From contig JAEUUT010000060.1 of the NCBI GenBank assembly GCA_016787415.1, positions 1 to 64,000 of the forward strand: a DNA stretch of 64,000 nt, written 5' to 3'. Source of the stretch: Saprospiraceae bacterium (GTDB lineage Bacteria > Bacteroidota > Bacteroidia > Chitinophagales > Saprospiraceae). A program made the translations under genes and the position numbers. A model generated the notes under the pieces. The model was not told where the DNA came from. It searched no databases and saw only the letters and a program-made list of their open reading frames with translations. This document shows, one piece after another, positions 1 through 64,000 of this stretch (the stretch's first letter is position 1; each line of letters begins with the position of its first letter).

Positions 1-1713
1 AAAACCCAGTACAAACTGCGCAATGCCGTGTTCAGCCGCCAGCGCTACTGGGGCGAACCCGTGCCTGCTTACTGGAAAGACGGCGTGCCTTACCTCATCG
101 ACGAAAAAGACCTGCCGCTGGTTCTGCCGGCTGTCGACAAATACCTGCCCACCGAAACCGGCGAACCGCCGCTCGGCCGCGCAGAAGGCTGGAACTACAA
201 GGGTTATGAATACGAGTTGTCGACCATGCCCGGCTGGGCAGGTTCGTCGTGGTATTTTTACCGTTACATGGACCCGCACAACGACCAGGCATTCTGCTCA
301 AAAGAAGCCGTCGGCTATTGGCAACAAGTGGATTTTTACCTCGGTGGCTCCGAACATGCCGTGGGGCACTTGCTGTATAGCCGTTTCTGGAACCATTTCC
401 TGTATGACCTGGGGCTGGTGCCGCACCGCGAATTTGCCAAAAGACTGGTCAATCAGGGCATGATTCAGGGGCGCTCCAACTTTGTTTTCAGGGCAAAAGA
501 GCGTTTTTTCGAGGAATACCTGATGCTCAAAGTGCTAAATCCGTTTTTTGCGGAAATGGGGCCCATGGCAATCGTCAAGGCCGAATTTGAAGAAGAACAC
601 CAGTACGACTTCGCATTTTCCACCAACAACCTGGTGATCGAGGTCACCTCCCGCAAACAGGCGGAGAAAATCGAACGCGTGTATCGCACCGCACAGGCTG
701 ATGGCAAACGCCTGCTGGTACTCTACAGCGAACAACTGATCGACCATATCAACGCACCGGAAAATATCGCGGAAATCATCCGAGCGGCTATCGCAAGTTC
801 GGAAGATTATATTTTACCCGCAGAAGAGCCTGTGTGCGAGCAGTTGTACGTGTCGCACAACCTCATACACAAATACCATCCCGACTCGTTTACCAAACTG
901 CATGTGGATGTAAACATCGTGGTGGACGACATCCTGCAATTGGACAAGGCCAGGAAAGTGCCTCAGTTTGAAAAAGCCAATTTCAAACTGGACGCTTCGG
1001 GCCAATACCATTGCACCTGGGAAGTGGAGAAAATGTCCAAATCCAAGTACAATGTGGTCAACCCGGACGACATGGTGCGCGAATACGGCGCCGACTGCTT
1101 CCGGATGTTTGAAATATTTCTGGGGCCTATTACCGACGCAAAACCCTGGAATACACAGGGTATCAGCGGCGTAAGTGCGTTTCTGCGAAAATTCTGGGGG
1201 CTGTTTTTCAATGCTGGCGGTCAGTTTTCTGTAAGCGACGAAGCGCCTACAAAAGACGAACTGAAAATTCTGCACACCTGCATCAAAAAGGTGACCGACG
1301 ATATCGAGCGCATCAGCATGAACACCTGCGTGAGCCATTTCATGATCGCTACCAACGACCTCCGCAAATTGAACAGCGCCAAACGCGCCGTGCTGGAGCC
1401 GCTGGTCATCATGCTGACGCCGTTCGGGCCACATACCGCTGAAGAACTCTGGCACCGCCTGGGACACTCCACCTCCGTGTGCGATGCCTCCTGGCCTGTG
1501 CTGGATGAGTCATACCTCAAATCGGACACCTACGTATTCCCGATCCAGATCAATGGCAAACTGCGCGCCACCATCGAACTTCCTACCGACATCAGCGCCG
1601 CCGACGCAGAAGCCGCCGCCCTGCAACTCGAACAAGTGCAGAAATGGATGGAAGGCAAACCCGCGAAAAAAGTGGTGTTTGTGCCTGGAAGGATGATTAA
1701 TGTAGTATGCTAG
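1..1713 (+). CDS. leuS: Leucine--tRNA ligase (3' part; start lies before the window)
   Basis: Class I aminoacyl-tRNA synthetase that charges tRNA-Leu in the cytoplasm. The reading frame is open from base 1, so the N-terminus, with the HIGH motif and most of the editing domain, is outside the window. Visible landmarks are RQRYWGEP near base 37, the STMPGWAGSSWYFYRYMDP block near 220, LGGSEHAVGHLLYSRFWNHF near 343 and the KMSKS signature at 1030-1044. A helical anticodon-binding domain and a C-terminal domain follow, with stop TAG at 1711. The region before KMSKS normally runs straight from QGRSNFV to HVDVNIV after a short stretch; here about 115 extra residues sit between them (see the separate entry). 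The next gene converges on it across an inverted-repeat element. The identification is secure; the effect of the insertion on the enzyme is unknown. Confidence 0.97.
   Translation, partial: KTQYKLRNAVFSRQRYWGEPVPAYWKDGVPYLIDEKDLPLVLPAVDKYLPTETGEPPLGRAEGWNYKGYEYELSTMPGWAGSSWYFYRYMDPHNDQAFCSKEAVGYWQQVDFYLGGSEHAVGHLLYSRFWNHFLYDLGLVPHREFAKRLVNQGMIQGRSNFVFRAKERFFEEYLMLKVLNPFFAEMGPMAIVKAEFEEEHQYDFAFSTNNLVIEVTSRKQAEKIERVYRTAQADGKRLLVLYSEQLIDHINAPENIAEIIRAAIASSEDYILPAEEPVCEQLYVSHNLIHKYHPDSFTKLHVDVNIVVDDILQLDKARKVPQFEKANFKLDASGQYHCTWEVEKMSKSKYNVVNPDDMVREYGADCFRMFEIFLGPITDAKPWNTQGISGVSAFLRKFWGLFFNAGGQFSVSDEAPTKDELKILHTCIKKVTDDIERISMNTCVSHFMIATNDLRKLNSAKRAVLEPLVIMLTPFGPHTAEELWHRLGHSTSVCDASWPVLDESYLKSDTYVFPIQINGKLRATIELPTDISAADAEAAALQLEQVQKWMEGKPAKKVVFVPGRMINVVC
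493..838 (+). other. In-frame inserted domain in LeuRS, resembling a small PD-(D/E)XK/DUF559-type nuclease fold
   Basis: About 115 residues sit between QGRSNFVFR and the stretch leading to LHVDVNIV, where Bacteroidota LeuRS as I remember it has only a few residues. The insert starts with an amphipathic helix (ERFFEEYLMLKVL). It then has a YDFAF strand, an LVIEVTSRKQ strand, a helix (AEKIERVYRTAQADG), a strand RLLVLYSEQL and a helix (APENIAEIIRAAI). That order and the spaced D...E-x-T look like the DUF559/Vsr endonuclease core, usually D...E-x-D/K, but with Thr at the third acidic or basic position, so activity may be lost. There is no intein-type Cys/Ser start or His-Asn end, and the frame is kept on both sides. 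Family assignment is from pattern memory only. Confidence 0.5.
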
Positions 1714-1715
1714 GG

Positions 1716-1851
1716 CAGTCCTGAGTCGTTAGTCCTGAGTCCTGAGTCTGTAGAGTACACCTTTATACCCATGGCATTTTCAAGAATATATGCCAGGAGT
1801 ATGAAGGTGTACTCTACAGACTCAGGACTCAGGACTTAGGACTCAGGACTT
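1716..1851. repeat. Element E1: 48-bp inverted repeat with AGTCCTR words
   Basis: Arms are 1716-1763 and 1804-1851 and match at about 45 of 48 positions. The outer part of each arm is a run of 7-bp words (AGTCCTG, AGTCCTA), followed by the core GTAGAGTACACC. The 40-nt loop carries a further imperfect stem (ATACCCATGGCAT against ATGCCAGGAGTAT). It fills the gap between convergent leuS and the GT22 gene and supplies the latter's stop codon. A role as a two-way 3'-end hairpin is inference. Confidence 0.9.
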
Positions 1852-3286
1852 CATGCACACTCCACATCCGCGTCCTACTCTGCCAGTCGTTCACGTTCAC
1901 ATTTAATATCCAGTCGGGAAAATAGGCGTACAAACGTGCGGTTTTGGCGCCGGGTGGAGGATTTTTGAGGATCAGGTCTTGCGAAAGCAGTAGGGAGCCT
2001 GCCGGGATGTTTTTTGCCCGAACGTTCAGGTACATGATGTTGTGAATATTCGGAGAGCGATAGAAATTCATGTTCAATCCCACACTTTCATAAAGGAGTT
2101 TTTTGTGGGAATACACCGTCACGGGACTTTTTTCCGCATGCCTGTACAGGAAATGGAAACAAGCCACGGATTCCTGTGCGGCCAACAAACTGCGCGCGGG
2201 CAGCAGAAGGCAATTGATAACAACCGTAAACACCAGAACCGGACGCGCCCAACGCCATATACGCTTTTTAGTAGTCAGCCGGTTCTGCAAATCAGACCAT
2301 CCCCAGGCCACAAGTGCCAGTATGGGCAACAGCATAGGGTACATGAAACGCATTTCCTTGTGGCCCACAACAAAATGGGCGAGTAAAAAAGGGAACAGGC
2401 TCCACACCAGTACGTGGGTGCGTTTTTTTCGAATGCCATTGAGCAGAACCAGCAACAACAGAAGGCCGATCAACGGAGTGGCAGTCAATATGGTTTGCTC
2501 CAGATAGTACCACCAGGGCGAAGTGCCCCAATAGGCGGCTTTATTATCTATAATATTGGAAATGAAATAGTTGTACGGCGCGAATGTGTACGAATCATAC
2601 AACCATACGTCTGCGGCAAAGCCCGGAACACACGCTGTAGCAAGCCCTGCTAGCAGCCATGCGACAGGTTGTATGCCCTGTTTGTGCTGGTACGAATGCC
2701 ATAGCACCCACGCAGCCATCCCCATCAAAGCAAAGCCCATTTGATAACGAAAGAAAAACGAGAGCCCGAAAAGAAACCCTGCTAACAACAACTTCCATCC
2801 TTGTTTCTCAAGTCCTTGCAACAGCAACAGCGCTCCGGCAGCAAAACTCAGTCCGGCCATATTTTCCGAAGAAAAACGTACGGACAGGTATGGTACAAAC
2901 CACAGCAGCAAGGCCATCCAGCGCAGGGCATCTCCCGCGTTTTTGTCTTCCGTATCGAGGCGCCGCGCCCAGGCAAAAAACAGCGCGCAAACCAGCAAAC
3001 CACTTAACAGACGCATCAAAAATGCCTGAATAAAGGGATTGGAAATGCCTATCCATTGCGCCGAACGAATAACTGTGTAGGCCAGCGCGGGTTGCAGGCC
3101 GGGCCGAATCTTTGCCTCATACTCCCAGGGCAAATCAAGTAATGACGTGCCACCGAGTTTGTAATTGGCCAGTTCAATAACCTGAAAATGCTCGTCCGGG
3201 TGATGATACCCTTCACTAAACCATGCGGTAACGGCATACAGGGCCATCGAAAGGAAAAAGGCATTGCGTCGTAACCGAGGTGTCAT
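1829..3286 (-). CDS. GT22-like membrane mannosyltransferase (Alg9/PIG-B type)
   Basis: Polytopic membrane protein of 485 residues. After the N-terminal segment it has the acidic motif HPDEHFQ (near residue 27), typical of lipid-linked-sugar glycosyltransferases of the GT22/GT-C group. About eight to ten hydrophobic segments follow, with a conserved-looking GHKEMRFMYP block late in the protein, like the HKEERF(L/M)YP motif of GT22. It probably moves a sugar from a polyprenyl-linked donor on the outer face of the inner membrane. I chose the ATG at 3286 (MTPRLRR); a longer frame reaches 3394 only by translating the upstream repeat. It follows a sugar transferase on the same strand, fitting a glycan role. 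The last seven residues and the TGA stop are encoded by repeat E1. Acceptor and sugar are unknown. Confidence 0.8.
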   Translation of the reverse strand: MTPRLRRNAFFLSMALYAVTAWFSEGYHHPDEHFQVIELANYKLGGTSLLDLPWEYEAKIRPGLQPALAYTVIRSAQWIGISNPFIQAFLMRLLSGLLVCALFFAWARRLDTEDKNAGDALRWMALLLWFVPYLSVRFSSENMAGLSFAAGALLLLQGLEKQGWKLLLAGFLFGLSFFFRYQMGFALMGMAAWVLWHSYQHKQGIQPVAWLLAGLATACVPGFAADVWLYDSYTFAPYNYFISNIIDNKAAYWGTSPWWYYLEQTILTATPLIGLLLLLVLLNGIRKKRTHVLVWSLFPFLLAHFVVGHKEMRFMYPMLLPILALVAWGWSDLQNRLTTKKRIWRWARPVLVFTVVINCLLLPARSLLAAQESVACFHFLYRHAEKSPVTVYSHKKLLYESVGLNMNFYRSPNIHNIMYLNVRAKNIPAGSLLLSQDLILKNPPPGAKTARLYAYFPDWILNVNVNDWQSRTRMWSVHEVLSPKS

Positions 3287-3291
3287 GAAAT

Positions 3292-3509
3292 TAGTTGGTG
3301 TTTTAGTGTTTTGGTGTTTTAGTGTTTTGGTGTTTTGGTGTTTTAGTGTTTTGGTGTTTTGGAGGGCTTCGCGCTTTGTATTTGGGACTAACATGAAGCA
3401 TGTTTCATGGAAGGTATATAAAACACTCCTTTCACGCCCGAAATCAACCTAAAATACCAAGCGCGAAGCCCTCCAAAACACAAAAACACCAAAACACCAA
3501 AACACAAAC
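3292..3509. repeat. Element E2: inverted repeat with GGTGTTTT/AGTGTTTT octamer arms
   Basis: The left arm (3294-3382) has about eight 8-bp words of the form (G/A)GTGTTTT. The right arm (3451-3509) has about four of the complementary words. The inner stem GGAGGGCTTCGCGCTT is paired on both sides. The loop (about 3383-3450) contains a small hairpin near ATGAAGCATGTTTCAT. It separates the sugar transferase stop (3518) from the GT22 start (3286), so it forms the leader of the GT22 gene. Word number differs between arms, which suggests slippage. Confidence 0.88.
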
Positions 3510-3517
3510 AATCCCTT

Positions 3518-4939
3518 TCACTTCCCTCTCCCTTGCAATAACACCAGCACCGTATAGAACATGATTTTAAAATCCAGGGCCAGGCTCATGTTTTCAATAT
3601 ACAACAAGTCAAAACGCAGGCGTTGCAGCATTTGCTGCACATTGGAAGCGTAGCCATATTTCACCTGCCCCCACGATGTGATGCCGGGGCGGACTTTTAG
3701 CAGGTGTTTGTAGTGCGGGTTGTGTTCCACAATCTGGTCGATGAAATACTGGCGTTCGGGGCGCGGGCCTACCAGCGACATATCGCCGCGCAGCACGTTC
3801 CAGAAATTGGGTAATTCGTCGAGTCTGTATTTCCGCATGATACCGCCCCAGGGCGTGCAACGCGGGTCATTGTCGGTAGAAAGTTGAGGGCCCATTTTTT
3901 CCGCATCGACAAACATCGAGCGGAACTTGATGATTTTGAACGGTTTTCCATTGATACCGATGCGCTCCTGCTCGAAAAAAATCGGGCCGGGCGAAGTGAG
4001 GCGTACCCGAAGAATAGTGTACAACAACAATGGGGAAAGGACAATTAAGGCCAAGATGCTCACCGTGACGTCCAGGAATCGTTTGATGATGCGCTGCCAT
4101 TTAGGCATCAATTCCTGCCTGATTTCAATGAGCACTGCGCCGTAAACGTGGTTCATTTTGACGGTGCCCAGCAGGATATCATACATATCCGGTATGATTT
4201 TGACCAGTACGTTTTCGCCAAAATCGAATAAAATATTCAGGATGCCACGGAGGCGATTGTGTTCGGAAGTTTCGATGGCAATAATGACTTCTTCAATGTC
4301 GTGCTGTCGAATGAGCATATCCAGTTCATTCAAAGCGCCCAGCCTGGTCAGGTGCTCCGACATGACCTGCTCGCTGCCGCCATTGGTATCCACATACCCG
4401 ATAAATTTGTTGCCCAGGCCTTTTTTTCGCCCTCTGATATCCCAGTACAAGTCGAGAGCGTTCTGATTTCCACCCACCAGCAGGGTATTAAACGTAACCA
4501 GGCCACTTTTCAGTCGCCGGCTTGCGCGCGTGAGCAGTATCATGCGAGAGAGCGCCGTCAGCAGAAAATGCAGCCCAAACAAAGCCAGAAACGAGTGATA
4601 ATATGTGCGGTAATCGCGCACCACATCATCTAGTATCAGGGAAAAAAACAGGAAAGTAACGCCGAGAAACGACAGGAAAAAGGTTTGCGTGAGGGTGGTC
4701 AGGCGCGACATCCGGTAGATATCGGTATGCTGATCAAAAATACCGTACAAAAGCACCCAGCCCACAGGCACCATGACTACGCCCAGGTAAAAATTGGGGT
4801 CCTGAAACACTTCGGCACTCAAAGGAGCGCCTTCCAGCGATTTGCGGTAAAGAAAAAACAAGGCCCAGGCCAGCATGGCCATGATAAAATCGGCGATGCC
4901 GTACAAAAGCGTGTCGCGTTGACGTAGTCGGCGCTGCAA
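3518..4939 (-). CDS. Undecaprenyl-phosphate sugar phosphotransferase (exopolysaccharide initiation, WcaJ-like)
   Basis: A 473-residue protein with about four transmembrane segments in the first 130 residues. A soluble Rossmann-like domain follows (begins near NTLLVGGNQNALDLYWDI), then another membrane helix and the C-terminal bacterial sugar transferase catalytic domain. Signatures include KRFLDVTVSILALIVLSP, the FKIIKFRSM block, RKYRLDELPNFWNVL and GDMSLVGPRPE. Members transfer a sugar-1-phosphate from a nucleotide sugar to undecaprenyl phosphate, the first membrane step of exopolysaccharide or O-unit assembly. Length and domain order match the family. It lies upstream of and co-oriented with the GT22 gene, consistent with a shared glycan pathway, though no Wzx/Wzy partners are in view. 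The sugar cannot be told from sequence. Confidence 0.93.
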   Translation of the reverse strand: MQRRLRQRDTLLYGIADFIMAMLAWALFFLYRKSLEGAPLSAEVFQDPNFYLGVVMVPVGWVLLYGIFDQHTDIYRMSRLTTLTQTFFLSFLGVTFLFFSLILDDVVRDYRTYYHSFLALFGLHFLLTALSRMILLTRASRRLKSGLVTFNTLLVGGNQNALDLYWDIRGRKKGLGNKFIGYVDTNGGSEQVMSEHLTRLGALNELDMLIRQHDIEEVIIAIETSEHNRLRGILNILFDFGENVLVKIIPDMYDILLGTVKMNHVYGAVLIEIRQELMPKWQRIIKRFLDVTVSILALIVLSPLLLYTILRVRLTSPGPIFFEQERIGINGKPFKIIKFRSMFVDAEKMGPQLSTDNDPRCTPWGGIMRKYRLDELPNFWNVLRGDMSLVGPRPERQYFIDQIVEHNPHYKHLLKVRPGITSWGQVKYGYASNVQQMLQRLRFDLLYIENMSLALDFKIMFYTVLVLLQGRGK

Positions 4940-4998
4940 AACAGTAAGTTTATAGGCGGGGTAGCCGGTGAAGAATACCGCAAAATTACCAGAAGTTG

Positions 4999-5877
4999 TC
5001 AGAAATGCAGCAATCGCATATTGTCAAGTCGAACAGCGGCTTTTTCTTTCGTGTACTTCCCAGTGCTGTCCTTTGTTAGTTGTACCCTGAAAAACAGCCG
5101 ATACTTGGTCTGTTGTAGGGCTACCACAAATTCTGTGAGGTTGAAATAAATTTTGTTCCAATCTTCCGATACATTGAACTGATAAACGGCCTGGCTAAGT
5201 TCGTTGCTTGAGGAGCCATCGGAACCGAGTACCCATAATTCGAACGGAATCTCGTTGCGATAATGCAGTTCCAGCCAGGTTTGTTCGGCGCCCTGATTGG
5301 GCAACTCGACCTGTTCCGTAACAATTTCCATGAGTGCATGCGCCGTATCCACTTCCATAAGCAGGCTACGACCCGTATTGCCAAACGCGCCTGTTTCCGT
5401 CACCAGAAAATTTTTACCGTTATCAGTGTCGCGGTTTTCCAGCAAAATGGTGCCAATACCATCAAAAGTAGAGCGCGTCAAATCCCAGGCGTATTGCGTA
5501 TTGTCGTCGTATTTGGTAACGGGTTTTACCTCTGTCGTTTGCCCGGGCGTGAGGGTGTAGTCCTGTTTGTGCCGCACCATAAAACTGTAAATGTCTGGCG
5601 TAATGAGCAGGCCGTTTTTTTTCACACCGGGAAACACCCATACTTCACTCGCCCCTTCTGCCAGCACCGGCACTTTGGCCGGCAAGGTGTATGCGCCCAA
5701 AAACTCACCGTTCACATACAGCCATCCATCGGTAATTTTCTGGAAATCAGCGCCTCCCGGTGCATTCACCGTAAAAGGCTGCAACTGAAGGTAGGCAGGA
5801 ATGGGTTCCGGCTTATCCTTACACGCAGAAAAAAAGAGCAAAAACGCTCCGAGACAGTAGTAGATGTGTTTTGTCAT
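4999..5877 (-). CDS. Hypothetical lipoprotein
   Basis: A 292-residue protein with a classic lipoprotein signal peptide: MTKHIYYCLG, a hydrophobic run, then the lipobox FFSACKD. It should be lipidated at that Cys and held in the outer or inner membrane. The rest is rich in beta strands and aromatic residues with no enzyme motif I know. An early stretch (DGWLYVNGEFLGAYTLP) resembles PEGA-like or carbohydrate-binding folds, and the later part looks like a jelly-roll domain. It sits between der and the sugar transferase on the same strand, with hairpin element E3 just upstream of its start. Function unknown. Confidence 0.8.
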   Translation of the reverse strand: MTKHIYYCLGAFLLFFSACKDKPEPIPAYLQLQPFTVNAPGGADFQKITDGWLYVNGEFLGAYTLPAKVPVLAEGASEVWVFPGVKKNGLLITPDIYSFMVRHKQDYTLTPGQTTEVKPVTKYDDNTQYAWDLTRSTFDGIGTILLENRDTDNGKNFLVTETGAFGNTGRSLLMEVDTAHALMEIVTEQVELPNQGAEQTWLELHYRNEIPFELWVLGSDGSSSNELSQAVYQFNVSEDWNKIYFNLTEFVVALQQTKYRLFFRVQLTKDSTGKYTKEKAAVRLDNMRLLHF

Positions 5878-5887
5878 GGTAAAGGTT

Positions 5888-6017
5888 TTTTGGAGTTATG
5901 AGTTATGAGGGATGAGTTATGAGTGTTTGTGCTATACTCTTTGGCTCTGCTAATAGAATAGACAGGCGTACAGCACAAACACTCATAACTCATAACTCAT
6001 AACTCATAACTCCCAAA
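5888..6017. repeat. Element E3: 46-bp inverted repeat with GAGTTAT words
   Basis: Arms are 5888-5933 and 5972-6017 and match at about 43 of 46 positions. Each arm is a run of GAGTTAT heptamers ending inward in GAGTGTTTGTGCT. One word in the left arm reads GAGGGAT, the same variant seen in both arms of E4. The loop holds CTCTTTGGCTC. It lies between der (its stop is next to the right arm) and the downstream lipoprotein on the same strand. Confidence 0.9.
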
Positions 6018-6018
6018 C

Positions 6019-7323
6019 TCAGGTTTTTGATCGCATATACACTTCCATCGGCGCACCGCAGAAATCGTATTGTTCGCGCAATTTGTTTTCCAGAAACTGG
6101 ACGTAAGAATCGCGCACCCAGTTGGGGTTGTTAACAAAAAAAGCGAACGACGGATACGGTGTCGGCAATTGTGTAACGTATTTGAACTTCGGAAAGCGGC
6201 CTTTCACCGATGGCGGCGGCGTTCTTTCGATCACTTCCGTTGCAAATTCATTGAGTTCGGCCGTTTTTATGCGGCGCGAACGATTTTCATACACTTCAAT
6301 GGCTTTTTCGATGGCCTGGAAAATGCGTTGTTTTTCATGCACGGAGATGAACAGCACCGGCACGTCATTGAATGGCGCAAGTTTGTTCTTGATGGCTGCC
6401 TCGTAATCGCGGGCGGTATTGGTTTCTTTTTTGATCAGATCCCATTTGTTCACCAGAATCACAATGCCTTTGTGTCGTTTTTGTGCCAGGCGCAGGATAT
6501 TCAGGTCTTGCGATTCCAGGCCTTGTTCGGCATCGAGTACCATCAGGCACACATCGGATTCTTCCACGGCACGGATGGCGCGCATGACGGAGTAAAACTC
6601 CAGGTCTTCCTCCACCTTGGTTTTTTTGCGAATACCGGCGGTATCGATCAGGACAAACTCTTTTCCGAATTTATTGTAGGTGGAGTGAATCGGGTCGCGC
6701 GTGGTGCCGGCAATGGGTGTTACAATATTGCGATCTTCACCCAGCAAGGCATTGAGGAGCGATGATTTACCTACGTTGGGTCGGCCGACGATGGCGAATT
6801 TCGGCAGTTCCGTTTCCAGGGGTTCTTCATTTTCAATGTGTTCCACCACGGCGTCGAGCAAATCGCCGGTACCACTGCCGCTGATGGAAGCAATGAAGAA
6901 AGTATTGTCGAAGCCCAGGCCCCAGAATTCGTTGGCTTCCAACATGTTTTTGGAATTGTCGACCTTGTTGACCACCAGATAAACCGGTTTTTTACCGCGC
7001 CGAAGGCCTTTGGCAATTTCTTCGTCGAGGTCGGTAATGCCCGTTTGTGCATCCACCATAAACAGCACCACGGCTGCTTCATCGAGTGCGATACGCACCT
7101 GATTGCGGATGGCTGCTTCGAACACGTCATCGGAGCCGTGTACAAAGCCGCCGGTATCGACCACGGTAAAACGTTTGCCGTTCCATTCACAAAATCCGTA
7201 TTTCCGGTCGCGTGTAACGCCCGAAAAGTCGTCGGTGATGGCATCGCGCGAGCCGACAAGGCGATTATACAAGGTGGATTTGCCGACGTTGGGTCGGCCC
7301 ACTATGGCTACTATATTTCCCAT
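6019..7323 (-). CDS. der: Ribosome biogenesis GTPase Der (EngA)
   Basis: A 434-residue protein with two consecutive GTPase domains and a C-terminal KH-like domain, the defining layout of Der. The first G domain begins at residue 6 (VGRPNVGKS) with DTGG and NKVD. The second has GRPNVGKSSLLNALLG, the TPIAGTTRD switch, DTAG and NKWD. The C-terminus includes the FPKFKYVTQ and PNWVRDSY region typical of the KH domain. Der assists late maturation of the 50S ribosomal subunit and is usually essential. Start ATG at 7323 gives the standard MGNIVAIVGRPNVGKS N-terminus. It is divergent from the metallo-hydrolase gene and is followed by element E3. Confidence 0.98.
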   Translation of the reverse strand: MGNIVAIVGRPNVGKSTLYNRLVGSRDAITDDFSGVTRDRKYGFCEWNGKRFTVVDTGGFVHGSDDVFEAAIRNQVRIALDEAAVVLFMVDAQTGITDLDEEIAKGLRRGKKPVYLVVNKVDNSKNMLEANEFWGLGFDNTFFIASISGSGTGDLLDAVVEHIENEEPLETELPKFAIVGRPNVGKSSLLNALLGEDRNIVTPIAGTTRDPIHSTYNKFGKEFVLIDTAGIRKKTKVEEDLEFYSVMRAIRAVEESDVCLMVLDAEQGLESQDLNILRLAQKRHKGIVILVNKWDLIKKETNTARDYEAAIKNKLAPFNDVPVLFISVHEKQRIFQAIEKAIEVYENRSRRIKTAELNEFATEVIERTPPPSVKGRFPKFKYVTQLPTPYPSFAFFVNNPNWVRDSYVQFLENKLREQYDFCGAPMEVYMRSKT

Positions 7324-7480
7324 TTTTTGAAATTTCCAGTGCTGTATTTTTCATTTCCTCCGGCATGCGCAAAAGGTTTATCACCTTGACAACCAACTTG
7401 ATAGACAAACTGTTTGCCCGTTTTGCAAAATAATACGGATGTGTTTGGGCGCCGATGAAATGAAAGGAATTTGTTTTGAT

Positions 7481-7488
7481 TACTTTTG
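7481..7488 (+). promoter_or_regulatory. Probable Bacteroidota -7 element (TACTTTTG)
   Basis: TACTTTTG matches the Bacteroidota consensus TAnnTTTG and lies 64 bp before the start codon at 7552. A TTTG at 7470-7473 is too close to be a good -33 element, so the match is only partial. Confidence 0.5.
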
Positions 7489-7551
7489 TCCGCAGACAGG
7501 AGCCGCAAAAGTAGTCAATTCTTGCCTGCCATATTCAACAAGAGACCTGCT

Positions 7552-8463
7552 ATGAATAAAATCATTTTTCGTGATCCCAATATCACGATTTTTCAAAGCG
7601 CCCTTTTTATGACGAATTCGACGGTAATCAGTACCGACGACGTCATTATTGTGGTCGATCCGGGCTGGCTGCCCGATGAGGTGCTGGCAATCAGGCATTA
7701 TGTGGAAGGTATTCGCGGAAAAAAACCTTTGTACCTGATGTTTACACATTCCGACTACGACCATATTATAGGGTACAAGGCATTTGAAGCCGACAAGGTG
7801 TTTGTTTCCAAAGCCATGTCGGACAATCCGGATAAGGAGAAGATCATCGAGCAAATACTCGAATTTGACGAGCAATATTATATCGAACGGCCCTACCCGA
7901 TTGAGTTTCCCAATGGCGATTTTACGGTTTTTCGGGATGGTGTGCAGTATCGGCAGGGCAATACCAAAATGACGTTTTACCTCACGCCGGGGCACACAGC
8001 CGATAGTATGATGATCGTGATCTGGCAACTGGGGCTTTGTATTGCGGGCGACTACCTCTCGAATGTCGAATTCCCGTTTATTTACCATAGCAGTGTGGAT
8101 TATGTCAATACCCTGGAAAAACTTCCGGTTATCCACGACCGAAACTGGTTTACACGTATGATTCCGGGGCATGGCGCCCCTGCACTGAGCATCAACGACT
8201 GGCTGCAGCGCCGCACCGAAAGCCTGGCGTATATTTTTGCCCTGCGAGAAAGTATTGCGACCCGTATCCCCTTCGATGAATCGTCGTTGTGGGTGCGTTA
8301 TCGTTTTCCTCGCCTGCAACAGAAATACCACCTAGATAATATTGCACTTATGACCCGCGAATTCGAGCAGGGCCTGTGGGAATGGGATCCTGATTTTTCC
8401 TTGCAGGATATCAGCCATGTGCAGCCTTTGGAAGGAAGGCCGATGGAGCAGGATGAGGAGTAA
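7552..8463 (+). CDS. Metallo-beta-lactamase-fold hydrolase
   Basis: A 303-residue soluble protein with the metallo-beta-lactamase fold. The metal motif H-S-D-Y-D-H is at residues 66-71, followed by PGHTADS (third metal His), IAGDYLS (bridging Asp) and PGHGAP (last His). This arrangement binds two Zn or Fe ions and hydrolyses esters, thioesters or phosphodiesters depending on the subfamily. No signal peptide is seen, so it should be cytoplasmic. I took ATG 7552 (MNKIIFRDPN) over an upstream start at 7486, because the promoter element overlaps that longer version. The substrate cannot be predicted. The gene ends 18 bp before the helical-repeat protein gene, so the two may be co-transcribed. Confidence 0.88.
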   Translation: MNKIIFRDPNITIFQSALFMTNSTVISTDDVIIVVDPGWLPDEVLAIRHYVEGIRGKKPLYLMFTHSDYDHIIGYKAFEADKVFVSKAMSDNPDKEKIIEQILEFDEQYYIERPYPIEFPNGDFTVFRDGVQYRQGNTKMTFYLTPGHTADSMMIVIWQLGLCIAGDYLSNVEFPFIYHSSVDYVNTLEKLPVIHDRNWFTRMIPGHGAPALSINDWLQRRTESLAYIFALRESIATRIPFDESSLWVRYRFPRLQQKYHLDNIALMTREFEQGLWEWDPDFSLQDISHVQPLEGRPMEQDEE

Positions 8464-8481
8464 ATTTTCCCATAATACTCA

Positions 8482-9018
8482 ATGACACCGCACGAATTCC
8501 TCCACGACATGCTTTTGCTCGAACACAGCAAAGCACAAACCATGCGCATTGTTCACTGGATCGGTGCGGACGCCGAGCGCCTGGCTGCACTCATCGACAT
8601 TTTTCTGGGTGACGAATACCGCCTCACCCAGCGCAGTGCCTGGGTCGTACGATATGTCGGTGAAAGCCATCCGGATATGATGAAGCCTTACTACCCCATG
8701 CTGTTGGAAGCGCTGAATCGCCAACCCGTGCACGATGCCGTCAAACGAAATACCTTGAATGTTTTTGAGGATGTGGAAATTCCGACTGAGTATTATGACG
8801 CATTGGCCGACCACTGCTTTAATTACCTGGCCGACCCGAAAGAGCCTATTGCCGTTCGTTGCGCATCCATGACCATTTTGGAAAAAATTACCCGCCAAAT
8901 TCCGGAATTAAGAGAAGAACTCCGACTGCTCCTGGAGGAACAATCGGAGTTCGAATCGGCCGGCATACGAAGCCGAGCGAAGAAAACGCTTTTGAGAGTT
9001 ATGAGGGATGAGTTATGA
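8482..9018 (+). CDS. Hypothetical helical (HEAT-like) repeat protein
   Basis: A 178-residue, strongly helical, acidic protein with paired helices of about 30-35 residues that resemble HEAT/armadillo repeats (AERLAALIDIFLG, RLTQRSAWVVRYVG, AVRCASMTILEKI). There is no catalytic motif, signal peptide or membrane segment. It may act as a small scaffold. It follows the metallo-hydrolase gene by 18 bp and is probably in the same transcript. The last residues (VMRDEL) and the TGA stop are read from the left arm of repeat E4. No family name can be given. Confidence 0.75.
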   Translation: MTPHEFLHDMLLLEHSKAQTMRIVHWIGADAERLAALIDIFLGDEYRLTQRSAWVVRYVGESHPDMMKPYYPMLLEALNRQPVHDAVKRNTLNVFEDVEIPTEYYDALADHCFNYLADPKEPIAVRCASMTILEKITRQIPELREELRLLLEEQSEFESAGIRSRAKKTLLRVMRDEL

Positions 9019-9111
9019 GTGTTACGTACTTTTCTTTTGGCTTATCTAAAAGAGTGGCCAAACGCAGAGTACGTAACACTCATAACTCATCCCTCATAAC
9101 TCATAACTCTC
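8994..9111. repeat. Element E4: inverted repeat with GAGTTAT words; arms differ by one heptamer
   Basis: Left arm is 8994-9030 (37 nt) and right arm is 9068-9111 (44 nt). The inner 33 or more bases pair perfectly, including the variant word GAGGGAT. The right arm has one extra GAGTTAT unit. The arms share their words with E3, while the loop differs (it holds TTTTGGCTTATC against GTGGCCAAACG). It sits between two convergent genes and carries the stop of one and part of the stop of the other. Confidence 0.9.
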
Positions 9112-12100
9112 ATTCCACTTTCACCCGTATTCCTTTCGAATGGCTCGAAAATTCCGGCGCGTACATGCACTGCATGGTTGTGATGCCATTGCTCATATCG
9201 CCGCGATGCGACACGACGAGCGGATATTCGAACACAAATGTGCCGCGCGGCAGGTGCTCGATAAAGAAGTTGGTCGCCAGGTCTTTCGTGCTTTCGTAAT
9301 AACCCAGCCCGTTTTGCCAGCGGTATCCACTCAGCACATTCACCGGTTCGAAACCGGCCGCGCGCATGTCTTTCAGGTGTACAAATTCCATTTCGCGGTC
9401 GACCCGGATTTCGATGCGCACTTTCACCTTATCGCCCCGATGCAGCACAGCGCCGTCAGACAGCGGTTTGAGGACAGGGCCGGTGGCGGAATTTTCTTCG
9501 CGGTACAATTGCTTGACGATCGTAAGCGGTGTTTTCTGAAAGTCGCCGATTTTATCGAGGTCTTCGAAATATTGCCAGTAAGCAGCGCCCCAGACGATAT
9601 TGGAATTGGGGTTTTTTACCTCGATTTTGCTCCATGACGACTTGATGTCCTTGCCCGTCCAGGTTTCTTTGAAATAACCCGTACCTGGTTCGGATTCAGC
9701 AGGTTGAATGGTTTTTCCACCCAGCGACACCTGTACCGGCTGGCTATTGGCAAGCCAGTTTTGCTGATTATCCTGACCGATCAACAAGGCATATACGGCC
9801 TCGGAGGTGGCTTTGGTGCTTTCCCAGCGGTTGGTTTGTTTGTTTTTGAGCAGCCACACGCGCAGTTCTTCGACAGATTTGGTGTCGTGGGTCACTTCAT
9901 TGAACACTTCCACCATGAGCGCTTGTGTTTCTACGGGCAACTGATACCAGTTATATCCCCAGTTGACAGGCCAGTACATGCCCAGTTCTTCTTTCATCGT
10001 AGCGCGTTCGCGCAGGCTGGCTACAATGCCCTGGGCAGCATTGCTGCGTCCGTAGCGGTGCAGGGCAAGCGCCAGCATTCCTTCCTGATAGATACCCTTG
10101 CCTAGCCAGTATTTTTCAGCCTGGGCAAGGTAGTAAGCCAGTTCTTTGGTGGGGCGATCTATCTGGAAAAACGAACGTGCATAGAGGTACTGAATAATCA
10201 TACCGTCGAGGTGGTCATCTTCCCATTTTGTCTTGCCGGCCTGCACATCGCGTTCAAGGTTGCGGTATTGCTCCTGCATTTTCTGGTCGCAGTACCCCAG
10301 GCCTTTATTCAGCATTTCCGACGCATTCTGATCCTGTTCGGCATCGAAAGCGCCCAATTTGGCCAGGTGGCCAAATCCGGACACGATATGCTGGGTAATG
10401 TACCAACTATCCTGCCCACCCGGGAACCAGGGCCAGCCACCGTTGCCCGATTGCCGTTCGGCCAGAACGGCCAGGGTGCGTTCGCGCTCGGAAGCCATGC
10501 GGTTGAGGTCGAACAGCAGGGCGATGTTTTGCTTTTGCTGTTCTTCGCTTTGGGCGTCGAGCACCCAGGGCGTTTCTTCGAGCAGCGCCGATTTTAGTTC
10601 CTGGTTTTTGCTCAGGTTCGATTTGAGCGCATCCGTACCTTTCCAGCGGTCGTACATGCGCTGTATCTGCGGCATTTTACCTACTACACTCGATGCGAGG
10701 GTATTTGCATAAAAGCGGCTGAACATCTGTTCGGAGCATTCGTGCGGATATTCCATGATGTACGGCAGCGCCTGCACAGCGTACCATACAGGGTTGCTCG
10801 AAAATTCGATGGTGTAGCGGTGATTGACCAGAGAAGCGCTGTTCCCGCCGTTTTTGAAATTGCCAAAAACAAAAGACTTGCTCTGGTTACCGCGCAACGT
10901 AATTGGTAGCGTTTCAGTCACCAGCAGGCGGTTGGAAACGACCGGCAGGCTGCTTTCCTCGCCATCTTTAAACTGCTTGCTTTCTGCAAAAACCTGCCAG
11001 GTGACTGCGCCTGTGAAATCCTCGGGCACGCTTACCGTCCAGGCCAGCGGCGCCGATTGGCCGGGTTGGACGTTGAAAGGCACGCTGTTGTTGGCCGCAG
11101 TCAGTTTGAACGTCTCGCCGACAGGTTTCAGGGTAGTGGCATCGAGCAATTGCAGCGTAGCCTTCCCTTGCAGGGCCTGTTGAGAGAGGTTGCTCACCTT
11201 GGCAGCAAACTCAAAGGAATCGCCTGCGCGCAGGAAACGAGGCGGATTGGTAATCACCATGAGTTCTTTCTGCGTCACCACTTCTTTCACCGACAAAGCC
11301 TGTTCCAGCGTTTTGGTGTGGGCGAAAGTGAGCAGTTTCCAGCGGGTAAGCGCTTCGTTCATGGTGAATTTCAGCACGACATTGCCATCCTTGTCCGTTT
11401 GCAGTTGCGGGAAAAAGAAAACCGTTTCGTTCAGGTTGCGGCGGGGCGTTACACCGCCATCAGATTCTGTTTTGGGCGGCTCTGAAGCGGATGAGGGCTC
11501 ATCGACAACCAGGTCGTTGCGCACAATCTGCACCTTTTCCTCGTATGTTTCCGGGTCGAAAGTCACCACGGTGTCCATGGCCGCTTTGCGCATTTTGCCG
11601 CCTGCTGCCATGGGCGCCGGAGCCGTAGCCATCACTTCATTACGTCCTGCGAAATCGCCATAACTTCTGCTGAAAGTCCTCCACATCTGGAATCCCCACC
11701 AGTTGAAGTATGGATACTGACGGCCTTGGATATACTCGCGGGCCTCTGGTGTATAGTGGATTTCACCGCTGCGCGCATTAAATGTGGCAACGGAAGAGGA
11801 AATGCTTGAATTGTGCGTAGGGAAATAAATGCGTTCCCAGTTATGCGGCAGGAACTGGTCGAGCGATGCGTCATACATGGCTGCTACGAGTTCAGCCGCT
11901 ACCTTGTCTTTTTTAGGGCCACTGATTTTGAGTCGCCATTCTTCTTTCTGGCCCGGGCTCAGTTTGTCCCGGAATGTTTCATAACTGATTTGCAGGTCTT
12001 TGTTGCTCCAGGGCACATTTACGCCGATATTGGACAGGCCGTAAACCCGGTTGTTGTAAATGGCAAACCAGTGCATGGAAAAGCCGCCCCGGTCTGCTTC

Positions 12101-15100
12101 CAGAATCGGGATTTCCACTTTTTCAGCGCCATTTGTTTTCACCCAGCGGCGTGTTTCCAGTCCGTTGTTGCCTTCTCGGGCAAAGAAAAAGTTCAGGTTG
12201 GTCGCTTTGCTGCCCATCCAGAAGCGGGCTATTTCGCCAGGCTCCAGCGGGTTCTTTTCGATTTCTACAGTTGGATTATTAAAACGTGTTTGCGGCTTTT
12301 TCGGGTCGTATACTTGCACGACCTGTTTGAGCGTCACATCTTCGCCGTTTTTATCCTTGGCAAACATGAAGATGTTGTAATACCCCGGAGTCAGGCGGTC
12401 GAGGTGCAGGTCAACGACATTCAGTTTGCTGGTATTGAATTCCACTATCGCTGGCGATTCACTACCATCTAACCACGAAGCGGGGTCATCCTCATTTTTC
12501 CGGGCAATATCCGGGAACATGCGCGCCCAGTCGTCGGCAGCAATGGTGGGAAATTCGGGGCGCTCCCACAAGCGCTGTTTGTACAATACAGCGGGTTCTT
12601 TCAGGCGGGTAATCAGGATGTTGCCCTGTGCCGTTTGCGGGCGTCCGGCCAGGTTGGTTGCCGTGAGGGTCACATGCTTCATGCTGTCGATGGACATGCG
12701 CTCGCTCAGGTTCCAGGAAATTTTCAGGGAAGTATAGCCTACACTCACGTTGGTGGTTGTGCTGCGGGTTTCGCCGCTCACATCCGTCACATCCACGTAG
12801 ACCGTGTAATCAAATACCGGCTGATCTTTTTTGTTGATGCTGCGGTCGGGAATGGCCTCAAACGGGATTTTGAAGGTACCATCGGTGCCAGTCGTCAGCG
12901 TCCCATTGGCGATTTCCATATCGTCGCTCTGCGGGTATGGCTTGCGGAACCAGCCCCAGTCCCAGAACGGGAAACGCGCCTGCCGCACGACGCGATAGCG
13001 CACTTCTGCACCATCGACGGCATTGCCTGCGTAGTTTTTGGCTTCGCCTTCTACTGTAATCTGATCGCCCAGGCGAAACTCACCCTCCACAGGTTTGGTG
13101 GTGACTTCAAAACGCGGGCGTTTGTATTCTTCCACGCTGAAAAACCCGGCGCCGCTTGCTTCATCGCAATGAACGCTCATGTATCCTGTCAGGCCGGTGG
13201 CTGGTGCGGTAAATACCCCTTGAAAGGAGCCGTATTCGTTGGTTTTGAGGGAAAGAGTGCCTTTTTCCTGTTGGTTGGGGTCAAGCAATTTTACCGTTAC
13301 AGTCCGATTGGCGAGTATCGCGGGTTTTTGTTGCTGATCTCTGTCAAACAAAATACCCTTGAAATAAACCATTTGGCCGGGGCGATACAGAGCCCGATCA
13401 GTAAAAAACCGTACTTCCGGGTAATCGTCTCTGTCATTGTAGTTATCAAAATGATAAACACTGCCCGTCCACAAGGAATCCTGTTGGTACACAGCACGAA
13501 CCGACAGGTTGGTACTGCGCGGCAGGTCAGGATTTACCCAGCCATCCTGATCGGTTTCTACCGTTTTTATCAGTTTGGAAGTCCTGCCATCACTGCGGTA
13601 ATACCACTCGAAAAATTCCAGTTTTACCCCCTTCACAGGCGCGCCGTCGACACGATTGGTTACAACTAAATAAGGTGTATTTTGATGGTGAATATCCACC
13701 ACTGCCAGTTGCGAAATGGTAAACTGCGCTACCGACACGTGTCCTCCAACACTGTTAAATGCCGCATTATCTGACACCAGCACCCAATACTCGCCAAATG
13801 GAAGCCCATCCAGAGCCAGTTCGGTACTGTGCATTTGGTAGTCGCCCGGATCGGGAATACTCCATTCCTTGCGCTGCATTTCCTTGAATGTCAACAACCT
13901 TGGAAGCCGTTCTTCATATCTCAAACCGTTGATGTCGTTTACATCATTAGAACTGCCTCGCACTACTTTTACATAGGCTTTTGGCAGGTTGCGAAATTCA
14001 AGGCGTACCAAACTGCTTTTTCCGGGCAGATTTACATCCTCCACCTGAATATTCAGGATGACCGTCTTGATCATCATGAGCAACTCCTCACACTGTAGCG
14101 CGCCCAGGCTACCCGGGTGTAAGCGGATCGATTCATCACACAGCGCGATGGCTTTTTTGATGTTGTTTACCTTGTTTTCACTTTCCGATGTGTACAGCGC
14201 GAGCGCAAGTTTGTAACCTACTTCCGACTGTATGGGATGGTTGGGCGTGCTTCGATAAAGTCGATCCAGCGCATTGATATACAACACGTTGCGATTTTCA
14301 AGCACAGCATTGTTCGATACAAATTCCAGGCGTCTCAGGTCGACATCCACCAGGCGGGCGCGTTGTATGGTCTGATCACCGGCGCTTTTGATCGCATAAT
14401 TCCGCAGGAGTTTCTGGAACAACCCCAGTGCCAGCCATTTGCCGGAAGTACTGTCACGGGTAGGGAAGTTTTCGTAGGCAAAAATATCGTTGTCGGCAAA
14501 GGCCTTTTCCTGATCTATTTGGAAAGCATACGCCGGCTGGGTCAGAAAATTCCGGTCGTTGCTGAAGAAATCAATTGCACGATGTGCCAGCAGGTCGTAC
14601 AGGGTCGGGCGCAGAGCGGCATTGGAAATGGAATCGTTCAGGCCCGGCATTACCACTGCATCAAAATCCTTGATGGAAATGGTATTGAGCGCGTTTTCAT
14701 TCTGCACAGAGGCCAGGTAGAGTTCCTGGGCGCGTTTTTCCAGTTGCGCGGCCGACCAGGTCATGATATCGCCGCCCTCTCCGTCAGGAATGGGGGTGCG
14801 ATCCTGGATGCTCCAGCCTTGCTGCGAGAGGTAATTGCCATACAATTCGCCCAGCATGCTTTGCAAAATGGATTTTTCAGGCTGCACAGACGTCGCTTTT
14901 TCTTCTTTTTCCAGCATTTGAATGGCCTTCACAAAGCCATCTTCTTCCAGTTGGGAAATGAATTTTCCACGGAACAACAGCGCTTTTACAATCTGGGGCT
15001 GGTTTTTGTCGGCTTTCGCCCGCACCTGAATGGATTCTACTTTTTCCAGGGCGCTTTTGAACAGGCCCTTGGTTTGCAGGCTGTCTACTATTTTCCAGTC

Positions 15101-15262
15101 GTCGGCATAATCCCGTGCAGACGCGGATTTTGGGTCGGGCATTGTGGTGGAAGTGTTTACAGGTGAAGGATTTTCTTTGGTTCCAAGCCATTTACAGGCC
15201 GAAATGAATACAAGTATGGTCAAAACAAGCCACATACTTGTCTGATGGCGGAGGTTGGGCAT
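9110..15262 (-). CDS. Bacterial alpha-2-macroglobulin family lipoprotein
   Basis: A very large (about 2050 residues) secreted protein of the bacterial alpha-2-macroglobulin type. The proposed start MPNLRHQTS gives a signal peptide with lipobox FISAC and a likely lipidated Cys; a start at 15271 or 15298 adds a few residues. It has a helical N-terminal region and then macroglobulin beta domains (MG2-like FFTDRALYRPGQMVYFKGI near residue 640). The A2M-specific block is LNETVFFFPQLQTDKDGNVV. The thioester region YPHECSEQMF, with CxEQ, is near residue 1510. A helical toroid (GGWPWFPGG) and a receptor-binding-like C-terminal beta domain follow. Such proteins are thought to trap foreign proteases at the cell surface. 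The usual partner, penicillin-binding protein 1C, is not in the window. The stop lies at the edge of element E4. Confidence 0.93.
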   Translation of the reverse strand: MPNLRHQTSMWLVLTILVFISACKWLGTKENPSPVNTSTTMPDPKSASARDYADDWKIVDSLQTKGLFKSALEKVESIQVRAKADKNQPQIVKALLFRGKFISQLEEDGFVKAIQMLEKEEKATSVQPEKSILQSMLGELYGNYLSQQGWSIQDRTPIPDGEGGDIMTWSAAQLEKRAQELYLASVQNENALNTISIKDFDAVVMPGLNDSISNAALRPTLYDLLAHRAIDFFSNDRNFLTQPAYAFQIDQEKAFADNDIFAYENFPTRDSTSGKWLALGLFQKLLRNYAIKSAGDQTIQRARLVDVDLRRLEFVSNNAVLENRNVLYINALDRLYRSTPNHPIQSEVGYKLALALYTSESENKVNNIKKAIALCDESIRLHPGSLGALQCEELLMMIKTVILNIQVEDVNLPGKSSLVRLEFRNLPKAYVKVVRGSSNDVNDINGLRYEERLPRLLTFKEMQRKEWSIPDPGDYQMHSTELALDGLPFGEYWVLVSDNAAFNSVGGHVSVAQFTISQLAVVDIHHQNTPYLVVTNRVDGAPVKGVKLEFFEWYYRSDGRTSKLIKTVETDQDGWVNPDLPRSTNLSVRAVYQQDSLWTGSVYHFDNYNDRDDYPEVRFFTDRALYRPGQMVYFKGILFDRDQQQKPAILANRTVTVKLLDPNQQEKGTLSLKTNEYGSFQGVFTAPATGLTGYMSVHCDEASGAGFFSVEEYKRPRFEVTTKPVEGEFRLGDQITVEGEAKNYAGNAVDGAEVRYRVVRQARFPFWDWGWFRKPYPQSDDMEIANGTLTTGTDGTFKIPFEAIPDRSINKKDQPVFDYTVYVDVTDVSGETRSTTTNVSVGYTSLKISWNLSERMSIDSMKHVTLTATNLAGRPQTAQGNILITRLKEPAVLYKQRLWERPEFPTIAADDWARMFPDIARKNEDDPASWLDGSESPAIVEFNTSKLNVVDLHLDRLTPGYYNIFMFAKDKNGEDVTLKQVVQVYDPKKPQTRFNNPTVEIEKNPLEPGEIARFWMGSKATNLNFFFAREGNNGLETRRWVKTNGAEKVEIPILEADRGGFSMHWFAIYNNRVYGLSNIGVNVPWSNKDLQISYETFRDKLSPGQKEEWRLKISGPKKDKVAAELVAAMYDASLDQFLPHNWERIYFPTHNSSISSSVATFNARSGEIHYTPEAREYIQGRQYPYFNWWGFQMWRTFSRSYGDFAGRNEVMATAPAPMAAGGKMRKAAMDTVVTFDPETYEEKVQIVRNDLVVDEPSSASEPPKTESDGGVTPRRNLNETVFFFPQLQTDKDGNVVLKFTMNEALTRWKLLTFAHTKTLEQALSVKEVVTQKELMVITNPPRFLRAGDSFEFAAKVSNLSQQALQGKATLQLLDATTLKPVGETFKLTAANNSVPFNVQPGQSAPLAWTVSVPEDFTGAVTWQVFAESKQFKDGEESSLPVVSNRLLVTETLPITLRGNQSKSFVFGNFKNGGNSASLVNHRYTIEFSSNPVWYAVQALPYIMEYPHECSEQMFSRFYANTLASSVVGKMPQIQRMYDRWKGTDALKSNLSKNQELKSALLEETPWVLDAQSEEQQKQNIALLFDLNRMASERERTLAVLAERQSGNGGWPWFPGGQDSWYITQHIVSGFGHLAKLGAFDAEQDQNASEMLNKGLGYCDQKMQEQYRNLERDVQAGKTKWEDDHLDGMIIQYLYARSFFQIDRPTKELAYYLAQAEKYWLGKGIYQEGMLALALHRYGRSNAAQGIVASLRERATMKEELGMYWPVNWGYNWYQLPVETQALMVEVFNEVTHDTKSVEELRVWLLKNKQTNRWESTKATSEAVYALLIGQDNQQNWLANSQPVQVSLGGKTIQPAESEPGTGYFKETWTGKDIKSSWSKIEVKNPNSNIVWGAAYWQYFEDLDKIGDFQKTPLTIVKQLYREENSATGPVLKPLSDGAVLHRGDKVKVRIEIRVDREMEFVHLKDMRAAGFEPVNVLSGYRWQNGLGYYESTKDLATNFFIEHLPRGTFVFEYPLVVSHRGDMSNGITTMQCMYAPEFSSHSKGIRVKVE

Positions 15263-15409
15263 TTTTAGCATTTGAAAGGGTGAATTCTGATGTTGCAAAC
15301 GTACAAAGTCAAATGATGCAAGCAGGGGAAAAATTGCACAATAGACGTCGGATTTTTTAAGAAAGTTGGTGGGTTTCTATCTTTACAGAAATAAAAACCT
15401 GATCGATTT

Positions 15410-15952
15410 ATGCCTGAAATACTACCACCTGTAAAAAGAGTCGCCCTCGTCGGCCCCGAAAGTTGTGGCAAAAGTTACCTGTCCGAATACCTCGCCCGGT
15501 ATTTCCAAACGGTATTTGTGGAAGAATACGGCCGTACTTATTGTGAAAAATTTGGCATGAACCTCAGCGAACTCGATTTTGCACACATTGCCGGCGGACA
15601 ATTGTACCGCGAAGATGAAATGGCTCGCCAGGCCAACGGGGTGCTGATTTGCGATACCGAACTGATTGTCACACAGGTGTGGAGCGAAATTTACTTCAAT
15701 GGCATTTGCCAGCCCTGGATCGAATGGGCCAGCCGACAACGCCACTACGACCACTACCTGCTGCTGGCGCCCGACATCCCGTGGGTGAACGACGGACTGC
15801 GCGAGTACGAGCACCGGCGGGAATGGATGTTCCAGCGGCTACACGATATTTTGCTGGAAAGAAACCTGTCGTTTACCATTGTTCGAGGTGATTTTGAAAC
15901 GCGCAACAAAGTGGCGATAGATGCGGTAACAGAGGTGAGAGGTGAGAGGTGA
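15410..15952 (+). CDS. NadR-like ATP-binding kinase (nicotinamide riboside kinase type)
   Basis: A 180-residue P-loop protein. It has Walker A VGPESCGKS at about residues 14-22 and an acidic FVEEYGRTY segment. CDTELIVTQVWSEIYFNG is a core motif, and DIPWVNDGLREYEHRREWMF is a block typical of the ribosylnicotinamide kinase domain of NadR. It lacks the adenylyltransferase and DNA-binding domains of full-length enterobacterial NadR, so it is a stand-alone kinase domain. The likely reaction is ATP-dependent phosphorylation of nicotinamide riboside in NAD salvage; this is inference from the family. The last six residues and TGA come from GAGAGGT tandem words, and the next gene is convergent only 4 bp away. 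Confidence 0.85.
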   Translation: MPEILPPVKRVALVGPESCGKSYLSEYLARYFQTVFVEEYGRTYCEKFGMNLSELDFAHIAGGQLYREDEMARQANGVLICDTELIVTQVWSEIYFNGICQPWIEWASRQRHYDHYLLLAPDIPWVNDGLREYEHRREWMFQRLHDILLERNLSFTIVRGDFETRNKVAIDAVTEVRGER

Positions 15953-15970
15953 GAAGTTAGAGGTGAGCGG
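15930..15970. repeat. Element E5: lone arm of GAGAGGT words
   Basis: A short tandem run of GAGAGGT/GAGAAGT heptamers in the gap between two convergent genes. It encodes the end of the NadR-like kinase and the stop of the histidine ammonia-lyase. No inverted partner is seen nearby. The same words appear in lone arms at 24632-24681 (opposite strand) and 34376-34430. Confidence 0.7.
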
Positions 15971-17438
15971 TTTGAAGAAAATGGATGGTTTTTTCAATGT
16001 CGGTACTGAGTACGCGGTCTTCGGCGAGGCGGGGCACAACGACGCGGTAATCATTGTACGCCCTTTCAATCAAGTCGGACGAGCGCAGTGGCCGCCTGAA
16101 ATCAAGCGCTTGCATGGCTACCATCCATTCGATGGCCAGCAGGCGTTCGAGGTTGAGCACTACGCGGCGCACTTTGGTAGCGGCATTGGCGGCCATGCTC
16201 ACGTGGTCTTCCTGACCATTGCACGACACGATGCTGTCGACAGAAGCAGGCGCGCACAACGTTTTGTTCTGGCTGACAATGGCCGCTGCGGTGTATTGTG
16301 CGATCATCATGCCCGAATGCAGGCCGGGATTTTCGGTCAGGAATGCGGGCAATTCGCGTTGTCCGCCGATCAACTGATACACCCTGCGCTCGGAAATACT
16401 GCCCAGTTCAGACAGCGCAATAGCCAGATAATCAAGAGGTAATGCCAGCGGTTGCGCATGGAAATTGCCACCGGAAACAATCAAATCATCTTCCGGAAAA
16501 ATATTCGGATTGTCCGTCACCGAATTGATTTCAACGGCCACCATGTGTTCCACATGCGCCATGGCATCGCGACTGGCGCCGTGTACCTGTGGCACGCAAC
16601 GGAACGCATAAGGATCTTGCACACTTGTTTTTTCAGTAGCAGCAATCTGACTGCCCTCCAGCATTTTTCGCAAGGTGGCCGCCGTGTTCAACTGTCCTTT
16701 GTGCGGGCGGACCTGATGAATATGTGCGTCAAGCGGCGAGAGCCGACAATTGAAAGCATCGTAGCCAATGGCTGCATTGAAATCGGCCAGATGTGCCAGG
16801 CGGCGGCTTTCCAGCAGGCACCAAACGGCATATGAGGCGGAAAACTGAGTACCGTTGAGCAGCGCCAGGGCTTCTTTTGCCTGAAAACGCAGCGGTTCCC
16901 AGCCTTTCAGTTTGAGTACCACATCCGAACGCTGCCGGCGGCCTTCGTACCACACCTCTCCCTGCCCAATGAGCGGCAGACTCAGGTGTGCCAGTGGCGC
17001 CAGGTCGCCGGAAGCGCCGAGCGAACCCAGTTCGTAAATGACCGGAAAAATGCCTTCGTTGTAAAAATCGATCAGGCGCTGCACCACTTCAACCCGCACG
17101 GCGCTGTGGCCATAAGCCAGGCTCTGCACCTTTAACAGCAACATGATGCGCACGATTTCCTGCGGTACAATGTCGCCGGTGCCAGAGGCGTGGCTCACCA
17201 CGAGGTTATACTGCAATTGCTCGATGTCTTCATCGGAAATGCGAATGTTGCACAACGAACCGAAGCCGGTGTTGATGCCGTAATACAGTTCGTCCGATTG
17301 GGCAATTTTACGGTCGAGGTATTGGCGGCAGGCCCGGATACGCTCGGATGATTCGTCGGACAATTGCAGCGGAACATGGCGGGAAAGAATTTCGCCTATT
17401 TTTTCAAGAGACAGGAGCGCAGGGCTGATCAGGTGCAC
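15957..17438 (-). CDS. hutH: Histidine ammonia-lyase
   Basis: A 493-residue enzyme of the aromatic amino acid lyase family. Residues 142-144 (ASG in LGSLGASGDLAPL) should cyclise to the MIO prosthetic group. Other family motifs are the YYGINTGFGSL loop (catalytic Tyr), LLNGTQFSASY, DPYAFRCVPQVHGASRD, SVTDNPNIF and NGQEDHVSM. The QEDHVSM motif fits histidine lyases better than phenylalanine or tyrosine lyases. It deaminates L-histidine to trans-urocanate, the first step of histidine breakdown. No other hut gene is adjacent, so substrate choice rests on motifs alone. Start ATG 17438 gives the normal N-terminus. It is convergent with the NadR-like kinase gene. Confidence 0.93.
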   Translation of the reverse strand: MHLISPALLSLEKIGEILSRHVPLQLSDESSERIRACRQYLDRKIAQSDELYYGINTGFGSLCNIRISDEDIEQLQYNLVVSHASGTGDIVPQEIVRIMLLLKVQSLAYGHSAVRVEVVQRLIDFYNEGIFPVIYELGSLGASGDLAPLAHLSLPLIGQGEVWYEGRRQRSDVVLKLKGWEPLRFQAKEALALLNGTQFSASYAVWCLLESRRLAHLADFNAAIGYDAFNCRLSPLDAHIHQVRPHKGQLNTAATLRKMLEGSQIAATEKTSVQDPYAFRCVPQVHGASRDAMAHVEHMVAVEINSVTDNPNIFPEDDLIVSGGNFHAQPLALPLDYLAIALSELGSISERRVYQLIGGQRELPAFLTENPGLHSGMMIAQYTAAAIVSQNKTLCAPASVDSIVSCNGQEDHVSMAANAATKVRRVVLNLERLLAIEWMVAMQALDFRRPLRSSDLIERAYNDYRVVVPRLAEDRVLSTDIEKTIHFLQTAHL

Positions 17439-17810
17439 GGTCAGGTTAAGTTTGGTTAGGCTGTTAATTTGGGCCGCGAAGGTACGCTTTCCGGCAGTAA
17501 TCTGATACCCTGCTGCTGCCTGCGGCGATATACGACTTATTTCCAGCCCGTTAAAATTGATTTAAGACAGGTTAAACCGTGGTTAATGTATTTTGAGGGA
17601 AACATCCGACACGCAACACAAAGTATTGATAATCAATAAATTAAAAACACCACACCAAAATACTTCTTTCACCCTATGCAACTTCCTGTCCCGAACTTAC
17701 GTCAGAAGTCGGCGTTGAACATCCGAAACTCCTACTTTTGACCCATCAAAAGCAGTTTGCAGGAGTTTCTTCCGCGCAATCAACCTTTACACAAATCAAT
17801 TTACAAAGCC
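17439..17810. other. Divergent intergenic region, hutH / ompH
   Basis: This 372-bp gap between divergent genes holds no convincing ORF or hairpin element. The only recognisable signal is the promoter-like sequence at 17715-17740. An AT-rich stretch at about 17570-17660 has no repeat structure I could identify. Confidence 0.6.
17715..17740 (+). promoter_or_regulatory. Probable Bacteroidota promoter upstream of the first ompH
   Basis: TTG (17715-17717), then a 15-bp spacer, then TACTTTTG (17733-17740), matching TAnnTTTG. It lies 70 bp before the chosen start at 17811. The spacer is a little short for the consensus. Confidence 0.55.
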
Positions 17811-18326
17811 ATGATTAAAAGAATCGTTTCAACCACCTTGTTCGCCTTCGTGTTGTCTGCCTTTGCTTTTGCACAACGCATTGCTTTCGTGGATGTTACG
17901 GCCATTCTGGAAAGCCTCCCGGAATACCAGAAAGCACAGGAACAACTTGACAAAATCGCTACCCAGTGGCGCCAGGAAATTGCCCAGGAGCAAGACCAGG
18001 TAAAAGGTATGTACAGCAAATACCAGGCTGAACAGGTGCTGCTCAGCGAGGATATGAAAAAACAGCGCGAAGACGAAATCATGAACAAAGAGAAAAGCGT
18101 ACGCGAAAACCAGCGCACCAAATTTGGCCCGGAAGGCGCTTTGTTCAAAAAACGTGAAGAACTCATCAAACCCATTCAGGACAAGGTGTATGCCGCTATC
18201 CAGAAATTTGCCGAAGACAAAGGGTTTGAATTTATCTTCGAAAAAGGCAGCGCCTCGGGTATGTTGTATGCCGATAAACGCAACGACAAAACCGAAGACG
18301 TAAAGACTATGCTGAAAAAAGGATAG
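17811..18326 (+). CDS. OmpH/Skp-family periplasmic chaperone (copy 1)
   Basis: A 171-residue protein with a signal peptide (MIKRIVSTTLFAFVLSAFAFAQ, cut after AFAQ) and an FVDVTAILESLPEYQ segment. The long charged coiled-coil arms are rich in E, Q and K. A conserved C-terminal part (FAEDKGFEFIFEKGSASGMLYAD) closes the OmpH/Skp fold. Skp-like trimers hold outer-membrane proteins unfolded as they cross the periplasm. I used ATG 17811, since an upstream frame start at 17757 would spoil the signal peptide. A paralogue follows on the same strand, separated by hairpin E6; their own promoter-like signals suggest they can be transcribed independently. Confidence 0.92.
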   Translation: MIKRIVSTTLFAFVLSAFAFAQRIAFVDVTAILESLPEYQKAQEQLDKIATQWRQEIAQEQDQVKGMYSKYQAEQVLLSEDMKKQREDEIMNKEKSVRENQRTKFGPEGALFKKREELIKPIQDKVYAAIQKFAEDKGFEFIFEKGSASGMLYADKRNDKTEDVKTMLKKG

Positions 18327-18472
18327 CCCAAGGGGCAAGAGGCAAAGGGTAAAAGGCAAGAGGCAAGGGGCAAAGGGCAAGAGGCAAAAACGCAAAGCGC
18401 CCCCAAGCCACCTTATATTTTTGCCTCTTGCCCCTTGCTTCTTGCCCCTTGCCCCTTGGGCATTGCCTCTTG
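18326..18472. repeat. Element E6: inverted repeat with GGCAAGA/GGGGCAA words
   Basis: The left arm 18326-18390 is a run of degenerate heptamers (GGCAAGA, GGCAAAG, GGGGCAA). The right arm 18418-18461, with one further word to 18472, is its complement. The left arm holds about two or three more words than the right. The loop 18391-18417 is C-rich. It begins at the last base of the ompH stop codon and ends 20 bp before the promoter of the second ompH. Confidence 0.88.
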
Positions 18473-18499
18473 TTTTTTAAAACCCGCTTCATACCTTTG
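18470..18499 (+). promoter_or_regulatory. Probable Bacteroidota promoter upstream of the second ompH
   Basis: TTG (18470-18472), a 19-bp spacer, then TACCTTTG (18492-18499), a full match to TAnnTTTG. It lies 23 bp before the start codon at 18523. The -33 part lies at the edge of element E6. Confidence 0.65.
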
Positions 18500-18522
18500 C
18501 CCGACATTTCACTAAATTCACT

Positions 18523-19032
18523 ATGAAAAAAACAATTCTGCTGACCATCGCCCTGGCATTTGCCGCGGCTACAGGTTTCGCACAAAAATTTGGTTACTGC
18601 AACACCACTCAAATTCTCACCCTTATCCCTGAGGTGAAAGCCGCCGACAGCGATCTGAAGGCTTTCCAGACCCAACTCAATAAACGCGGTCAGGATATGG
18701 TAAAAACCCTGCAAGACAAGGATACGGAATTGCAGCGCAAAAAGGAACAGGGTACGATTTCACCCAATGACTACCAAACCCAGGCAACCAAACTGCAGGA
18801 AGAACAGGAAAAAATTTCCAAATACGAACAGGAAGTGATGGCACAAATGGCGCAAAAACGCGAAGAACTGTACAAACCCATCTTCGATCGTTTCAACAAA
18901 GCCATGAACGACGTTGCCAAAGAAAATGGTTTTTCACTCGTTTTTGACACCAATGCTCAGGTGCTGCTCTACGCCGACGAATCGCTGGACGTGACGAAGC
19001 AGGTGAAAGCGAAATTGGGAATAAATAACTAA
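18523..19032 (+). CDS. OmpH/Skp-family periplasmic chaperone (copy 2)
   Basis: A 169-residue paralogue of the preceding gene. It has a signal peptide (MKKTILLTIALAFAAATGFAQ), then KFGYCNTTQILTLIPEVKAAD, long charged helices (DTELQRKKEQ, EEQEKISKYEQEVMAQMA) and the closing NGFSLVFDTNAQVLLYAD segment. It is expected to be a periplasmic chaperone for outer-membrane proteins. Tandem ompH pairs are common in Bacteroidota, often next to bamA, but bamA is not here. Its 3' end is followed by composite element E7, and the next gene converges. Confidence 0.92.
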   Translation: MKKTILLTIALAFAAATGFAQKFGYCNTTQILTLIPEVKAADSDLKAFQTQLNKRGQDMVKTLQDKDTELQRKKEQGTISPNDYQTQATKLQEEQEKISKYEQEVMAQMAQKREELYKPIFDRFNKAMNDVAKENGFSLVFDTNAQVLLYADESLDVTKQVKAKLGINN

Positions 19033-19033
19033 A

Positions 19034-19226
19034 GTAGTCCTAAGTCGACAGTCCTAAGTCCTCAGTCCGTAGCGTACACGTAGTTACTCCCGGCATTCGT
19101 TAGTTAGTCTTGAGTCCTCAGTCTGTAGAGTACACCTAGTTTTTCTTAGCATCTTTAATAACAAATGCCAAGAGTAACCAGGTGTACGCTACGGACTTAG
19201 GACTCAGGACTGTCGACTCAGGACTT
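19034..19226. repeat. Element E7: composite inverted repeat with AGTCCTR words and a nested extra arm
   Basis: Outer arms 19034-19079 and 19180-19226 pair at about 41 of 47 positions. They are made of AGTCCTR and AGTCGAC words and end in the core GTAGCGTACACC. Inside, GTTACTCCCGGCATT (19083-19097) pairs with AATGCCAAGAGTAAC (19164-19178). Between these lies a second, directly repeated left arm (about 19105-19137) ending in GTAGAGTACACC. The whole looks like one element inserted into, or duplicated within, another. It lies between two convergent genes. Confidence 0.85.
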
Positions 19227-21236
19227 CAAGTATTTCTCCAGCCATCCAAAAAACTCCCTTTGCCACAGCAAACTATTCTGCGGTTTGCTCATCCAGTGGC
19301 CTTCATCCGGGAAAGACAGAAAACGCGACGGAATACCGCGCAATTGAGCAGCCTGAAAGGCCTGCATACCTTCGCTGAAAGGAACCCGGAAATCCAGTTC
19401 GTTGTGAATGACTAAAATGGGTGTATCCCAGTTCTGCACATAGCGGTGCGGACTGTCGGTCTGGTACATTTTTGGAACGGGCGTTTGCCAGTAAGCCCCT
19501 TCAAAATCGTAGTGCGGGAACCACACTTCTTCCGTGGTACCATAAAAACTCTCCAGATTGAACAAGCCGCAGTGAGCAATAAACGTCTTGAAACGTTTCT
19601 GGTGGTTGCCAGCCAACCAATACACGGCATATCCACCGAAACTGGCGCCAACAGCCCCTATTCGGCTGGCGTCTACAAATGGCTCTTTGGCAATGGCATC
19701 GGTGGCCGAGAGGTAATCTTTCATGGCGTCGCCCCATTTGCCTGTGATAGCATCGTTCCAGGCTTGTCCCGAACCCGGCATGCCACGTCGGCAAGGCGCC
19801 ACCACTACGTATCCCTGTGCCGCCATAAGCGATAAATTCCAGCGATAGGAAAAGAACTGACTGAGGGCCGACTGCGGGCCGCCCTGGCAGTAAATAATGG
19901 CTGGATATTTTTTAGTCGGATCAAAATCGGGTGGCAGCACCACCCAAACATTCATGTCCTTGCCATCGAAGGTTTTGACCGTGCGGCGCTCTACTTTGCT
20001 TTTTGAAATACTTTTCCAGGGGTTTTCCGTTACAAACGACATCTGTCGCATAGCGCCGTTGACCGTGCTTACCACATACACTTCCGCCGGAGCCGTCATG
20101 GAAATACGCGTTGCAATCAGTTCATTTCCACCCAGTTTGAAATTGGTAATGTCATGGGTACCATCGGTGATACGACGTATTTTTTTATCCTGCAAGCGGT
20201 ATTCATAAATCTGGTAGGTGAAATTTTCCGAACTGAGGAAATAAATCACCTTGCCATCGGCCGACCACACCGGGTGGTTCATTTCATATGTCCACGTGGC
20301 CGAAAGTTCTTCGGTTTGTTGTGTTTCCAGGTTGAGCATCATCAGGCGTGAGCGGTCGGCTTCGTAACCCGGCCGGGCCATGCTGTTCCAGAGCAGGTAT
20401 TTGCCGTCGGGCGAAAACACCGGATCGCGGTCGTATCCCGGGTTCAGTTGGGTAAAGTTGAGGGTTTTACCCGAAGCAATTTCGTAAGCGTACAGGTCGC
20501 TATTGGTACTCTGGGCTTCTTTTGTGCCGTTCAGTTTTCGGCAGGTATAAATGATCCATTTCCCGTTGGGGCTCCAGGTGATTTGTTCCATACCCCCATC
20601 CGGCGTCAGTGGGCTGTCGAAACGCTCGTTTCCCTGAATATTGATGGGCGCGCCGGAAAATTTTCCATTGCTGTAACCCACATAAAAGACATTGCTGTAC
20701 GCATAGTCGTGCCACGATTTCCAGTGCCGGTACAAAAGCCCATCGGAAATGCGGCCGCTGGCTTTGGGCAAATCCGGGTAACGGTCGACTGTGTTTTGAT
20801 CGAGTTTTACATCCTGGGCAAAAAGAATGGATTTTCCATCCGGTGAGTAGTGAAACCCATTGATTTCAAGGTCGCTCACCTGCGCAATCATGGATGGGCC
20901 TTCCACATTGACTTCATGCAGTTTCCCGTCGCGCAGGAAGCCTATTTTTTTCCCATCAGGCCGGAATTCAGCATCCGAACTGGTTTCATCCGGGTCGGTC
21001 AGGGCGCGGGTAACGCCGGTTTTTATTTCCAGCAGGTACAACACCCGGCTACCTTTATTGGTGGGTACGTCATAGCGTTGTACGCCGTACAGGGCGTATT
21101 TTCCATCCGGGGAAACATCCTCCAGCCCTACCCTTCCGATAGTCCAGAGCAGTTCCGGTGTGAGTTTCTGTTGGGCATTAGTCGGGAAGGCATCTGACAG
21201 CATAATGAAGAGGGATAAAAAAAGTAGTCGATACAT
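19218..21236 (-). CDS. S9-family prolyl oligopeptidase-like serine peptidase
   Basis: A 672-residue secreted peptidase with a signal peptide (MYRLLFLSLFIMLSDAFPTNAQ). The N-terminal half is a beta propeller with TolB-like repeats (SPDGKYALYG, RPDGKKIGFL, SPDGKSILF, SPNGKWIIYT, SPDGKYLLW). The C-terminal alpha/beta-hydrolase domain has nucleophile GASFGG near residue 530, an Asp in NELDFRVP near 613 and His in DEGHWM near 647. The family cleaves oligopeptides in the periplasm, often dipeptidyl- or acylaminoacyl-peptidase type. Specificity is not predictable. The last residues (K-S-stop) are encoded by the word AAGTCCTGA of element E7, the same way the GT22 gene ends. Confidence 0.94.
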   Translation of the reverse strand: MYRLLFLSLFIMLSDAFPTNAQQKLTPELLWTIGRVGLEDVSPDGKYALYGVQRYDVPTNKGSRVLYLLEIKTGVTRALTDPDETSSDAEFRPDGKKIGFLRDGKLHEVNVEGPSMIAQVSDLEINGFHYSPDGKSILFAQDVKLDQNTVDRYPDLPKASGRISDGLLYRHWKSWHDYAYSNVFYVGYSNGKFSGAPINIQGNERFDSPLTPDGGMEQITWSPNGKWIIYTCRKLNGTKEAQSTNSDLYAYEIASGKTLNFTQLNPGYDRDPVFSPDGKYLLWNSMARPGYEADRSRLMMLNLETQQTEELSATWTYEMNHPVWSADGKVIYFLSSENFTYQIYEYRLQDKKIRRITDGTHDITNFKLGGNELIATRISMTAPAEVYVVSTVNGAMRQMSFVTENPWKSISKSKVERRTVKTFDGKDMNVWVVLPPDFDPTKKYPAIIYCQGGPQSALSQFFSYRWNLSLMAAQGYVVVAPCRRGMPGSGQAWNDAITGKWGDAMKDYLSATDAIAKEPFVDASRIGAVGASFGGYAVYWLAGNHQKRFKTFIAHCGLFNLESFYGTTEEVWFPHYDFEGAYWQTPVPKMYQTDSPHRYVQNWDTPILVIHNELDFRVPFSEGMQAFQAAQLRGIPSRFLSFPDEGHWMSKPQNSLLWQREFFGWLEKYLKS

Positions 21237-21313
21237 GGTGTTGTTTTTATGGTTTGGAATGTGGATTTCATTTTACATTCGTCCGGCAAAAATGCACCTA
21301 ATTTTTATCGCTC

Positions 21314-21961
21314 ATGCATAAATATCTGACGGAACTCTTCGGCGTATTTTTCCTGGCATTGATTTCCATTTTGGCTACCACCGGCAATTACACAGCGCTG
21401 GCGCCGCTGGCTATGGGCGCGGCTTTGACAGCACTCACGGGCGTGGCACGCGACATTTCCGGCGCTCATTTTAACCCGGTAGTATCTATGGCAGCATTTA
21501 TCCGGGGAAAAATCGACCGAATCGACATTTTGTACTATGTCATTGCACAGGTATTGGGCGGTATTCTGGCCGGCACAGTGGCCGTTTTTCTGACGGAAAG
21601 CAGCCTGAGTTCTATTCCGGAAATCGAGCCCCGGCAAAATGCGGGACTGCCAGCCACTGTAGCAGAATTTCTCGGCGCTTTTGCCTGGACGATGGTGGCG
21701 CTCAGTGCTTTGGTGAAATCGGACAAAAGCCCACGAGGCGGTTTTTTGCTTGGACTGACCGTGTTGGCCCTGGGCATTGCGCTGCGTGACATCAGCGGGG
21801 CTGTATTCAATCCTGCGCTCGCAGTGTCCTGGATGATTTCGGGTATGGCCTTCTGGGCCGATTTGCCGGTGTACATCATCGGCCCATTGCTGGGGGCGGC
21901 CGCTGCGGCGTCTGTTTTTTACCTGATAGAAAAAATACCGGCCGACGAGTTTAATATTTGA
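21314..21961 (+). CDS. Aquaporin / MIP-family channel
   Basis: A 215-residue integral membrane protein with the six-helix, two-half-helix layout of major intrinsic proteins. The two pore motifs are SGAHFNPV (NPV at residues 54-56) and SGAVFNPA (NPA at 166-168). The change of Ala to Val in the first motif occurs in some bacterial channels. It should allow water or small neutral solutes through the inner membrane. The second half reads RDISGAVFNPALAVSW. It is divergent from the S9 peptidase, and its 3' end overlaps the convergent exonuclease gene by 11 bp. Confidence 0.93.
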   Translation: MHKYLTELFGVFFLALISILATTGNYTALAPLAMGAALTALTGVARDISGAHFNPVVSMAAFIRGKIDRIDILYYVIAQVLGGILAGTVAVFLTESSLSSIPEIEPRQNAGLPATVAEFLGAFAWTMVALSALVKSDKSPRGGFLLGLTVLALGIALRDISGAVFNPALAVSWMISGMAFWADLPVYIIGPLLGAAAAASVFYLIEKIPADEFNI

Positions 21962-23333
21962 CCACGCGAAGGCCTTTTTTGGACTCCTGAAAAACGCGAA
22001 TAATTCGCGCTGCATCCGGGTCGTAGGTGGCAGGCGGTGTGAGCGTTTCCAACAAATCTTCCACGCTGTTGAACCCTGCATCCTGTTCGATGTAGCCGAA
22101 GCCGATAAAATAGCCGTCGCGCACGCCAATGACGGCTTTTTCAGTTTCGGTGCGCCCCTGATCGATCAGAAAATAACTGCCAGACAAACGTTTATTGAGT
22201 GTTTGCAGGGCCAATTCAACACGTTCGTTGTAAGATTCCGGTGACTCTTCTCCGATGCAGGCGCCTTTGCATTTTTTGATAGAATAATGAAAACAGGCAC
22301 GGTCAGAAGCGTCCAGGTTGCTCAGTCGATAGCACAATTCGAACTGCCGCACCACACTTTGCAGGTGCATGCGCGCACTGTCGACCTTGGGGTAGTCGGA
22401 CACCAGTTCCAGTTGGCGGGCATTTTTGCCGGTTCGTTTCCCTACGGCAAAACAGCGATAACCATTCTGGTCGGTGTAGGTGTAAATACAGCCAGAAAAA
22501 TTGCGGATGCGTTGCGCCCTGTTCACCGGCGGCAGCAGGCGTTTTATTTCGGCGCTTTCGTGCAACAGGGCCACCAGTTCGCTGCCAGTCACTTCATAAC
22601 TGATGTCGGCCACGCCATTGCGCAGTTTTTCGCCTTTCGGAGTGAAATCGGCGAAGTGTTCGAACAGGCGTTTGCGGATGTTCAGGCTTTTACCCACATA
22701 AATGACATTGCCTTTTTCGTCGTGCAAGTAATACACGCCGCAGCGCTCGGGCACTAAATGCAGGCGTTCGAGTGTGATATTTTTCGGAAGTTTGGTTTCC
22801 TTTATGCCGTGATCTATGAATTGGCGGAGGGCGTCTCCCTGCTGGGCGGCCAGGATGCGTTCGAACAAGGACACCGTAGCCAGGGTATCATCGAGTGCGC
22901 GGTGGCTGCGTTCGGCATGAATGCCGAAATGGCGTTTCAGGTTGCTCAGGCTATAACTGGGAAGGCCGGGAAATACCTTGCGCGCCATTCGTACGGTGCA
23001 CAGTTGTTTGCGGGTGTAGGGAAATCCGAGCCGGGCAAATTCTTCCCGCAAAAAACTGTAATCAAACGATACATTGTGGGCCACAAAAATGGCGCCTTCG
23101 GTCATTTGTACGATCTGTTTAGCCACTTCGAAGAAACGTGGGGCCTGTGCCACCATGTCGTCGGAAATTCCGGTGAGTTGGGTAATGCTCCAGGGGATAC
23201 TTCGTTCCGGGTTGAGCAGGGTCGAAAATGTATCGACGACGCGTTGCCCGTCGTGCAAAACGATGGCAATTTCGGTAATGCGTTCGTACCGGGCCTGACC
23301 TCCGGTGGTTTCTACGTCTACAATGGCATACAC
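21951..23333 (-). CDS. DEDDh exonuclease fused to a GIY-YIG nuclease domain
   Basis: A 460-residue protein. The N-terminal DnaQ-like 3'-5' exonuclease domain has VDVETTGG, AHNVSFDYSFLREEF and HRALDDTLAT, the His placing it in the DEDDh class. It is followed by a GIY-YIG domain (CGVYYLHDEKGNVIYVGKS, NIRKRLFEHF) like the N-terminal nuclease of UvrC/Cho. The C-terminal part has Cys and His in FHYSIKKCKGACIGE. This fusion is a known Bacteroidota architecture of the Cho/UvrC-like family and suggests a DNA repair role. I placed the start at the GTG at 23333 (VYAIVDVETTGG), which matches the usual N-terminus. A longer frame to 23501 would add a low-complexity segment. It overlaps the aquaporin gene tail to tail. 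Confidence 0.88.
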   Translation of the reverse strand: MYAIVDVETTGGQARYERITEIAIVLHDGQRVVDTFSTLLNPERSIPWSITQLTGISDDMVAQAPRFFEVAKQIVQMTEGAIFVAHNVSFDYSFLREEFARLGFPYTRKQLCTVRMARKVFPGLPSYSLSNLKRHFGIHAERSHRALDDTLATVSLFERILAAQQGDALRQFIDHGIKETKLPKNITLERLHLVPERCGVYYLHDEKGNVIYVGKSLNIRKRLFEHFADFTPKGEKLRNGVADISYEVTGSELVALLHESAEIKRLLPPVNRAQRIRNFSGCIYTYTDQNGYRCFAVGKRTGKNARQLELVSDYPKVDSARMHLQSVVRQFELCYRLSNLDASDRACFHYSIKKCKGACIGEESPESYNERVELALQTLNKRLSGSYFLIDQGRTETEKAVIGVRDGYFIGFGYIEQDAGFNSVEDLLETLTPPATYDPDAARIIRVFQESKKGLRVVKY

Positions 23334-23416
23334 GGCTCGATCATGTTTAAGGTGAAATCCGTCTCCTGTTTGGCGCCGTTCAGAGCAGCAAAAATAAAGC
23401 AGTAAACACGAATTGT

Positions 23417-24631
23417 TTGAAAAAGTCGGTTTTGAATTTTTTTTATTTGGAATTTTTCCCGGGCATGGTCGCCTGGTTGTGGTGTACTGTTGCTTTTTCA
23501 CAAGTGCAAAGCATTGGCAGTCAGCGTATTGTTGTAGGGGCAGAACAAACCCAGGCGCTGTTGCACCTGATTTGCGACAAGCAAACCGCGCTGGTGGTCA
23601 ATCACTCTTCCCTCGTTGGAACGACGCATTTGGTGGATACACTGTACGACCTGGGTTGTTGCATCGACCGGATTCTGGCGCCGGAGCACGGGTTTCGGGG
23701 CGGCGAAGATGCCGGCGTCACCGTTCGCGACGATGTAGATACCCGAACAGGCATACCTATCGTTTCGCTGTATGGAAAAAAGAAAAAACCCGCCTGCGAA
23801 GACCTGGAAGGCATCGACGTGGTGGTGTTTGATATTCAGGATGTGGGCGCCCGTTTCTACACCTATATTAGTACGATGTTTTACATCATGGAGGCATGCG
23901 CCGAGCAGGGGAAACAGGTGATCGTGCTCGATCGGCCCAATCCGAACGGACATTATGTTGACGGGCCTGTGCTCGATATGCGCTATTCTTCGTTTGTGGG
24001 TATTGCCCCTATTCCGGTGGTGCATGGCTGTACAGTAGGCGAACTGGCGCGGCTATTTGCCGGAGAATACTGGATTGGTTCGGCGCAAGAACTTGATTTA
24101 CAGGTGATTCCATGTTTGAATTACACGCACCACACGCCTTATGATCTGCCGGTAAAACCCTCTCCCAACCTTCCCAATACGCGTGCTGCGCTGCTTTACC
24201 CATCGCTGTGTTTTTTTGAAGGAACAGACGTGAGCATCGGCCGCGGCACTCCAGCGCCGTTTCAGATGGTGGGGCATCCGGATTTTCAGGAAGGGAGTTA
24301 CTCATTTATTCCAACGGCGGGGTATGCTGCGCGGAACCCGCCACAGGAAGGAAAAACGTGCTGGGGAATCGATTTGAGAAATACTTCCATGGATAGTCTG
24401 CGCCGGGATACTGCGTTGAATTTGCGATATTTGTTCGAGTTTTTTGATTGCCTGCCCGGCCGGGAGTCGTTTTTTCTTAAAAATCATTTTTTTGATCTGT
24501 TGGCAGGCAACAGCACCTGGCGCGAACAAATGATGGCCGGAAAAACCGAAGCGGAAATTCGTGCAGGCTGGCAATACGACCTCTCGCTGTTCAAGGCCAT
24601 TCGTAAAAAATACCTCCTTTACCCCGATTAA
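23417..24631 (+). CDS. DUF1343/NamZ-like exo-beta-N-acetylmuramidase
   Basis: A 404-residue secreted protein of the DUF1343 family. Family motifs are VVNHSSLVG, LAPEHGFRG, PIVSLYGKKKKP, VFDIQDVGARFYTYIST, DRPNPNGHYVDGPVL, GELARLF and SLCFFEGTDVSIGRGT. NamZ, a characterised member, removes terminal N-acetylmuramic acid from peptidoglycan fragments, so a cell-wall recycling role is likely. Translation probably starts at the TTG at 23417, which gives a good signal peptide (MKKSVLNFF...). The ATG at 23465 is an alternative. It is divergent from the exonuclease gene, and its stop is followed within a few bases by repeat words and then yraN in the same frame. Confidence 0.9.
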   Translation: MKKSVLNFFYLEFFPGMVAWLWCTVAFSQVQSIGSQRIVVGAEQTQALLHLICDKQTALVVNHSSLVGTTHLVDTLYDLGCCIDRILAPEHGFRGGEDAGVTVRDDVDTRTGIPIVSLYGKKKKPACEDLEGIDVVVFDIQDVGARFYTYISTMFYIMEACAEQGKQVIVLDRPNPNGHYVDGPVLDMRYSSFVGIAPIPVVHGCTVGELARLFAGEYWIGSAQELDLQVIPCLNYTHHTPYDLPVKPSPNLPNTRAALLYPSLCFFEGTDVSIGRGTPAPFQMVGHPDFQEGSYSFIPTAGYAARNPPQEGKTCWGIDLRNTSMDSLRRDTALNLRYLFEFFDCLPGRESFFLKNHFFDLLAGNSTWREQMMAGKTEAEIRAGWQYDLSLFKAIRKKYLLYPD

Positions 24632-24681
24632 ACCACCTCTCGCTTCTCACCTCTCACTTCTCACTTCTCACTTCCCACCTC
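24632..24681. repeat. Element E8: lone arm of CTTCTCA/CCTCTCA words
   Basis: A tandem run of heptamers such as CACTTCT and CACCTCT, reverse-complementary to the GAGAGGT words of E5 and E11. It starts right after the NamZ stop codon and runs to the apparent start of yraN. No second arm is found close by. Confidence 0.75.
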
Positions 24682-24682
24682 T

Positions 24683-25051
24683 ATCAAATCGACTCTCGAC
24701 ATCGGCCGCCGCGGCGAATCCATTGCAGCAGAATACCTGCAACAAAAAGGGTATCGCATTGCTGCACTCAATTTTCGGGCAGGCCGTGGCGAAATAGACA
24801 TCATTGCCTGGGAACACGATCGGCTGCTGGTGTTTGTAGAGGTAAAAACACGTTCCAGCGAAGGGTTCGGGGGGCCTGAAGGCGCCGTCGATGCTAAAAA
24901 GCAAGACCTGCTGGCCCGTACTGCCGGAATTTATATGGATCAAATTGAGTACGACTGGGAAATTCGTTTCGATATTGTCGCCGTTTTAATGAAACATGAC
25001 CAGGTGCTGGAAATCCGGCATGTGGAAGATGCTTTTTTTCCAACTGAATGA
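24683..25051 (+). CDS. YraN/UPF0102-family predicted endonuclease (start codon unclear)
   Basis: A frame of about 122 residues with the UPF0102 core: LDIGRRGESIAAEYLQQKGY, NFRAGRGEIDIIAW, LVFVEVKTR, GAVDAKKQDLL and FDIVAVL. The D-x-E-V-K pattern is the PD-(D/E)XK-like site of this family, thought to act on DNA (Holliday-junction-like), though no firm role is known. There is no ATG, GTG or TTG between the NamZ stop (24629-24631) and the conserved core. The best placed triplet is ATC at 24683 (ATCAAATCG), which would read ATGAAATCG with one base change. The frame is also continuous with NamZ after its stop. The start may be a rare ATC, a sequencing error, or lost to repeat E8. The stop lies in element E9. 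Confidence 0.75.
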   Translation: MKSTLDIGRRGESIAAEYLQQKGYRIAALNFRAGRGEIDIIAWEHDRLLVFVEVKTRSSEGFGGPEGAVDAKKQDLLARTAGIYMDQIEYDWEIRFDIVAVLMKHDQVLEIRHVEDAFFPTE

Positions 25052-25470
25052 TGAATTAGGGGTGTGCGAAAAGTTTGTTCGGCTACGCCCCTTTTAGAGG
25101 GATGGGAACACGGATGAAGCGGATAAAGCGGATTAAAACTGATTTTTAGTGGCCTTGCGGCCACCTTTTTTTGATTTTTACGGATTTGACCACCTCCAGC
25201 GGGTAGATTCGCATGGCATACACATGAAATGGTACAAGGGATTGATCGATGTTGATTTTTGCTTGCTTTATAAAAGATTGATTCGATATACGTCCCGCCG
25301 AAGGCGGGCAAATCCGTAAAAATAAAAAAACAAGTGGTCGCAAGGCCACTAAAAATCAGTTTAAATCCGTTTCATCCGCTTCATCCGAGTTCCCATCCCT
25401 CTACGAAGGGCGTAGCCCCACAAATCCTTCATACACAACTGATTCATCACTCATCATTCATCATTCAAAA
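25046..25470. repeat. Element E9: largest inverted repeat (about 140-160 bp arms)
   Basis: Left arm 25046-25188 and right arm 25309-25470 pair with some mismatches and small gaps. Words include AATGATG, CGGATGAAG/CGGATAAAG and a GTGGCCTTGCGGCCAC palindrome near 25149. The loop (25189-25308) has a GC-rich hairpin CCCGCC-GAA-GGCGGG at 25294-25308. It fills the 420-bp gap between yraN (stop inside the left arm) and dapB (start 2 bp after the right arm). No ORF is convincing inside it. Confidence 0.85.
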
Positions 25471-25471
25471 G

Positions 25472-26200
25472 TTGAAAATCGGTCTTTTAGGATACGGTAA
25501 AATGGGCAAAGCGATTGAGCAAATTGCCACCACTCAGGGAATCGACATTGCCTGGCGCATCACCCGCGACAGCAAGTCGACGTTGAATGACGAACTGCTT
25601 CGAACAGCAGATGTCGTGATCGAATTCAGTCGCCCGGAGGCAGCCTATGACAATGTGATGCTTTGCTTGCAGGCAGGCGTTCCTGTGGTGTGCGGTACCA
25701 CCGGCTGGAACGACCGGCTGGCTGAAGCGCAGCAGTATTGCAAGGAACAAAATGGTGCATTGCTGTGGGCTTCGAATTTCAGCGTAGGCGTCAACCTCTT
25801 CTTTGCGCTCAATCGTTACCTGTCGCGCCTCATGGCAACGCGCCCCGAATATGCAGCATCTGTGGAAGAAACGCACCACATTCATAAACTTGATGCACCC
25901 AGTGGAACTGCCCTGACGCTCGTAAACGAACTGATGGCTGCGCATGGTCATTTTTCCGCCTGGGCGCTGTCGCCCACACCTGCGGGACCGGGAGAAATTC
26001 CCGTTACGGCCATTCGGGAAGGTGAAGTGCCGGGTACGCACCTGATACGCTGGAGCAGTGCGGTAGACGAGATTACCATTGAGCACAAGGCGCATTCCCG
26101 AACCGGATTTGCAGCAGGCGCCGTACTGGCCGCACAATGGATTCATGGGAAAAAAGGTGTTTTCGCTATGGCAGACGTGCTGGGATTAAGTGAAATCTGA
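25472..26200 (+). CDS. dapB: 4-hydroxy-tetrahydrodipicolinate reductase
   Basis: A 242-residue enzyme, the normal DapB length. It has an N-terminal NAD(P)-binding motif GLLGYGKMGKAI and a VVCGTTGW loop. The catalytic signature is EETHHIHKLDAPSGTA, and the C-terminus has HKAHSRTGFAAGAVLAA. It reduces 4-hydroxy-tetrahydrodipicolinate to tetrahydrodipicolinate in lysine and diaminopimelate synthesis. The start is TTG at 25472 (KIGLLGYG); there is no ATG in this frame that would give a sensible N-terminus, and upstream sequence is element E9. The leader is thus entirely repeat. ftsE-like ATPase follows 72 bp later with its own promoter-like signal. Confidence 0.96.
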   Translation: MKIGLLGYGKMGKAIEQIATTQGIDIAWRITRDSKSTLNDELLRTADVVIEFSRPEAAYDNVMLCLQAGVPVVCGTTGWNDRLAEAQQYCKEQNGALLWASNFSVGVNLFFALNRYLSRLMATRPEYAASVEETHHIHKLDAPSGTALTLVNELMAAHGHFSAWALSPTPAGPGEIPVTAIREGEVPGTHLIRWSSAVDEITIEHKAHSRTGFAAGAVLAAQWIHGKKGVFAMADVLGLSEI

Positions 26201-26215
26201 ATTCAAACAGTTTCT

Positions 26216-26223
26216 TACTTTTG
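26216..26223 (+). promoter_or_regulatory. Probable Bacteroidota -7 element (TACTTTTG)
   Basis: TACTTTTG lies 49 bp before the start of the FtsE-like gene, just after the dapB stop. No clear -33 TTTG was seen at the normal spacing. Confidence 0.5.
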
Positions 26224-26272
26224 TCGCTGAAAGACATGCGCCGCAGGCGTATTCACTCCCCCAACACACGGC

Positions 26273-26962
26273 ATGAAGTCCATCGTAAAAATCAGTAACG
26301 CCAATATTTGTCAGCAAGACGATAGCGTCATTCTTCAAAATATCAGCCTGCACATTGGTGAAGGAGAATTTACCTATCTGATTGGGAAAACAGGAAGCGG
26401 CAAATCGAGTCTGCTCAAAACCCTGTACGCTGCATTGCCGCTTACCTCCGGCCATGGCGAGGTGGCAGATTTTGACTTGAAAGAGATCACTCGAAAAAAT
26501 GTGCATTTGCTACGCCGCAAACTCGGCATTGTTTTTCAGGATTTCAACCTGCTTACCGACCGGAATGTGGCAGAAAATCTGTTGTTCGTGCTGCGCGCTA
26601 CCGGGTGGACTGACGAAGCGGAGATGAACAAACGCATGCTGGAAGTACTCACGGAAGTAGGGTTGCTACACAAACAACAAGCAATGCCTTACGAGCTGTC
26701 GGGAGGCGAGCAACAACGGGTGGTCATTGCCCGTGCACTGCTGAACAAACCCATTCTCCTTCTGGCAGATGAGCCCACAGGCAACCTCGATCCGGAAACC
26801 AGCGATGACGTGCTGACGCTGCTGCGCAACCTCGCCAAACAACACAACACGGCCGTGCTGTGCGCCACGCACGACTACCGGATACTACAGAATTTTCCGG
26901 CACGCATCATCCGCGTACAACAAGGTAAACTGATCGACGACGAAGGCATTACGATCAAGTAG
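26273..26962 (+). CDS. FtsE-like ABC transporter ATP-binding protein
   Basis: A 229-residue ABC ATPase. It has Walker [10 protein letters not shown] (38-46), the Q-loop VFQDFNLL (87-94) and the ABC signature LSGGEQQRV (142-150). Walker B is [15 protein letters not shown] and the switch His is in ATHDYR. Length and the DRNVAENL and PTGNLDP stretches match FtsE/LolD-type ATPases that work with an FtsX-like permease in septal wall hydrolase control. No ftsX is adjacent, which is usual in some Bacteroidota, so the role is by family only. It is downstream of dapB and its 3' end overlaps the convergent hypothetical gene by 8 bp. Confidence 0.88.
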
Positions 26963-27371
26963 TTTCTTCAGCATTGGCCACATCAAGGCGCGCCATTTTG
27001 GCAGCCATCCGTTGTTCCAGCCGGGTAATAGTTGCTTTCCGATGTGTGGTGTAGGGTCGGAAGCCGGACAGAAAAATATCGGATTTGAATTGCAGGTTGT
27101 TTTCCAAAAAATCGGACATCGCATTCAGGTAGTGTAGTACAATGGCCTCTTTTTCCCGCACTGCTTCTGTTCGCATTTTTCTTTTCAGGTTCGAGTCGGC
27201 CAGTACCCTGCGCAGCGCATTGGTAGCACTATTCAGTCGATCCAATATACAGGATGCCCGATCGGCATGTGGCTGCGCCTGCGTGTTGCGCAGTACGCGT
27301 TCGCTAAATACAGCAAGGTTGTCCCCGTGTAAAAACAGGAACTGGCGGTCTACTTTTAACTTGGTATTCAT
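26955..27371 (-). CDS. Hypothetical small helical protein
   Basis: A 138-residue, basic, helical protein with no signal peptide, transmembrane segment or known motif. The central part (ILDRLNSATNALRRVLADSNLKRKMRTEAVREKEAIVLHYLNAMSDF) looks like a coiled-coil or four-helix fold. I do not recognise a family. It overlaps the FtsE-like gene's end by 8 bp in convergent arrangement. The good length and clean start at 27371 support a real gene, but evidence is limited to the open frame and position. Confidence 0.6.
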   Translation of the reverse strand: MNTKLKVDRQFLFLHGDNLAVFSERVLRNTQAQPHADRASCILDRLNSATNALRRVLADSNLKRKMRTEAVREKEAIVLHYLNAMSDFLENNLQFKSDIFLSGFRPYTTHRKATITRLEQRMAAKMARLDVANAEETT

Positions 27372-27604
27372 GGTCAGGACTAATTTGGCAGTGGCAAGGT
27401 AAATAAAGCGATTTTAAATAATAAATGAAATTCAGAAAAATATTTTTCACTAACACTTATTTTCATTTTATTATTGGCAAAAACCAGTTTTTTACAAGTA
27501 TTATTGTATATTTTCCAAAAAGAAACAGCCCTTCAAAGGGGAAGGCGGGAAAAAGTTTCCCCGGAAAAAAAGGGGACAGACCGCATATAAAAATGAAATC
27601 GCCT

Positions 27605-27612
27605 TACTTTTG
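27605..27612 (+). promoter_or_regulatory. Probable Bacteroidota -7 element (TACTTTTG)
   Basis: TACTTTTG lies 41 bp before the sucC start codon. The upstream gap (27372-27604) is AT-rich and shows no other clear signal. Confidence 0.55.
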
Positions 27613-27653
27613 AGCGCTCCATTCATTTTGCTAACCATTTACATACATATTCG

Positions 27654-28847
27654 ATGAACCTACACGAGTACCAGGGCAAGGAATTGCTCAAGTCCTATGG
27701 TGTAAAAATCCAGGAAGGCATCGTTGCCTACAATGCACAGGATGCCGTTGAAGCCGCCAAAAAATTAAAAGAACTCTATGATTCCGGCTGGTGCGTCGTC
27801 AAAGCGCAGGTACACGCCGGCGGTCGCGGTAAAGGCGGCGGTGTAAAACTGGCCAAAAGCCCTGAACAGGCGGGCGAGATTGCACAGGCTATGATCGGAA
27901 TGCGCCTGATTACCCCTCAAACCTCCGCAGAAGGCAAACTCGTGCGCAAGGTACTGGTGGCTCAAGACGTGTTTTATCCGGGCGCTTCCGACCCGAAAGA
28001 ATTTTATATCAGTATCCTGACCGACCGCGGTTCGGGTAGCAATGTCATCATTTACTCGCCCGACGGCGGTATGGACATTGAAAAAGTGGCCGAAGAAACG
28101 CCCGAACGCGTATTTACCGAACACATCGACCCGTTGATCGGCCTGCGCGGATTCCAGGCGCAGAAAGTGGCGTTCAACCTGGGTTTGAGCGGACAGGCTT
28201 TCAAGGAAATGGTCGATTTCGTGCAAAAACTGTACGCCGCATTTGTCGGCGCCGATGCCAGCCTGTTCGAAATCAATCCTTGCCTCAAAACTTCCGACGA
28301 CCGTATCATCGCTGTCGATGCGAAGGTGACCCTCGACGACAACGCGCTGTACCGCCACAAAGACCTGGAAACCCTGCGCGATACCGATGAGGAAGATCCG
28401 GCGGATGTGGAAGCACAGCAATACGACCTGAACTATGTAAAACTCGACGGCAACGTGGGTTGTATGGTGAACGGCGCCGGACTTGCCATGGCTACCATGG
28501 ACCTGATTAAACTGTCGGGTGGCGAACCTGCCAACTTCCTCGACGTAGGCGGCACAGCCGATGCGCAACGCGTAGAAAATGCCATGCGTTTTATTCTGAA
28601 AGATGCCAACGTAAAGGCCATCCTGATCAATATTTTTGGTGGTATCGTTCGCTGCGACCGCGTGGCACAAGGCGTCGTAGATGCCTATAAAGCCATCGGC
28701 ACAATCCCGGTGCCTGTGATCGTGCGCCTGCAAGGCACGAATGCCGATATCGCTAAAAAGATTATCGACGAATCTGGCCTGGAAGTAATGGGCGCCGTTG
28801 AGTTTCAGGAGGCAGCCGATCTGGTGGCGAAGGTGCTGAGCAAGTAA
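27654..28847 (+). CDS. sucC: Succinate--CoA ligase (ADP-forming) subunit beta
   Basis: A 397-residue ATP-grasp protein of standard length. Landmarks are MNLHEYQGKELL at the start and VKAQVHAGGRGKGGG as the nucleotide-binding loop. Further on are FEINPCLKT, AVDAKVTLDDNAL, NGAGLAMATMDLIKLSGG and INIFGGIVRCD. It forms the beta subunit of the TCA-cycle enzyme that couples succinyl-CoA cleavage to ATP (or GTP) formation. The alpha subunit gene sucD is not next to it here, so the two must be apart in this genome. Element E10 follows 1-2 bp after the stop. Confidence 0.98.
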   Translation: MNLHEYQGKELLKSYGVKIQEGIVAYNAQDAVEAAKKLKELYDSGWCVVKAQVHAGGRGKGGGVKLAKSPEQAGEIAQAMIGMRLITPQTSAEGKLVRKVLVAQDVFYPGASDPKEFYISILTDRGSGSNVIIYSPDGGMDIEKVAEETPERVFTEHIDPLIGLRGFQAQKVAFNLGLSGQAFKEMVDFVQKLYAAFVGADASLFEINPCLKTSDDRIIAVDAKVTLDDNALYRHKDLETLRDTDEEDPADVEAQQYDLNYVKLDGNVGCMVNGAGLAMATMDLIKLSGGEPANFLDVGGTADAQRVENAMRFILKDANVKAILINIFGGIVRCDRVAQGVVDAYKAIGTIPVPVIVRLQGTNADIAKKIIDESGLEVMGAVEFQEAADLVAKVLSK

Positions 28848-28848
28848 T

Positions 28849-29059
28849 TATCAGTTATCGGTTATTAGTTATCAGGGGTGGTAAAAAGTCGACAGTCCTC
28901 AGTCCTAAGTCCTCAGTCCGTAGCGTACACCTGCATACGTCGGGTATATCAATTAAGATTGCAATGAGTGATAGGTGTACGCTACGGACTGAGGACTTAG
29001 GACTGAGGACTGTCGACTTTTTACCACCCCTGATAACTAATAACAGATAACAGATAACT
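28849..29059. repeat. Element E10: perfect 72-bp inverted repeat (AGTCCTR words plus outer AGTTATC words)
   Basis: Arms 28861-28932 and 28973-29044 are perfect reverse complements over 72 bp, with a 40-nt loop. From outside in, the arm reads GTTATTAGTTATCAG, then GGGGTGGTAAAAA, then AGTCGAC and AGTCCTC/AGTCCTA words, then core GTAGCGTACACC. Imperfect AGTTATC-type words extend both ends to about 28849 and 29059. It fills the gap between convergent sucC and a small membrane gene. Word variants are mirrored exactly in both arms. Confidence 0.95.
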
Positions 29060-29064
29060 AAAAA

Positions 29065-29364
29065 CTAAAAGAGTTTCACGCCATACACAAATACCCATAC
29101 AAACGCCAGTATGGAAGTGGCGATTACAATGCCGCGCATGGCAAGTTCCCAACGGCGACGGCGATACAGGTTGATCAGAATCATATTGACCGCAATGGAA
29201 ATGATAGCCAGGGTGCGCTCCCGAAAATTGGGAGAGAATCCTTTGTTGCTTACAGCGCCCAGTTTTTCCAGAATACTGAATATTTGATACAGTAAAATGA
29301 ATGCCAGCGCGGGGAAAAGGATTCCCGTGAGCAGGCCGACCCAGATTTTATTTTGTTTTTGCAT
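29065..29364 (-). CDS. Small membrane protein (three predicted helices)
   Basis: A 99-residue protein with three hydrophobic helices: residues about 8-30 (VGLLTGILFPALAFILLYQIF), 51-66 (LAIISIAVNMILINLY) and 77-98 (GIVIATSILAFVWVFVYG). Basic residues RRRR sit between the second and third. No family motif is recognised. It lies 63 bp downstream of surE on the same strand and may be in its transcript. Element E10 follows its stop. Confidence 0.72.
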   Translation of the reverse strand: MQKQNKIWVGLLTGILFPALAFILLYQIFSILEKLGAVSNKGFSPNFRERTLAIISIAVNMILINLYRRRRWELAMRGIVIATSILAFVWVFVYGVKLF

Positions 29365-29427
29365 GTAGGTATGTTTGTGTGCCGGGCAAAACTGAAAAAA
29401 CAGCCACGATATTGCAGGTTGCAGCCA

Positions 29428-30198
29428 TCAAATCTGCTCCAGCGGCTTCAAACTATCCATGGCTTTGTAGTTTGTCAGGTCGTGCATGGAAGGCACAATG
29501 GAAATATAGCCGTTTTTCAAGGCCTCGATATCGGTATCCCCGGCGTGGTCGTTGTTGACGAATTGTCCACTCAGCCAATAATACGGATGCCCGGAAGGGT
29601 CGCGGCCTTCCACGAAGGTTTCTACCCAGCGCCCGTCGGCCTGTCGGCAAATGCGCAGTCCTTTCAATTGATCAGCGGGTAGTTTTGGAATGTTTACATT
29701 CAATAAGTTGCCTGATTCAAATGTTTTTTCAAGCGCATATTGCATGATTTTCCGAATCCAGGGTGTGGCTGGTGTAAAATCTGCATCAAAACTGAAATCG
29801 TCGAGCGAAAAACCGATGCTTTTGACATTTTCCAGCGCTGCTTCCATAGCGGCCGACAGCGTACCGGAGTAAATAATGTTGATACTGGCATTGCTACCGT
29901 GGTTGATACCAGACACGCAGAGGTCGATGGTACGGTTTTTTAGTACCACATGTTTGGCGAGTTTGACGCAATCGACCGGGGTGCCCGAGCACTCCCAGGC
30001 TTCGATACCTTCAAACACTTTTACTTTTTTCAGGCGAAGCGGATCATGGATGGTAATACCGTGGCCTTTGCCGCTTTGAGGAGAATCGGGCGCGACGACA
30101 ACTACTTCGCCGAGTTCGGAAGCAATTTCCACCAGCCTGCGGATACCTGGCGCAAGAATGCCGTCGTCGTTGGTGACAAGAATCAATGGTTTGTTCAT
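29428..30198 (-). CDS. surE: 5'/3'-nucleotidase SurE
   Basis: A 256-residue phosphatase. It has LVTNDDG (metal ligands Asp 11 and 12), the PDSPQSGKGHG loop (Ser at metal site), SGINHGSN and YSGTLSAAMEAALE, the standard SurE signatures. It dephosphorylates nucleoside 5'- or 3'-monophosphates in the cytoplasm and is linked to stationary-phase survival. Start ATG 30198 gives MNKPLILVTNDDG; an upstream start at 30225 adds nine residues with no support. It is divergent from the LysM gene and followed by a small membrane protein gene. Confidence 0.96.
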   Translation of the reverse strand: MNKPLILVTNDDGILAPGIRRLVEIASELGEVVVVAPDSPQSGKGHGITIHDPLRLKKVKVFEGIEAWECSGTPVDCVKLAKHVVLKNRTIDLCVSGINHGSNASINIIYSGTLSAAMEAALENVKSIGFSLDDFSFDADFTPATPWIRKIMQYALEKTFESGNLLNVNIPKLPADQLKGLRICRQADGRWVETFVEGRDPSGHPYYWLSGQFVNNDHAGDTDIEALKNGYISIVPSMHDLTNYKAMDSLKPLEQI

Positions 30199-30462
30199 GG
30201 GACAAAAATAGGAGTATGCTTGCAAATTGCCGCAGTCATAAACCCTTCAACAAAAAAACAATTTCTTTATTCTGGTCGTTAAAACCCCTGAAAATCGGGC
30301 AGTTCGGCGCTTCTTTGCATAAAAATTGAATACAGATTTGATTTTCAGCAGATTAATTCAGCATTTTCGCCTAACCTTGCAGAAATATTTAATGTCCAAA
30401 GACAAGAAAACTACCCGATTATTGATTAGAAGAAACCCTTTTCTTCACCAAACAGTCTGTTT

Positions 30463-32301
30463 ATGAAAAGCCTTTTTCAGTTCATCCTCCTCTTGTTGTG
30501 CACCTTCCGCCTTTCTGCTCAAAATGCCTCGAATACACCTGTATTCCTGTTGTTTACGCAAGATTGCATGGATCAACTGGAATATCGGTACACGTATAGT
30601 GGCGCCGGTGTTCTGACCTATTCCGTGCATCCAAACAGCAATGAACAGTTTTTGCTGAAAGCCGGCAATGAAGGGATTACCTCCCCCACCCTGCCGAAAG
30701 GCGCCGTTACCTGCCGTGGATTTACCATGAATTCGGCATTTACCGATGCAATTAACCAGCAAAAAAGACAAGTCTACGTCGTACATCAAACCCCATCGGG
30801 GTACCTGCAAATGCCCGTCATCGAGGCCATTCAGGTAACGCGCAACGGGGTTTTTTACCTGTTTAAAGCGCCCAATTATTCTTTTGCACTCGACAGCACC
30901 AAACTGGTAGGTTCCGTCAACCTCGGCACTGCCAATTCCGGTTCCTATGTGTATTTGTCGGGCGTAAAAGCGCGCGAATGCCGGCGCGAGTATTCGTTCC
31001 GCCGCGAACCCGTACAAACGGGCATGGAACGCGCCGACTTCGATTTCATTCCCGGCATCGGTATCACCAGCGACCGCTCTGGCGTCACGGCTTCCGAAGC
31101 GGAGGGCAACACACGCCGCCTTGTAAAAATGAATGGAATGGCTTTTGATGATTACCTGGTGGCTACCTGCAAGGGTACCAGCGTTCCACCTTCTACATTG
31201 CCACAGTACGCACCTGAGTTCGGATACGGTACAGCGAATCAAAACCCGAATACCGTAACTGAGCCCAACAAAGAAGACTACTCGGCCACCACAGCCACTA
31301 CACCTGCCGGGCCGCCTCCGGGTCTGATTAGTTGCCCGGAAATGCCAGGATACGGATACCACATTGTACAACCCAAGGAAACGCTGGCTGCCATCGCGCG
31401 TACCTACAATGTGGACATCAAAAAAATCCAGAAATGGAATAACATCGAGAATGCCAACCACATCGAGATTTGTCAGAAAGTGTGGGTTACCCAACCGCCC
31501 AAAACGGTGGCAAAAGGCGTTACCGTGACGAAACCCAAGGCACCAACAGGCACTACGGTGAACAGCCAGAAAATGTACTGGAACCAGGCAGGCGCGCCCG
31601 CAGCATACGCTACACCTACCACGGGTGCTACGGTGACGTATTTGCCGGCTCAATACAACACGACGGGCAACCCATATTACTTTACCCAGCCGCAGCCGCA
31701 AACAACTACTGTTGCACCCACTACTACGCGCCCCAGCGTCCATGTCGTTCAAAAAGGTGAATCGGTTTACAGCATTTCCAAGCACTACGCCTGCGCCGAA
31801 GAATGCATCCGCCGGGCCAATGGTATGCCCCTGGAAGGGAACGTGGCACTTCAGATCAATCAGCAGATTATCATACCAGAATGCACTTGCCAGGTTCCGG
31901 CCAATACTACCGGGTACCAGTCCAACCCTTCCATGTTGAACAAACTGGCGGGCGGCAATGTACTGAACCCGACCGGCACCTCGAATCCTGTAGCGCCTAC
32001 CACTTACTCAACGCCTGGCAACCCGGATCCGATCTATATCAACAATCCAACCGAGCCATTCTCGGAAACGTCGGTGCTGAATAACAACAATAACCTGCAA
32101 CCCAAAGGCGCCACCTCTACGCAGCCTCAAACGGGTACAGCCGCCTACTTCCAGGAATATGTGGTCAAACAAGGTGATACACTGGGTTCTATTGCAGCCA
32201 AATTCAAAGTGAGTTCGGCTGAACTGGTACAGGTAAATTCTCTGGAAGCCAATGAAACCCTCATGCCAGGCAAACGCCTGCTCATACCGAGAACGAACTA
32301 G
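30463..32301 (+). CDS. Secreted protein with three LysM domains
   Basis: A 612-residue protein with a signal peptide (MKSLFQFILLLLCTFRLSAQ). A ~200-residue N-terminal beta-rich region of unknown fold contains EYSFRREPVQTGMERADF. A proline/threonine-rich linker and three LysM domains follow, starting near residues 296 (YHIVQPKETLAAIARTYNV), 425 (VHVVQKGESVYSISKHY) and 565 (VVKQGDTLGSIAAKFKV). LysM domains bind peptidoglycan. No lytic or peptidase domain is seen, so it may be a wall anchor or structural protein, perhaps with the N-terminal region as its working part. A terminator-like hairpin follows at 32331-32367. Function unresolved. Confidence 0.85.
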   Translation: MKSLFQFILLLLCTFRLSAQNASNTPVFLLFTQDCMDQLEYRYTYSGAGVLTYSVHPNSNEQFLLKAGNEGITSPTLPKGAVTCRGFTMNSAFTDAINQQKRQVYVVHQTPSGYLQMPVIEAIQVTRNGVFYLFKAPNYSFALDSTKLVGSVNLGTANSGSYVYLSGVKARECRREYSFRREPVQTGMERADFDFIPGIGITSDRSGVTASEAEGNTRRLVKMNGMAFDDYLVATCKGTSVPPSTLPQYAPEFGYGTANQNPNTVTEPNKEDYSATTATTPAGPPPGLISCPEMPGYGYHIVQPKETLAAIARTYNVDIKKIQKWNNIENANHIEICQKVWVTQPPKTVAKGVTVTKPKAPTGTTVNSQKMYWNQAGAPAAYATPTTGATVTYLPAQYNTTGNPYYFTQPQPQTTTVAPTTTRPSVHVVQKGESVYSISKHYACAEECIRRANGMPLEGNVALQINQQIIIPECTCQVPANTTGYQSNPSMLNKLAGGNVLNPTGTSNPVAPTTYSTPGNPDPIYINNPTEPFSETSVLNNNNNLQPKGATSTQPQTGTAAYFQEYVVKQGDTLGSIAAKFKVSSAELVQVNSLEANETLMPGKRLLIPRTN

Positions 32302-32330
32302 GGGTTGTAGTTTTTGAATTAGAGGGGAAA

Positions 32331-32370
32331 TCCCGAATTGTGGTAAATACCAAGATTCGGGATTTTTTTG
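32331..32370 (+). terminator. ATCCCGAAT-type terminator with partial downstream cassette
   Basis: A hairpin of ATCCCGAAT...ATTCGGGAT with a partly paired middle, followed by TTTTTTT. It terminates the LysM gene. Just after it, at about 32377-32400, comes TTTTCCGTAGAGTAATTTCCC, the same outer edge that starts E12 and E15, but without the hairpin arms. Confidence 0.8.
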
Positions 32371-32555
32371 TTGTTTATTTTCCGTAGAGTAATTTCCCTT
32401 CTACCCAAATTTAGTTAATTCACAGCAATACCGGCCGTCTGCACAATTGCACGGGCGCATTCACGTTAAGCAAACAAACCCGACAAGAGACCTCTATATT
32501 CTTTCCTGTAATCCACGCTTTAATCCGCTTACTTCATTCTTAACAACCGATTTTC

Positions 32556-34370
32556 ATGGTGAAAAGAGCACTACTCCTGCCTTTGGTGCTTTGCGTTGCA
32601 TTTCAAATGCAAGCACAACTTCCTACTCCCTGTGGCGCCGGCTCCCAACCTGCCGGCTCGTGTGAATCAGCCTGTATTTTTTGTAATTTCAACGGTTTTG
32701 TGGGTTCCACATACAGTGGCGTGCCCGACGACGACTCTATCCAGTTTTGTGGAACCCTTGAAAATGTGCAGTGGATCGGATACATCGCCGGTTCACAAAA
32801 TGCCACGTTTACCGTCACACCTATCCAGTGTGCCGACAGCAACGGTCTCCAGATCGCCTTGTATTCCGATTGCAAGGCAGAGCCGCTGGCCTGCAACAAA
32901 GGACGTGAATTTGGAGGCGCCGACCCTGTTTCCGTTACCATCAACAACCTGCATGTCGGTTCCAACTACTTTCTTCTGGTAGATGGTTATGCGGGCGACT
33001 ACTGTACGTTTTCTATCAGCGTAACGCCCGACAGCGCCGTTTATGAGCCTCCGCTGGGCACTGTCGGCAATATCGAAGGCCCGCTGGAAGCATGTGCAGG
33101 TGCGATACTACGGTATTCCGTATCACCGGTGGCTGGCGCGGGCGCCTACATCTGGGATGGGCCGCCGGGTACCCTGGTAAATGGCGAACCCGTTCCTCAA
33201 ACGGTACTCGCGCCGGGCGGTAGTCTGGTCGAGGTTACCATCCCTCCGCAAAGCGGCACGTTGTGTGTGCAGGCTGCCAACTCCTGCAAGCAAAATCCGC
33301 CCTGTACCGGCACACTCGATTTCACGGTCATTTCCGATACCTATCGCCCTCAGATTGCGCTCGACTCCGTGCAGGGTTTGTCGTGTACAGAAAGCGTGGC
33401 CCGCCTCGAAGCCAGTGTTAGCCCGAGCACCTACTATCAGATCGAATGGACGGCCGATTCGACCGGGCATATTGTTTCTCACGCCAATACGCTGAACCCA
33501 GGCGTTGATTCCATCGGAATGTACACCCTGCGCGTGACCAACCCGATAAACGGCTGTTTTTCCATCGACAGTGTACAAGTGACGGAGCCGATTTTGCCAA
33601 GCCAGGTAGTGTTTTCACAGCAGGATATCAGTTGTTATGCTCAAAAAAACGGGGTCATCCGCGTAGATTCTGTTACCGGCGTCGATCCGTTTGTGTACGC
33701 GCTGGATGGCGACAATTTTAATGTTTCGCCGGAATTTAAGTTTCTTTCTCCGGGCGATCACCCCTTGCGAATACAGTCGGCCAACGGCTGCGAATGGGAT
33801 ACGATCGTCCACCTGACAGAACCTCCCGAAATTATCGTTCAACTCGACCCCGATACCAGCATACACCTCGGGCAGGAACTCGCCCTGTTTCGTATGAGCA
33901 ATGTGAGCGACCCCGATCGGGCCGATCAGGTCGTGATGACACCTGCCACCTTGCAGCCGATGTCGTGCGACACCTGTATGTATACACCGGCCGCTTCGTT
34001 TCGATACCACGTCACCGTGCTCGATTCAGCAGGTTGCAAGGGTACCGACGAACGCCTGGTAATTGTTGGAAGAGAACGTTATGTCTATATTCCCAACATC
34101 TTTTCACCGGGAGCGGAAAGTACAAACAGTGTATTTACTGTGTACAGTGGCGAAGATGTGGAGCAAATCAGGTTGCTGCGGGTGCTCGACCGCTGGGGAC
34201 AAACAATTTACGAACACTATGACTTTTTACCCAACGATACCAATATTGGTTGGGACGGCACGGTTGCAGGCAAATTAGCCATGCCTGGCGTCTTTATTTA
34301 CCAGGCCGAGATTATGTTTAAGGATGGAGAGACAGAGAAGTTTTTTGGAGATGTAACGCTAGTGAGATAG
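32556..34370 (+). CDS. Type IX secretion cargo with C-terminal CHU_C (type B) sorting domain
   Basis: A 604-residue secreted protein. A signal peptide (MVKRALLLPLVLCVAFQMQAQ) is followed by a Cys-rich domain (CESACIFCNFNGFVG, then a PPC-like part). A PKD-like segment comes next, then a SprB-like repeat (DISCYAQKNGVIRVDSVTG) and a C-terminal type B sorting domain (YVYIPNIFSPG, RVLDRWGQTIYE, PGVFIYQAEI, FFGDVTLVR). The last domain directs export through the type IX secretion system and attachment at the cell surface. Both the Cys-rich N-terminal domain and the SprB-plus-CHU_C C-terminal block recur in the giant gene at 53000-60085, so they are paralogues. The ligand is unknown; adhesion or gliding is a guess. 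An ATCCCGAAT terminator and E12 follow. Confidence 0.88.
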   Translation: MVKRALLLPLVLCVAFQMQAQLPTPCGAGSQPAGSCESACIFCNFNGFVGSTYSGVPDDDSIQFCGTLENVQWIGYIAGSQNATFTVTPIQCADSNGLQIALYSDCKAEPLACNKGREFGGADPVSVTINNLHVGSNYFLLVDGYAGDYCTFSISVTPDSAVYEPPLGTVGNIEGPLEACAGAILRYSVSPVAGAGAYIWDGPPGTLVNGEPVPQTVLAPGGSLVEVTIPPQSGTLCVQAANSCKQNPPCTGTLDFTVISDTYRPQIALDSVQGLSCTESVARLEASVSPSTYYQIEWTADSTGHIVSHANTLNPGVDSIGMYTLRVTNPINGCFSIDSVQVTEPILPSQVVFSQQDISCYAQKNGVIRVDSVTGVDPFVYALDGDNFNVSPEFKFLSPGDHPLRIQSANGCEWDTIVHLTEPPEIIVQLDPDTSIHLGQELALFRMSNVSDPDRADQVVMTPATLQPMSCDTCMYTPAASFRYHVTVLDSAGCKGTDERLVIVGRERYVYIPNIFSPGAESTNSVFTVYSGEDVEQIRLLRVLDRWGQTIYEHYDFLPNDTNIGWDGTVAGKLAMPGVFIYQAEIMFKDGETEKFFGDVTLVR

Positions 34371-34375
34371 AGAGA

Positions 34376-34430
34376 AGCGAGAGGTGAGAGGTGAGAGGTG
34401 AGAGGTGAGAAGCGAGAGGTGAGAAACATG
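34376..34430. repeat. Element E11: lone arm of GAGAGGT words
   Basis: A tandem run of seven to eight GAGAGGT/GAGAAGC words just after the stop of the type IX cargo gene. No inverted partner is close. The words match E5 and the reverse complement of E8. Confidence 0.75.
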
Positions 34431-34433
34431 AGT

Positions 34434-34473
34434 CATCCCGAATTTTGGTTAAGGCCAGGATTCGGGATTTTTT
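34434..34473 (+). terminator. ATCCCGAAT-type terminator
   Basis: ATCCCGAAT and ATTCGGGAT arms around a TTTGG..CCAGG stem, followed by TTTTTTTT. It terminates the type IX cargo gene and is nearly the same as the hairpins at 32331 and 52904. Confidence 0.82.
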
Positions 34474-34486
34474 TTGTGGCTATTTT

Positions 34487-34640
34487 CCCGTAGAGTAATT
34501 TCCCGCAGATCGCGCAGAATACCCGCAGAACTCGCAGAACGTAGAGTACACCAATACATTGACTGATAGTAAAATGTGTACTCTACGTTCTGCGAGTTCT
34601 GCGGGTATTCTGCGCGATCTGCGGGAAATTACTCTACGGG
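34487..34640. repeat. Element E12: perfect 65-bp inverted repeat (CGCAGAAYT words)
   Basis: Arms 34487-34551 and 34576-34640 are perfect reverse complements over 65 bp, with a 24-nt loop. The arms run CCCGTAGAGTAATTTCC, then several CGCAGAnnn words, then GTAGAGTACAC. Further broken copies of the edge (TAACTCTACGGGAAA) extend to about 34680. An ATTCGGGATGTCTC half-copy lies at about 34714. It sits in the 427-bp gap before the Crp/Fnr gene. Confidence 0.95.
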
Positions 34641-34731
34641 GAATAACTCTACGGGAAAATCTGCAAGAAATAACTCTACTGAAATCAACCTAATCAATCC
34701 GTATCAGACCGAAAATTCGGGATGTCTCATG

Positions 34732-34760
34732 TTTGTTTTTTTTGAAATAGTATTATTTTG
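34732..34760 (+). promoter_or_regulatory. Possible Bacteroidota promoter upstream of the Crp/Fnr gene
   Basis: TTTG (34732-34735), a 17-bp spacer, then TTATTTTG (34753-34760), one base off TAnnTTTG. It lies 37 bp before the start at 34798. Confidence 0.45.
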
Positions 34761-34797
34761 CATGCCTGCTTGCTATCCTGCGAACCCTCCTGACTAC

Positions 34798-35361
34798 ATG
34801 GAAAAACTAAAAAAACAATTTGAAACCATTGGTTTCTCGGGTGATGAACTGAATGACATCCTCCAGGCATTTACCCTGAAAGTATTTGCCAAAAACGATT
34901 TTTTCACAGAAGAGGGAAAAATAAGCCGGCAACTCGGGTTTATCGAAAAAGGTTTGTTTCAGTATTACATCATCAAAGAAGGAGAGGAAAAAACAACCTA
35001 TGTTTCTATCGCTGGCACCTTTCTTTCCTCGGTAACGAGTTTTGTTACCGAAACCCCCGCCCGTGAATCGGTGCGCGCACTGACCACCTCCGAAGTCTGC
35101 CTCATTACACGATCAGACTTGATGAACTTGGTACAAAAGGTGCCCCGATTCAAGGATTTTTACATCCGCCTGCTCGAATGGGCCATTTCAGGTATCGACA
35201 GTAGCCGGCACGACCTGATTGTGCTCAATGCGGAACAGCGGTATGAAAAAATGCTCTATCAGGAGCCCCATATGTTGCAACAAATTCCCTTGCAGCACCT
35301 GGCCTCCATGCTCGGTGTAACCCCACGCCATCTCAGTCGCATCAGAAAAAATATCCGATGA
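34798..35361 (+). CDS. Crp/Fnr-family transcriptional regulator
   Basis: A 187-residue regulator. It has an N-terminal cyclic-nucleotide-binding fold (GLFQYYIIKEGEEKTTYVSIAGTF, SVRALTTSEVCLITRSDL) and a C-terminal winged helix (IPLQHLASMLGVTPRHLSRIRKN) with a clear recognition helix. The binding pocket lacks the standard cAMP-contact RxS pattern, so it may respond to something else, as is common in Bacteroidota Crp-like proteins. The next two genes, an envelope protein and a DUF4386 membrane protein, are on the same strand 60-90 bp apart and could be its targets. Start ATG 34798 gives the usual length. Confidence 0.85.
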   Translation: MEKLKKQFETIGFSGDELNDILQAFTLKVFAKNDFFTEEGKISRQLGFIEKGLFQYYIIKEGEEKTTYVSIAGTFLSSVTSFVTETPARESVRALTTSEVCLITRSDLMNLVQKVPRFKDFYIRLLEWAISGIDSSRHDLIVLNAEQRYEKMLYQEPHMLQQIPLQHLASMLGVTPRHLSRIRKNIR

Positions 35362-35448
35362 CGCGGTCAGTTTCATTAATGGACATTTGTCTACTGTTTT
35401 CGCAGCAGGGCGCCTGACCTTTGTACCGTCAATAAAAACAAGACGGAC

Positions 35449-35904
35449 ATGAAAAAAATCACCCTTTTGCTACTGGTACTCGTACCGACCCTGAACGCTT
35501 TTGCCCAAAACCGTTTTCCCACCAATGAACTCAGTATCAATGGGTTTCGAAATCCTTCCATCGGTCTGGAGTACCGCTATCACCGAATCTCCGTACACGC
35601 CGGCTACTACATCACGGCGCTGGAAAGGCGCTCCACGCACAAGTTTGTAAAAACCGGCGCCACAGCATGGTTTCTTGCCATCGGAAAAAGAGAAAATCCT
35701 TCTTCCTTCTATGCAGGCGCTTCGTATCTGCGCGGTCTTAACCTGGATTACAAAGACGAAAATGCATTTGGTCTCGAACTCGGGTTCCGCTGGATGATCT
35801 GGAAGGGTTTACAGGTTCGTGTCGGCGGCATGGCACTTGCCAGCACGGGACACCGGCTCCACATCAACCCGACCTCGGGCGTCAGTTACAGTTTCTTTTT
35901 CTGA
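35449..35904 (+). CDS. Hypothetical secreted protein, possible small outer-membrane beta barrel
   Basis: A 151-residue protein with a signal peptide (MKKITLLLLVLVPTLNAFAQ). The rest alternates polar and aromatic residues, as in short beta barrels (SIGLEYRYHRISVHAGYYI, ENAFGLELGFRWM), and ends in an aromatic strand SGVSYSFFF, typical of outer-membrane proteins. No family was recognised. It sits between the Crp/Fnr regulator and a DUF4386 gene on the same strand. Confidence 0.75.
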   Translation: MKKITLLLLVLVPTLNAFAQNRFPTNELSINGFRNPSIGLEYRYHRISVHAGYYITALERRSTHKFVKTGATAWFLAIGKRENPSSFYAGASYLRGLNLDYKDENAFGLELGFRWMIWKGLQVRVGGMALASTGHRLHINPTSGVSYSFFF

Positions 35905-35972
35905 TAACGCGGTCATTGCAAATGAGACCCTTGCATGATTTCAATCTTTTCAACATTCAATTTAATCGTAAC

Positions 35973-36692
35973 ATGGAAACGACATTTGCTACTCCCAACA
36001 AAACCATCGGACTTTTGCTGATCTTGGCTGGCATCGCGCTGTTTATCCCTTACAGTATTTTATCTGTTACGTTTGAATACCCTGTGATTTTGCGGCAGGA
36101 TGTGGGTGTGATTCTCAGTAAGTTTCATGCCGGGGGAAATGCCCTGATCTGTACCTGGTGGGCATTTGCAATGGTCGGGCTGCCGCTCCTGCCTGCATAC
36201 GTACTGATTGGCCAGTCGATGGAAAAACAGGTTCCCTATGTGCGTTGGGCAACGACGATCGGCGTCATCAGCCTTATTGTTCAAATGCTGGGGTTGCTAC
36301 GCTGGACTTTTGTAGTACCCGTGTTGGCACAAAACTACCTCACAGGCAATGAAATGGCGAAGGAAGCAGCCAAAACCGCCTTTCAGGTGATTCACCAGTA
36401 TGGCGGTGTGGTGCTGGGCGAACACGTAGGCCAATTGTTTACCATTATCTGGACGATTATGATATGCCTGGCCTTTGAACGGCTGCAGATCATGCCCAAA
36501 TGGCTGACACGCTTCGGGTTTGTTGCTTCTGCTATTTACCTGCTGGCGCAAACGGAACTTTTTGCCACGGTAATGCCAGAGACACCCGTTGTGGGACTGG
36601 CAGGATTTATTGGAAGCACTTTGTGGCTGATCTGGTTGATCATGTTGGGGGTGAAATTTTTGAAAGGCGTGCGCACAAGCAATCCGGGATAA
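35973..36692 (+). CDS. DUF4386-like integral membrane protein
   Basis: A 239-residue protein with about six to seven hydrophobic helices and the layout of DUF4386 proteins (early NKTIGLLLILAGIALFIPYSIL, later IWTIMICLAFERLQIMPKWL and WLIWLIMLGVKF). Function is unknown. The ATG at 35973 (METTFATPNK) was preferred to an upstream start at 35916. It is likely in a run with the Crp/Fnr regulator and the small envelope protein. Confidence 0.78.
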   Translation: METTFATPNKTIGLLLILAGIALFIPYSILSVTFEYPVILRQDVGVILSKFHAGGNALICTWWAFAMVGLPLLPAYVLIGQSMEKQVPYVRWATTIGVISLIVQMLGLLRWTFVVPVLAQNYLTGNEMAKEAAKTAFQVIHQYGGVVLGEHVGQLFTIIWTIMICLAFERLQIMPKWLTRFGFVASAIYLLAQTELFATVMPETPVVGLAGFIGSTLWLIWLIMLGVKFLKGVRTSNPG

Positions 36693-36806
36693 GGATGTTT
36701 AATAGCCTTTTATGTGACACAATCCCTGTGGAACAACTTTTTATACATATAGTCGGGCATTCCTATACACCCCAAAATGGGGAAATATTATGTACATACC
36801 GACAAA

Positions 36807-37913
36807 ATGAACAAATCAATTCTCCAACGTACTGCTTTCATTTTTCTAGTCATTGTCCTGGCCGGCGCTATTCTGTATTTCGGCCGCCCCTTTTTGGTAC
36901 CTATTGCGCTGGCAGGTCTATTGTCCATGCTGTTATTGCCACTTGCCGGGTGGTTTGAAAAGAAAAAACTTGGGCGAGGGCTTTCCAGCGTTCTTTCCGT
37001 GCTGGTGCTTGTTGTGGGTATATCAGGGATACTGGCTTTGTTGAGTTGGCAACTTACCAATGTGACGGACGACCTGTCACAGATAAAAACTGTAGCATCC
37101 GAACGCATGGAGCAGTTGCATGTATTCGCTTCAGACCATTTGGGGATTTCGCGCGAAGAGCAGCAGAAAATGATGGAAGAAAACAAATCTTCCGGCGCCG
37201 AAAGCGCTACCAAATTAGGGGCAATGATTGTTTCGAGCCTCCTGGGAGCATTGGTTACTTTTATCATTGCGGTTGTGTACATTTTTATGTTTCTGTATTA
37301 CCGTTCGCATTTCAGGGAATTTATTCTTCAACTCGTGCCAGCAGGTAACAAGGCAGAGGCGACTCGTGTGATGGCTGAAGCGAGCCAAATAGCACAAAAA
37401 TACCTGGGCGGCCTTGGTTTGATGATCACCATGCTCTGGGTACTGTATGGAATAGGATTCAGCATTGTTGGGGTCAAAAACGCAGTATTTTTTGCTATAC
37501 TGTGCGGCATTCTGGAAATTATCCCCTATGTAGGCAACCTCACCGGCACAGCCATTACCTTGCTGATGACCATGGCTCAGGGTGGCGACACAAGCATGAT
37601 GCTGGGGGTGATCATCACTTACGGATTAGTACAATTTTTTCAAAACAATGTGCTTACACCACTCATTGTGGGCTCGGAAGTCAATATCAACCCGGTTTTT
37701 ACCATCATGGCACTTATGGCGGGTGAACTGGTCTGGGGTGTTCCAGGTATGATTCTCGCCATTCCGATGCTGGGGATTTTGAAAATTACTTTTGATCACA
37801 TTGCCGTTTTGAAACCATTTGGGTTCATTATTGGGCAGCCCAAAAAGTCTGCCGCTTCTAAAAAGAAGGAGGGTATTATCAGCAAACTGAAAGGTATATT
37901 CAAGTCAAGGTAA
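36807..37913 (+). CDS. AI-2E family transporter
   Basis: A 368-residue polytopic membrane protein of the AI-2E/PerM family. Typical features are the N-terminal helices (IVLAGAILYFGRPFLVPIALAGLLSMLLLP) and a long extracytoplasmic stretch. The conserved C-terminal block has KYLGGLGLMITMLWVLYGIGF, LCGILEIIPYVGNLTG and ITYGLVQFFQNNVLTPLIVGS. Members include sodium or potassium antiporters and a proposed autoinducer-2 exporter; the substrate is not predictable. Start ATG 36807 is chosen over 36777. The next gene begins 93 bp later on the same strand. Confidence 0.9.
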   Translation: MNKSILQRTAFIFLVIVLAGAILYFGRPFLVPIALAGLLSMLLLPLAGWFEKKKLGRGLSSVLSVLVLVVGISGILALLSWQLTNVTDDLSQIKTVASERMEQLHVFASDHLGISREEQQKMMEENKSSGAESATKLGAMIVSSLLGALVTFIIAVVYIFMFLYYRSHFREFILQLVPAGNKAEATRVMAEASQIAQKYLGGLGLMITMLWVLYGIGFSIVGVKNAVFFAILCGILEIIPYVGNLTGTAITLLMTMAQGGDTSMMLGVIITYGLVQFFQNNVLTPLIVGSEVNINPVFTIMALMAGELVWGVPGMILAIPMLGILKITFDHIAVLKPFGFIIGQPKKSAASKKKEGIISKLKGIFKSR

Positions 37914-38006
37914 ATATGTGTGTGTAGAATGGTTATCTTGCAGCGCAAACAGCCTGTTTGTCAGGCTACAGTTCCATTCCTCATTCTTTTTATAAACCTT
38001 TGTCAG

Positions 38007-38837
38007 ATGAGTTTCTTTTCACGTTTGTCTAACGGCTGGAATATGGCTATGGTTAGTTTCGACACCATACAAAAAAGGCCGTTTTTGATGTTGTTTCCGG
38101 TACTTTCACTGCTTTCTTTCATTGTAGTGTTGTCCACTTTCCTGGGAGGCTCTTACTTCTTTCTGGGCGATGAAATACAGGCAATCATGGAAGACGAGCA
38201 ATATGGAAGAGTGGTAGGCATTGCCACCCTGTTCCTGTACTACCTGGTTAATTTTTTCATCGTCATCTTCTTCAACTCAGCACTGCTGTACTGTGCCTCC
38301 AGAATTCTGGACGGAGAGGAAACCAGTGTGAGCGAAGGGCTCGAATTTGCCAATTCACGGCTGGGAAAAATCTTCGCCTGGTCGGTGGTAGCCGCCACCG
38401 TGGGTGTATTGTTGAAATTGCTCCAGGAAACGGGCAAAATTGGTCAGTTCATATCTTCCCTTCTGGGTGTTACCTGGTCGATTTTGACATTTTTTGCCGT
38501 GCCCGTGCTCATTTTCCAGGATAAAAGCGTGATGGATACCATCAAGGAATCCGGCAGGCTGATCCGCGAGAAATGGGGCGAGTCGCTGGCTGCCAATATC
38601 AGTTTCGGCATTTTCCATTTACTGGGTTTGGCGGTAGCCGCACTGGTGGTCATTTTGCTCTTCAATGTCAATATTTTCCTGGCCATTCTGATGGGCATCC
38701 TGATTTTTGCATTTGTCAGCACCTTCATTGCAACAGCGGAAACGATTTTCCTGGCAGCCATGTACAACCATGTGTGCGAAAAGCCAACCGGCAATTTCGA
38801 CGACCAGACACTTGATGGCATGTTCATTCACAAATAA
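38007..38837 (+). CDS. DUF6159-like membrane protein
   Basis: A 276-residue protein with about six transmembrane segments in hairpin pairs (LFPVLSLLSFIVVLSTFLGG, FLYYLVNFFIVIFFNSALLY, FSIAANISFGIFHLLGL-like later). It opens with MSFFSRLSNGWNMAMVSF, typical of DUF6159 proteins, as far as I remember. Function unknown. The ATG at 38007 is preferred; a longer frame from 37920 lacks support. Its stop lies 5 bp before the start of the NRDE-family gene, so they may be co-translated. Confidence 0.8.
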   Translation: MSFFSRLSNGWNMAMVSFDTIQKRPFLMLFPVLSLLSFIVVLSTFLGGSYFFLGDEIQAIMEDEQYGRVVGIATLFLYYLVNFFIVIFFNSALLYCASRILDGEETSVSEGLEFANSRLGKIFAWSVVAATVGVLLKLLQETGKIGQFISSLLGVTWSILTFFAVPVLIFQDKSVMDTIKESGRLIREKWGESLAANISFGIFHLLGLAVAALVVILLFNVNIFLAILMGILIFAFVSTFIATAETIFLAAMYNHVCEKPTGNFDDQTLDGMFIHK

Positions 38838-38841
38838 ATGC

Positions 38842-39564
38842 ATGTGCACTGTCACGTATTACCCCGGAAAAACCGGATTTATCCTGACCCACAACCGCGA
38901 TGAAGCGCCCAAACGCTCTTCGCAACAAATAACGGATGCAGAAAATCTATTCCGACACTACGTGTTCCCGCGAGATACGGGCGCCGGAGGAACCTGGATT
39001 ACTGCCGACAACACAGGGCAGGTAGCCTGTCTGCTGAACGGCGCATTTATCAAGCACCGGCATTTGCCGCCCTACCGCCGTAGCCGCGGACTGATTTTGC
39101 TGGATTGTTTTGAAGCGGCAGACCCGGTTCGATTCCTGGAAAATTACGATTTTACAGGAATCGAACCATTTACCCTCTTGTTTTTTAGCGGCAGGTCAGT
39201 GCTGGAAATGCGCTGGGACGAGTCGAAGTTGCATACCACCATGTTGCCGACCGACCAGGCACATTTCTGGTGTTCGGCTACGCTGTATCCGCCTGAAATG
39301 CAGGTGCAACGCGAGCAGGTATTCCGCAACTGGCTATCGGCACGCTTCCGGGCGCCAGAAGCGGATGATTTGTTGCGCTTGCATCGCACAGGAAGTGTAG
39401 GCGATCCGGAAAACGACTATGTGATGAACCGGCAAGAGCGCGTGCGAACAGTCTGCATTACACAGGTAGTATGTGAGGTCGCCGAAACCCGCATGCAGTA
39501 TTTCGACCTGCTGAATAACCAGGAGGATGTCCGCGCCCTAACATTACAAAGGGAATTGACTTGA
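38842..39564 (+). CDS. NRDE/TANGO2-family protein
   Basis: A 240-residue protein with the family's signature start MCTVTYY and the THNRDEAPKR motif, followed by DTGAGGTWI. The Cys right after the start may act as an N-terminal nucleophile, as in Ntn-type hydrolases. TANGO2 homologues have been linked to heme and lipid handling, but bacterial function is not settled. The ATG at 38842 places Cys at position 2. It follows the DUF6159-like gene by 4 bp and precedes a DinB-fold gene by 84 bp. Confidence 0.88.
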   Translation: MCTVTYYPGKTGFILTHNRDEAPKRSSQQITDAENLFRHYVFPRDTGAGGTWITADNTGQVACLLNGAFIKHRHLPPYRRSRGLILLDCFEAADPVRFLENYDFTGIEPFTLLFFSGRSVLEMRWDESKLHTTMLPTDQAHFWCSATLYPPEMQVQREQVFRNWLSARFRAPEADDLLRLHRTGSVGDPENDYVMNRQERVRTVCITQVVCEVAETRMQYFDLLNNQEDVRALTLQRELT

Positions 39565-39648
39565 ATTTTCGCTCAGTATCAGTGTTAAATTGTCATTTTT
39601 GCAGCACCAACGACGACACCGCATTATCAAACTTAATTTTCACTGCTT

Positions 39649-40170
39649 ATGGATGCGCGCGAAGGAACGCTTCTGATCACCAGCCAGATGTTTACTTTGC
39701 TGGATACAATTCCAAAATATGTGTACACGCGACCGGTCAGCCTGTTTCATGGCAGTACGGTCGGGCAACACTTCCGGCATATTCTGGAGTTTTACACCTG
39801 CCTGCTGGAGGGCAGCAGCAGCGACTATGTAAACTATGGTAGCCGACAGCGCAACGAAGCCATTTCAGATGATCCATATGTTGCCAAAGAGGTGCTCGAT
39901 ACTATCACTTCTGCCATCCAGAACCTGGAAACTGGCCGTATTGTGAAAGTGCAAAGTGAATTTTCGGAAATGGATGACGATCACCCGATCTATGTGTCCA
40001 GCATCGGACGCGAACTTCAGTATGCCTTCGATCATGCGGTGCATCACCTGGCTATCATCCGAATGGGTGTGGAAGCCCATTTCCCGGAAGTGCCGGTTGA
40101 TCCCGACCTAGGTGTTGCGCCTTCTACGCTGAAGCATCGGCGCACACAAGCGGTGGAAGCCGATATGTAG
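39649..40170 (+). CDS. DinB-fold protein (first copy)
   Basis: A 173-residue helical protein with His residues in VGQHFRHILEF and in DHAVHHLAIIR, spaced like the metal-binding triad of the DinB/YfiT four-helix fold. Such proteins include thiol transferases, but most members have no assigned function. It lies between the NRDE gene and a DoxX-like gene on the same strand and could share their transcript. It is not closely similar to the second DinB-fold gene at 40721. Confidence 0.82.
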   Translation: MDAREGTLLITSQMFTLLDTIPKYVYTRPVSLFHGSTVGQHFRHILEFYTCLLEGSSSDYVNYGSRQRNEAISDDPYVAKEVLDTITSAIQNLETGRIVKVQSEFSEMDDDHPIYVSSIGRELQYAFDHAVHHLAIIRMGVEAHFPEVPVDPDLGVAPSTLKHRRTQAVEADM

Positions 40171-40217
40171 GCATCGAAGTTGGTTACGAGCGAACTATTC
40201 ACCTAATTCTTTTTGTC

Positions 40218-40607
40218 ATGTCCAAAACCAATATGACTCTTTCCTGGGTATTGCGCATCATTGCTGCCATTATCCTGGGCCAAACCCTCTTTTTCAAATT
40301 TTCAGGGGCAGAAGAAAGCAAATACATTTTCAGTACGCTGGGTATGGAGCCGGCTGGTCGATACGGATCGGGCGTAGCCGAACTCATCGCGGTGGTCTTA
40401 CTTTTGATTCCTTCAACAGCAGCCTGGGGCGCCTTGCTCGGGCTGGGCGTCATCAGTGGCGCTTTGGTGTCGCACCTGACTGTGTTGGGTATCGACGTGA
40501 AAGGCGATGGCGGGCTGTTGTTTTACCTGGCTGTGGCGGTATTTGTGTGTTGCGCGGGCGTTTTGTGGCTGCATCGGGCACAAGTGCTACAGGTATTGCG
40601 CAAATAA
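40218..40607 (+). CDS. DoxX-like small membrane protein
   Basis: A 129-residue protein with four predicted helices, with the DoxX/DUF6164-like pattern (WVLRIIAAIILGQTLFFKFSG, GVAELIAVVLLLIPSTAAWGALLGLGVISG, YLAVAVFVCCAGVLWLHR). DoxX-type proteins are associated with quinone or thiosulfate chemistry in some archaea, but most bacterial members are uncharacterised. Hairpin E13 follows its stop, and the next gene converges. Confidence 0.8.
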   Translation: MSKTNMTLSWVLRIIAAIILGQTLFFKFSGAEESKYIFSTLGMEPAGRYGSGVAELIAVVLLLIPSTAAWGALLGLGVISGALVSHLTVLGIDVKGDGGLLFYLAVAVFVCCAGVLWLHRAQVLQVLRK

Positions 40608-40608
40608 T

Positions 40609-40725
40609 GCAACACGGATTGCACCGATATTAACTGATCTACACGGATTTGATTAACACGTCAGAAACTATTACGTCGTTATCAAATCCGTGTAGATCTG
40701 TTAATTCCGTGTAATCCGTGTTACA
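40609..40725. repeat. Element E13: 45-bp inverted repeat with CACGGATT words
   Basis: Arms 40609-40653 and 40681-40725 pair at about 38 of 45 positions. Words are forms of CACGGATTn and GATCTACACGGATTTG. The loop (40654-40680) is 27 nt. It lies between convergent DoxX-like and DinB-fold genes and provides the stop codon of the latter. Confidence 0.85.
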
Positions 40726-41230
40726 GGTTTTTCGCATTCAAATCCACCCCGGCATAAAAACCGAGCGCTTCTTCCTGTAAAATTTTTGTCCAGAAAGCAA
40801 CCTGGCCCGTGTGGTAGGAAAAATGTTCGGTTACATGAATGATGATACCGATTCCGGAAAGCGCAAAACCCTGCACCGAACGAACTCTGAGCAATTCATC
40901 GGGTGTCATTCGGAGCATACTTTTTTTGGCTTCCTCGACCGTTGTGGTGAGTTTTTCCAACAATTCCGCTTTTGAATAGCCTTCTTTTGCCGCAAATTCG
41001 GCATCTCGCACTCGTACGTCGTCCACGCCGCTCAGGCTGGAAATGGCGTACTGACGGATGTTGCCACTTAAATGAAGCAGGAGGTTGCCGATGCTGTTAG
41101 ATGCTTCATTCGGCCGTTTCCAGATGGTTTCTTCGGGTAACAACTCCAGGCATCGAGCAATGCGTTGGGTGCTTTCATCCATCCGGAAAATGGACTGGCT
41201 GATAAATTCATCGGCAAGTTGTTGCTCCAT
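40721..41230 (-). CDS. DinB-fold protein (DUF1572-like, second copy)
   Basis: A 169-residue helical protein with LLLHLSGNIRQY and HVTEHFSYHTGQVAFWT. The His residues match the metal site of the DinB superfamily, and the first motif resembles DUF1572-type members. It may bind a divalent metal and act as a thiol transferase, but this is not proven. Its last codons and stop lie in element E13. It is divergent from the cupin gene at 41404. Confidence 0.85.
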   Translation of the reverse strand: MEQQLADEFISQSIFRMDESTQRIARCLELLPEETIWKRPNEASNSIGNLLLHLSGNIRQYAISSLSGVDDVRVRDAEFAAKEGYSKAELLEKLTTTVEEAKKSMLRMTPDELLRVRSVQGFALSGIGIIIHVTEHFSYHTGQVAFWTKILQEEALGFYAGVDLNAKNL

Positions 41231-41403
41231 AAGTCAAGGCATTTAATTTGATAAACGACTGCGAAGGTAAGCAGCCAAGCGCCGATGCTGACGAAAATCA
41301 CCCTCCTTGTTTACCCAGATCATTGACAGGTTTTGAAGAGGCCATTCACCTTTGCGACTTCCTACCATTATGCCTTTTTCACACTGTCACTCAACGTACG
41401 ATC

Positions 41404-42261
41404 ATGCTCAAACTCATTCCAATCGAACGTAGAACGGGGCTGACCCGAGAAGAATTTATCGAAAACTACCTGAAACCCCGTAAGCCGGTAGTTTTTACAG
41501 ACCTTTCAAAAGACTGGCCTGCTACCCAAAAATGGACATTTGAGTACCTGTCCGAAAATTTCGGCGACCTGGATGTGCCGGTGGTCGACCCTAACTTTCA
41601 CCTGCCAGGCGCACATTACATGAAAAGCCATCGTACCATGAAATTCGGTGATTACCTCGCTGAAATTCAGAAGGGCCCAAGCAAACTGCGCGTTTTTTTG
41701 TGGAATATCATGGAACATGCCAAGGGACTGACCAACGATGTATCGTTCCCGACTATTTGTGATGGCTGGGCCGACAGTTATCCGTTTATGTTTTACGGCG
41801 GCGCCGGCTCGGTTACGGGCATGCACTATGACATTGATTGTTCGCATGTATTTCACACGCATTTTCTGACACGCAAGCACATTGTTTTGTTCAGCCCCGA
41901 ACAAGGCCGTTTGTTGTACCAGCATCCGTTTACGGTACAAAGTCCGGTGAATCCACTGGAACCGGATTATGAGAAATATCCGGCGCTCGACCGTGCCGTA
42001 GGTTATGAAACGGTACTGACACATGGCGAAACGCTGTTTATCCCGGCGCTCTGGTGGCATTACATTGTATATGTTGATGCCGGTTTTTCGCTGAGCCAGC
42101 GCTCTATCGACAATCCCTTTATTATGACGCGCGGACTGTTCAACATAGCCCGCCACTTTGTAGTAGATAAAGGCATGAACAAGATTGCCGGACCTGAATG
42201 GAAAAAATGGAAAGAAAAAGAATCGTATAAACGAGCAGAAAAAGCAATGGCCGAGTTATAA
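41404..42261 (+). CDS. JmjC-like cupin-fold dioxygenase (cupin_8)
   Basis: A 285-residue soluble protein of the cupin_8/JmjC type. The motif GMHYDIDCSHVFHTHF holds His and Asp of the Fe(II) site, and GETLFIPALWWHYIVY holds the second His. The N-terminal part (RKPVVFTDLSKDWPATQKWTFEYLSENFG) is characteristic of JmjC-type hydroxylases. It is expected to be a 2-oxoglutarate/Fe(II)-dependent hydroxylase; a protein substrate is possible but not known. Start ATG 41404 is preferred to 41248. A 28-bp perfect palindrome terminator follows at 42311. Confidence 0.88.
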   Translation: MLKLIPIERRTGLTREEFIENYLKPRKPVVFTDLSKDWPATQKWTFEYLSENFGDLDVPVVDPNFHLPGAHYMKSHRTMKFGDYLAEIQKGPSKLRVFLWNIMEHAKGLTNDVSFPTICDGWADSYPFMFYGGAGSVTGMHYDIDCSHVFHTHFLTRKHIVLFSPEQGRLLYQHPFTVQSPVNPLEPDYEKYPALDRAVGYETVLTHGETLFIPALWWHYIVYVDAGFSLSQRSIDNPFIMTRGLFNIARHFVVDKGMNKIAGPEWKKWKEKESYKRAEKAMAEL

Positions 42262-42310
42262 TCCACATCGGCCATTTTGCACTTTTGGTGAAAATCCCCC
42301 TACTTTTATC

Positions 42311-42344
42311 AGCAGAAGCCATTGCAATGGCTTCTGCTTTTTTA
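42311..42344 (+). terminator. Strong terminator: 28-bp perfect palindrome plus T run
   Basis: AGCAGAAGCCATTG and its exact complement form an uninterrupted 28-bp palindrome (42311-42338) with no loop bases, followed by a T run to about 42343. It fits a Rho-independent terminator of the cupin gene. Confidence 0.82.
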
Positions 42345-42468
42345 TGTTCATGGAAGTGCTTTTTACCTTGCGGATTCCTATGTGCAAAACAGCATCAACT
42401 GAATGTACCTGTACAAACTGGATGATGGTGGAAATGCACTTATATTTATGAAAAACCTCTTGTATTAA

Positions 42469-43059
42469 ATGGAAGAAAAAGCATTGCTGCAACAGGCTCT
42501 TCAGGGATTTGCAGGACTAAACGAAGCGGATTTCATGGCCTCCCTGCCCTACTGGCAGACTATTTCCTATAAAAAAGGGGATTACTTCAACCGGCATAAA
42601 AGCATCTGCAAACACCTGGGTTTCATTGAGGAAGGCGTTTTCAGGTCATTCATCATCGATGGAAAAACCGGCGAAGAGAAAAATGTATTCCTGTATTCAA
42701 CACATCATTTCGTTGTGTCTTTTAAAAGTTTTATCCAGCAAACACCCTGCGATTACCATACCCAGGCCATGACCGATGCGCGCATCATGGGTATCAGTCT
42801 GGAAGACCTGCACCATTTATACCGGCAATCGCATGCCTGGGAATGTTTCGGACGCCTGCTGGCACAGGAAGCCTTCAATATAGCCATCGGCCGTACGGAA
42901 GATTTTCTTTTCAAGTCGCCGGAGGAACGATACCTCGACCTGCTGCGAAGCCATCCCGATATTTTCAACAACATTCCACTGTATCATATCTCTTCGTATC
43001 TGGGCATCCAGGGTCCTTCATTGAGCCGGATTCGGAAAAGGCTTTTTGAAAAAAAATAA
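42469..43059 (+). CDS. Crp/Fnr-family transcriptional regulator
   Basis: A 196-residue regulator with a cyclic-nucleotide-binding-like domain (GDYFNRHKSICKHLGFIEEG, VFLYSTHHFVVSF) and a C-terminal winged helix (IPLYHISSYLGIQGPSLSRIRKRL). The Glu/Arg pattern of classic cAMP binding is missing. It is followed 90 bp later by an alpha/beta hydrolase gene on the same strand, a likely target. The effector is unknown. Confidence 0.86.
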   Translation: MEEKALLQQALQGFAGLNEADFMASLPYWQTISYKKGDYFNRHKSICKHLGFIEEGVFRSFIIDGKTGEEKNVFLYSTHHFVVSFKSFIQQTPCDYHTQAMTDARIMGISLEDLHHLYRQSHAWECFGRLLAQEAFNIAIGRTEDFLFKSPEERYLDLLRSHPDIFNNIPLYHISSYLGIQGPSLSRIRKRLFEKK

Positions 43060-43149
43060 AGTCGGCTATACGATTTTAACCCAGGTTAAGAAGATACGCT
43101 TGTGCCCGCCTGCACATTTGTGTCATCAATCACAACAAAATTTGACACA

Positions 43150-43935
43150 ATGAAAAACGCAGCATCTTCCTCCAAAACCATTGTTCTGGTACACGGCCTC
43201 TTTGTAAATCCTGCCAGTTGGACGCCCTGGAAAACCTGGTTCGAATCAAAAGGCTACACGGTTTATACCCCTGCCAACCCCGGCCATGAGGGAACCCCTT
43301 CCGATTTGAGAACAAACCCCGCGCCTGGCCTTGGCAAAATAAACTTTGAACAGGTTGTTCGGCACCTGGCTTCTTTTATCGACACCCTGCCTGAAAAACC
43401 CATCCTGATCGGCCACTCACTGGGTGGTTTGCTGGTGCAAAAGTTGCTTTCCATGGACAAAGGTGTAGCAGGCGTTCTGGTCGATGGCGCAGCGCCACTT
43501 GGAATAATTACCGGCAAATGGAGTTTCTGGAAAGCCAGTTTCCCGGTTATCAACTATTTCAAGGGCGACAGCCTCTTCATAGCCAGCAAAGCCTGGTTTC
43601 ACTATGCTTTTGGCAACACGGTATCCCGGGAAGAATCAGATAAAATTTATGACCGCATCGTGGTGCCAGAAAGCCGAAATATAGCCCGGAGTACCTTGAA
43701 AAGTTTTGCCAAAATCGATTTTACGAAGCCGCATGTACCCCTACTTTTTATCGCAGGAGAAAAGGACAATATCATTCCAGCCGACCTGAATACCAGGAAT
43801 TACAAGGCATACAAAGACCCGAACAGTGTGCGCAATTTCCGCCTGTTTGAAGGCAGGAGCCACAATATTATCGGCGAGAAAGGCTGGGAAGAGGTAGCGG
43901 GCTTTGCGTTCGACTGGATTCAACAGCAGGTCTAA
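43150..43935 (+). CDS. Alpha/beta hydrolase
   Basis: A 261-residue alpha/beta-hydrolase-fold enzyme. It has VLVHGLFVNPASW as the oxyanion region, nucleophile elbow GHSLGG, Asp in AGEKDNIIP and His in GRSHNIIGE. The substrate class (ester, lactone, haloalkane) cannot be told from sequence. No signal peptide is visible from ATG 43150, so it is probably cytoplasmic. It likely shares regulation with the Crp/Fnr gene directly upstream. A hairpin at 44031 follows. Confidence 0.9.
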   Translation: MKNAASSSKTIVLVHGLFVNPASWTPWKTWFESKGYTVYTPANPGHEGTPSDLRTNPAPGLGKINFEQVVRHLASFIDTLPEKPILIGHSLGGLLVQKLLSMDKGVAGVLVDGAAPLGIITGKWSFWKASFPVINYFKGDSLFIASKAWFHYAFGNTVSREESDKIYDRIVVPESRNIARSTLKSFAKIDFTKPHVPLLFIAGEKDNIIPADLNTRNYKAYKDPNSVRNFRLFEGRSHNIIGEKGWEEVAGFAFDWIQQQV

Positions 43936-44030
43936 GTTTGCATGCTATTTATTTCATCAATTATCCAATGTGTTTTTAATTGACAATCAACAAAATAAAA
44001 AGCACTGACGGCTATCCCTGTTTTTCTGAA

Positions 44031-44069
44031 ATTCCGGATTTTCAGCGTATGAAAAATCCGGAATTTTTA
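44031..44069 (+). terminator. Hairpin terminator, AATTCCGGATTTT-type
   Basis: AAATTCCGGATTTTC and AAAAATCCGGAATTT pair around a short GCGTATG loop and run into a T-rich tail. It fits the terminator of the alpha/beta hydrolase gene. Confidence 0.7.
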
Positions 44070-44201
44070 TATTGGTTTTATGCTGTTTCGAGCGTTTAAT
44101 TTCGTATTCTTGTAAAGAAAAACAGACGGAACCCGATTCATTTTCTCTGCTGTTCAATCAGACACGCGACGTTGAAAGTCACCCTCCACTTTCGACTTCC
44201 C

Positions 44202-44567
44202 ATGAAAACGCGAGAAAACACTTTTATGCAGTATGTGTGCTCAATAGTTGAAGCCCATTTGGATGATGCGGATTTCAGTGTAGAAAAACTCTGCAAGGCA
44301 GCCCACATGAGCACTTCGCAACTGTACCGCAAAATGGAAGCAATAGCCGGCATTTCAGCGGTCAGGCTCATTCGCTTGTTACGCCTGAACAAGGCAAAAC
44401 AACTGCTTCAAAAATCGCAACTCAGTATCACCGAAGTTGCTTTCCGTACAGGATTTGGCGACCCGGCTTATTTTGCCAGGGTTTTTAAAAAGGAATTTGG
44501 CGTTTCTCCACTCAAGTGGCGCAATGCTTACCTGCGCACCCGAAAGCCCGCAAGCAGGAGGATGTGA
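44202..44567 (+). CDS. Stand-alone AraC-type DNA-binding protein
   Basis: A 121-residue protein that is almost only an AraC HTH domain: an N-terminal helix segment (FMQYVCSIVEAHLDDADFSVEKL), the first HTH (MSTSQLYRKMEAI) and the second HTH (ITEVAFRTGFGDPAYFARVFKKEFGVSPLKWRN). The wording of this block is very like the C-terminal output domain of Bacteroidota hybrid two-component regulators. The gene could therefore be a shortened descendant of one. No sensor part is present in the window. The ATG at 44202 is preferred, while the frame could begin at TTG 44172. It converges on the membrane protein gene 31 bp away. Confidence 0.78.
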   Translation: MKTRENTFMQYVCSIVEAHLDDADFSVEKLCKAAHMSTSQLYRKMEAIAGISAVRLIRLLRLNKAKQLLQKSQLSITEVAFRTGFGDPAYFARVFKKEFGVSPLKWRNAYLRTRKPASRRM

Positions 44568-44598
44568 CATGAAATTTGTCGTTCCTTTCCAAAAGAAG

Positions 44599-45444
44599 TT
44601 ATTGCGTCAGCAAGGCTATCCCCGCATACGCCATTTGACGCAGTTGTATTCTGAAAAAAGCAAAGGCTTGCTGTATCAGGAAAAAAATGACGATCAGCAC
44701 GGGCGTTATCATTCCGCTGTGTGATTCGAGCCACCAGTAAATGACAAAAAGCAGCACCTGCACTGCAAAAAAAGCAAAAATAAACAGCATCAGTTTCCAC
44801 TTGTGGCGGATCAGGGTTTGCAGCCCCGTTCTGAGGCTGACGGCGACAGATGTACTAGCGCGTATATGCTGCAAACGGCTCAACACCGACCATACCTGAA
44901 TAAAGAGTAGCCCTGCCACATATAGGCCAAGGAGCCCCAGTATGGTCCAAACAGTACCAATTTCTGTGACGGAATTTTCCAGAGCAGGCAGTACCCATAA
45001 TACCATGGGCAAAAAAATCGCCACCGTCCAGATCAACCAAAGCAGCAGTAAAATCAGCCCCATTTTTAAAAAAGGGAAAAAATAGTAGGCTCCACCCTCC
45101 CAAAATACGCGGCCTCTGACGGGCCCCGACGTGGTGACGCCATTCAGCAAACCGGCGTCTGTAAAAACCGAAAACAACACCCACACCAAAAACAACCAGC
45201 GCAATTGCCCGATGAGCGGGGTAATGGATGCACCGTGTACTTTAAGAAAATCGCTGAATACCGTGTGGTCATAGTGGCCCAGTAATTTGTTGAATTCCAG
45301 CGAATGGCCAATGGATGCTACCAGTACATTGCGCACTTCCATGCCGATGGGCAATGCCAGGCACAACTGGATGACATATACGATCATGGCGATACGCCAT
45401 TGCTGCATGCCTGTTGTAAAAGCCCGGGTGAGTACGCGTTTCAT
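44599..45444 (-). CDS. Multi-spanning membrane protein of unknown function
   Basis: A 281-residue protein with about six transmembrane segments, including WRIAMIVYVIQLCLALPIG, FFPFLKMGLILLLLWLIW and LLGLYVAGLLFIQVW, and a final pair near FIFAFFAVQVLLFVIYWW. No motif was recognised. Its start lies 15 bp after the stop of the M1 peptidase gene on the same strand, so the two are likely co-transcribed. It is convergent with the AraC-type gene. Confidence 0.75.
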   Translation of the reverse strand: MKRVLTRAFTTGMQQWRIAMIVYVIQLCLALPIGMEVRNVLVASIGHSLEFNKLLGHYDHTVFSDFLKVHGASITPLIGQLRWLFLVWVLFSVFTDAGLLNGVTTSGPVRGRVFWEGGAYYFFPFLKMGLILLLLWLIWTVAIFLPMVLWVLPALENSVTEIGTVWTILGLLGLYVAGLLFIQVWSVLSRLQHIRASTSVAVSLRTGLQTLIRHKWKLMLFIFAFFAVQVLLFVIYWWLESHSGMITPVLIVIFFLIQQAFAFFRIQLRQMAYAGIALLTQ

Positions 45445-45459
45445 GCGATTTTTACTGTT

Positions 45460-47460
45460 TTATAGAAAAAAACTGGAGGAATGCATCAGGTTTTGCACCC
45501 AGAAAACGGCCTTGGCGGCATATTTCCAACCGGGTGAAGCAGCAGGTTGCAAGGTCATGCTGTTGTTGTTGAGATCAACATCAAGGCCTATTTTCTGACC
45601 CGGGTCTACCTGTGCAGAAACGATTTTGTTGCTGCCGAGAAATTCAAAGGTATGCGAGCCTTCTTCGCCCGACCAGTGCATCAATTTAGTGCTCCCGTCT
45701 TCAAAGGTGATTAGCACTTCTACGGGAAAAATCCAGTCGCCCCGGCGTTGCACTTCCACTTTCGACAACATCATTCGTTGCCCGCTGCCATCTTCGTACT
45801 CAAATGTGCTTTCCGTTTTGCCATAAATGCCTTGCGGCGCGGGCAATTCATCATTAGAAATATGCGTCACCGCATAGTCCAGCACCACGGCCTTAAAAAT
45901 GCCGGTTTCCACCAGTTTATACAATTGCATAGCCTGCGCGGAATCCTGCCGGGCCATGAGTTGCGATTTCAGGGTGGCCATAAAATCGGCGCCACGCGGA
46001 TGCCTGAATTTCCATTGCTCGAAATACGCCTTGATAATTCGGTCCATTTCCGCTTCACCTACCAGTTCCTGCAAGGTACGCAGCGTGGTGGCCGGCTTGC
46101 TGTAAATCAGTGCCTTGAAATTGGATTCCGAAAAAAACCAGCCCGGACGATCCGGAGCGCCTTCTCGCGGATTGGCCATGGTGGTGTATTCGAGTCGGGT
46201 TAATTCGCGGTTGTCAAAACAATACCCGAATACGTCCACCAGCGACGATTTCGGGCCGAATGCAGCGTCGATGATCCGGTCCTCGAAATAGGTGACAAAA
46301 CCCTCGTCGAGCCATGCTTCTTCTTTTTCATTGGACGCCACCATACCCATAAAGTATTGATGCACAAACTCATGCACTACCAGCGACTCCGTCATACGAA
46401 TCGAGCGGGGCATACCGTAAAACGTGCCGACTGTAATCAGCGTGGGGTATTCCATCAAGCCTGAATGCAGGCCATGAAAAGGCGGATCCACAACCGTAAT
46501 GCCGGGGTATGGATACTTCCCCACATGTTCTTCCAGGTACGAAAGCGCGTACTTGAGCGCATGCAGGTACCTGGGCGCCAGGGCTCTGTGTTCGGGCGGA
46601 ATCAGCAAGCGTATCTGTACGGTTTTCCAGCGATCCTCCCACACCTGAAAACGAGGATAAACCGACCATGCAAAATCAATCACATCTTCTGCGTGATAGT
46701 GTCGGGTGACCGTGCCATTGTCATTGTTTTTTTCGGAAACCAGGCAGCCCGAAGCACCCATTACAAACTTCTTGTCGAGCGTGATATGCACATCATACAC
46801 GCCAAAATCGGCGTAGAATTCCGTGGTTCTGAAAAACTGGTGGCAATTCCAGCCCCACTCCCCTGCCCTGTTTTGTTCGAAAACGCCCAGTTGTGGAAAC
46901 CAGTGGCAAAACATGTAAAAATCCTTGCTGTGCCCTGCCCGGGAAATGGTTTTGGGCATTTTTGCCCGCCAGTCAAGTTGAAAAACAGCCGTTTCTCCAG
47001 GCTGAATTGGGCGATCCAGCGGAATTTCCAGCACCGATTGATCGTCCGGGTTCCAGTCGTCCGGACAAATAAACTTCATATTTTTTGTCAGATCGGCGCC
47101 GCCTTCCCGGCGAATCGAATGCACGTCGATCCAGCCCCATTCGTCAGCAGGTCGGTTCAGGTACGACTGGCCGAAAATTTTCGATGCGCCTTTCAGAAAA
47201 GAGGAGTTGGTATTTTTGAACGCATTGAGATACAGGTACATCCGCAATTCGCTGACGGGAACAGAGGAGGTATTGACAAAACGAATGGTCTGCGTGGCAT
47301 CCAGCGAGTGCGTTGCATCGTCGAGGCTGGCATGTATATCGTAATTGGCAGGGCGCTGACTGAGCGGGTGCTTAAAAACCGGGTCGCATTGCGCAAATGC
47401 GGCCCGGTTTGCAAGAGTTGACAGGAAAAGACAAAAGAGGATGCGAAACCTGCTGTTCAT
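45460..47460 (-). CDS. M1-family zinc metallopeptidase (gluzincin)
   Basis: A 666-residue secreted peptidase with a signal peptide (MNSRFRILFCLFLSTLANRAAFAQ). An N-terminal beta-sandwich domain is followed by the catalytic domain with HEFVHQYFMG near residue 361 and the third zinc ligand Glu about 18 residues later (NEKEEAWLDEGFVTYFE). The canonical GAMEN exopeptidase motif seems to be replaced by GLMEYPTLI. It should be a periplasmic or surface aminopeptidase-like enzyme; specificity is unknown. It lies in a run with the hypothetical gene upstream and the membrane protein gene downstream. Confidence 0.92.
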   Translation of the reverse strand: MNSRFRILFCLFLSTLANRAAFAQCDPVFKHPLSQRPANYDIHASLDDATHSLDATQTIRFVNTSSVPVSELRMYLYLNAFKNTNSSFLKGASKIFGQSYLNRPADEWGWIDVHSIRREGGADLTKNMKFICPDDWNPDDQSVLEIPLDRPIQPGETAVFQLDWRAKMPKTISRAGHSKDFYMFCHWFPQLGVFEQNRAGEWGWNCHQFFRTTEFYADFGVYDVHITLDKKFVMGASGCLVSEKNNDNGTVTRHYHAEDVIDFAWSVYPRFQVWEDRWKTVQIRLLIPPEHRALAPRYLHALKYALSYLEEHVGKYPYPGITVVDPPFHGLHSGLMEYPTLITVGTFYGMPRSIRMTESLVVHEFVHQYFMGMVASNEKEEAWLDEGFVTYFEDRIIDAAFGPKSSLVDVFGYCFDNRELTRLEYTTMANPREGAPDRPGWFFSESNFKALIYSKPATTLRTLQELVGEAEMDRIIKAYFEQWKFRHPRGADFMATLKSQLMARQDSAQAMQLYKLVETGIFKAVVLDYAVTHISNDELPAPQGIYGKTESTFEYEDGSGQRMMLSKVEVQRRGDWIFPVEVLITFEDGSTKLMHWSGEEGSHTFEFLGSNKIVSAQVDPGQKIGLDVDLNNNSMTLQPAASPGWKYAAKAVFWVQNLMHSSSFFL

Positions 47461-47523
47461 GACGCTTTTTCCGTTGATACGAGAAAGTGCGCAAAGTAAG
47501 GAAGAAAAACGAGCCTGTAAGGG

Positions 47524-48150
47524 TTAAAATTGAAATCCCATTTGTATGCGGGCATAGGGCGCGCCAAAGCGCAATCGTGGTGCAATTTTTACCACTTCGC
47601 TGCGGGTATCGCTCATTTCCAGGCCTGCGGAGTAATCGATCAGAAATGACTTGATTTGTTTGCGATACCCGCCGCCCAGTTTGAAGCCGTGCGACCTGAC
47701 ATTGTCGTAACGGGTGACTTTATGTGTTTCGCTGCCAAAAAAATCGCCTTCCAGAAAACCCCAGACGCTCCAGGAACTGGACGATTCCACTTTTTTGACA
47801 TCAAATTTTCCGGCGTACAAACCGCCTTCGCCAAACCAGCCTCTTGCGCCCTTTTTGGCGTACAAACGCCCGGTAAGCGACAGCCGGTTGCCAGAAATAG
47901 TGGTGGCATTGGAAGAAGATGAAATAAATCCGAAAAAAGCGAAGGCGCTGCTGTTGCGTTTGCTGGATTCCCAGTGTTGCCACTCCACGCTGAGCGTTTG
48001 GTGTGGCGATATTTTCCGTTCGTATTGAAGCCCCAGTTTACCTGTAAGAGGCAACGGGGTAAATGTCAGCGTGTTTTTTTGTGCAAAGATGGCCGTGGCA
48101 AGCAAGACAAAAGTGGCGGTCAGAACGAATTGAAATGATGTGTTTTTCAT
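47524..48150 (-). CDS. Hypothetical outer-membrane beta-barrel-like protein
   Basis: A 208-residue protein with a signal peptide (MKNTSFQFVLTATFVLLATAIFAQ) and repeated amphipathic strands ending in aromatic residues (LTFTPLPLTGKLGLQYERKI, SHGFKLGGGYRKQI). It ends in the outer-membrane-like final strand YARIQMGFQF. It resembles small DUF3575-type barrels, but I cannot confirm it. It is the first gene of a run with the M1 peptidase (63 bp gap). Confidence 0.72.
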   Translation of the reverse strand: MKNTSFQFVLTATFVLLATAIFAQKNTLTFTPLPLTGKLGLQYERKISPHQTLSVEWQHWESSKRNSSAFAFFGFISSSSNATTISGNRLSLTGRLYAKKGARGWFGEGGLYAGKFDVKKVESSSSWSVWGFLEGDFFGSETHKVTRYDNVRSHGFKLGGGYRKQIKSFLIDYSAGLEMSDTRSEVVKIAPRLRFGAPYARIQMGFQF

Positions 48151-48330
48151 GTGTAAGAAAATTTATAGCACAAAGGTGCGGGCGCTTGCCGAGGCCCGGG
48201 AATTGACTATTCCTTGCAAATACATGAAATTTTATTGAATGTAAGTAATCCGGCAGAATTAAGAGGGGCTTGTTCGGGCACAGTTTTTTTACGTCCAACT
48301 GTATTTCCTGACCAACTCAAATTTACGCTT

Positions 48331-49050
48331 ATGAAAAACATAGGGTTTGTTAATTTTTTTATGCTTTGCATACTAATAATGAGCGCTTGTAGTCCGAATT
48401 ACTACATCCCCAACACTCAAAATGTACCTGCCATTGGCGCCAAAGGTGAAACGCGGATCAACATTGCCGGCAATGGCAATCAGTTAGAACTACAGGGGGC
48501 CGTCGGGGTGAGCAATCAATTGGCCATACAATTGAACGGAGGATATGTTTTCCCCAATAATGAAGACAATGGCAATGGTGGTTCCGGCAAATTGCTGGAA
48601 GCAGGAATTGGTTATTACAACAACCTGAATGAGCGACTAGTATTCGATATATATGCCCTTGGAGGTATTGGCCGCATGGAAAATCATTTCCCAGGCACCG
48701 TGGCAAACAACCCTGGCACTACGGGTAAAATATCTGCCAGCCTGACGCGCTGGGGACTACAGCCCGGCCTGACTTTTCATACAAGGTATTTTTCGGTTTC
48801 AGGGTCGGCAAGAGTTGTTGGTCTGTATTTTTCAAATATCGATGGCAGCCTGGTATTCGACAATGAAGATCAGGCTGCATACCTGAAAGACCACCGGTCC
48901 GCTTTTTTGCTCGAACCCGCTTTGACACTCCGTGGCGGACTGGAAAAAATCAAGTTGCAATTGCAGGTAATGAAGAGTTTAAACCTATCTGATTCCCAAT
49001 TCCGGCAAGATGATTCGCTGCTGTCGCTTGGGCTGCATTTCAGGTTGTAA
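48331..49050 (+). CDS. Hypothetical lipoprotein with barrel-like repeats
   Basis: A 239-residue protein with a lipoprotein signal (MKNIGFVNFFMLCILIMSAC, lipobox IMSAC). The rest alternates strands with Gly/Asn turns (LELQGAVGVSNQLAIQLNGGYVF, LLEAGIGYYNNLNERLVFDIYALGG), like outer-membrane barrels. It has no recognised family. Start ATG 48331 is chosen over 48214, since the latter spoils the signal peptide. It is divergent from the gene at 47524-48150 and converges on DUF983 over 22 bp. Confidence 0.75.
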   Translation: MKNIGFVNFFMLCILIMSACSPNYYIPNTQNVPAIGAKGETRINIAGNGNQLELQGAVGVSNQLAIQLNGGYVFPNNEDNGNGGSGKLLEAGIGYYNNLNERLVFDIYALGGIGRMENHFPGTVANNPGTTGKISASLTRWGLQPGLTFHTRYFSVSGSARVVGLYFSNIDGSLVFDNEDQAAYLKDHRSAFLLEPALTLRGGLEKIKLQLQVMKSLNLSDSQFRQDDSLLSLGLHFRL

Positions 49051-49072
49051 ATCCGGTGTGACGAGCGTTGGG

Positions 49073-49507
49073 TCAGTGTGAATGATCGGCAGCCGGAGCA
49101 GTAGCATCGTGTTTGCCGAATTTCTCAATCGCTTGCGGGTCGTATTTCACATTGATGTTGATCCACATCAGTCTGGAAATACGAAAAATGTACACAAAAT
49201 TGACGGCCATAAACAACACCAGCATACCAAAGGCACTGTTGATGCTCCATCCCATGCCCCAGGTAAAAATACCGACGAACAACAGGGAAAACCAGCCCGT
49301 CCAGATATAGGAAATAAACATGGCGCCGTAGTAATACCCAGGTTCGGGGAAATAGTCCAGGTCGCATTTCGGACAGCGCTCCAGCATATCGAAGGGTTTT
49401 ACAAACGACCAACTTCCGGTTTGGAATGTTTCTCCTTCATGACAACGCGGGCATTTCAGGTAAAAAATACTATATGCTTTCGAGGGATGGGTATGCTGAC
49501 TTGGCAT
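49073..49507 (-). CDS. DUF983-family membrane protein
   Basis: A 144-residue protein with zinc-ribbon-like Cys pairs (CPRCHEG and CPKCDLDYFPEPGYYYGAMF) followed by two to three transmembrane helices (IWTGWFSLLFVGIFTWG, AFGMLVLFMAVNFVYIF) and a His-rich tail. This is the DUF983 pattern. Its function is not known; some members lie near cytochrome oxidase genes. It is preceded by element E14. Confidence 0.88.
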   Translation of the reverse strand: MPSQHTHPSKAYSIFYLKCPRCHEGETFQTGSWSFVKPFDMLERCPKCDLDYFPEPGYYYGAMFISYIWTGWFSLLFVGIFTWGMGWSINSAFGMLVLFMAVNFVYIFRISRLMWININVKYDPQAIEKFGKHDATAPAADHSH

Positions 49508-49583
49508 GGCTGCTTATGTAAAAATGAAAGCGCCAAGGTACGACGGGTGTGCGGATTTGCAATTGCACTTTTTCGCTGGGATT

Positions 49584-49763
49584 GGGTGTTTTTTTGTGTT
49601 TTTTGGTGTTTTGGTGTTTTGGTGTTTTGGTGTTTTGGTGTTTTGGTGTTTTGGTGTTTTGGTGGGCTTCGCTCTTGGCATATGTAAAAAAGGGTATGCT
49701 TATTTTCAATGCCAAGAGCGAAGCCCTCCAAAACACAAAAACACCAAAACACCAAAAAACACT
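49584..49763. repeat. Element E14: inverted repeat with GGTGTTTT octamer arms
   Basis: The left arm (about 49584-49683) has nine to ten GGTGTTTT words and then GGGCTTCGCTCTTGGCAT. The right arm (about 49708-49763) has ATGCCAAGAGCGAAGCCC and four ACACCAAAA-type words. The loop is about 24 nt. Words match E2. It lies upstream of DUF983, between co-oriented genes (49768-50067 then DUF983). Confidence 0.9.
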
Positions 49764-49767
49764 CTTG

Positions 49768-50067
49768 TCACCTCCTCTTCTGCGATGGAAAAAGCCTTTT
49801 CAGCAAAGTAAGCGGGGAAAAATCCTGCCTGGAAAGCAATTCTCGCACAAATGCCAGTTTGAGGTGTTTGTGCGCGCTGGATACAGCAATCACCAGCGTA
49901 TGAGGCGCCTGCTGGTTTTCTGTTCTGACATGGTGAAGCGCGTCGAGTCGCCAATCGTGCGACTGGATTGCGTCTTCCGGCATAGTCATGTGATCAAGAT
50001 CGGTAATACGGTAGCCATTTCCAGCCAGGTTTTGAAGGGTTTCCGAAAGGGAGGCGGTGTAAGTCAT
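49768..50067 (-). CDS. Small hypothetical protein (Bacteroidota family often named phosphoribosylpyrophosphate synthetase)
   Basis: A 99-residue protein. The pattern SLSETLQNLAGNGYRITDL, DWRLDALHHVRT and HTLVIAVSSAHKHLKLAFV resembles a short Bacteroidota family often annotated, probably wrongly, as phosphoribosylpyrophosphate synthetase; true synthetase motifs are absent. The C-terminal part is encoded close to element E14 (stop at 49768). No function can be given. Confidence 0.6.
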   Translation of the reverse strand: MTYTASLSETLQNLAGNGYRITDLDHMTMPEDAIQSHDWRLDALHHVRTENQQAPHTLVIAVSSAHKHLKLAFVRELLSRQDFSPLTLLKRLFPSQKRR

Positions 50068-50221
50068 ATTAAAAAGAGGGTTGATTAGAATATAGGAAGT
50101 TGTTTGAACGGCGCGGCACGCGATAAAAGTATTGCATAATTAAAAAATAATATACCATTTTCCGGCAATGGTTTTTTGTCGGCAACATTTCCATAAACGC
50201 GCTTGTTTCGTATGTTTCGGC

Positions 50222-51292
50222 ATGTACTTTTTTCGATTGCTGTTTTGTTGCAGCCTCTTGCTATTGCTTGTCAACCGTAGTCAGGCACAGGAAATCACAC
50301 AGGATTCCTCCGTGCGTTTTTTTGGCGTTCCGCTCGTTTTTTTTAGTTCGGATACCAAATGGGGCGGAGGAGCAGGCGGTGTATTGACATTTCGTGGGTA
50401 TCGACTTCGTTCGAGTGTCACATTTAGCCTCACTTACACACAGCGCAAACAATGGCTGGCCCTTTTTCCCTTTGTATGGTATGGTCGCCGTGGGAACTGG
50501 CGCGTATATGGCGAGGCTGGCTGGGTGAATTACACCTATCGTTATTTTGGTCTGGGAAATAATTATTCGAATGACTATGTAGAGTATTACAAAGCCGAAT
50601 ATCCACGGCTGCGCATTACGGCTACGCGCAGCATCAACCGACGCTTATCGGCAGGCTTGCGCACCTATCTGGAAGGCTATCGCATTATTGAAAAAGAGGC
50701 CGGCAAGGAACTGGATCAACATAAAGTAATCGGCGCCGAGGGCGGTTTTTCTTCCGGCCTCGGGCTTGTCGCTTTGTTGGATACGCGAGAGAACCAGTTT
50801 TTCCCGCGCAATGGCTGGTATGTGGAGGCCACACTTTCCGGTGAGCATCCGCTTACCTTAAGTACATTCCGTTACCTGCGTTTTTTGGTTGATGCAGCCC
50901 ATTATCAGTCGCTGGGAGGCAAGTGGGTGCTGGCAACACAGTTGTACTCACAGTTTACGACCCCTCAGGCGCCGTTTTTTCAATTGCCTTCGCTCGGTGG
51001 GAACCGGCGTCTGCGCGGGTATCCCGATTTTAAATACCGCGATCGCCATGTAGTGCTGCTCCAGAATGAACTGCGCTTCCCGTTAGTCTGGCGTTTCAAG
51101 GGTGTGGCATTTGCTGCTGCAGGCGCTGTATTCGGCACTCCACACGAACGCACACGATGGCGCCTCAACGGCGGAGTCGGGTTGCGGGTAGAATTTGACC
51201 GCCAGCAACAGCAACACTTGAGGCTCGACTACGGCTGGGGCGAGTTTCCGGGCAACTCCGGGTTTTATCTGACTTTTGGCGAAGCATTTTGA
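50222..51292 (+). CDS. Omp85/TamA-type outer-membrane beta-barrel protein
   Basis: A 356-residue protein with a signal peptide (MYFFRLLFCCSLLLLLVNRSQAQ) and then a barrel domain ending in an aromatic last strand (FYLTFGEAF). The block LPSLGGNRRLRGYPDFKYRDRH is the conserved (R/K)GY/F region of Omp85/BamA-type proteins. No POTRA domain precedes the barrel, so it is a single-barrel member of the superfamily (surface antigen/BamA-like). Such proteins may aid outer-membrane assembly or lipid export. Start at ATG 50222 is preferred to 50168. Confidence 0.88.
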   Translation: MYFFRLLFCCSLLLLLVNRSQAQEITQDSSVRFFGVPLVFFSSDTKWGGGAGGVLTFRGYRLRSSVTFSLTYTQRKQWLALFPFVWYGRRGNWRVYGEAGWVNYTYRYFGLGNNYSNDYVEYYKAEYPRLRITATRSINRRLSAGLRTYLEGYRIIEKEAGKELDQHKVIGAEGGFSSGLGLVALLDTRENQFFPRNGWYVEATLSGEHPLTLSTFRYLRFLVDAAHYQSLGGKWVLATQLYSQFTTPQAPFFQLPSLGGNRRLRGYPDFKYRDRHVVLLQNELRFPLVWRFKGVAFAAAGAVFGTPHERTRWRLNGGVGLRVEFDRQQQQHLRLDYGWGEFPGNSGFYLTFGEAF

Positions 51293-51342
51293 GTTGAATA
51301 AGAAATCCTGCCAGTTTTCGTTTTTTCTGAAAACTGTTTTAC

Positions 51343-52209
51343 ATGAGAACATCCCTTTTTCTGTACCTGTTGCTGTCGACCGCGTTTCCGGCAATTGCAC
51401 AAAAAAGCCCCGTGTCTTCTTCCCGAATCCTCGACTTGCGTGATGCCTTATCGCGGAAAGTGATACAGGTAGAAGTGACCGGCCTGGGCGGCCACCATGG
51501 AGAATGCCTGAAAATTACCTGCAAGAACCTGGGAGGGCAGCAAATACGCGTGCATTTCCCGCAGGGGCAGTTGATGGAACCCGCCGACTCCAATCAGCAA
51601 ACCCTGGTAGTGGCCGAGGAAAAATGGCTGGCCGTTTCCACAAAAAAGCCGGCTGAAATATTGTTAAAAACTTTTTGCACCCAAGCCGGCGACCTCTCCC
51701 CTACCCGCGGCTCCCTGTTTTCTGTGGCTGCCATGGCGCCAGAAACGCTTTGTAAAGTGCTGCAATACATTTCTGAGCACGGAAAAACGGAGGATGTGGC
51801 CGCTCAGGCAGCCGTTTGGGCTACCATCAGCCGTACAGGGCTGGGCAGCATCGGCGACCCCCAACTTACACAATTTGTAGCCCTGCAATTGGGAAAAGCA
51901 ACACCTTCCTACCGCATCAGACACGAAAAAGTGGAATCAGTGCCAGGCAAGGCGGCCGATCTGGGCAAAGCCCTGGTCGTAGAGGGCAATTTTATGTACT
52001 ATCTTGAAAAGGATGAAATGGTGCGAATGGTGCTGCTCGACGAGTCAGGCGCTCTGGTAAAAACCATTTCCAAAGATGAAAAAATGATAGCAGGCGAACA
52101 TCGCAGCGGACTGCAACTGCAGGTGTGGAACCTCCAGCCCGGCAAATACATCGTACGTATGCAAACCAAAGACGGACGTGTGATCAAGGATATGGAAGTG
52201 GAGTTTTAG
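51343..52209 (+). CDS. Hypothetical secreted protein
   Basis: A 288-residue protein with a signal peptide (MRTSLFLYLLLSTAFPAIAQ). A middle helical part (APETLCKVLQYISEHGKTEDVAAQAAVWATISRTG) is followed by a C-terminal beta block (LQVWNLQPGKYIVRMQTKDGRVIKDMEVEF). The latter looks like a type IX type A sorting tail but is short and not certain. It has no recognised family. It lies 50 bp after the Omp85-like gene on the same strand. Confidence 0.72.
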   Translation: MRTSLFLYLLLSTAFPAIAQKSPVSSSRILDLRDALSRKVIQVEVTGLGGHHGECLKITCKNLGGQQIRVHFPQGQLMEPADSNQQTLVVAEEKWLAVSTKKPAEILLKTFCTQAGDLSPTRGSLFSVAAMAPETLCKVLQYISEHGKTEDVAAQAAVWATISRTGLGSIGDPQLTQFVALQLGKATPSYRIRHEKVESVPGKAADLGKALVVEGNFMYYLEKDEMVRMVLLDESGALVKTISKDEKMIAGEHRSGLQLQVWNLQPGKYIVRMQTKDGRVIKDMEVEF

Positions 52210-52335
52210 ACTAGGTTGGGGACTTTTTCCAGCAATGCAGTTCGGTTTTTCCTTACACATTGTAAAAGAAATACGATAGTGCGGATTGTGCGGATTATAT
52301 GGATTTTTGTGGCCTCACTGTTTATCTAGCCCAAC

Positions 52336-52677
52336 ATGTCTTTACAACTAAAGTCCACGTTTGTATTCGCACTCCATCTTTTCGTAACCATTCTGGCCTG
52401 GGTAGCACCGTTTCTTTTTTCCTGGCAATGGTGCATCGCGGCATACACAGCCGTCATGCTTCAGTTTACCATATTTGGCAAGTGCCTGATGAACGAACAC
52501 CATGGACTGGCCGAGGAGGGCGACCGTATTTTCTACACGGATTTGCTGGAAAAAATGAACCTCCACTTCGATCGAGCCAGTGTAAAATGGGTCGTTCGCC
52601 GATTGTTGTATCCGGTATTGGGAGTCGTGGCGCTTGTCTGGCAAGTGATACTGGGTAATGCGCCGTTGTTGTTTTAG
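52336..52677 (+). CDS. Small membrane protein with three predicted hydrophobic segments
   Basis: A 113-residue protein. Hydrophobic segments are FVFALHLFVTILAWVAPFLF (near residue 9), WCIAAYTAVMLQFTIF (near 33) and LLYPVLGVVALVWQVILG (near 90), with a charged middle part holding MNEHHGLAEEG. The Cys-Leu-Met-Asn-Glu-His-His block is reminiscent of DUF2784-like proteins, but I cannot assign it. It is followed by element E15 and the converging giant cargo gene. Confidence 0.65.
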   Translation: MSLQLKSTFVFALHLFVTILAWVAPFLFSWQWCIAAYTAVMLQFTIFGKCLMNEHHGLAEEGDRIFYTDLLEKMNLHFDRASVKWVVRRLLYPVLGVVALVWQVILGNAPLLF

Positions 52678-52732
52678 AAGGTTTCCTTAAAGTGGAGCCA
52701 CTGTATTTTTTTCGAAACGGGGCTACATTTTT

Positions 52733-52886
52733 CCTGTAGAGTAATTTCTCGCAGAACTCGCAGATTAATACGCAGAATTCGCAGAACGTAGAGTACACAT
52801 TTAACCTCGATGAATACAAGGTGCACTCTACGTTCTGCGAATTCTGCGTATTAATCTGCGAGTTCTGCGGGAAATTACTCTACGGG
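52733..52886. repeat. Element E15: 66-bp inverted repeat (CGCAGAAYT words)
   Basis: Arms 52733-52798 and 52821-52886 match at 63 of 66 positions; the three differences are all C/T or A/G, so G-U pairs could keep the RNA stem. The arms begin GTAGAGTAATTTC, hold CGCAGAnnn words and end in GTAGAGTACAC. It lies in the 322-bp gap between the converging genes 52336-52677 and 53000-60085, next to an ATCCCGAAT terminator. Apart from that, nothing else is seen in this gap. Confidence 0.93.
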
Positions 52887-52903
52887 AAATTACTCTGCAA
52901 AAA

Positions 52904-52940
52904 AATCCCGAATCCTGGCTTACACCAAAATTCGGGATGT
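52904..52940 (-). terminator. ATCCCGAAT-type terminator for the giant cargo gene
   Basis: ATCCCGAAT...ATTCGGGAT arms with a CCTGG/CCAAA middle. On the minus strand it is followed by a run of T. It terminates the gene at 53000-60085 and faces element E15. Confidence 0.82.
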
Positions 52941-52999
52941 CTAATATTTAATAATGGCTGTATGAACCGGCACTGCGCCAGTTCATACAGTTTTTGATC

Positions 53000-55900
53000 T
53001 CATCGAATGATGGTTACATCGCCTTTGAACGTTTCGATTTGTCCATCCAGGAATTCAATTTCAGCAGCCCAAACGTACACGCCTGGCTGACCTTTTTCAC
53101 CTCGGATGGTACCATTCCAGGCATGCGTCAGGTCGTTGGGCAGGAAGTTCTGCACTTCGAATACTGCATCGCCCCAGCGGTCAAAAATTAGCCATTTGTG
53201 GATTTTGACCACATCTTTTCCGCCTTGAATCATCAATACAGAGCGCAGCGGATCGTCGCTGTTCATATTGAAAATATTCGGAATAAACACCTGGCGATCT
53301 TTTCTGACCGTGATATTCAGCACATCACTGGCAACACACCCATTTTCATCCTGAACTGTCACAATATGTCTGTTCGACTGCAATGGCAGGTAAGCGAATG
53401 TGCAGCAATCTGCCGAATCACGGTTGGGCGACTGGTTCCATTTCACTGTTGAAATCGGTGTTTCATTGGTAATCACGGCCTGCACCGTAACGCTGTCGCC
53501 GAGGTGAACAAACATATCAGGGCCCAGTTCAACAAACAGTTCGCCTGGTTCCACGATGTTAACCAGTGTATCAAGAATACAACCATTCGCATCTTCCAGC
53601 GAAATGGTGTATTCTCCTGCGTTCAGGTTGCTGAACTGATCGATGCTGCTGGCAGTTGCACCATTGAGGCTGTACATAAATGGTTCCACCCCGCCATTGA
53701 CGCCAGTGATGGCAATTACGCCGTTTTCATCTCCAAAACATTTGATGTCGCGGACTGTGACATCGAGAGAAGTAGGCACATTCGGGTCGGTGGCCACCTG
53801 TACCGACTGGGTACTGGTACACCCGTTCAACAGATTGGTTACCAGGAGAGTGTAGGTGCCCGGAGCATCTACCACTGGCGCAAGGGTATTGGCACCAGAC
53901 AAGATATTGCCACCCGTTGTGGTCCAGTCATAGGAGAATGAACCGCCTGTGGAGGTGCCATTCCCATTGATAGACAACGAAGTCGTGGTACAATTCAGGC
54001 TTCCCGGTACCGTAGCCACAATCGTCGGCTGGGTGAAGTTGGCAGAAACATTTACAGGTATCGGGTTGACGCATCCATTGCTGGCAACCACGTTGAACGT
54101 GTAGGCGCCTGCCGTGGTAATCGTAACCGTTTGAGTAGTTGCGTTAAAGCCATTAGGGCCCGACCAGAAGAAAGATGCACCCTGTGTAATAACATTACCG
54201 GTGATGCTGCCCACACCATTATTGGTACAGTTCAATTCATCGCCTTCAGCAGTACCCAGCGGGAAATTGGCATCCACGTTCATCTGGGTGGAAGCAACCG
54301 TCGTACAACCGTTTGTGGCTGTTACCGTTACGCTATACGCGCCAGGCAGGTTGACATCCACCGTCGACTGGTTGGCATTGCCCGCATTGATACCCTGGCC
54401 TTCCCATTCGTAGAGGGAACCCGGATCCGAACTGGTAGCCACAAGCGTTCCGGTTGGACTTTGACAGGTAATCGTATCGCCTTGTGCGCTTGCTACCGGA
54501 GGTGCAGTATCCAGATCAACCAGAACATTGTCAGTAGACTGACAACCCGAAACAGGGTTGATGACAGTGAGCATATAATTTCCGGAAACGGTAACAGAAA
54601 TCGAAGCATTGTGTTCGCTGCCCACTGGCACGCCGGTACCCGACCAGGTGTATTCCAGTTGTCCGCTTGGAGAAGTGGAAGCACTTCCATCCAGTGTTAC
54701 CTGGGTTACGGCACATGTGATCGTCTGATCGACACCTGCTGCGGATACCGGCAGGTTTTGATCCTGTAATACTTCTACATCGTCGGTAGCGCTACAACCA
54801 TTGAGGTTGTTTACAATGGTCAGTGTGTAAGGGCCGACGCCCGTAACAACCGGGTTTGCAGAAGATTGATTGCCTGCGTTGATGCCCGCGCCATTCCATG
54901 TGATGGTGTAATCCGTCCCGCTGCTGGAGCCTGTAGACATCAGTGTTACACCCGAGGTGCTGTTGGCACAGGTAAGCGTCTGGTCTGGCCCTGCAAAAAC
55001 AAAGGGCGGATTAATATCTTCCAGTACCGTCACCTGATCGGTATTGGTGCAACCGTTTTGTGTATTGGTGACGGTGAGGATATAGTTGCCAATGAGGTGT
55101 ACATTGGGGGAGTTGAGGGTTTCTTCTCCTGCAACAATACCCGGACCTGACCATTGATAGGTAAATTCGGCGCCACTCTGCGATAATGCACCATCCAGTT
55201 GAACGGTGTCGATGGCGCAGGTCAACGTTTGATCAATACCGGCGGAAGTGATGGGAAGCACAGCATCGCGGCCCACATACACCATATCCGTGGCGGTACA
55301 ATGGTTGTCGATATTGGTAACCGTAACAATATAGGTACCAGAATCTGACACCATCGGACTGATGACATTGAAATTACTGGAATTGATACCACTTCCCTGC
55401 CACAGGTATTCAATATCGGTTCCTGTGCTGGAATTGGAGCCATCTATGGCCTGCGTCGGAGTCAGGCAGTCGAGCACCAGATCGGCGCCGGCGTCTGCTG
55501 TTGGCGGTGTAACATTTTCGTCAATTACAACCGCATCGGTAGCCGTACATCCGTTGACCGGATTGGTAACCAACAGGGTGTAAGTATCTGGAAGTGTAAT
55601 GACCGGGTTTTGTTGCGTTTCGTTAGCGGCAGTAATCCCTTGTCCAACCCAGAAATAGTCAAGACCAGCGGTAGAACCGTTTCCGTTCAGGGTGATGCTG
55701 GTCTTTTGACAATCCAGTCGATCATCCGTACCTGCTGCGGCAATCGGGGCGACCTTATCTTCCAGAACAATAACAGTATCTTTTGAAACACAACTGTTTA
55801 TGGTGTTGGTCACTGTTAAAATGTAGGCATCCGCCAGCGCTACATCGGGCGTGAGCGATGCTTCATTTACAGGTGTAATACTCTGACCGGCCCAAAGAAT

Positions 55901-58900
55901 TTGAACGCCGTTACCATTAGAAGAGGCGCTAGCATCCAGCACGATCAATGGATTCTGACACGTTATTACCGTATCGGCGCCGGCATCTGCTACCGGATAA
56001 TTGAGGTCTTCTGCAATATCTACGTTGCTGAGCGCAATACAACCGTTTGTCTGGTTGGTCACTTGAAGTTCATAAGAGCCTGCAACAGCAACATTGAGTG
56101 TAGGCAGCGCTTCATTTCCTGTATTGATATCCGGCCCTGTCCAGAGGTATTTAATATTCGCTCCTGAAGAAGAATTGCCACCGATCGGCACCATACTGTG
56201 CGCACAATCAATAATCTGGCTGGTTCCGGCATTCGCTACCGGCGCAATAGAATCTGATACTACAAGTGCGTCGGCAGTAGCGGTACAAGTGTTGCCGGTA
56301 TTAGTAATCAGCACAGTATATGTGCCAGATTGATTCACTACCGGGCGCGGGAGATTTTGCGTGGCGGCTGTAATACCCGGTCCGCTCCACAGGAGTGTAA
56401 ACCCGGCGCCTGTCGAAGAACCGCTTGCATCCAGCGTGTCTGTATGGTTGTTGTAGCAGTTCAAAGTAAGGTCTGCACCTGCCACTGAAATCGGCCCCAG
56501 CGTATCAATCGTAATGATTACTTCATCCGTGTTGGTACAACTATTGGCGATATTGGTAACCGTCAGGTTGTAAGTGCCTGGCAAATTAATATTTTGCGGG
56601 TTAAGCGTCGAACTGTTTGCACCTGAAATCCCCGGCCCTGCCCAGAGGTATTGAATATTAGCGCCGGTAGTAGAATTGGAGGCATCAATATTCACGCTGG
56701 TTACCGTACAGTTCAACACCAGATCAGCACCTGCTTGCGCCGTTGGGACGCTGGAATCTTCCGTGATGACTACCTGATCGGAAGCCGTACAGTGGTTAAC
56801 AGTATTGGTAACAACAAGGGTATAGGTGCCGGGATCGACGATGGTCGGATTGGGCAACGTTTCATTGGACGCATTGATACCCGGTCCACTCCAAATAAAT
56901 GCAATAGAAGAAGGGCCACCGCTACCGTTCAGGGCAATGCCATTTGGAGTTGTGCAGGAAAGCAAGGAATCCGTGCCAGCATCAACCGTCGGATTGGCAA
57001 TATCCTGCAAAATCGTAACGTTGTCGGTAGCCGTACAATTGTTATTTGCATTGGTAATCGTCAGCGTATACAAACCCGGGGCATTCACTTGCGGCGTGTA
57101 GGAAGACTGGTTTCCGGCATTGATACCAGGCCCCGTCCATATAGCGCTGAATCCGGCGCCCTGCGACGAATTGCCACCGTTGAGAACAATGCTCGTAACC
57201 GTACAATTCAGCGTGCTGTCATTTCCTGCCAGCGCCGTCGGATAGGCTACCAGATTGGTTATCAGGGTAGTGTCGCTGGTTGAGCAGCCGTTGTTCGCAT
57301 TGTTAACCGTTAGAATGTACGTTCCACTGGAAGAAACCACCGGCATCGGCTGATTTTGATTGGCGGCCGTGATGCCAGGCCCCGCCCACACAACAGTAAT
57401 TCCTGCACCTGAACTGGTGCTTGCGCCACCCAGCGTTATGGTTGTCACAGTGCAACTCAAGGCCTGATCTGCGCCTGCGTTTGCCACAGGAGCATTGGCA
57501 TCCTGAGAGATGATCACCTGATCGGTAGCGGTGCAATGGTTGACAGGATTGGTTACCTGCAAAGTATATGTGTCGGGAACATGTACGATCGGGTTCTGGA
57601 TGGACTGGTTGCCTGCATTAATATCCAGTCCCGTCCACAGGAAGGTTACACCTGCCGGGCCACCGCTACCGTTGAGCGTTACACCATTGGTGGAGGAGCA
57701 AGTCAAAATCTGGTCATTGCCGGCATTTACGGTTGGAGGAGTGATATTTTGGGTCACCACTACTACATCCGTTGCAGTACAGGTGCTTACAATATTGGTC
57801 ACAGTAATCGTATAGGTACCTGGCAGGCTTACTTGAGGCGTGTACAAATTTTGGTTGGAAGCATTAATGCCTGGCCCCGACCAAATAGCAGTAAAGTTGG
57901 CACCCTGGGATGATCCCGAACCATTCAGGGTGACATTTAAAATGCTGCAATTCAAAATGGAGTCGGCGCCTGCATTGGCAGTAGGTAGCGTTGTCAATTG
58001 AGCCACTTGCACCGTATCCGTATCGGAACATCCATTTCCGGTATTCAATACACTCAGGATATAGGTACCGCCTGTTGATACACTGGGAGATTGCTGGTTT
58101 TGATTTGCGCCGGTAATACCCGGTCCTGTCCAGGTATATTGGAACGTGCCGGCGCCACCGGCAGAACCGCTGAGTACCACACTGGATTGCTGACAGTTGA
58201 TCGTCTGGTCGGCGCCTGCGCTGGCTGTTGGCGGGGTATTGTCCTGATTGACGGTAGTAGTAGCCGTTTGTGAGCACCCATTGGCCGGGTTTATTACTGT
58301 AACGATATATGATCCGGGGGCATTCACCGTCGGATTTTCCTGTTGCTGGTTGCCGGCGTTGATACCGGGCCCGCTCCAACTATAGTTGGCAGGCGTTGCA
58401 TTGGATCCGCCATCGAGCGTTACCGTAGGTTGTGTACAACTGATCGAACCACCAACGGCCGTAGCAGTTGGCAAGGTGTTGTTCGGAACAACAGTCGTCG
58501 TGGCAATAGAAGTACAGCCATTGCCCGGATTGGTAATGGAAACCGTATAGGTACCACCCGCACTTACACTTGGGCTTTGTAAAAATTGATTGGATGCGTT
58601 AATTCCCGGCCCGGCCCACTGATAATTGACGCCTGAAGTCGGCGAACTGGATTGCAGCGTCACATTGGGCACTGCACAGGTGATAGTGCCCCCGGTAGCG
58701 TTTGCTCCAGGGAATGCTGCCGTTGAAGTGACATTTACAGTAGCCGTGTCTCTACAGGTTGTTCCCGAAACCGTATTGGTTATGATCAGATTATAAGTAC
58801 CGGGCCCCATTATATTATGGTTGGCCCCGGTACCCAACACCGTCCACGCCGCATCTGTCCACCTGTATGTAGATGTCGGTAATGCTGTTGACCCCGTACT

Positions 58901-60085
58901 GTTCAAAGTGAGGTTCGGATTCGTGCAATTGATCTGGGGGACTGCCGGAATATTGGCAACAGCCGGGACAAAAACGATCGTAAAAGTGAGGATGGTGTCA
59001 CAGGTATTATTGTAAACCAGTTGCTGTTGTTGCGGCCCTGGATTACAATAACTGGTGCCATTCAATACAAAACAAGACCCCTGGCATATATACTTGGTTC
59101 CCAGGTTCTTGAAATTTTGAGGCTTTACAGTGATGACCTGTCTGACTGTACTGTCGCATCCCAGATAGGAAGTATAATGTGCAGTAAGCGTTGTATTACC
59201 AACCGGGAGTGTGGTGGTGGTATATGGCGCTTCCGGATTGGTAAACACGCGGTCTTCATAACACAGGGTAAGCGGTGGTTTTACGGTAGTGGGCAGCAAA
59301 GTCAACTGTACAGGCAAACAAGCCTGGTTAGGCGCATAACACGGGTTACCCGCCGCTACACATACACTTCCATTCACAGGCGTAGTACCAAAAGTAACGG
59401 TAACTGTCGTACCACCTGGTGCAGCAATTGTAGCCGTGTTGCCGGCAGAACCATTGATATGCGATCCGGCAGGTCCCGTCCAGCGGTACCACGAAGCATT
59501 ATCAACAGGTGGAATAGTGTAAACCCCCATGGCGCCCGGGCACAATTGAGTCGGGCCATCAGGTTGTTCAGGCACACCAGGGGCGGGTGGTGTCACGGAG
59601 CCCTGAGTAATATCTATATCAAAATCACAGACGTCGCCGAACGAACCGTCAATCATGAGATAGTAGGTTTGTCCGGGTACGAACTGATCATACGACAGGG
59701 TAAGCGGTATGCCTTCACCATTTACGATGCCTGGATTACAGGCAACGGCGTCCGGAGCATTACAGGCATCAAAAAAGGCTATTTGAATACCTTCTCCCAT
59801 CAGGCAATTGGTTGGTGTGGCTACAATTTCCATGCTATTGGAAGTAGCCACGAATCCGAGCCACTGGTCGTTGTGTACCACAATCTGGCCGCAGATGAGG
59901 TTTTGGGTAGAAGGAGTGCCCCCGCTGGTACCCATATAACCGTCAAAATCGCAGTATACACAGGTTTGATTGCAGGCGCTGGCGCCTTGTGGAGGCGGGT
60001 TGGGACAAGGGTTTGAAATTTGAGATTTTACTTCAAACAAAAAGAATAAACAAACAGTGAGAGAGAGGAGTAATTTTTTGTGCAT
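53000..60085 (-). CDS. Giant type IX secretion cargo with about 20 Ig/PKD-like repeats and CHU_C sorting domain
   Basis: A 2361-residue secreted protein. It has a signal peptide (MHKKLLLSLTVCLFFLFEVKSQ), then a Cys-rich domain (CNQTCVYCDFDGYMG, then a PPC-like part) like that of the gene at 32556. A tandem array of about 20 units of ~82 residues follows, each holding the pattern W(S/T/A)GPGI(N/T), GTYTLTVTN, N-C-T-A-T-D, AGADQTLTC and LDGS. A SprB-like repeat (DIKCFGDENGVIAITG) and a type B sorting domain (VFIPNIFNMNSDD, FDRWGDAVFE, FKGDVTIIR) close the protein. The sorting domain marks export by the type IX system to the cell surface; the repeats probably form a long rod for adhesion. The partner ligand is unknown. 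The array is a likely site of recombination. Confidence 0.9.
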   Translation of the reverse strand: MHKKLLLSLTVCLFFLFEVKSQISNPCPNPPPQGASACNQTCVYCDFDGYMGTSGGTPSTQNLICGQIVVHNDQWLGFVATSNSMEIVATPTNCLMGEGIQIAFFDACNAPDAVACNPGIVNGEGIPLTLSYDQFVPGQTYYLMIDGSFGDVCDFDIDITQGSVTPPAPGVPEQPDGPTQLCPGAMGVYTIPPVDNASWYRWTGPAGSHINGSAGNTATIAAPGGTTVTVTFGTTPVNGSVCVAAGNPCYAPNQACLPVQLTLLPTTVKPPLTLCYEDRVFTNPEAPYTTTTLPVGNTTLTAHYTSYLGCDSTVRQVITVKPQNFKNLGTKYICQGSCFVLNGTSYCNPGPQQQQLVYNNTCDTILTFTIVFVPAVANIPAVPQINCTNPNLTLNSTGSTALPTSTYRWTDAAWTVLGTGANHNIMGPGTYNLIITNTVSGTTCRDTATVNVTSTAAFPGANATGGTITCAVPNVTLQSSSPTSGVNYQWAGPGINASNQFLQSPSVSAGGTYTVSITNPGNGCTSIATTTVVPNNTLPTATAVGGSISCTQPTVTLDGGSNATPANYSWSGPGINAGNQQQENPTVNAPGSYIVTVINPANGCSQTATTTVNQDNTPPTASAGADQTINCQQSSVVLSGSAGGAGTFQYTWTGPGITGANQNQQSPSVSTGGTYILSVLNTGNGCSDTDTVQVAQLTTLPTANAGADSILNCSILNVTLNGSGSSQGANFTAIWSGPGINASNQNLYTPQVSLPGTYTITVTNIVSTCTATDVVVVTQNITPPTVNAGNDQILTCSSTNGVTLNGSGGPAGVTFLWTGLDINAGNQSIQNPIVHVPDTYTLQVTNPVNHCTATDQVIISQDANAPVANAGADQALSCTVTTITLGGASTSSGAGITVVWAGPGITAANQNQPMPVVSSSGTYILTVNNANNGCSTSDTTLITNLVAYPTALAGNDSTLNCTVTSIVLNGGNSSQGAGFSAIWTGPGINAGNQSSYTPQVNAPGLYTLTITNANNNCTATDNVTILQDIANPTVDAGTDSLLSCTTPNGIALNGSGGPSSIAFIWSGPGINASNETLPNPTIVDPGTYTLVVTNTVNHCTASDQVVITEDSSVPTAQAGADLVLNCTVTSVNIDASNSTTGANIQYLWAGPGISGANSSTLNPQNINLPGTYNLTVTNIANSCTNTDEVIITIDTLGPISVAGADLTLNCYNNHTDTLDASGSSTGAGFTLLWSGPGITAATQNLPRPVVNQSGTYTVLITNTGNTCTATADALVVSDSIAPVANAGTSQIIDCAHSMVPIGGNSSSGANIKYLWTGPDINTGNEALPTLNVAVAGSYELQVTNQTNGCIALSNVDIAEDLNYPVADAGADTVITCQNPLIVLDASASSNGNGVQILWAGQSITPVNEASLTPDVALADAYILTVTNTINSCVSKDTVIVLEDKVAPIAAAGTDDRLDCQKTSITLNGNGSTAGLDYFWVGQGITAANETQQNPVITLPDTYTLLVTNPVNGCTATDAVVIDENVTPPTADAGADLVLDCLTPTQAIDGSNSSTGTDIEYLWQGSGINSSNFNVISPMVSDSGTYIVTVTNIDNHCTATDMVYVGRDAVLPITSAGIDQTLTCAIDTVQLDGALSQSGAEFTYQWSGPGIVAGEETLNSPNVHLIGNYILTVTNTQNGCTNTDQVTVLEDINPPFVFAGPDQTLTCANSTSGVTLMSTGSSSGTDYTITWNGAGINAGNQSSANPVVTGVGPYTLTIVNNLNGCSATDDVEVLQDQNLPVSAAGVDQTITCAVTQVTLDGSASTSPSGQLEYTWSGTGVPVGSEHNASISVTVSGNYMLTVINPVSGCQSTDNVLVDLDTAPPVASAQGDTITCQSPTGTLVATSSDPGSLYEWEGQGINAGNANQSTVDVNLPGAYSVTVTATNGCTTVASTQMNVDANFPLGTAEGDELNCTNNGVGSITGNVITQGASFFWSGPNGFNATTQTVTITTAGAYTFNVVASNGCVNPIPVNVSANFTQPTIVATVPGSLNCTTTSLSINGNGTSTGGSFSYDWTTTGGNILSGANTLAPVVDAPGTYTLLVTNLLNGCTSTQSVQVATDPNVPTSLDVTVRDIKCFGDENGVIAITGVNGGVEPFMYSLNGATASSIDQFSNLNAGEYTISLEDANGCILDTLVNIVEPGELFVELGPDMFVHLGDSVTVQAVITNETPISTVKWNQSPNRDSADCCTFAYLPLQSNRHIVTVQDENGCVASDVLNITVRKDRQVFIPNIFNMNSDDPLRSVLMIQGGKDVVKIHKWLIFDRWGDAVFEVQNFLPNDLTHAWNGTIRGEKGQPGVYVWAAEIEFLDGQIETFKGDVTIIR
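53770..58900 (-). repeat. Tandem array of ~246-bp units (about 20)
   Basis: The central coding array of the giant cargo gene. Units begin at recurring WSGPGI-like motifs about 82 residues apart. Units differ in detail, so the DNA copies are diverged. Edges are approximate. Confidence 0.82.
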
Positions 60086-60386
60086 GAGAACCGCAGTTTG
60101 GATAACCGTTTAAACAAGACAAAAGAGATATACCACTGTTCCGCATCTGCAAACAGTCGGGTATATACGCGAAAATAAATTGATTAGATGTAATTGGGTG
60201 GAGATGCCTTCACGCTCGGTTGAAGTGGTTCAATGGAGGCAAGCGGAGTCAATTGAGGCACGGCAAAAAACGGAAATTTTTACCGCATATCGTATGAAGC
60301 GAATTTTTTATTCGTGGGAAATGGGATTTTATGCAAATGTCCTGCCCCGGCTTTAATGTTAAGCCGGGACAAGACATCCGATCAAA
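60086..60386. other. Intergenic region between two co-oriented cargo genes
   Basis: A 301-bp gap upstream of the gene at 53000-60085. It holds the hairpin at 60345-60379 near its high-coordinate end. The rest is AT-rich leader with no ORF, and I could not place a clear TAnnTTTG element for the downstream gene. Confidence 0.5.
60339..60379 (-). terminator. Probable terminator hairpin of the upstream cargo gene
   Basis: CCCGGCTT and AAGCCGGG arms with flanking TGTC..GACA pairing around a TAATGTT loop, just after the stop of the gene at 60387. The T tail is weak, so termination may be partial. Confidence 0.6.
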
Positions 60387-63300
60387 CTATTTAAAGACTG
60401 TTACGTCGCCTTTGTACAACACCCGTTCACCATCAATAAACCTGACTACCGCAGTGAAAATGTAGACGCCCGGGTTCACTTCTTTTCCTTTAAAATTGCC
60501 TTTCCAGCCTTTGGTCAGGTCGTTGGGCATGAATGGGCCGGACTGGAACATCTGATCACCCCAGCGGTCGTATACCTGGAAACTTTCTACTTCCGCTACA
60601 TCTCGCCCGCCGAAAACAGTTACCACATCATTTTCAGCGCTACCGATTTTGATAATGTTCGGAATATAAACGTGTCTTTCCTGATCCACAATGAGGAAGG
60701 TACGGTCGCTGGTTGCACATCCATTCGTGTCAATAATCCTCAAATCGATAAAATGAGAAGTCAGCGGAAGGAAATCCTGTTCCAGCGTACCTGCTTTGAG
60801 GGTATCATAAACCGGATTCCAGTACAAGGTATCCAGGAAGGAGAAAGGTACATTGATCAAGGCTTCGAGGTGTACCGAATCTCCCAGGGCTACAGTAATA
60901 TCGGCGCCCAGGTTGAGTAGCAGTTGCGGCGGCTCATTTACCTGAAGGTTATCCGATGACCATTCGCATCCGTTGGCATCCTGCAAAGTAATGGTATACT
61001 CGCCCGGCAGCAATGCAGAATAGATCCGCTGGCTGGTGAACGGGCCATCATTTAGCGAAATCAATACGGGCGGATGGGTGCTGATGATAGAGTCTACAGT
61101 GATACTACCGTTTTTGTCGCCCCAGCAACGTACATCTATTACTGAAATAGCATTTGCAAACGGCAATTCGTCATCGACAGTAACGACTGCGGCATCCGAA
61201 GCCGTACAGCCGGCACTGTTGGTTACCAGGAGCGAATACAAACCTGCTTGTCCTGTAATCAGGTTAATGGTATTTCCAATCAGGCTTGTATCCCGACGCC
61301 ATTCGTACACAATACCTGCGCCGGAACTGGTGCCAGGTCCGCCAAGTGTGGAAGACAGCACCAGGCAGTTGAGTTGCTTGTCCGCGCCTGCATCGGCTAC
61401 AGGTAAGGGGTCAATCACTACTTCTACGGTCGCTTCGTCAGAGGGGCAAGGCGCAGGCGCTGTGCGCGTGTATTTGAATCTATACGTTCCGGCAGGCTGC
61501 CCATTGGTCAGGAAGGTGCCCGTTTGTGCATTGAAAGCGCCTGCCAAAGATGGCACGCTCGATACTTCAGACCAGGTACCACCCGGGTCAGCCCCTGTGA
61601 GTAGATTAATCAGTTGAATAGGTAATGCTGTTCCCTGACAGAATCGAACCGGTTCGTTGGGCGTTCCGGCCGACAAGGTTTGGTTTACATTCACCGTTAC
61701 AGACTGACTCAGGTTGGTCGTACAAGTTGGGTTGTTTCCACTGGCTACACTGATCAATGTATAAGAGGTTGTGGCAAGGGGCGATACCTGAATGGTAGTG
61801 CCCTGCTGACCGCTGATTGTCACAGTGTTGTTGTTGGACGTTCCGTTTGAATACGTTACCGTCAGTGGGTAGTTGCCTGTTCCGCTGAATTGCAAGGGTG
61901 AATTGCTGCCTGCACAGATAGTAGCATCTCCAGCCAGAGTGGCCGTTGGCAATGGCCGCCACTGCACCGGGGTGCCATTGGCCACCGAGAAGCAGGGCTC
62001 ATTGGTGTCAATATTCCCGTTTACATTATTGCCGGCAATGGCAGAAATGTAATAAGTGACACCTGTCTGCAATCCGGATGAGAAGGAGAAGGTCGGCTCA
62101 TCGGAAGTGGCATAAACCGTACCGAGTGTAGAGCCGGATTGGTTATGAAGGACAAACAGGACAATATCGTCGGCATCTGTTGTGGCATCATCATTCCATT
62201 CGGCTGTAGCAGGCTGGTCCTGACAAAATGCAATCGGCGCAGTATTCATCGTACCGGCATCCGTCTGGCAGTTACAGTTTTTAATACCTGTTACCACCTC
62301 GCTTTCACAACCATTGGCATCGATCACGGTAAATGAATACACCGAGTTGTTGGGCAGCAATACGGAAGTAAAATTATTACCGCTGAACGTGCCGCCAATT
62401 CCGGAAGCAGTATAGGGAGCCGTACCGCCCGAAACACTGAATGTAACGGTGTATTGTGTATTGGTGCCATTGCAGGTTTCATCCAGACCATTTACTACTG
62501 GCAATTCATTGAACGTGATTTCCACCTGATCGGATGCGACACAAATGGAATTGCTTTCTTCCCACTGAAACACATATACACCCAGCATATCCACGATCAC
62601 ATTGCTGTTGGGGGCGTTACCATCCGAGAAAGTAGCAGTTCCCGGACCACTTACTTGCGTCCAGACTCCGCTGAAAGCACTTGCAACTGCCTGTAAATCA
62701 AAACTATTTCCACAAACAGCAGCATCTAGTCCCGCATTAGGCGTCGGGTTTTGCAGGAAAACAACCGGCTGACCTTCCGCGACAGAAAAACAAATATCCT
62801 GCGGGTTGGGGAATCCGTTGTTGCCTGGATTGCCCGCCACGCGGGAAATGTAGTAGGTAACGCCCAGCGACATGCCTGGTTGAATTCCAAAAATACCGGT
62901 CGTGTTTTGCGCATAAATATCGCCCAGCGCCTGGCCCGACCCATTGTGCAGTACATAGGAAATGACGTCGTTTCCATCCAGTACCTGGTCTGCATTGGCT
63001 ACGGCTTGTACGGTATTGCCCTCACATGCTGTCAGTGTCGTCAGCGACATAGTACCGGCATCCGTGGCGCAATCGCAACTAAATGATCCGGAGATATCAG
63101 GCATCGTACAGCCATTTACATCTGTAATCGTGTACAGGTAAGGGTTTCCGTTTGGAATTGGCGCCGACACATAGGTAGCGCCATTGATTGGATTGTTATT
63201 GACCGAATAAGGTTGTGTGCCACCCTGTATATCGATCGTCACGGTATAATTCTCGTTGGCTGGATCACAATCACGTGTCAAATCTGCCAGCGAGGGGTTA

Positions 63301-64000
63301 TCGTTAAACGTCAGTACAACATCATCGGTGTCCGTGCAGCCATTCTGTTCCAGCGTCCAGGTTACGGTGTACTGACCTGATGCTGAGGCAGTTGCTTGCG
63401 AAACGGGGTCTTGCAGGTCGCTGATCGTGAGCGTTGCACCGGAAGGTGCGGCGCTGACGATCCACTGTCCGTTGCCCGTTCCACTTCCAGCCAGCGTGAT
63501 AACTGAGCCGCATACTGCATTGTCGGGGCCTGCATTGGCTACCGGATTTTGGTAGAAAACAACTGGCTGGCCTTGCGCAACCGACAGGCACAAGTCCGTC
63601 GGGTTGGGGAATCCACTCAGGTTATTTCCTACTACAAACGAAACATAGTAGGTAGTACCGTAGGTCATGCCCGCCTGGAATGAGAATGTGCCCGTATGAT
63701 TCTGAGCAACGACGGTTCCAAGCGATGTGCCGGAATTGGTATGCAGTACAAATGCCGAAACGTCGTTTCCATCCAGTGTTTCGCCGCCGAGATGGGTAGC
63801 GGTAATACTTTCCCCTTCGCATGCCTGTTGAGGCGTGAGGCTCATTTGGCCGGCATCCGTGGTGCAAGCGCAATTGACAACGCCCGTAAGGACAGGAGCG
63901 GTACATCCATTGGCATCGGAAATCGTAAACGAGTAGCCCTGGCCGTTCAGAATAGGCGCAGATACGTAGGTATTTCCGGTCATGGGCACACCATTTACTG
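60387..64000 (-). CDS. Type IX secretion cargo with repeated modules (5' part outside the window)
   Basis: The last ~1204 residues of a giant secreted protein; the frame stays open to base 64000, so the N-terminus is beyond the window. Modules of about 267-272 residues begin with C-A/D/N-C-x-TDAG motifs (near 63870, 63070 and 62255). These hold a GNDV-type and a QPVVFxQNP-type segment followed by PKD-like strands. The third is shortened or diverged. A SprB-like repeat (DVRCWGDKNGSITVDS) and a type B sorting domain (HVYIPNIIKIG, VYDRWGDQMFQ, LYKGDVTVFK) close the protein. Together these point to a surface adhesin-like protein. It is upstream of and co-oriented with the other giant cargo gene, suggesting a surface-protein locus. 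Confidence 0.88.
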   Translation of the reverse strand, partial: VNGVPMTGNTYVSAPILNGQGYSFTISDANGCTAPVLTGVVNCACTTDAGQMSLTPQQACEGESITATHLGGETLDGNDVSAFVLHTNSGTSLGTVVAQNHTGTFSFQAGMTYGTTYYVSFVVGNNLSGFPNPTDLCLSVAQGQPVVFYQNPVANAGPDNAVCGSVITLAGSGTGNGQWIVSAAPSGATLTISDLQDPVSQATASASGQYTVTWTLEQNGCTDTDDVVLTFNDNPSLADLTRDCDPANENYTVTIDIQGGTQPYSVNNNPINGATYVSAPIPNGNPYLYTITDVNGCTMPDISGSFSCDCATDAGTMSLTTLTACEGNTVQAVANADQVLDGNDVISYVLHNGSGQALGDIYAQNTTGIFGIQPGMSLGVTYYISRVAGNPGNNGFPNPQDICFSVAEGQPVVFLQNPTPNAGLDAAVCGNSFDLQAVASAFSGVWTQVSGPGTATFSDGNAPNSNVIVDMLGVYVFQWEESNSICVASDQVEITFNELPVVNGLDETCNGTNTQYTVTFSVSGGTAPYTASGIGGTFSGNNFTSVLLPNNSVYSFTVIDANGCESEVVTGIKNCNCQTDAGTMNTAPIAFCQDQPATAEWNDDATTDADDIVLFVLHNQSGSTLGTVYATSDEPTFSFSSGLQTGVTYYISAIAGNNVNGNIDTNEPCFSVANGTPVQWRPLPTATLAGDATICAGSNSPLQFSGTGNYPLTVTYSNGTSNNNTVTISGQQGTTIQVSPLATTSYTLISVASGNNPTCTTNLSQSVTVNVNQTLSAGTPNEPVRFCQGTALPIQLINLLTGADPGGTWSEVSSVPSLAGAFNAQTGTFLTNGQPAGTYRFKYTRTAPAPCPSDEATVEVVIDPLPVADAGADKQLNCLVLSSTLGGPGTSSGAGIVYEWRRDTSLIGNTINLITGQAGLYSLLVTNSAGCTASDAAVVTVDDELPFANAISVIDVRCWGDKNGSITVDSIISTHPPVLISLNDGPFTSQRIYSALLPGEYTITLQDANGCEWSSDNLQVNEPPQLLLNLGADITVALGDSVHLEALINVPFSFLDTLYWNPVYDTLKAGTLEQDFLPLTSHFIDLRIIDTNGCATSDRTFLIVDQERHVYIPNIIKIGSAENDVVTVFGGRDVAEVESFQVYDRWGDQMFQSGPFMPNDLTKGWKGNFKGKEVNPGVYIFTAVVRFIDGERVLYKGDVTVFK
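61950..63880 (-). repeat. Three large coding modules of ~270 residues (third partial)
   Basis: The three copies of the C-x-C-x-TDAG-led module in the truncated cargo gene. The spacing is about 800-815 bp. The third copy loses similarity after about 100 residues. Confidence 0.78.

Follow-up and report, generated by a model that had tools for sequence, protein, structure and literature searches.

The palindrome that follows sucC in the window (the whole stretch of 64,000 nucleotides analyzed here, from a 6.1-Mb draft genome in 299 contigs, G000) is probably a nested member of a dispersed set of palindromic, non-coding repeats outside genes that are kept symmetrical by DNA copying from arm to arm, altered by slippage and spread as units. 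We assign this reading a probability of roughly 0.6. Bacteria are expected to lose long palindromes that are nearly perfect, and the first-pass annotation of this DNA had regarded so long a stem as unstable and its tolerance as unexpected; that expectation has to be set against several hundred such palindromes in the genome. Each genome retains hundreds of them, at positions shared between species, and the stems there are rewritten symmetrically. These repeats offer a natural replicated system for how hairpin arms change together, whether by template switching, replacement or selection, and they carry a caution that covariation, usually taken as proof of a functional RNA, can come from copying at the DNA level. 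They also constitute a REPIN-like repeat set without a partner transposase among the candidates examined.

Anatomy of the palindrome after sucC

The inverted repeat first noticed here, 72 bp per arm and perfect around a 40-nt loop, was borne out, with arms at 28861-28932 and 28973-29044 that are reverse complements with 0/72 mismatches and a spacer of 40 nt. The repeat extends outward to 28845-28932 and 28973-29060 (88 nt, 97% complementary). Folding energies were -162.9 kcal/mol as RNA (z = -25.7) and -100.3 kcal/mol as DNA (z = -25.9), both about 26 standard deviations under shuffled sequences. A hairpin scan (match +1, mismatch -2, score of at least 20) found no palindromes in the shuffled window and zero in both Markov-simulated DNA and 100 kb of E. 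coli MG1655, which places the sucC palindrome far beyond chance. It occupies the gap between two convergent stop codons, with surE next along. Although a single locus had been implied, its word composition identifies it as a nested composite of two dispersed families, in which outer TTATC words enclose an inner AGTCC / GTAGCGTACACCT palindrome. The features are as follows, with strand given for the genes.

27654-28847 (+): sucC, succinyl-CoA ligase beta subunit; stop codon directly adjoins the palindrome
28848-28886: outer left arm, TTATC family; TTATC-type 7-nt words plus CAGGGGTGGTAAAA, outer words shared with the orthologous sites of four further species
28887-28932: inner left arm, AGTCC family; AGTCGAC AGTCCTC AGTCCTA AGTCCTC AGTCC plus GTAGCGTACACCT
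28933-28972: 40-nt loop, a decayed apical stem of the AGTCC family (family form in the alignment, GATTACyyTTGGC...GCCAArrGTAATC)
28973-29018: inner right arm, AGTCC family
29019-29057: outer right arm, TTATC family
29065-29364 (-): 99-aa ORF convergent with sucC, no family match; stop codon 7 nt from the palindrome

Word families and unit structure

The arm had also been described as a chain of imperfect words, which agrees with the 7-nt period of the arms (lag-7 identity of 0.43 compared to a background of about 0.25; median arm length of 56 nt). About 12 word families were distinguished, including AGTCC, TTATC, GAGTTAT, GTGTTTTG, GGCAAGA, CGCAGA, CGGATT, GTGAGAG, GTTGATGA and others. A core near the apex, GTAG[A/C]GT(ACAC), is common to the AGTCC, CGCAGA, GTGAGAG and CACAAAG families. 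The core of the inner AGTCC family is fixed in length: all 64 facing half-site pairs showed a separation of 74-80 nt, with 39 of them at exactly 78 nt. No facing pair was more than 80 nt apart, and an autonomous element flanked by half-sites was rejected on this basis. Further palindromes in the window are listed below, with the state of the orthologous site in relatives (G049, G006 and G045) where informative.

1717-1850: second AGTCC-family palindrome; orthologous site occupied in G049 too
3330-3505: GTGTTTTG-word palindrome; the G049 site holds a GGTTGAG-word palindrome nested in GTGTTTTG-word arms, another nesting case
5888-6017: GAGTTAT-word palindrome; inner stem different in G049, with both arms mirrored
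8996-9102: GAGTTAT-word palindrome
18336-18472: GGCAAGA-word palindrome; empty site in G006 and G045
19036-19225: third AGTCC-family palindrome; one full unit plus a half unit
34487-34640: CGCAGA-word palindrome with GTAGAGTACAC core; perfect 65-nt arms, empty site in G049
40629-40705: ACGGATT-word palindrome
49633-49757: GTGTTTTG-word palindrome
52730-52889: CGCAGA-word palindrome

Two other arrangements were observed. Positions 25058-25469 of the window hold a CGGATT-family palindrome complex with long complementary flanks, and G049 has a GAGTTAT-word palindrome at this place, an apparent case of family switching at one site. Elsewhere in G000 (contig C104, L019:742-882 and 2258-2384), two AGTCC palindromes with the same loop lie 1.5 kb apart in opposite orientation, which suggests a recent local inverted duplication.

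Abundance and genomic setting

Sequences matching the sucC palindrome were found in at least 41 places in G000. The exact 13-mer GTAGCGTACACCT occurs 40+39 times in this genome, with 0 occurrences of the reversed control, and a looser AGTCC half-site occurs 165+163 times in G000, 142+143 times in its relative G049 and 13+13 times in G006, and is absent (0) from most of the genus and from every other family tested. The hairpin scan identified 12 long palindromes in the window, 36 in 343 kb of unselected G000 DNA (1.05 per 10 kb) and 71 in 440 kb of the closest relative, G049 (1.6 per 10 kb). Extrapolation from these sampled contigs gives totals of about 640 and 940 palindromes per genome, respectively, if the density is uniform. 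Other members of the genus showed 0-8 long palindromes per 20-40 kb, and none were detected in about 85 kb scanned from other families. A GGGTAGA-word palindrome with 116-nt arms in G009, of the same genus (L198:19269-19586), indicates that this kind of repeat probably reaches beyond the immediate clade. A phage origin was rejected after 50,697 phage records gave no match, an Rfam search of the window returned no match, and the open-access literature searched, a coverage that leaves subscription journals outside, contained no earlier description of these elements.

Several word families of long palindromes fill intergenic sites, preferentially between convergent genes. On the basis of simple ORF calls, convergent gene pairs are over-represented around occupied gaps (odds ratio of 4.5, p = 1e-8), and occupancy did not differ between divergent and tandem gaps. 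This bias fits either tolerance of palindromes away from promoters or a two-way block of transcription.

Coordinated change of the two arms

Both arms differ together between species at orthologous sites. In five species a palindrome lies in the sucC gap; its outer words are of TTATC type, and its inner stem is mirrored but different in each of the five. Among G000 sites with anchored flanks in the sampled contigs, 30 of 38 are occupied in G049 too, compared to 111 of 343 gaps overall; the word family is kept at 22 of the 30 shared sites and switched at 8. The two genomes differ by 0.43 at fourfold sites, and their genes are about 85% identical in the syntenic window region. Arm identity is 0.947 within an element, a value inflated by a hairpin detection that favors matching arms, and 0.604 for the same arm between species; the informative facts are therefore the occupancy of orthologous sites and the mirrored changes. 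Nine alignable AGTCC orthologue pairs carry 30 mirrored changes, compared to a permuted mean of 9.3 and a maximum of 28 in 2000 permutations. Across 36 copies, mirrored double changes number 121, where shuffled sets give 62.8 +/- 6.3 and slid controls 10-29.

The perfect agreement of imperfect words had been taken to mean that one arm is copied from the other or that both are very young. The same composite, with the same decayed apex, has one further occurrence in G000, a paralogue at C29:36186-36369. The window copy differs from this paralogue at 7/71 positions in the left arm, 5/40 in the loop and 11/72 in the right arm, and despite this 10-15% divergence its own arms remain without a mismatch. 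This comparison points to resynchronized arms in the window copy, although the argument is drawn from one pair and would lose force if decay was simply faster in the C29 copy. Since sites are shared between species and the paralogue shows this pattern, youth alone is unlikely, and it is the copying half of the original proposal that gained support. Arm copying at the DNA level is favored over selection on RNA or mere youth.

Copying is not continuous, however. Across 98 AGTCC copies, many of which are decayed, an arm lies a median of 7 mismatches from its partner in the same copy and a median of 4 from the closest arm elsewhere, so that the closest arm usually lies in another copy. At orthologous AGTCC sites, the 68-nt cores share an identity of 0.73, the same value as random members of the family, and whole-unit replacement could thus also yield mirrored change. 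Loop similarity was uninformative for telling descent from replacement, and a search for a direct template-switch footprint, such as loop inversion, found none. Arm copying and whole-unit replacement probably both occur.

In the reading we prefer, which offers the simplest mechanism, a palindrome would fold during replication and one arm would be copied from the other through template switching (quasipalindrome correction), which would keep the symmetry at the DNA level. Slippage of the 7-nt words would alter the arrays, and whole units would reach new sites, singly or nested in older palindromes, by means of an enzyme or ectopic recombination. Gains of palindromes are visible as empty sites in relatives. 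The sucC site may have begun with an old TTATC palindrome, found in five species, that gained an AGTCC unit in the G000 lineage. Template switching is known from other systems to create and mend hairpins (PMC8794818, PMC8604942), and PMC7202029 likewise describes it. An essential function would be unnecessary, with a side role as a two-way transcription block between convergent genes being possible.

Candidate spreading enzymes and nuclease tolerance

A REP-associated tyrosine transposase (RAYT) is present in G000 (L045:1219-1833; contig C19, about 16.5-17.5 kb), with a GC-rich palindrome of its own, CGCTGGCGCGCGGCTGTGCCGCGTGCC, on both sides (L045:997-1111 and 1850-1960). This REP is unrelated to the AGTCC and TTATC palindromes, none of which was found beside the REP-type transposase or an IS200-type gene of G000. 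A palindrome similar to CGCTGGCGCGCGGCTGTGCCGCGTGCC was also observed near a Y1 match at the start of contig C29 of G049. Counts of Y1 transposase genes across relatives, a subset of which was inspected, did not track the palindromes, and palindrome-rich G016 has two Y1 matches, both strong IS200-type. RAYT as the driver was rejected for now on the basis of these counts and of the different REP carried by the one clear RAYT.

SbcCD-like nuclease genes, proposed by the first-pass annotation as a check on tolerance, gave a divided result. Canonical SbcD was not detected above the cut-off in G000, G049, G006, G016, G045 or most of the genus, and only a few genus members exceeded it. A divergent Mre11/SbcD-like and Rad50/SbcC-like pair, below canonical SbcCD cut-offs, is nevertheless present in G000 (C67, about 129.9-133.4 kb; L246:2358-5932). 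Missing SbcCD as the sole reason for tolerance was rejected, given this divergent pair and the palindrome-poor relatives that also have no canonical SbcD.

Alternative explanations

The repeats could instead be mobile units only, with REPIN- or MITE-like whole hairpins repeatedly inserted or swapped at favored intergenic sites and arms that match through recency. Such units would account for the narrow spacing of all 64 half-site pairs, the nested units, the empty sites in relatives, the 8 of 30 sites with a switched family and orthologous AGTCC loops and cores no more alike than random ones. However, the window copy and the C29 paralogue share a decayed apex while the window arms are perfect, most shared sites (22 of 30) retain their word family, and the transposase survey returned no matching enzyme, so we consider mobility by itself an unlikely explanation. 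A dedicated, previously undescribed machinery of this Saprospiraceae clade, unrelated to RAYT, that both spreads and renews long word-built palindromes in hairpin form and writes the two arms jointly is likewise an unlikely proposal; if true, it would mean that sites are conserved while the palindrome sequence turns over.

Selection on RNA, with the palindromes acting as terminators or 3'-end stabilizers whose pairing is kept through compensatory mutations, is improbable. The enrichment between convergent genes, the direct abutment of the sucC palindrome on both stop codons and its strong RNA fold are all consistent with this role. However, arm mismatches in transcript orientation comprise 82 G-T and 98 A-C, and this lack of a G-U excess counts against RNA selection, since G-U pairs are expected as tolerated intermediates. 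Many sites are also empty in relatives, comparable sites carry simple intrinsic terminators, and the window matches no Rfam family. A T5 is present just past the inner arm of the sucC palindrome; across palindromes, TTTT occurs within 15 nt past the arm at a frequency of 0.14, compared to 0.16 elsewhere. An intrinsic terminator was rejected, as there is no excess of T-runs past the arms and the terminator search was negative at the sucC palindrome.

Amplification chimeras are able to create inverted repeats and the genomes are draft assemblies, but false inverted copies from sequencing are a very remote explanation for palindromes that are found again at the same gene boundaries in species assembled independently, where the genes on either side are intact, show slight arm differences in many copies, and have word-type counterparts in relatives assembled in 7 (G009) and about 70 (G022) contigs.

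Comparison with known repeat systems

REPINs are REP doublets that form hairpins (Bertels and Rainey, PMC3116915). The AGTCC units resemble them in having two conserved inverted ends at near-fixed spacing (a 68-nt core here; in GI REPINs, 71 nt separate the 16-mers), compensatory changes in a variable spacer, an extragenic location and hundreds of copies; the layout of inverted ends at fixed spacing around a covarying spacer is that of a REPIN. Unlike REPINs, their half-sites have no REP-type internal palindrome (AGTCC...GTAGCGTACACCT contains nothing beyond GTAC), tandem 7-nt word arrays extend the arms to a median of about 56 nt, no linked RAYT was found, and there are several word families with nesting. 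The GTAG REP superfamily shares the GTAG at the foot of the core, the palindromic structure and the extragenic location. In those REPs, GTAG is unpaired, stems measure 5-13 bp and the total length is 20-40 bp (Di Nocera et al., PMC3733652), whereas here GTAG (columns 34-37) pairs with CTAC in 36/36 copies, arms reach 50-90 nt and the helix spans 59 pairs. The paired GTAG, the stem length, the lack of a REP core in each half and the lack of a linked RAYT set these elements outside the REPs and REPINs. For a comparison with MITEs, which have terminal inverted repeats and a target-site duplication, both empty and filled sites were seen, in species (about 85% identical in genes) too diverged to define junctions.

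Template-switch correction of quasipalindromes (PMC8794818, PMC7202029) would be expected to leave stems perfect and changes paired in the DNA itself. The published accounts concern single RNA stems and mutational hotspots, whereas here long palindromes lie dispersed by the hundred in each genome. The heptanucleotide repeats of Calothrix, Nostoc and Xanthomonas (PMC4692102) are likewise intergenic tandem 7-nt words; these are mostly head-to-tail and G-rich, whereas the words described here form palindrome arms around a core.

Finally, a head-to-tail GAGAGGT array that is not palindromic was observed at about 34371-34480 of the window, followed by a simple intrinsic terminator. The G049 counterpart contains a similar array, and its terminator stem is different yet self-complementary. 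Judging from this pair of sequences, ordinary terminators may turn over in the same way as the palindromes.
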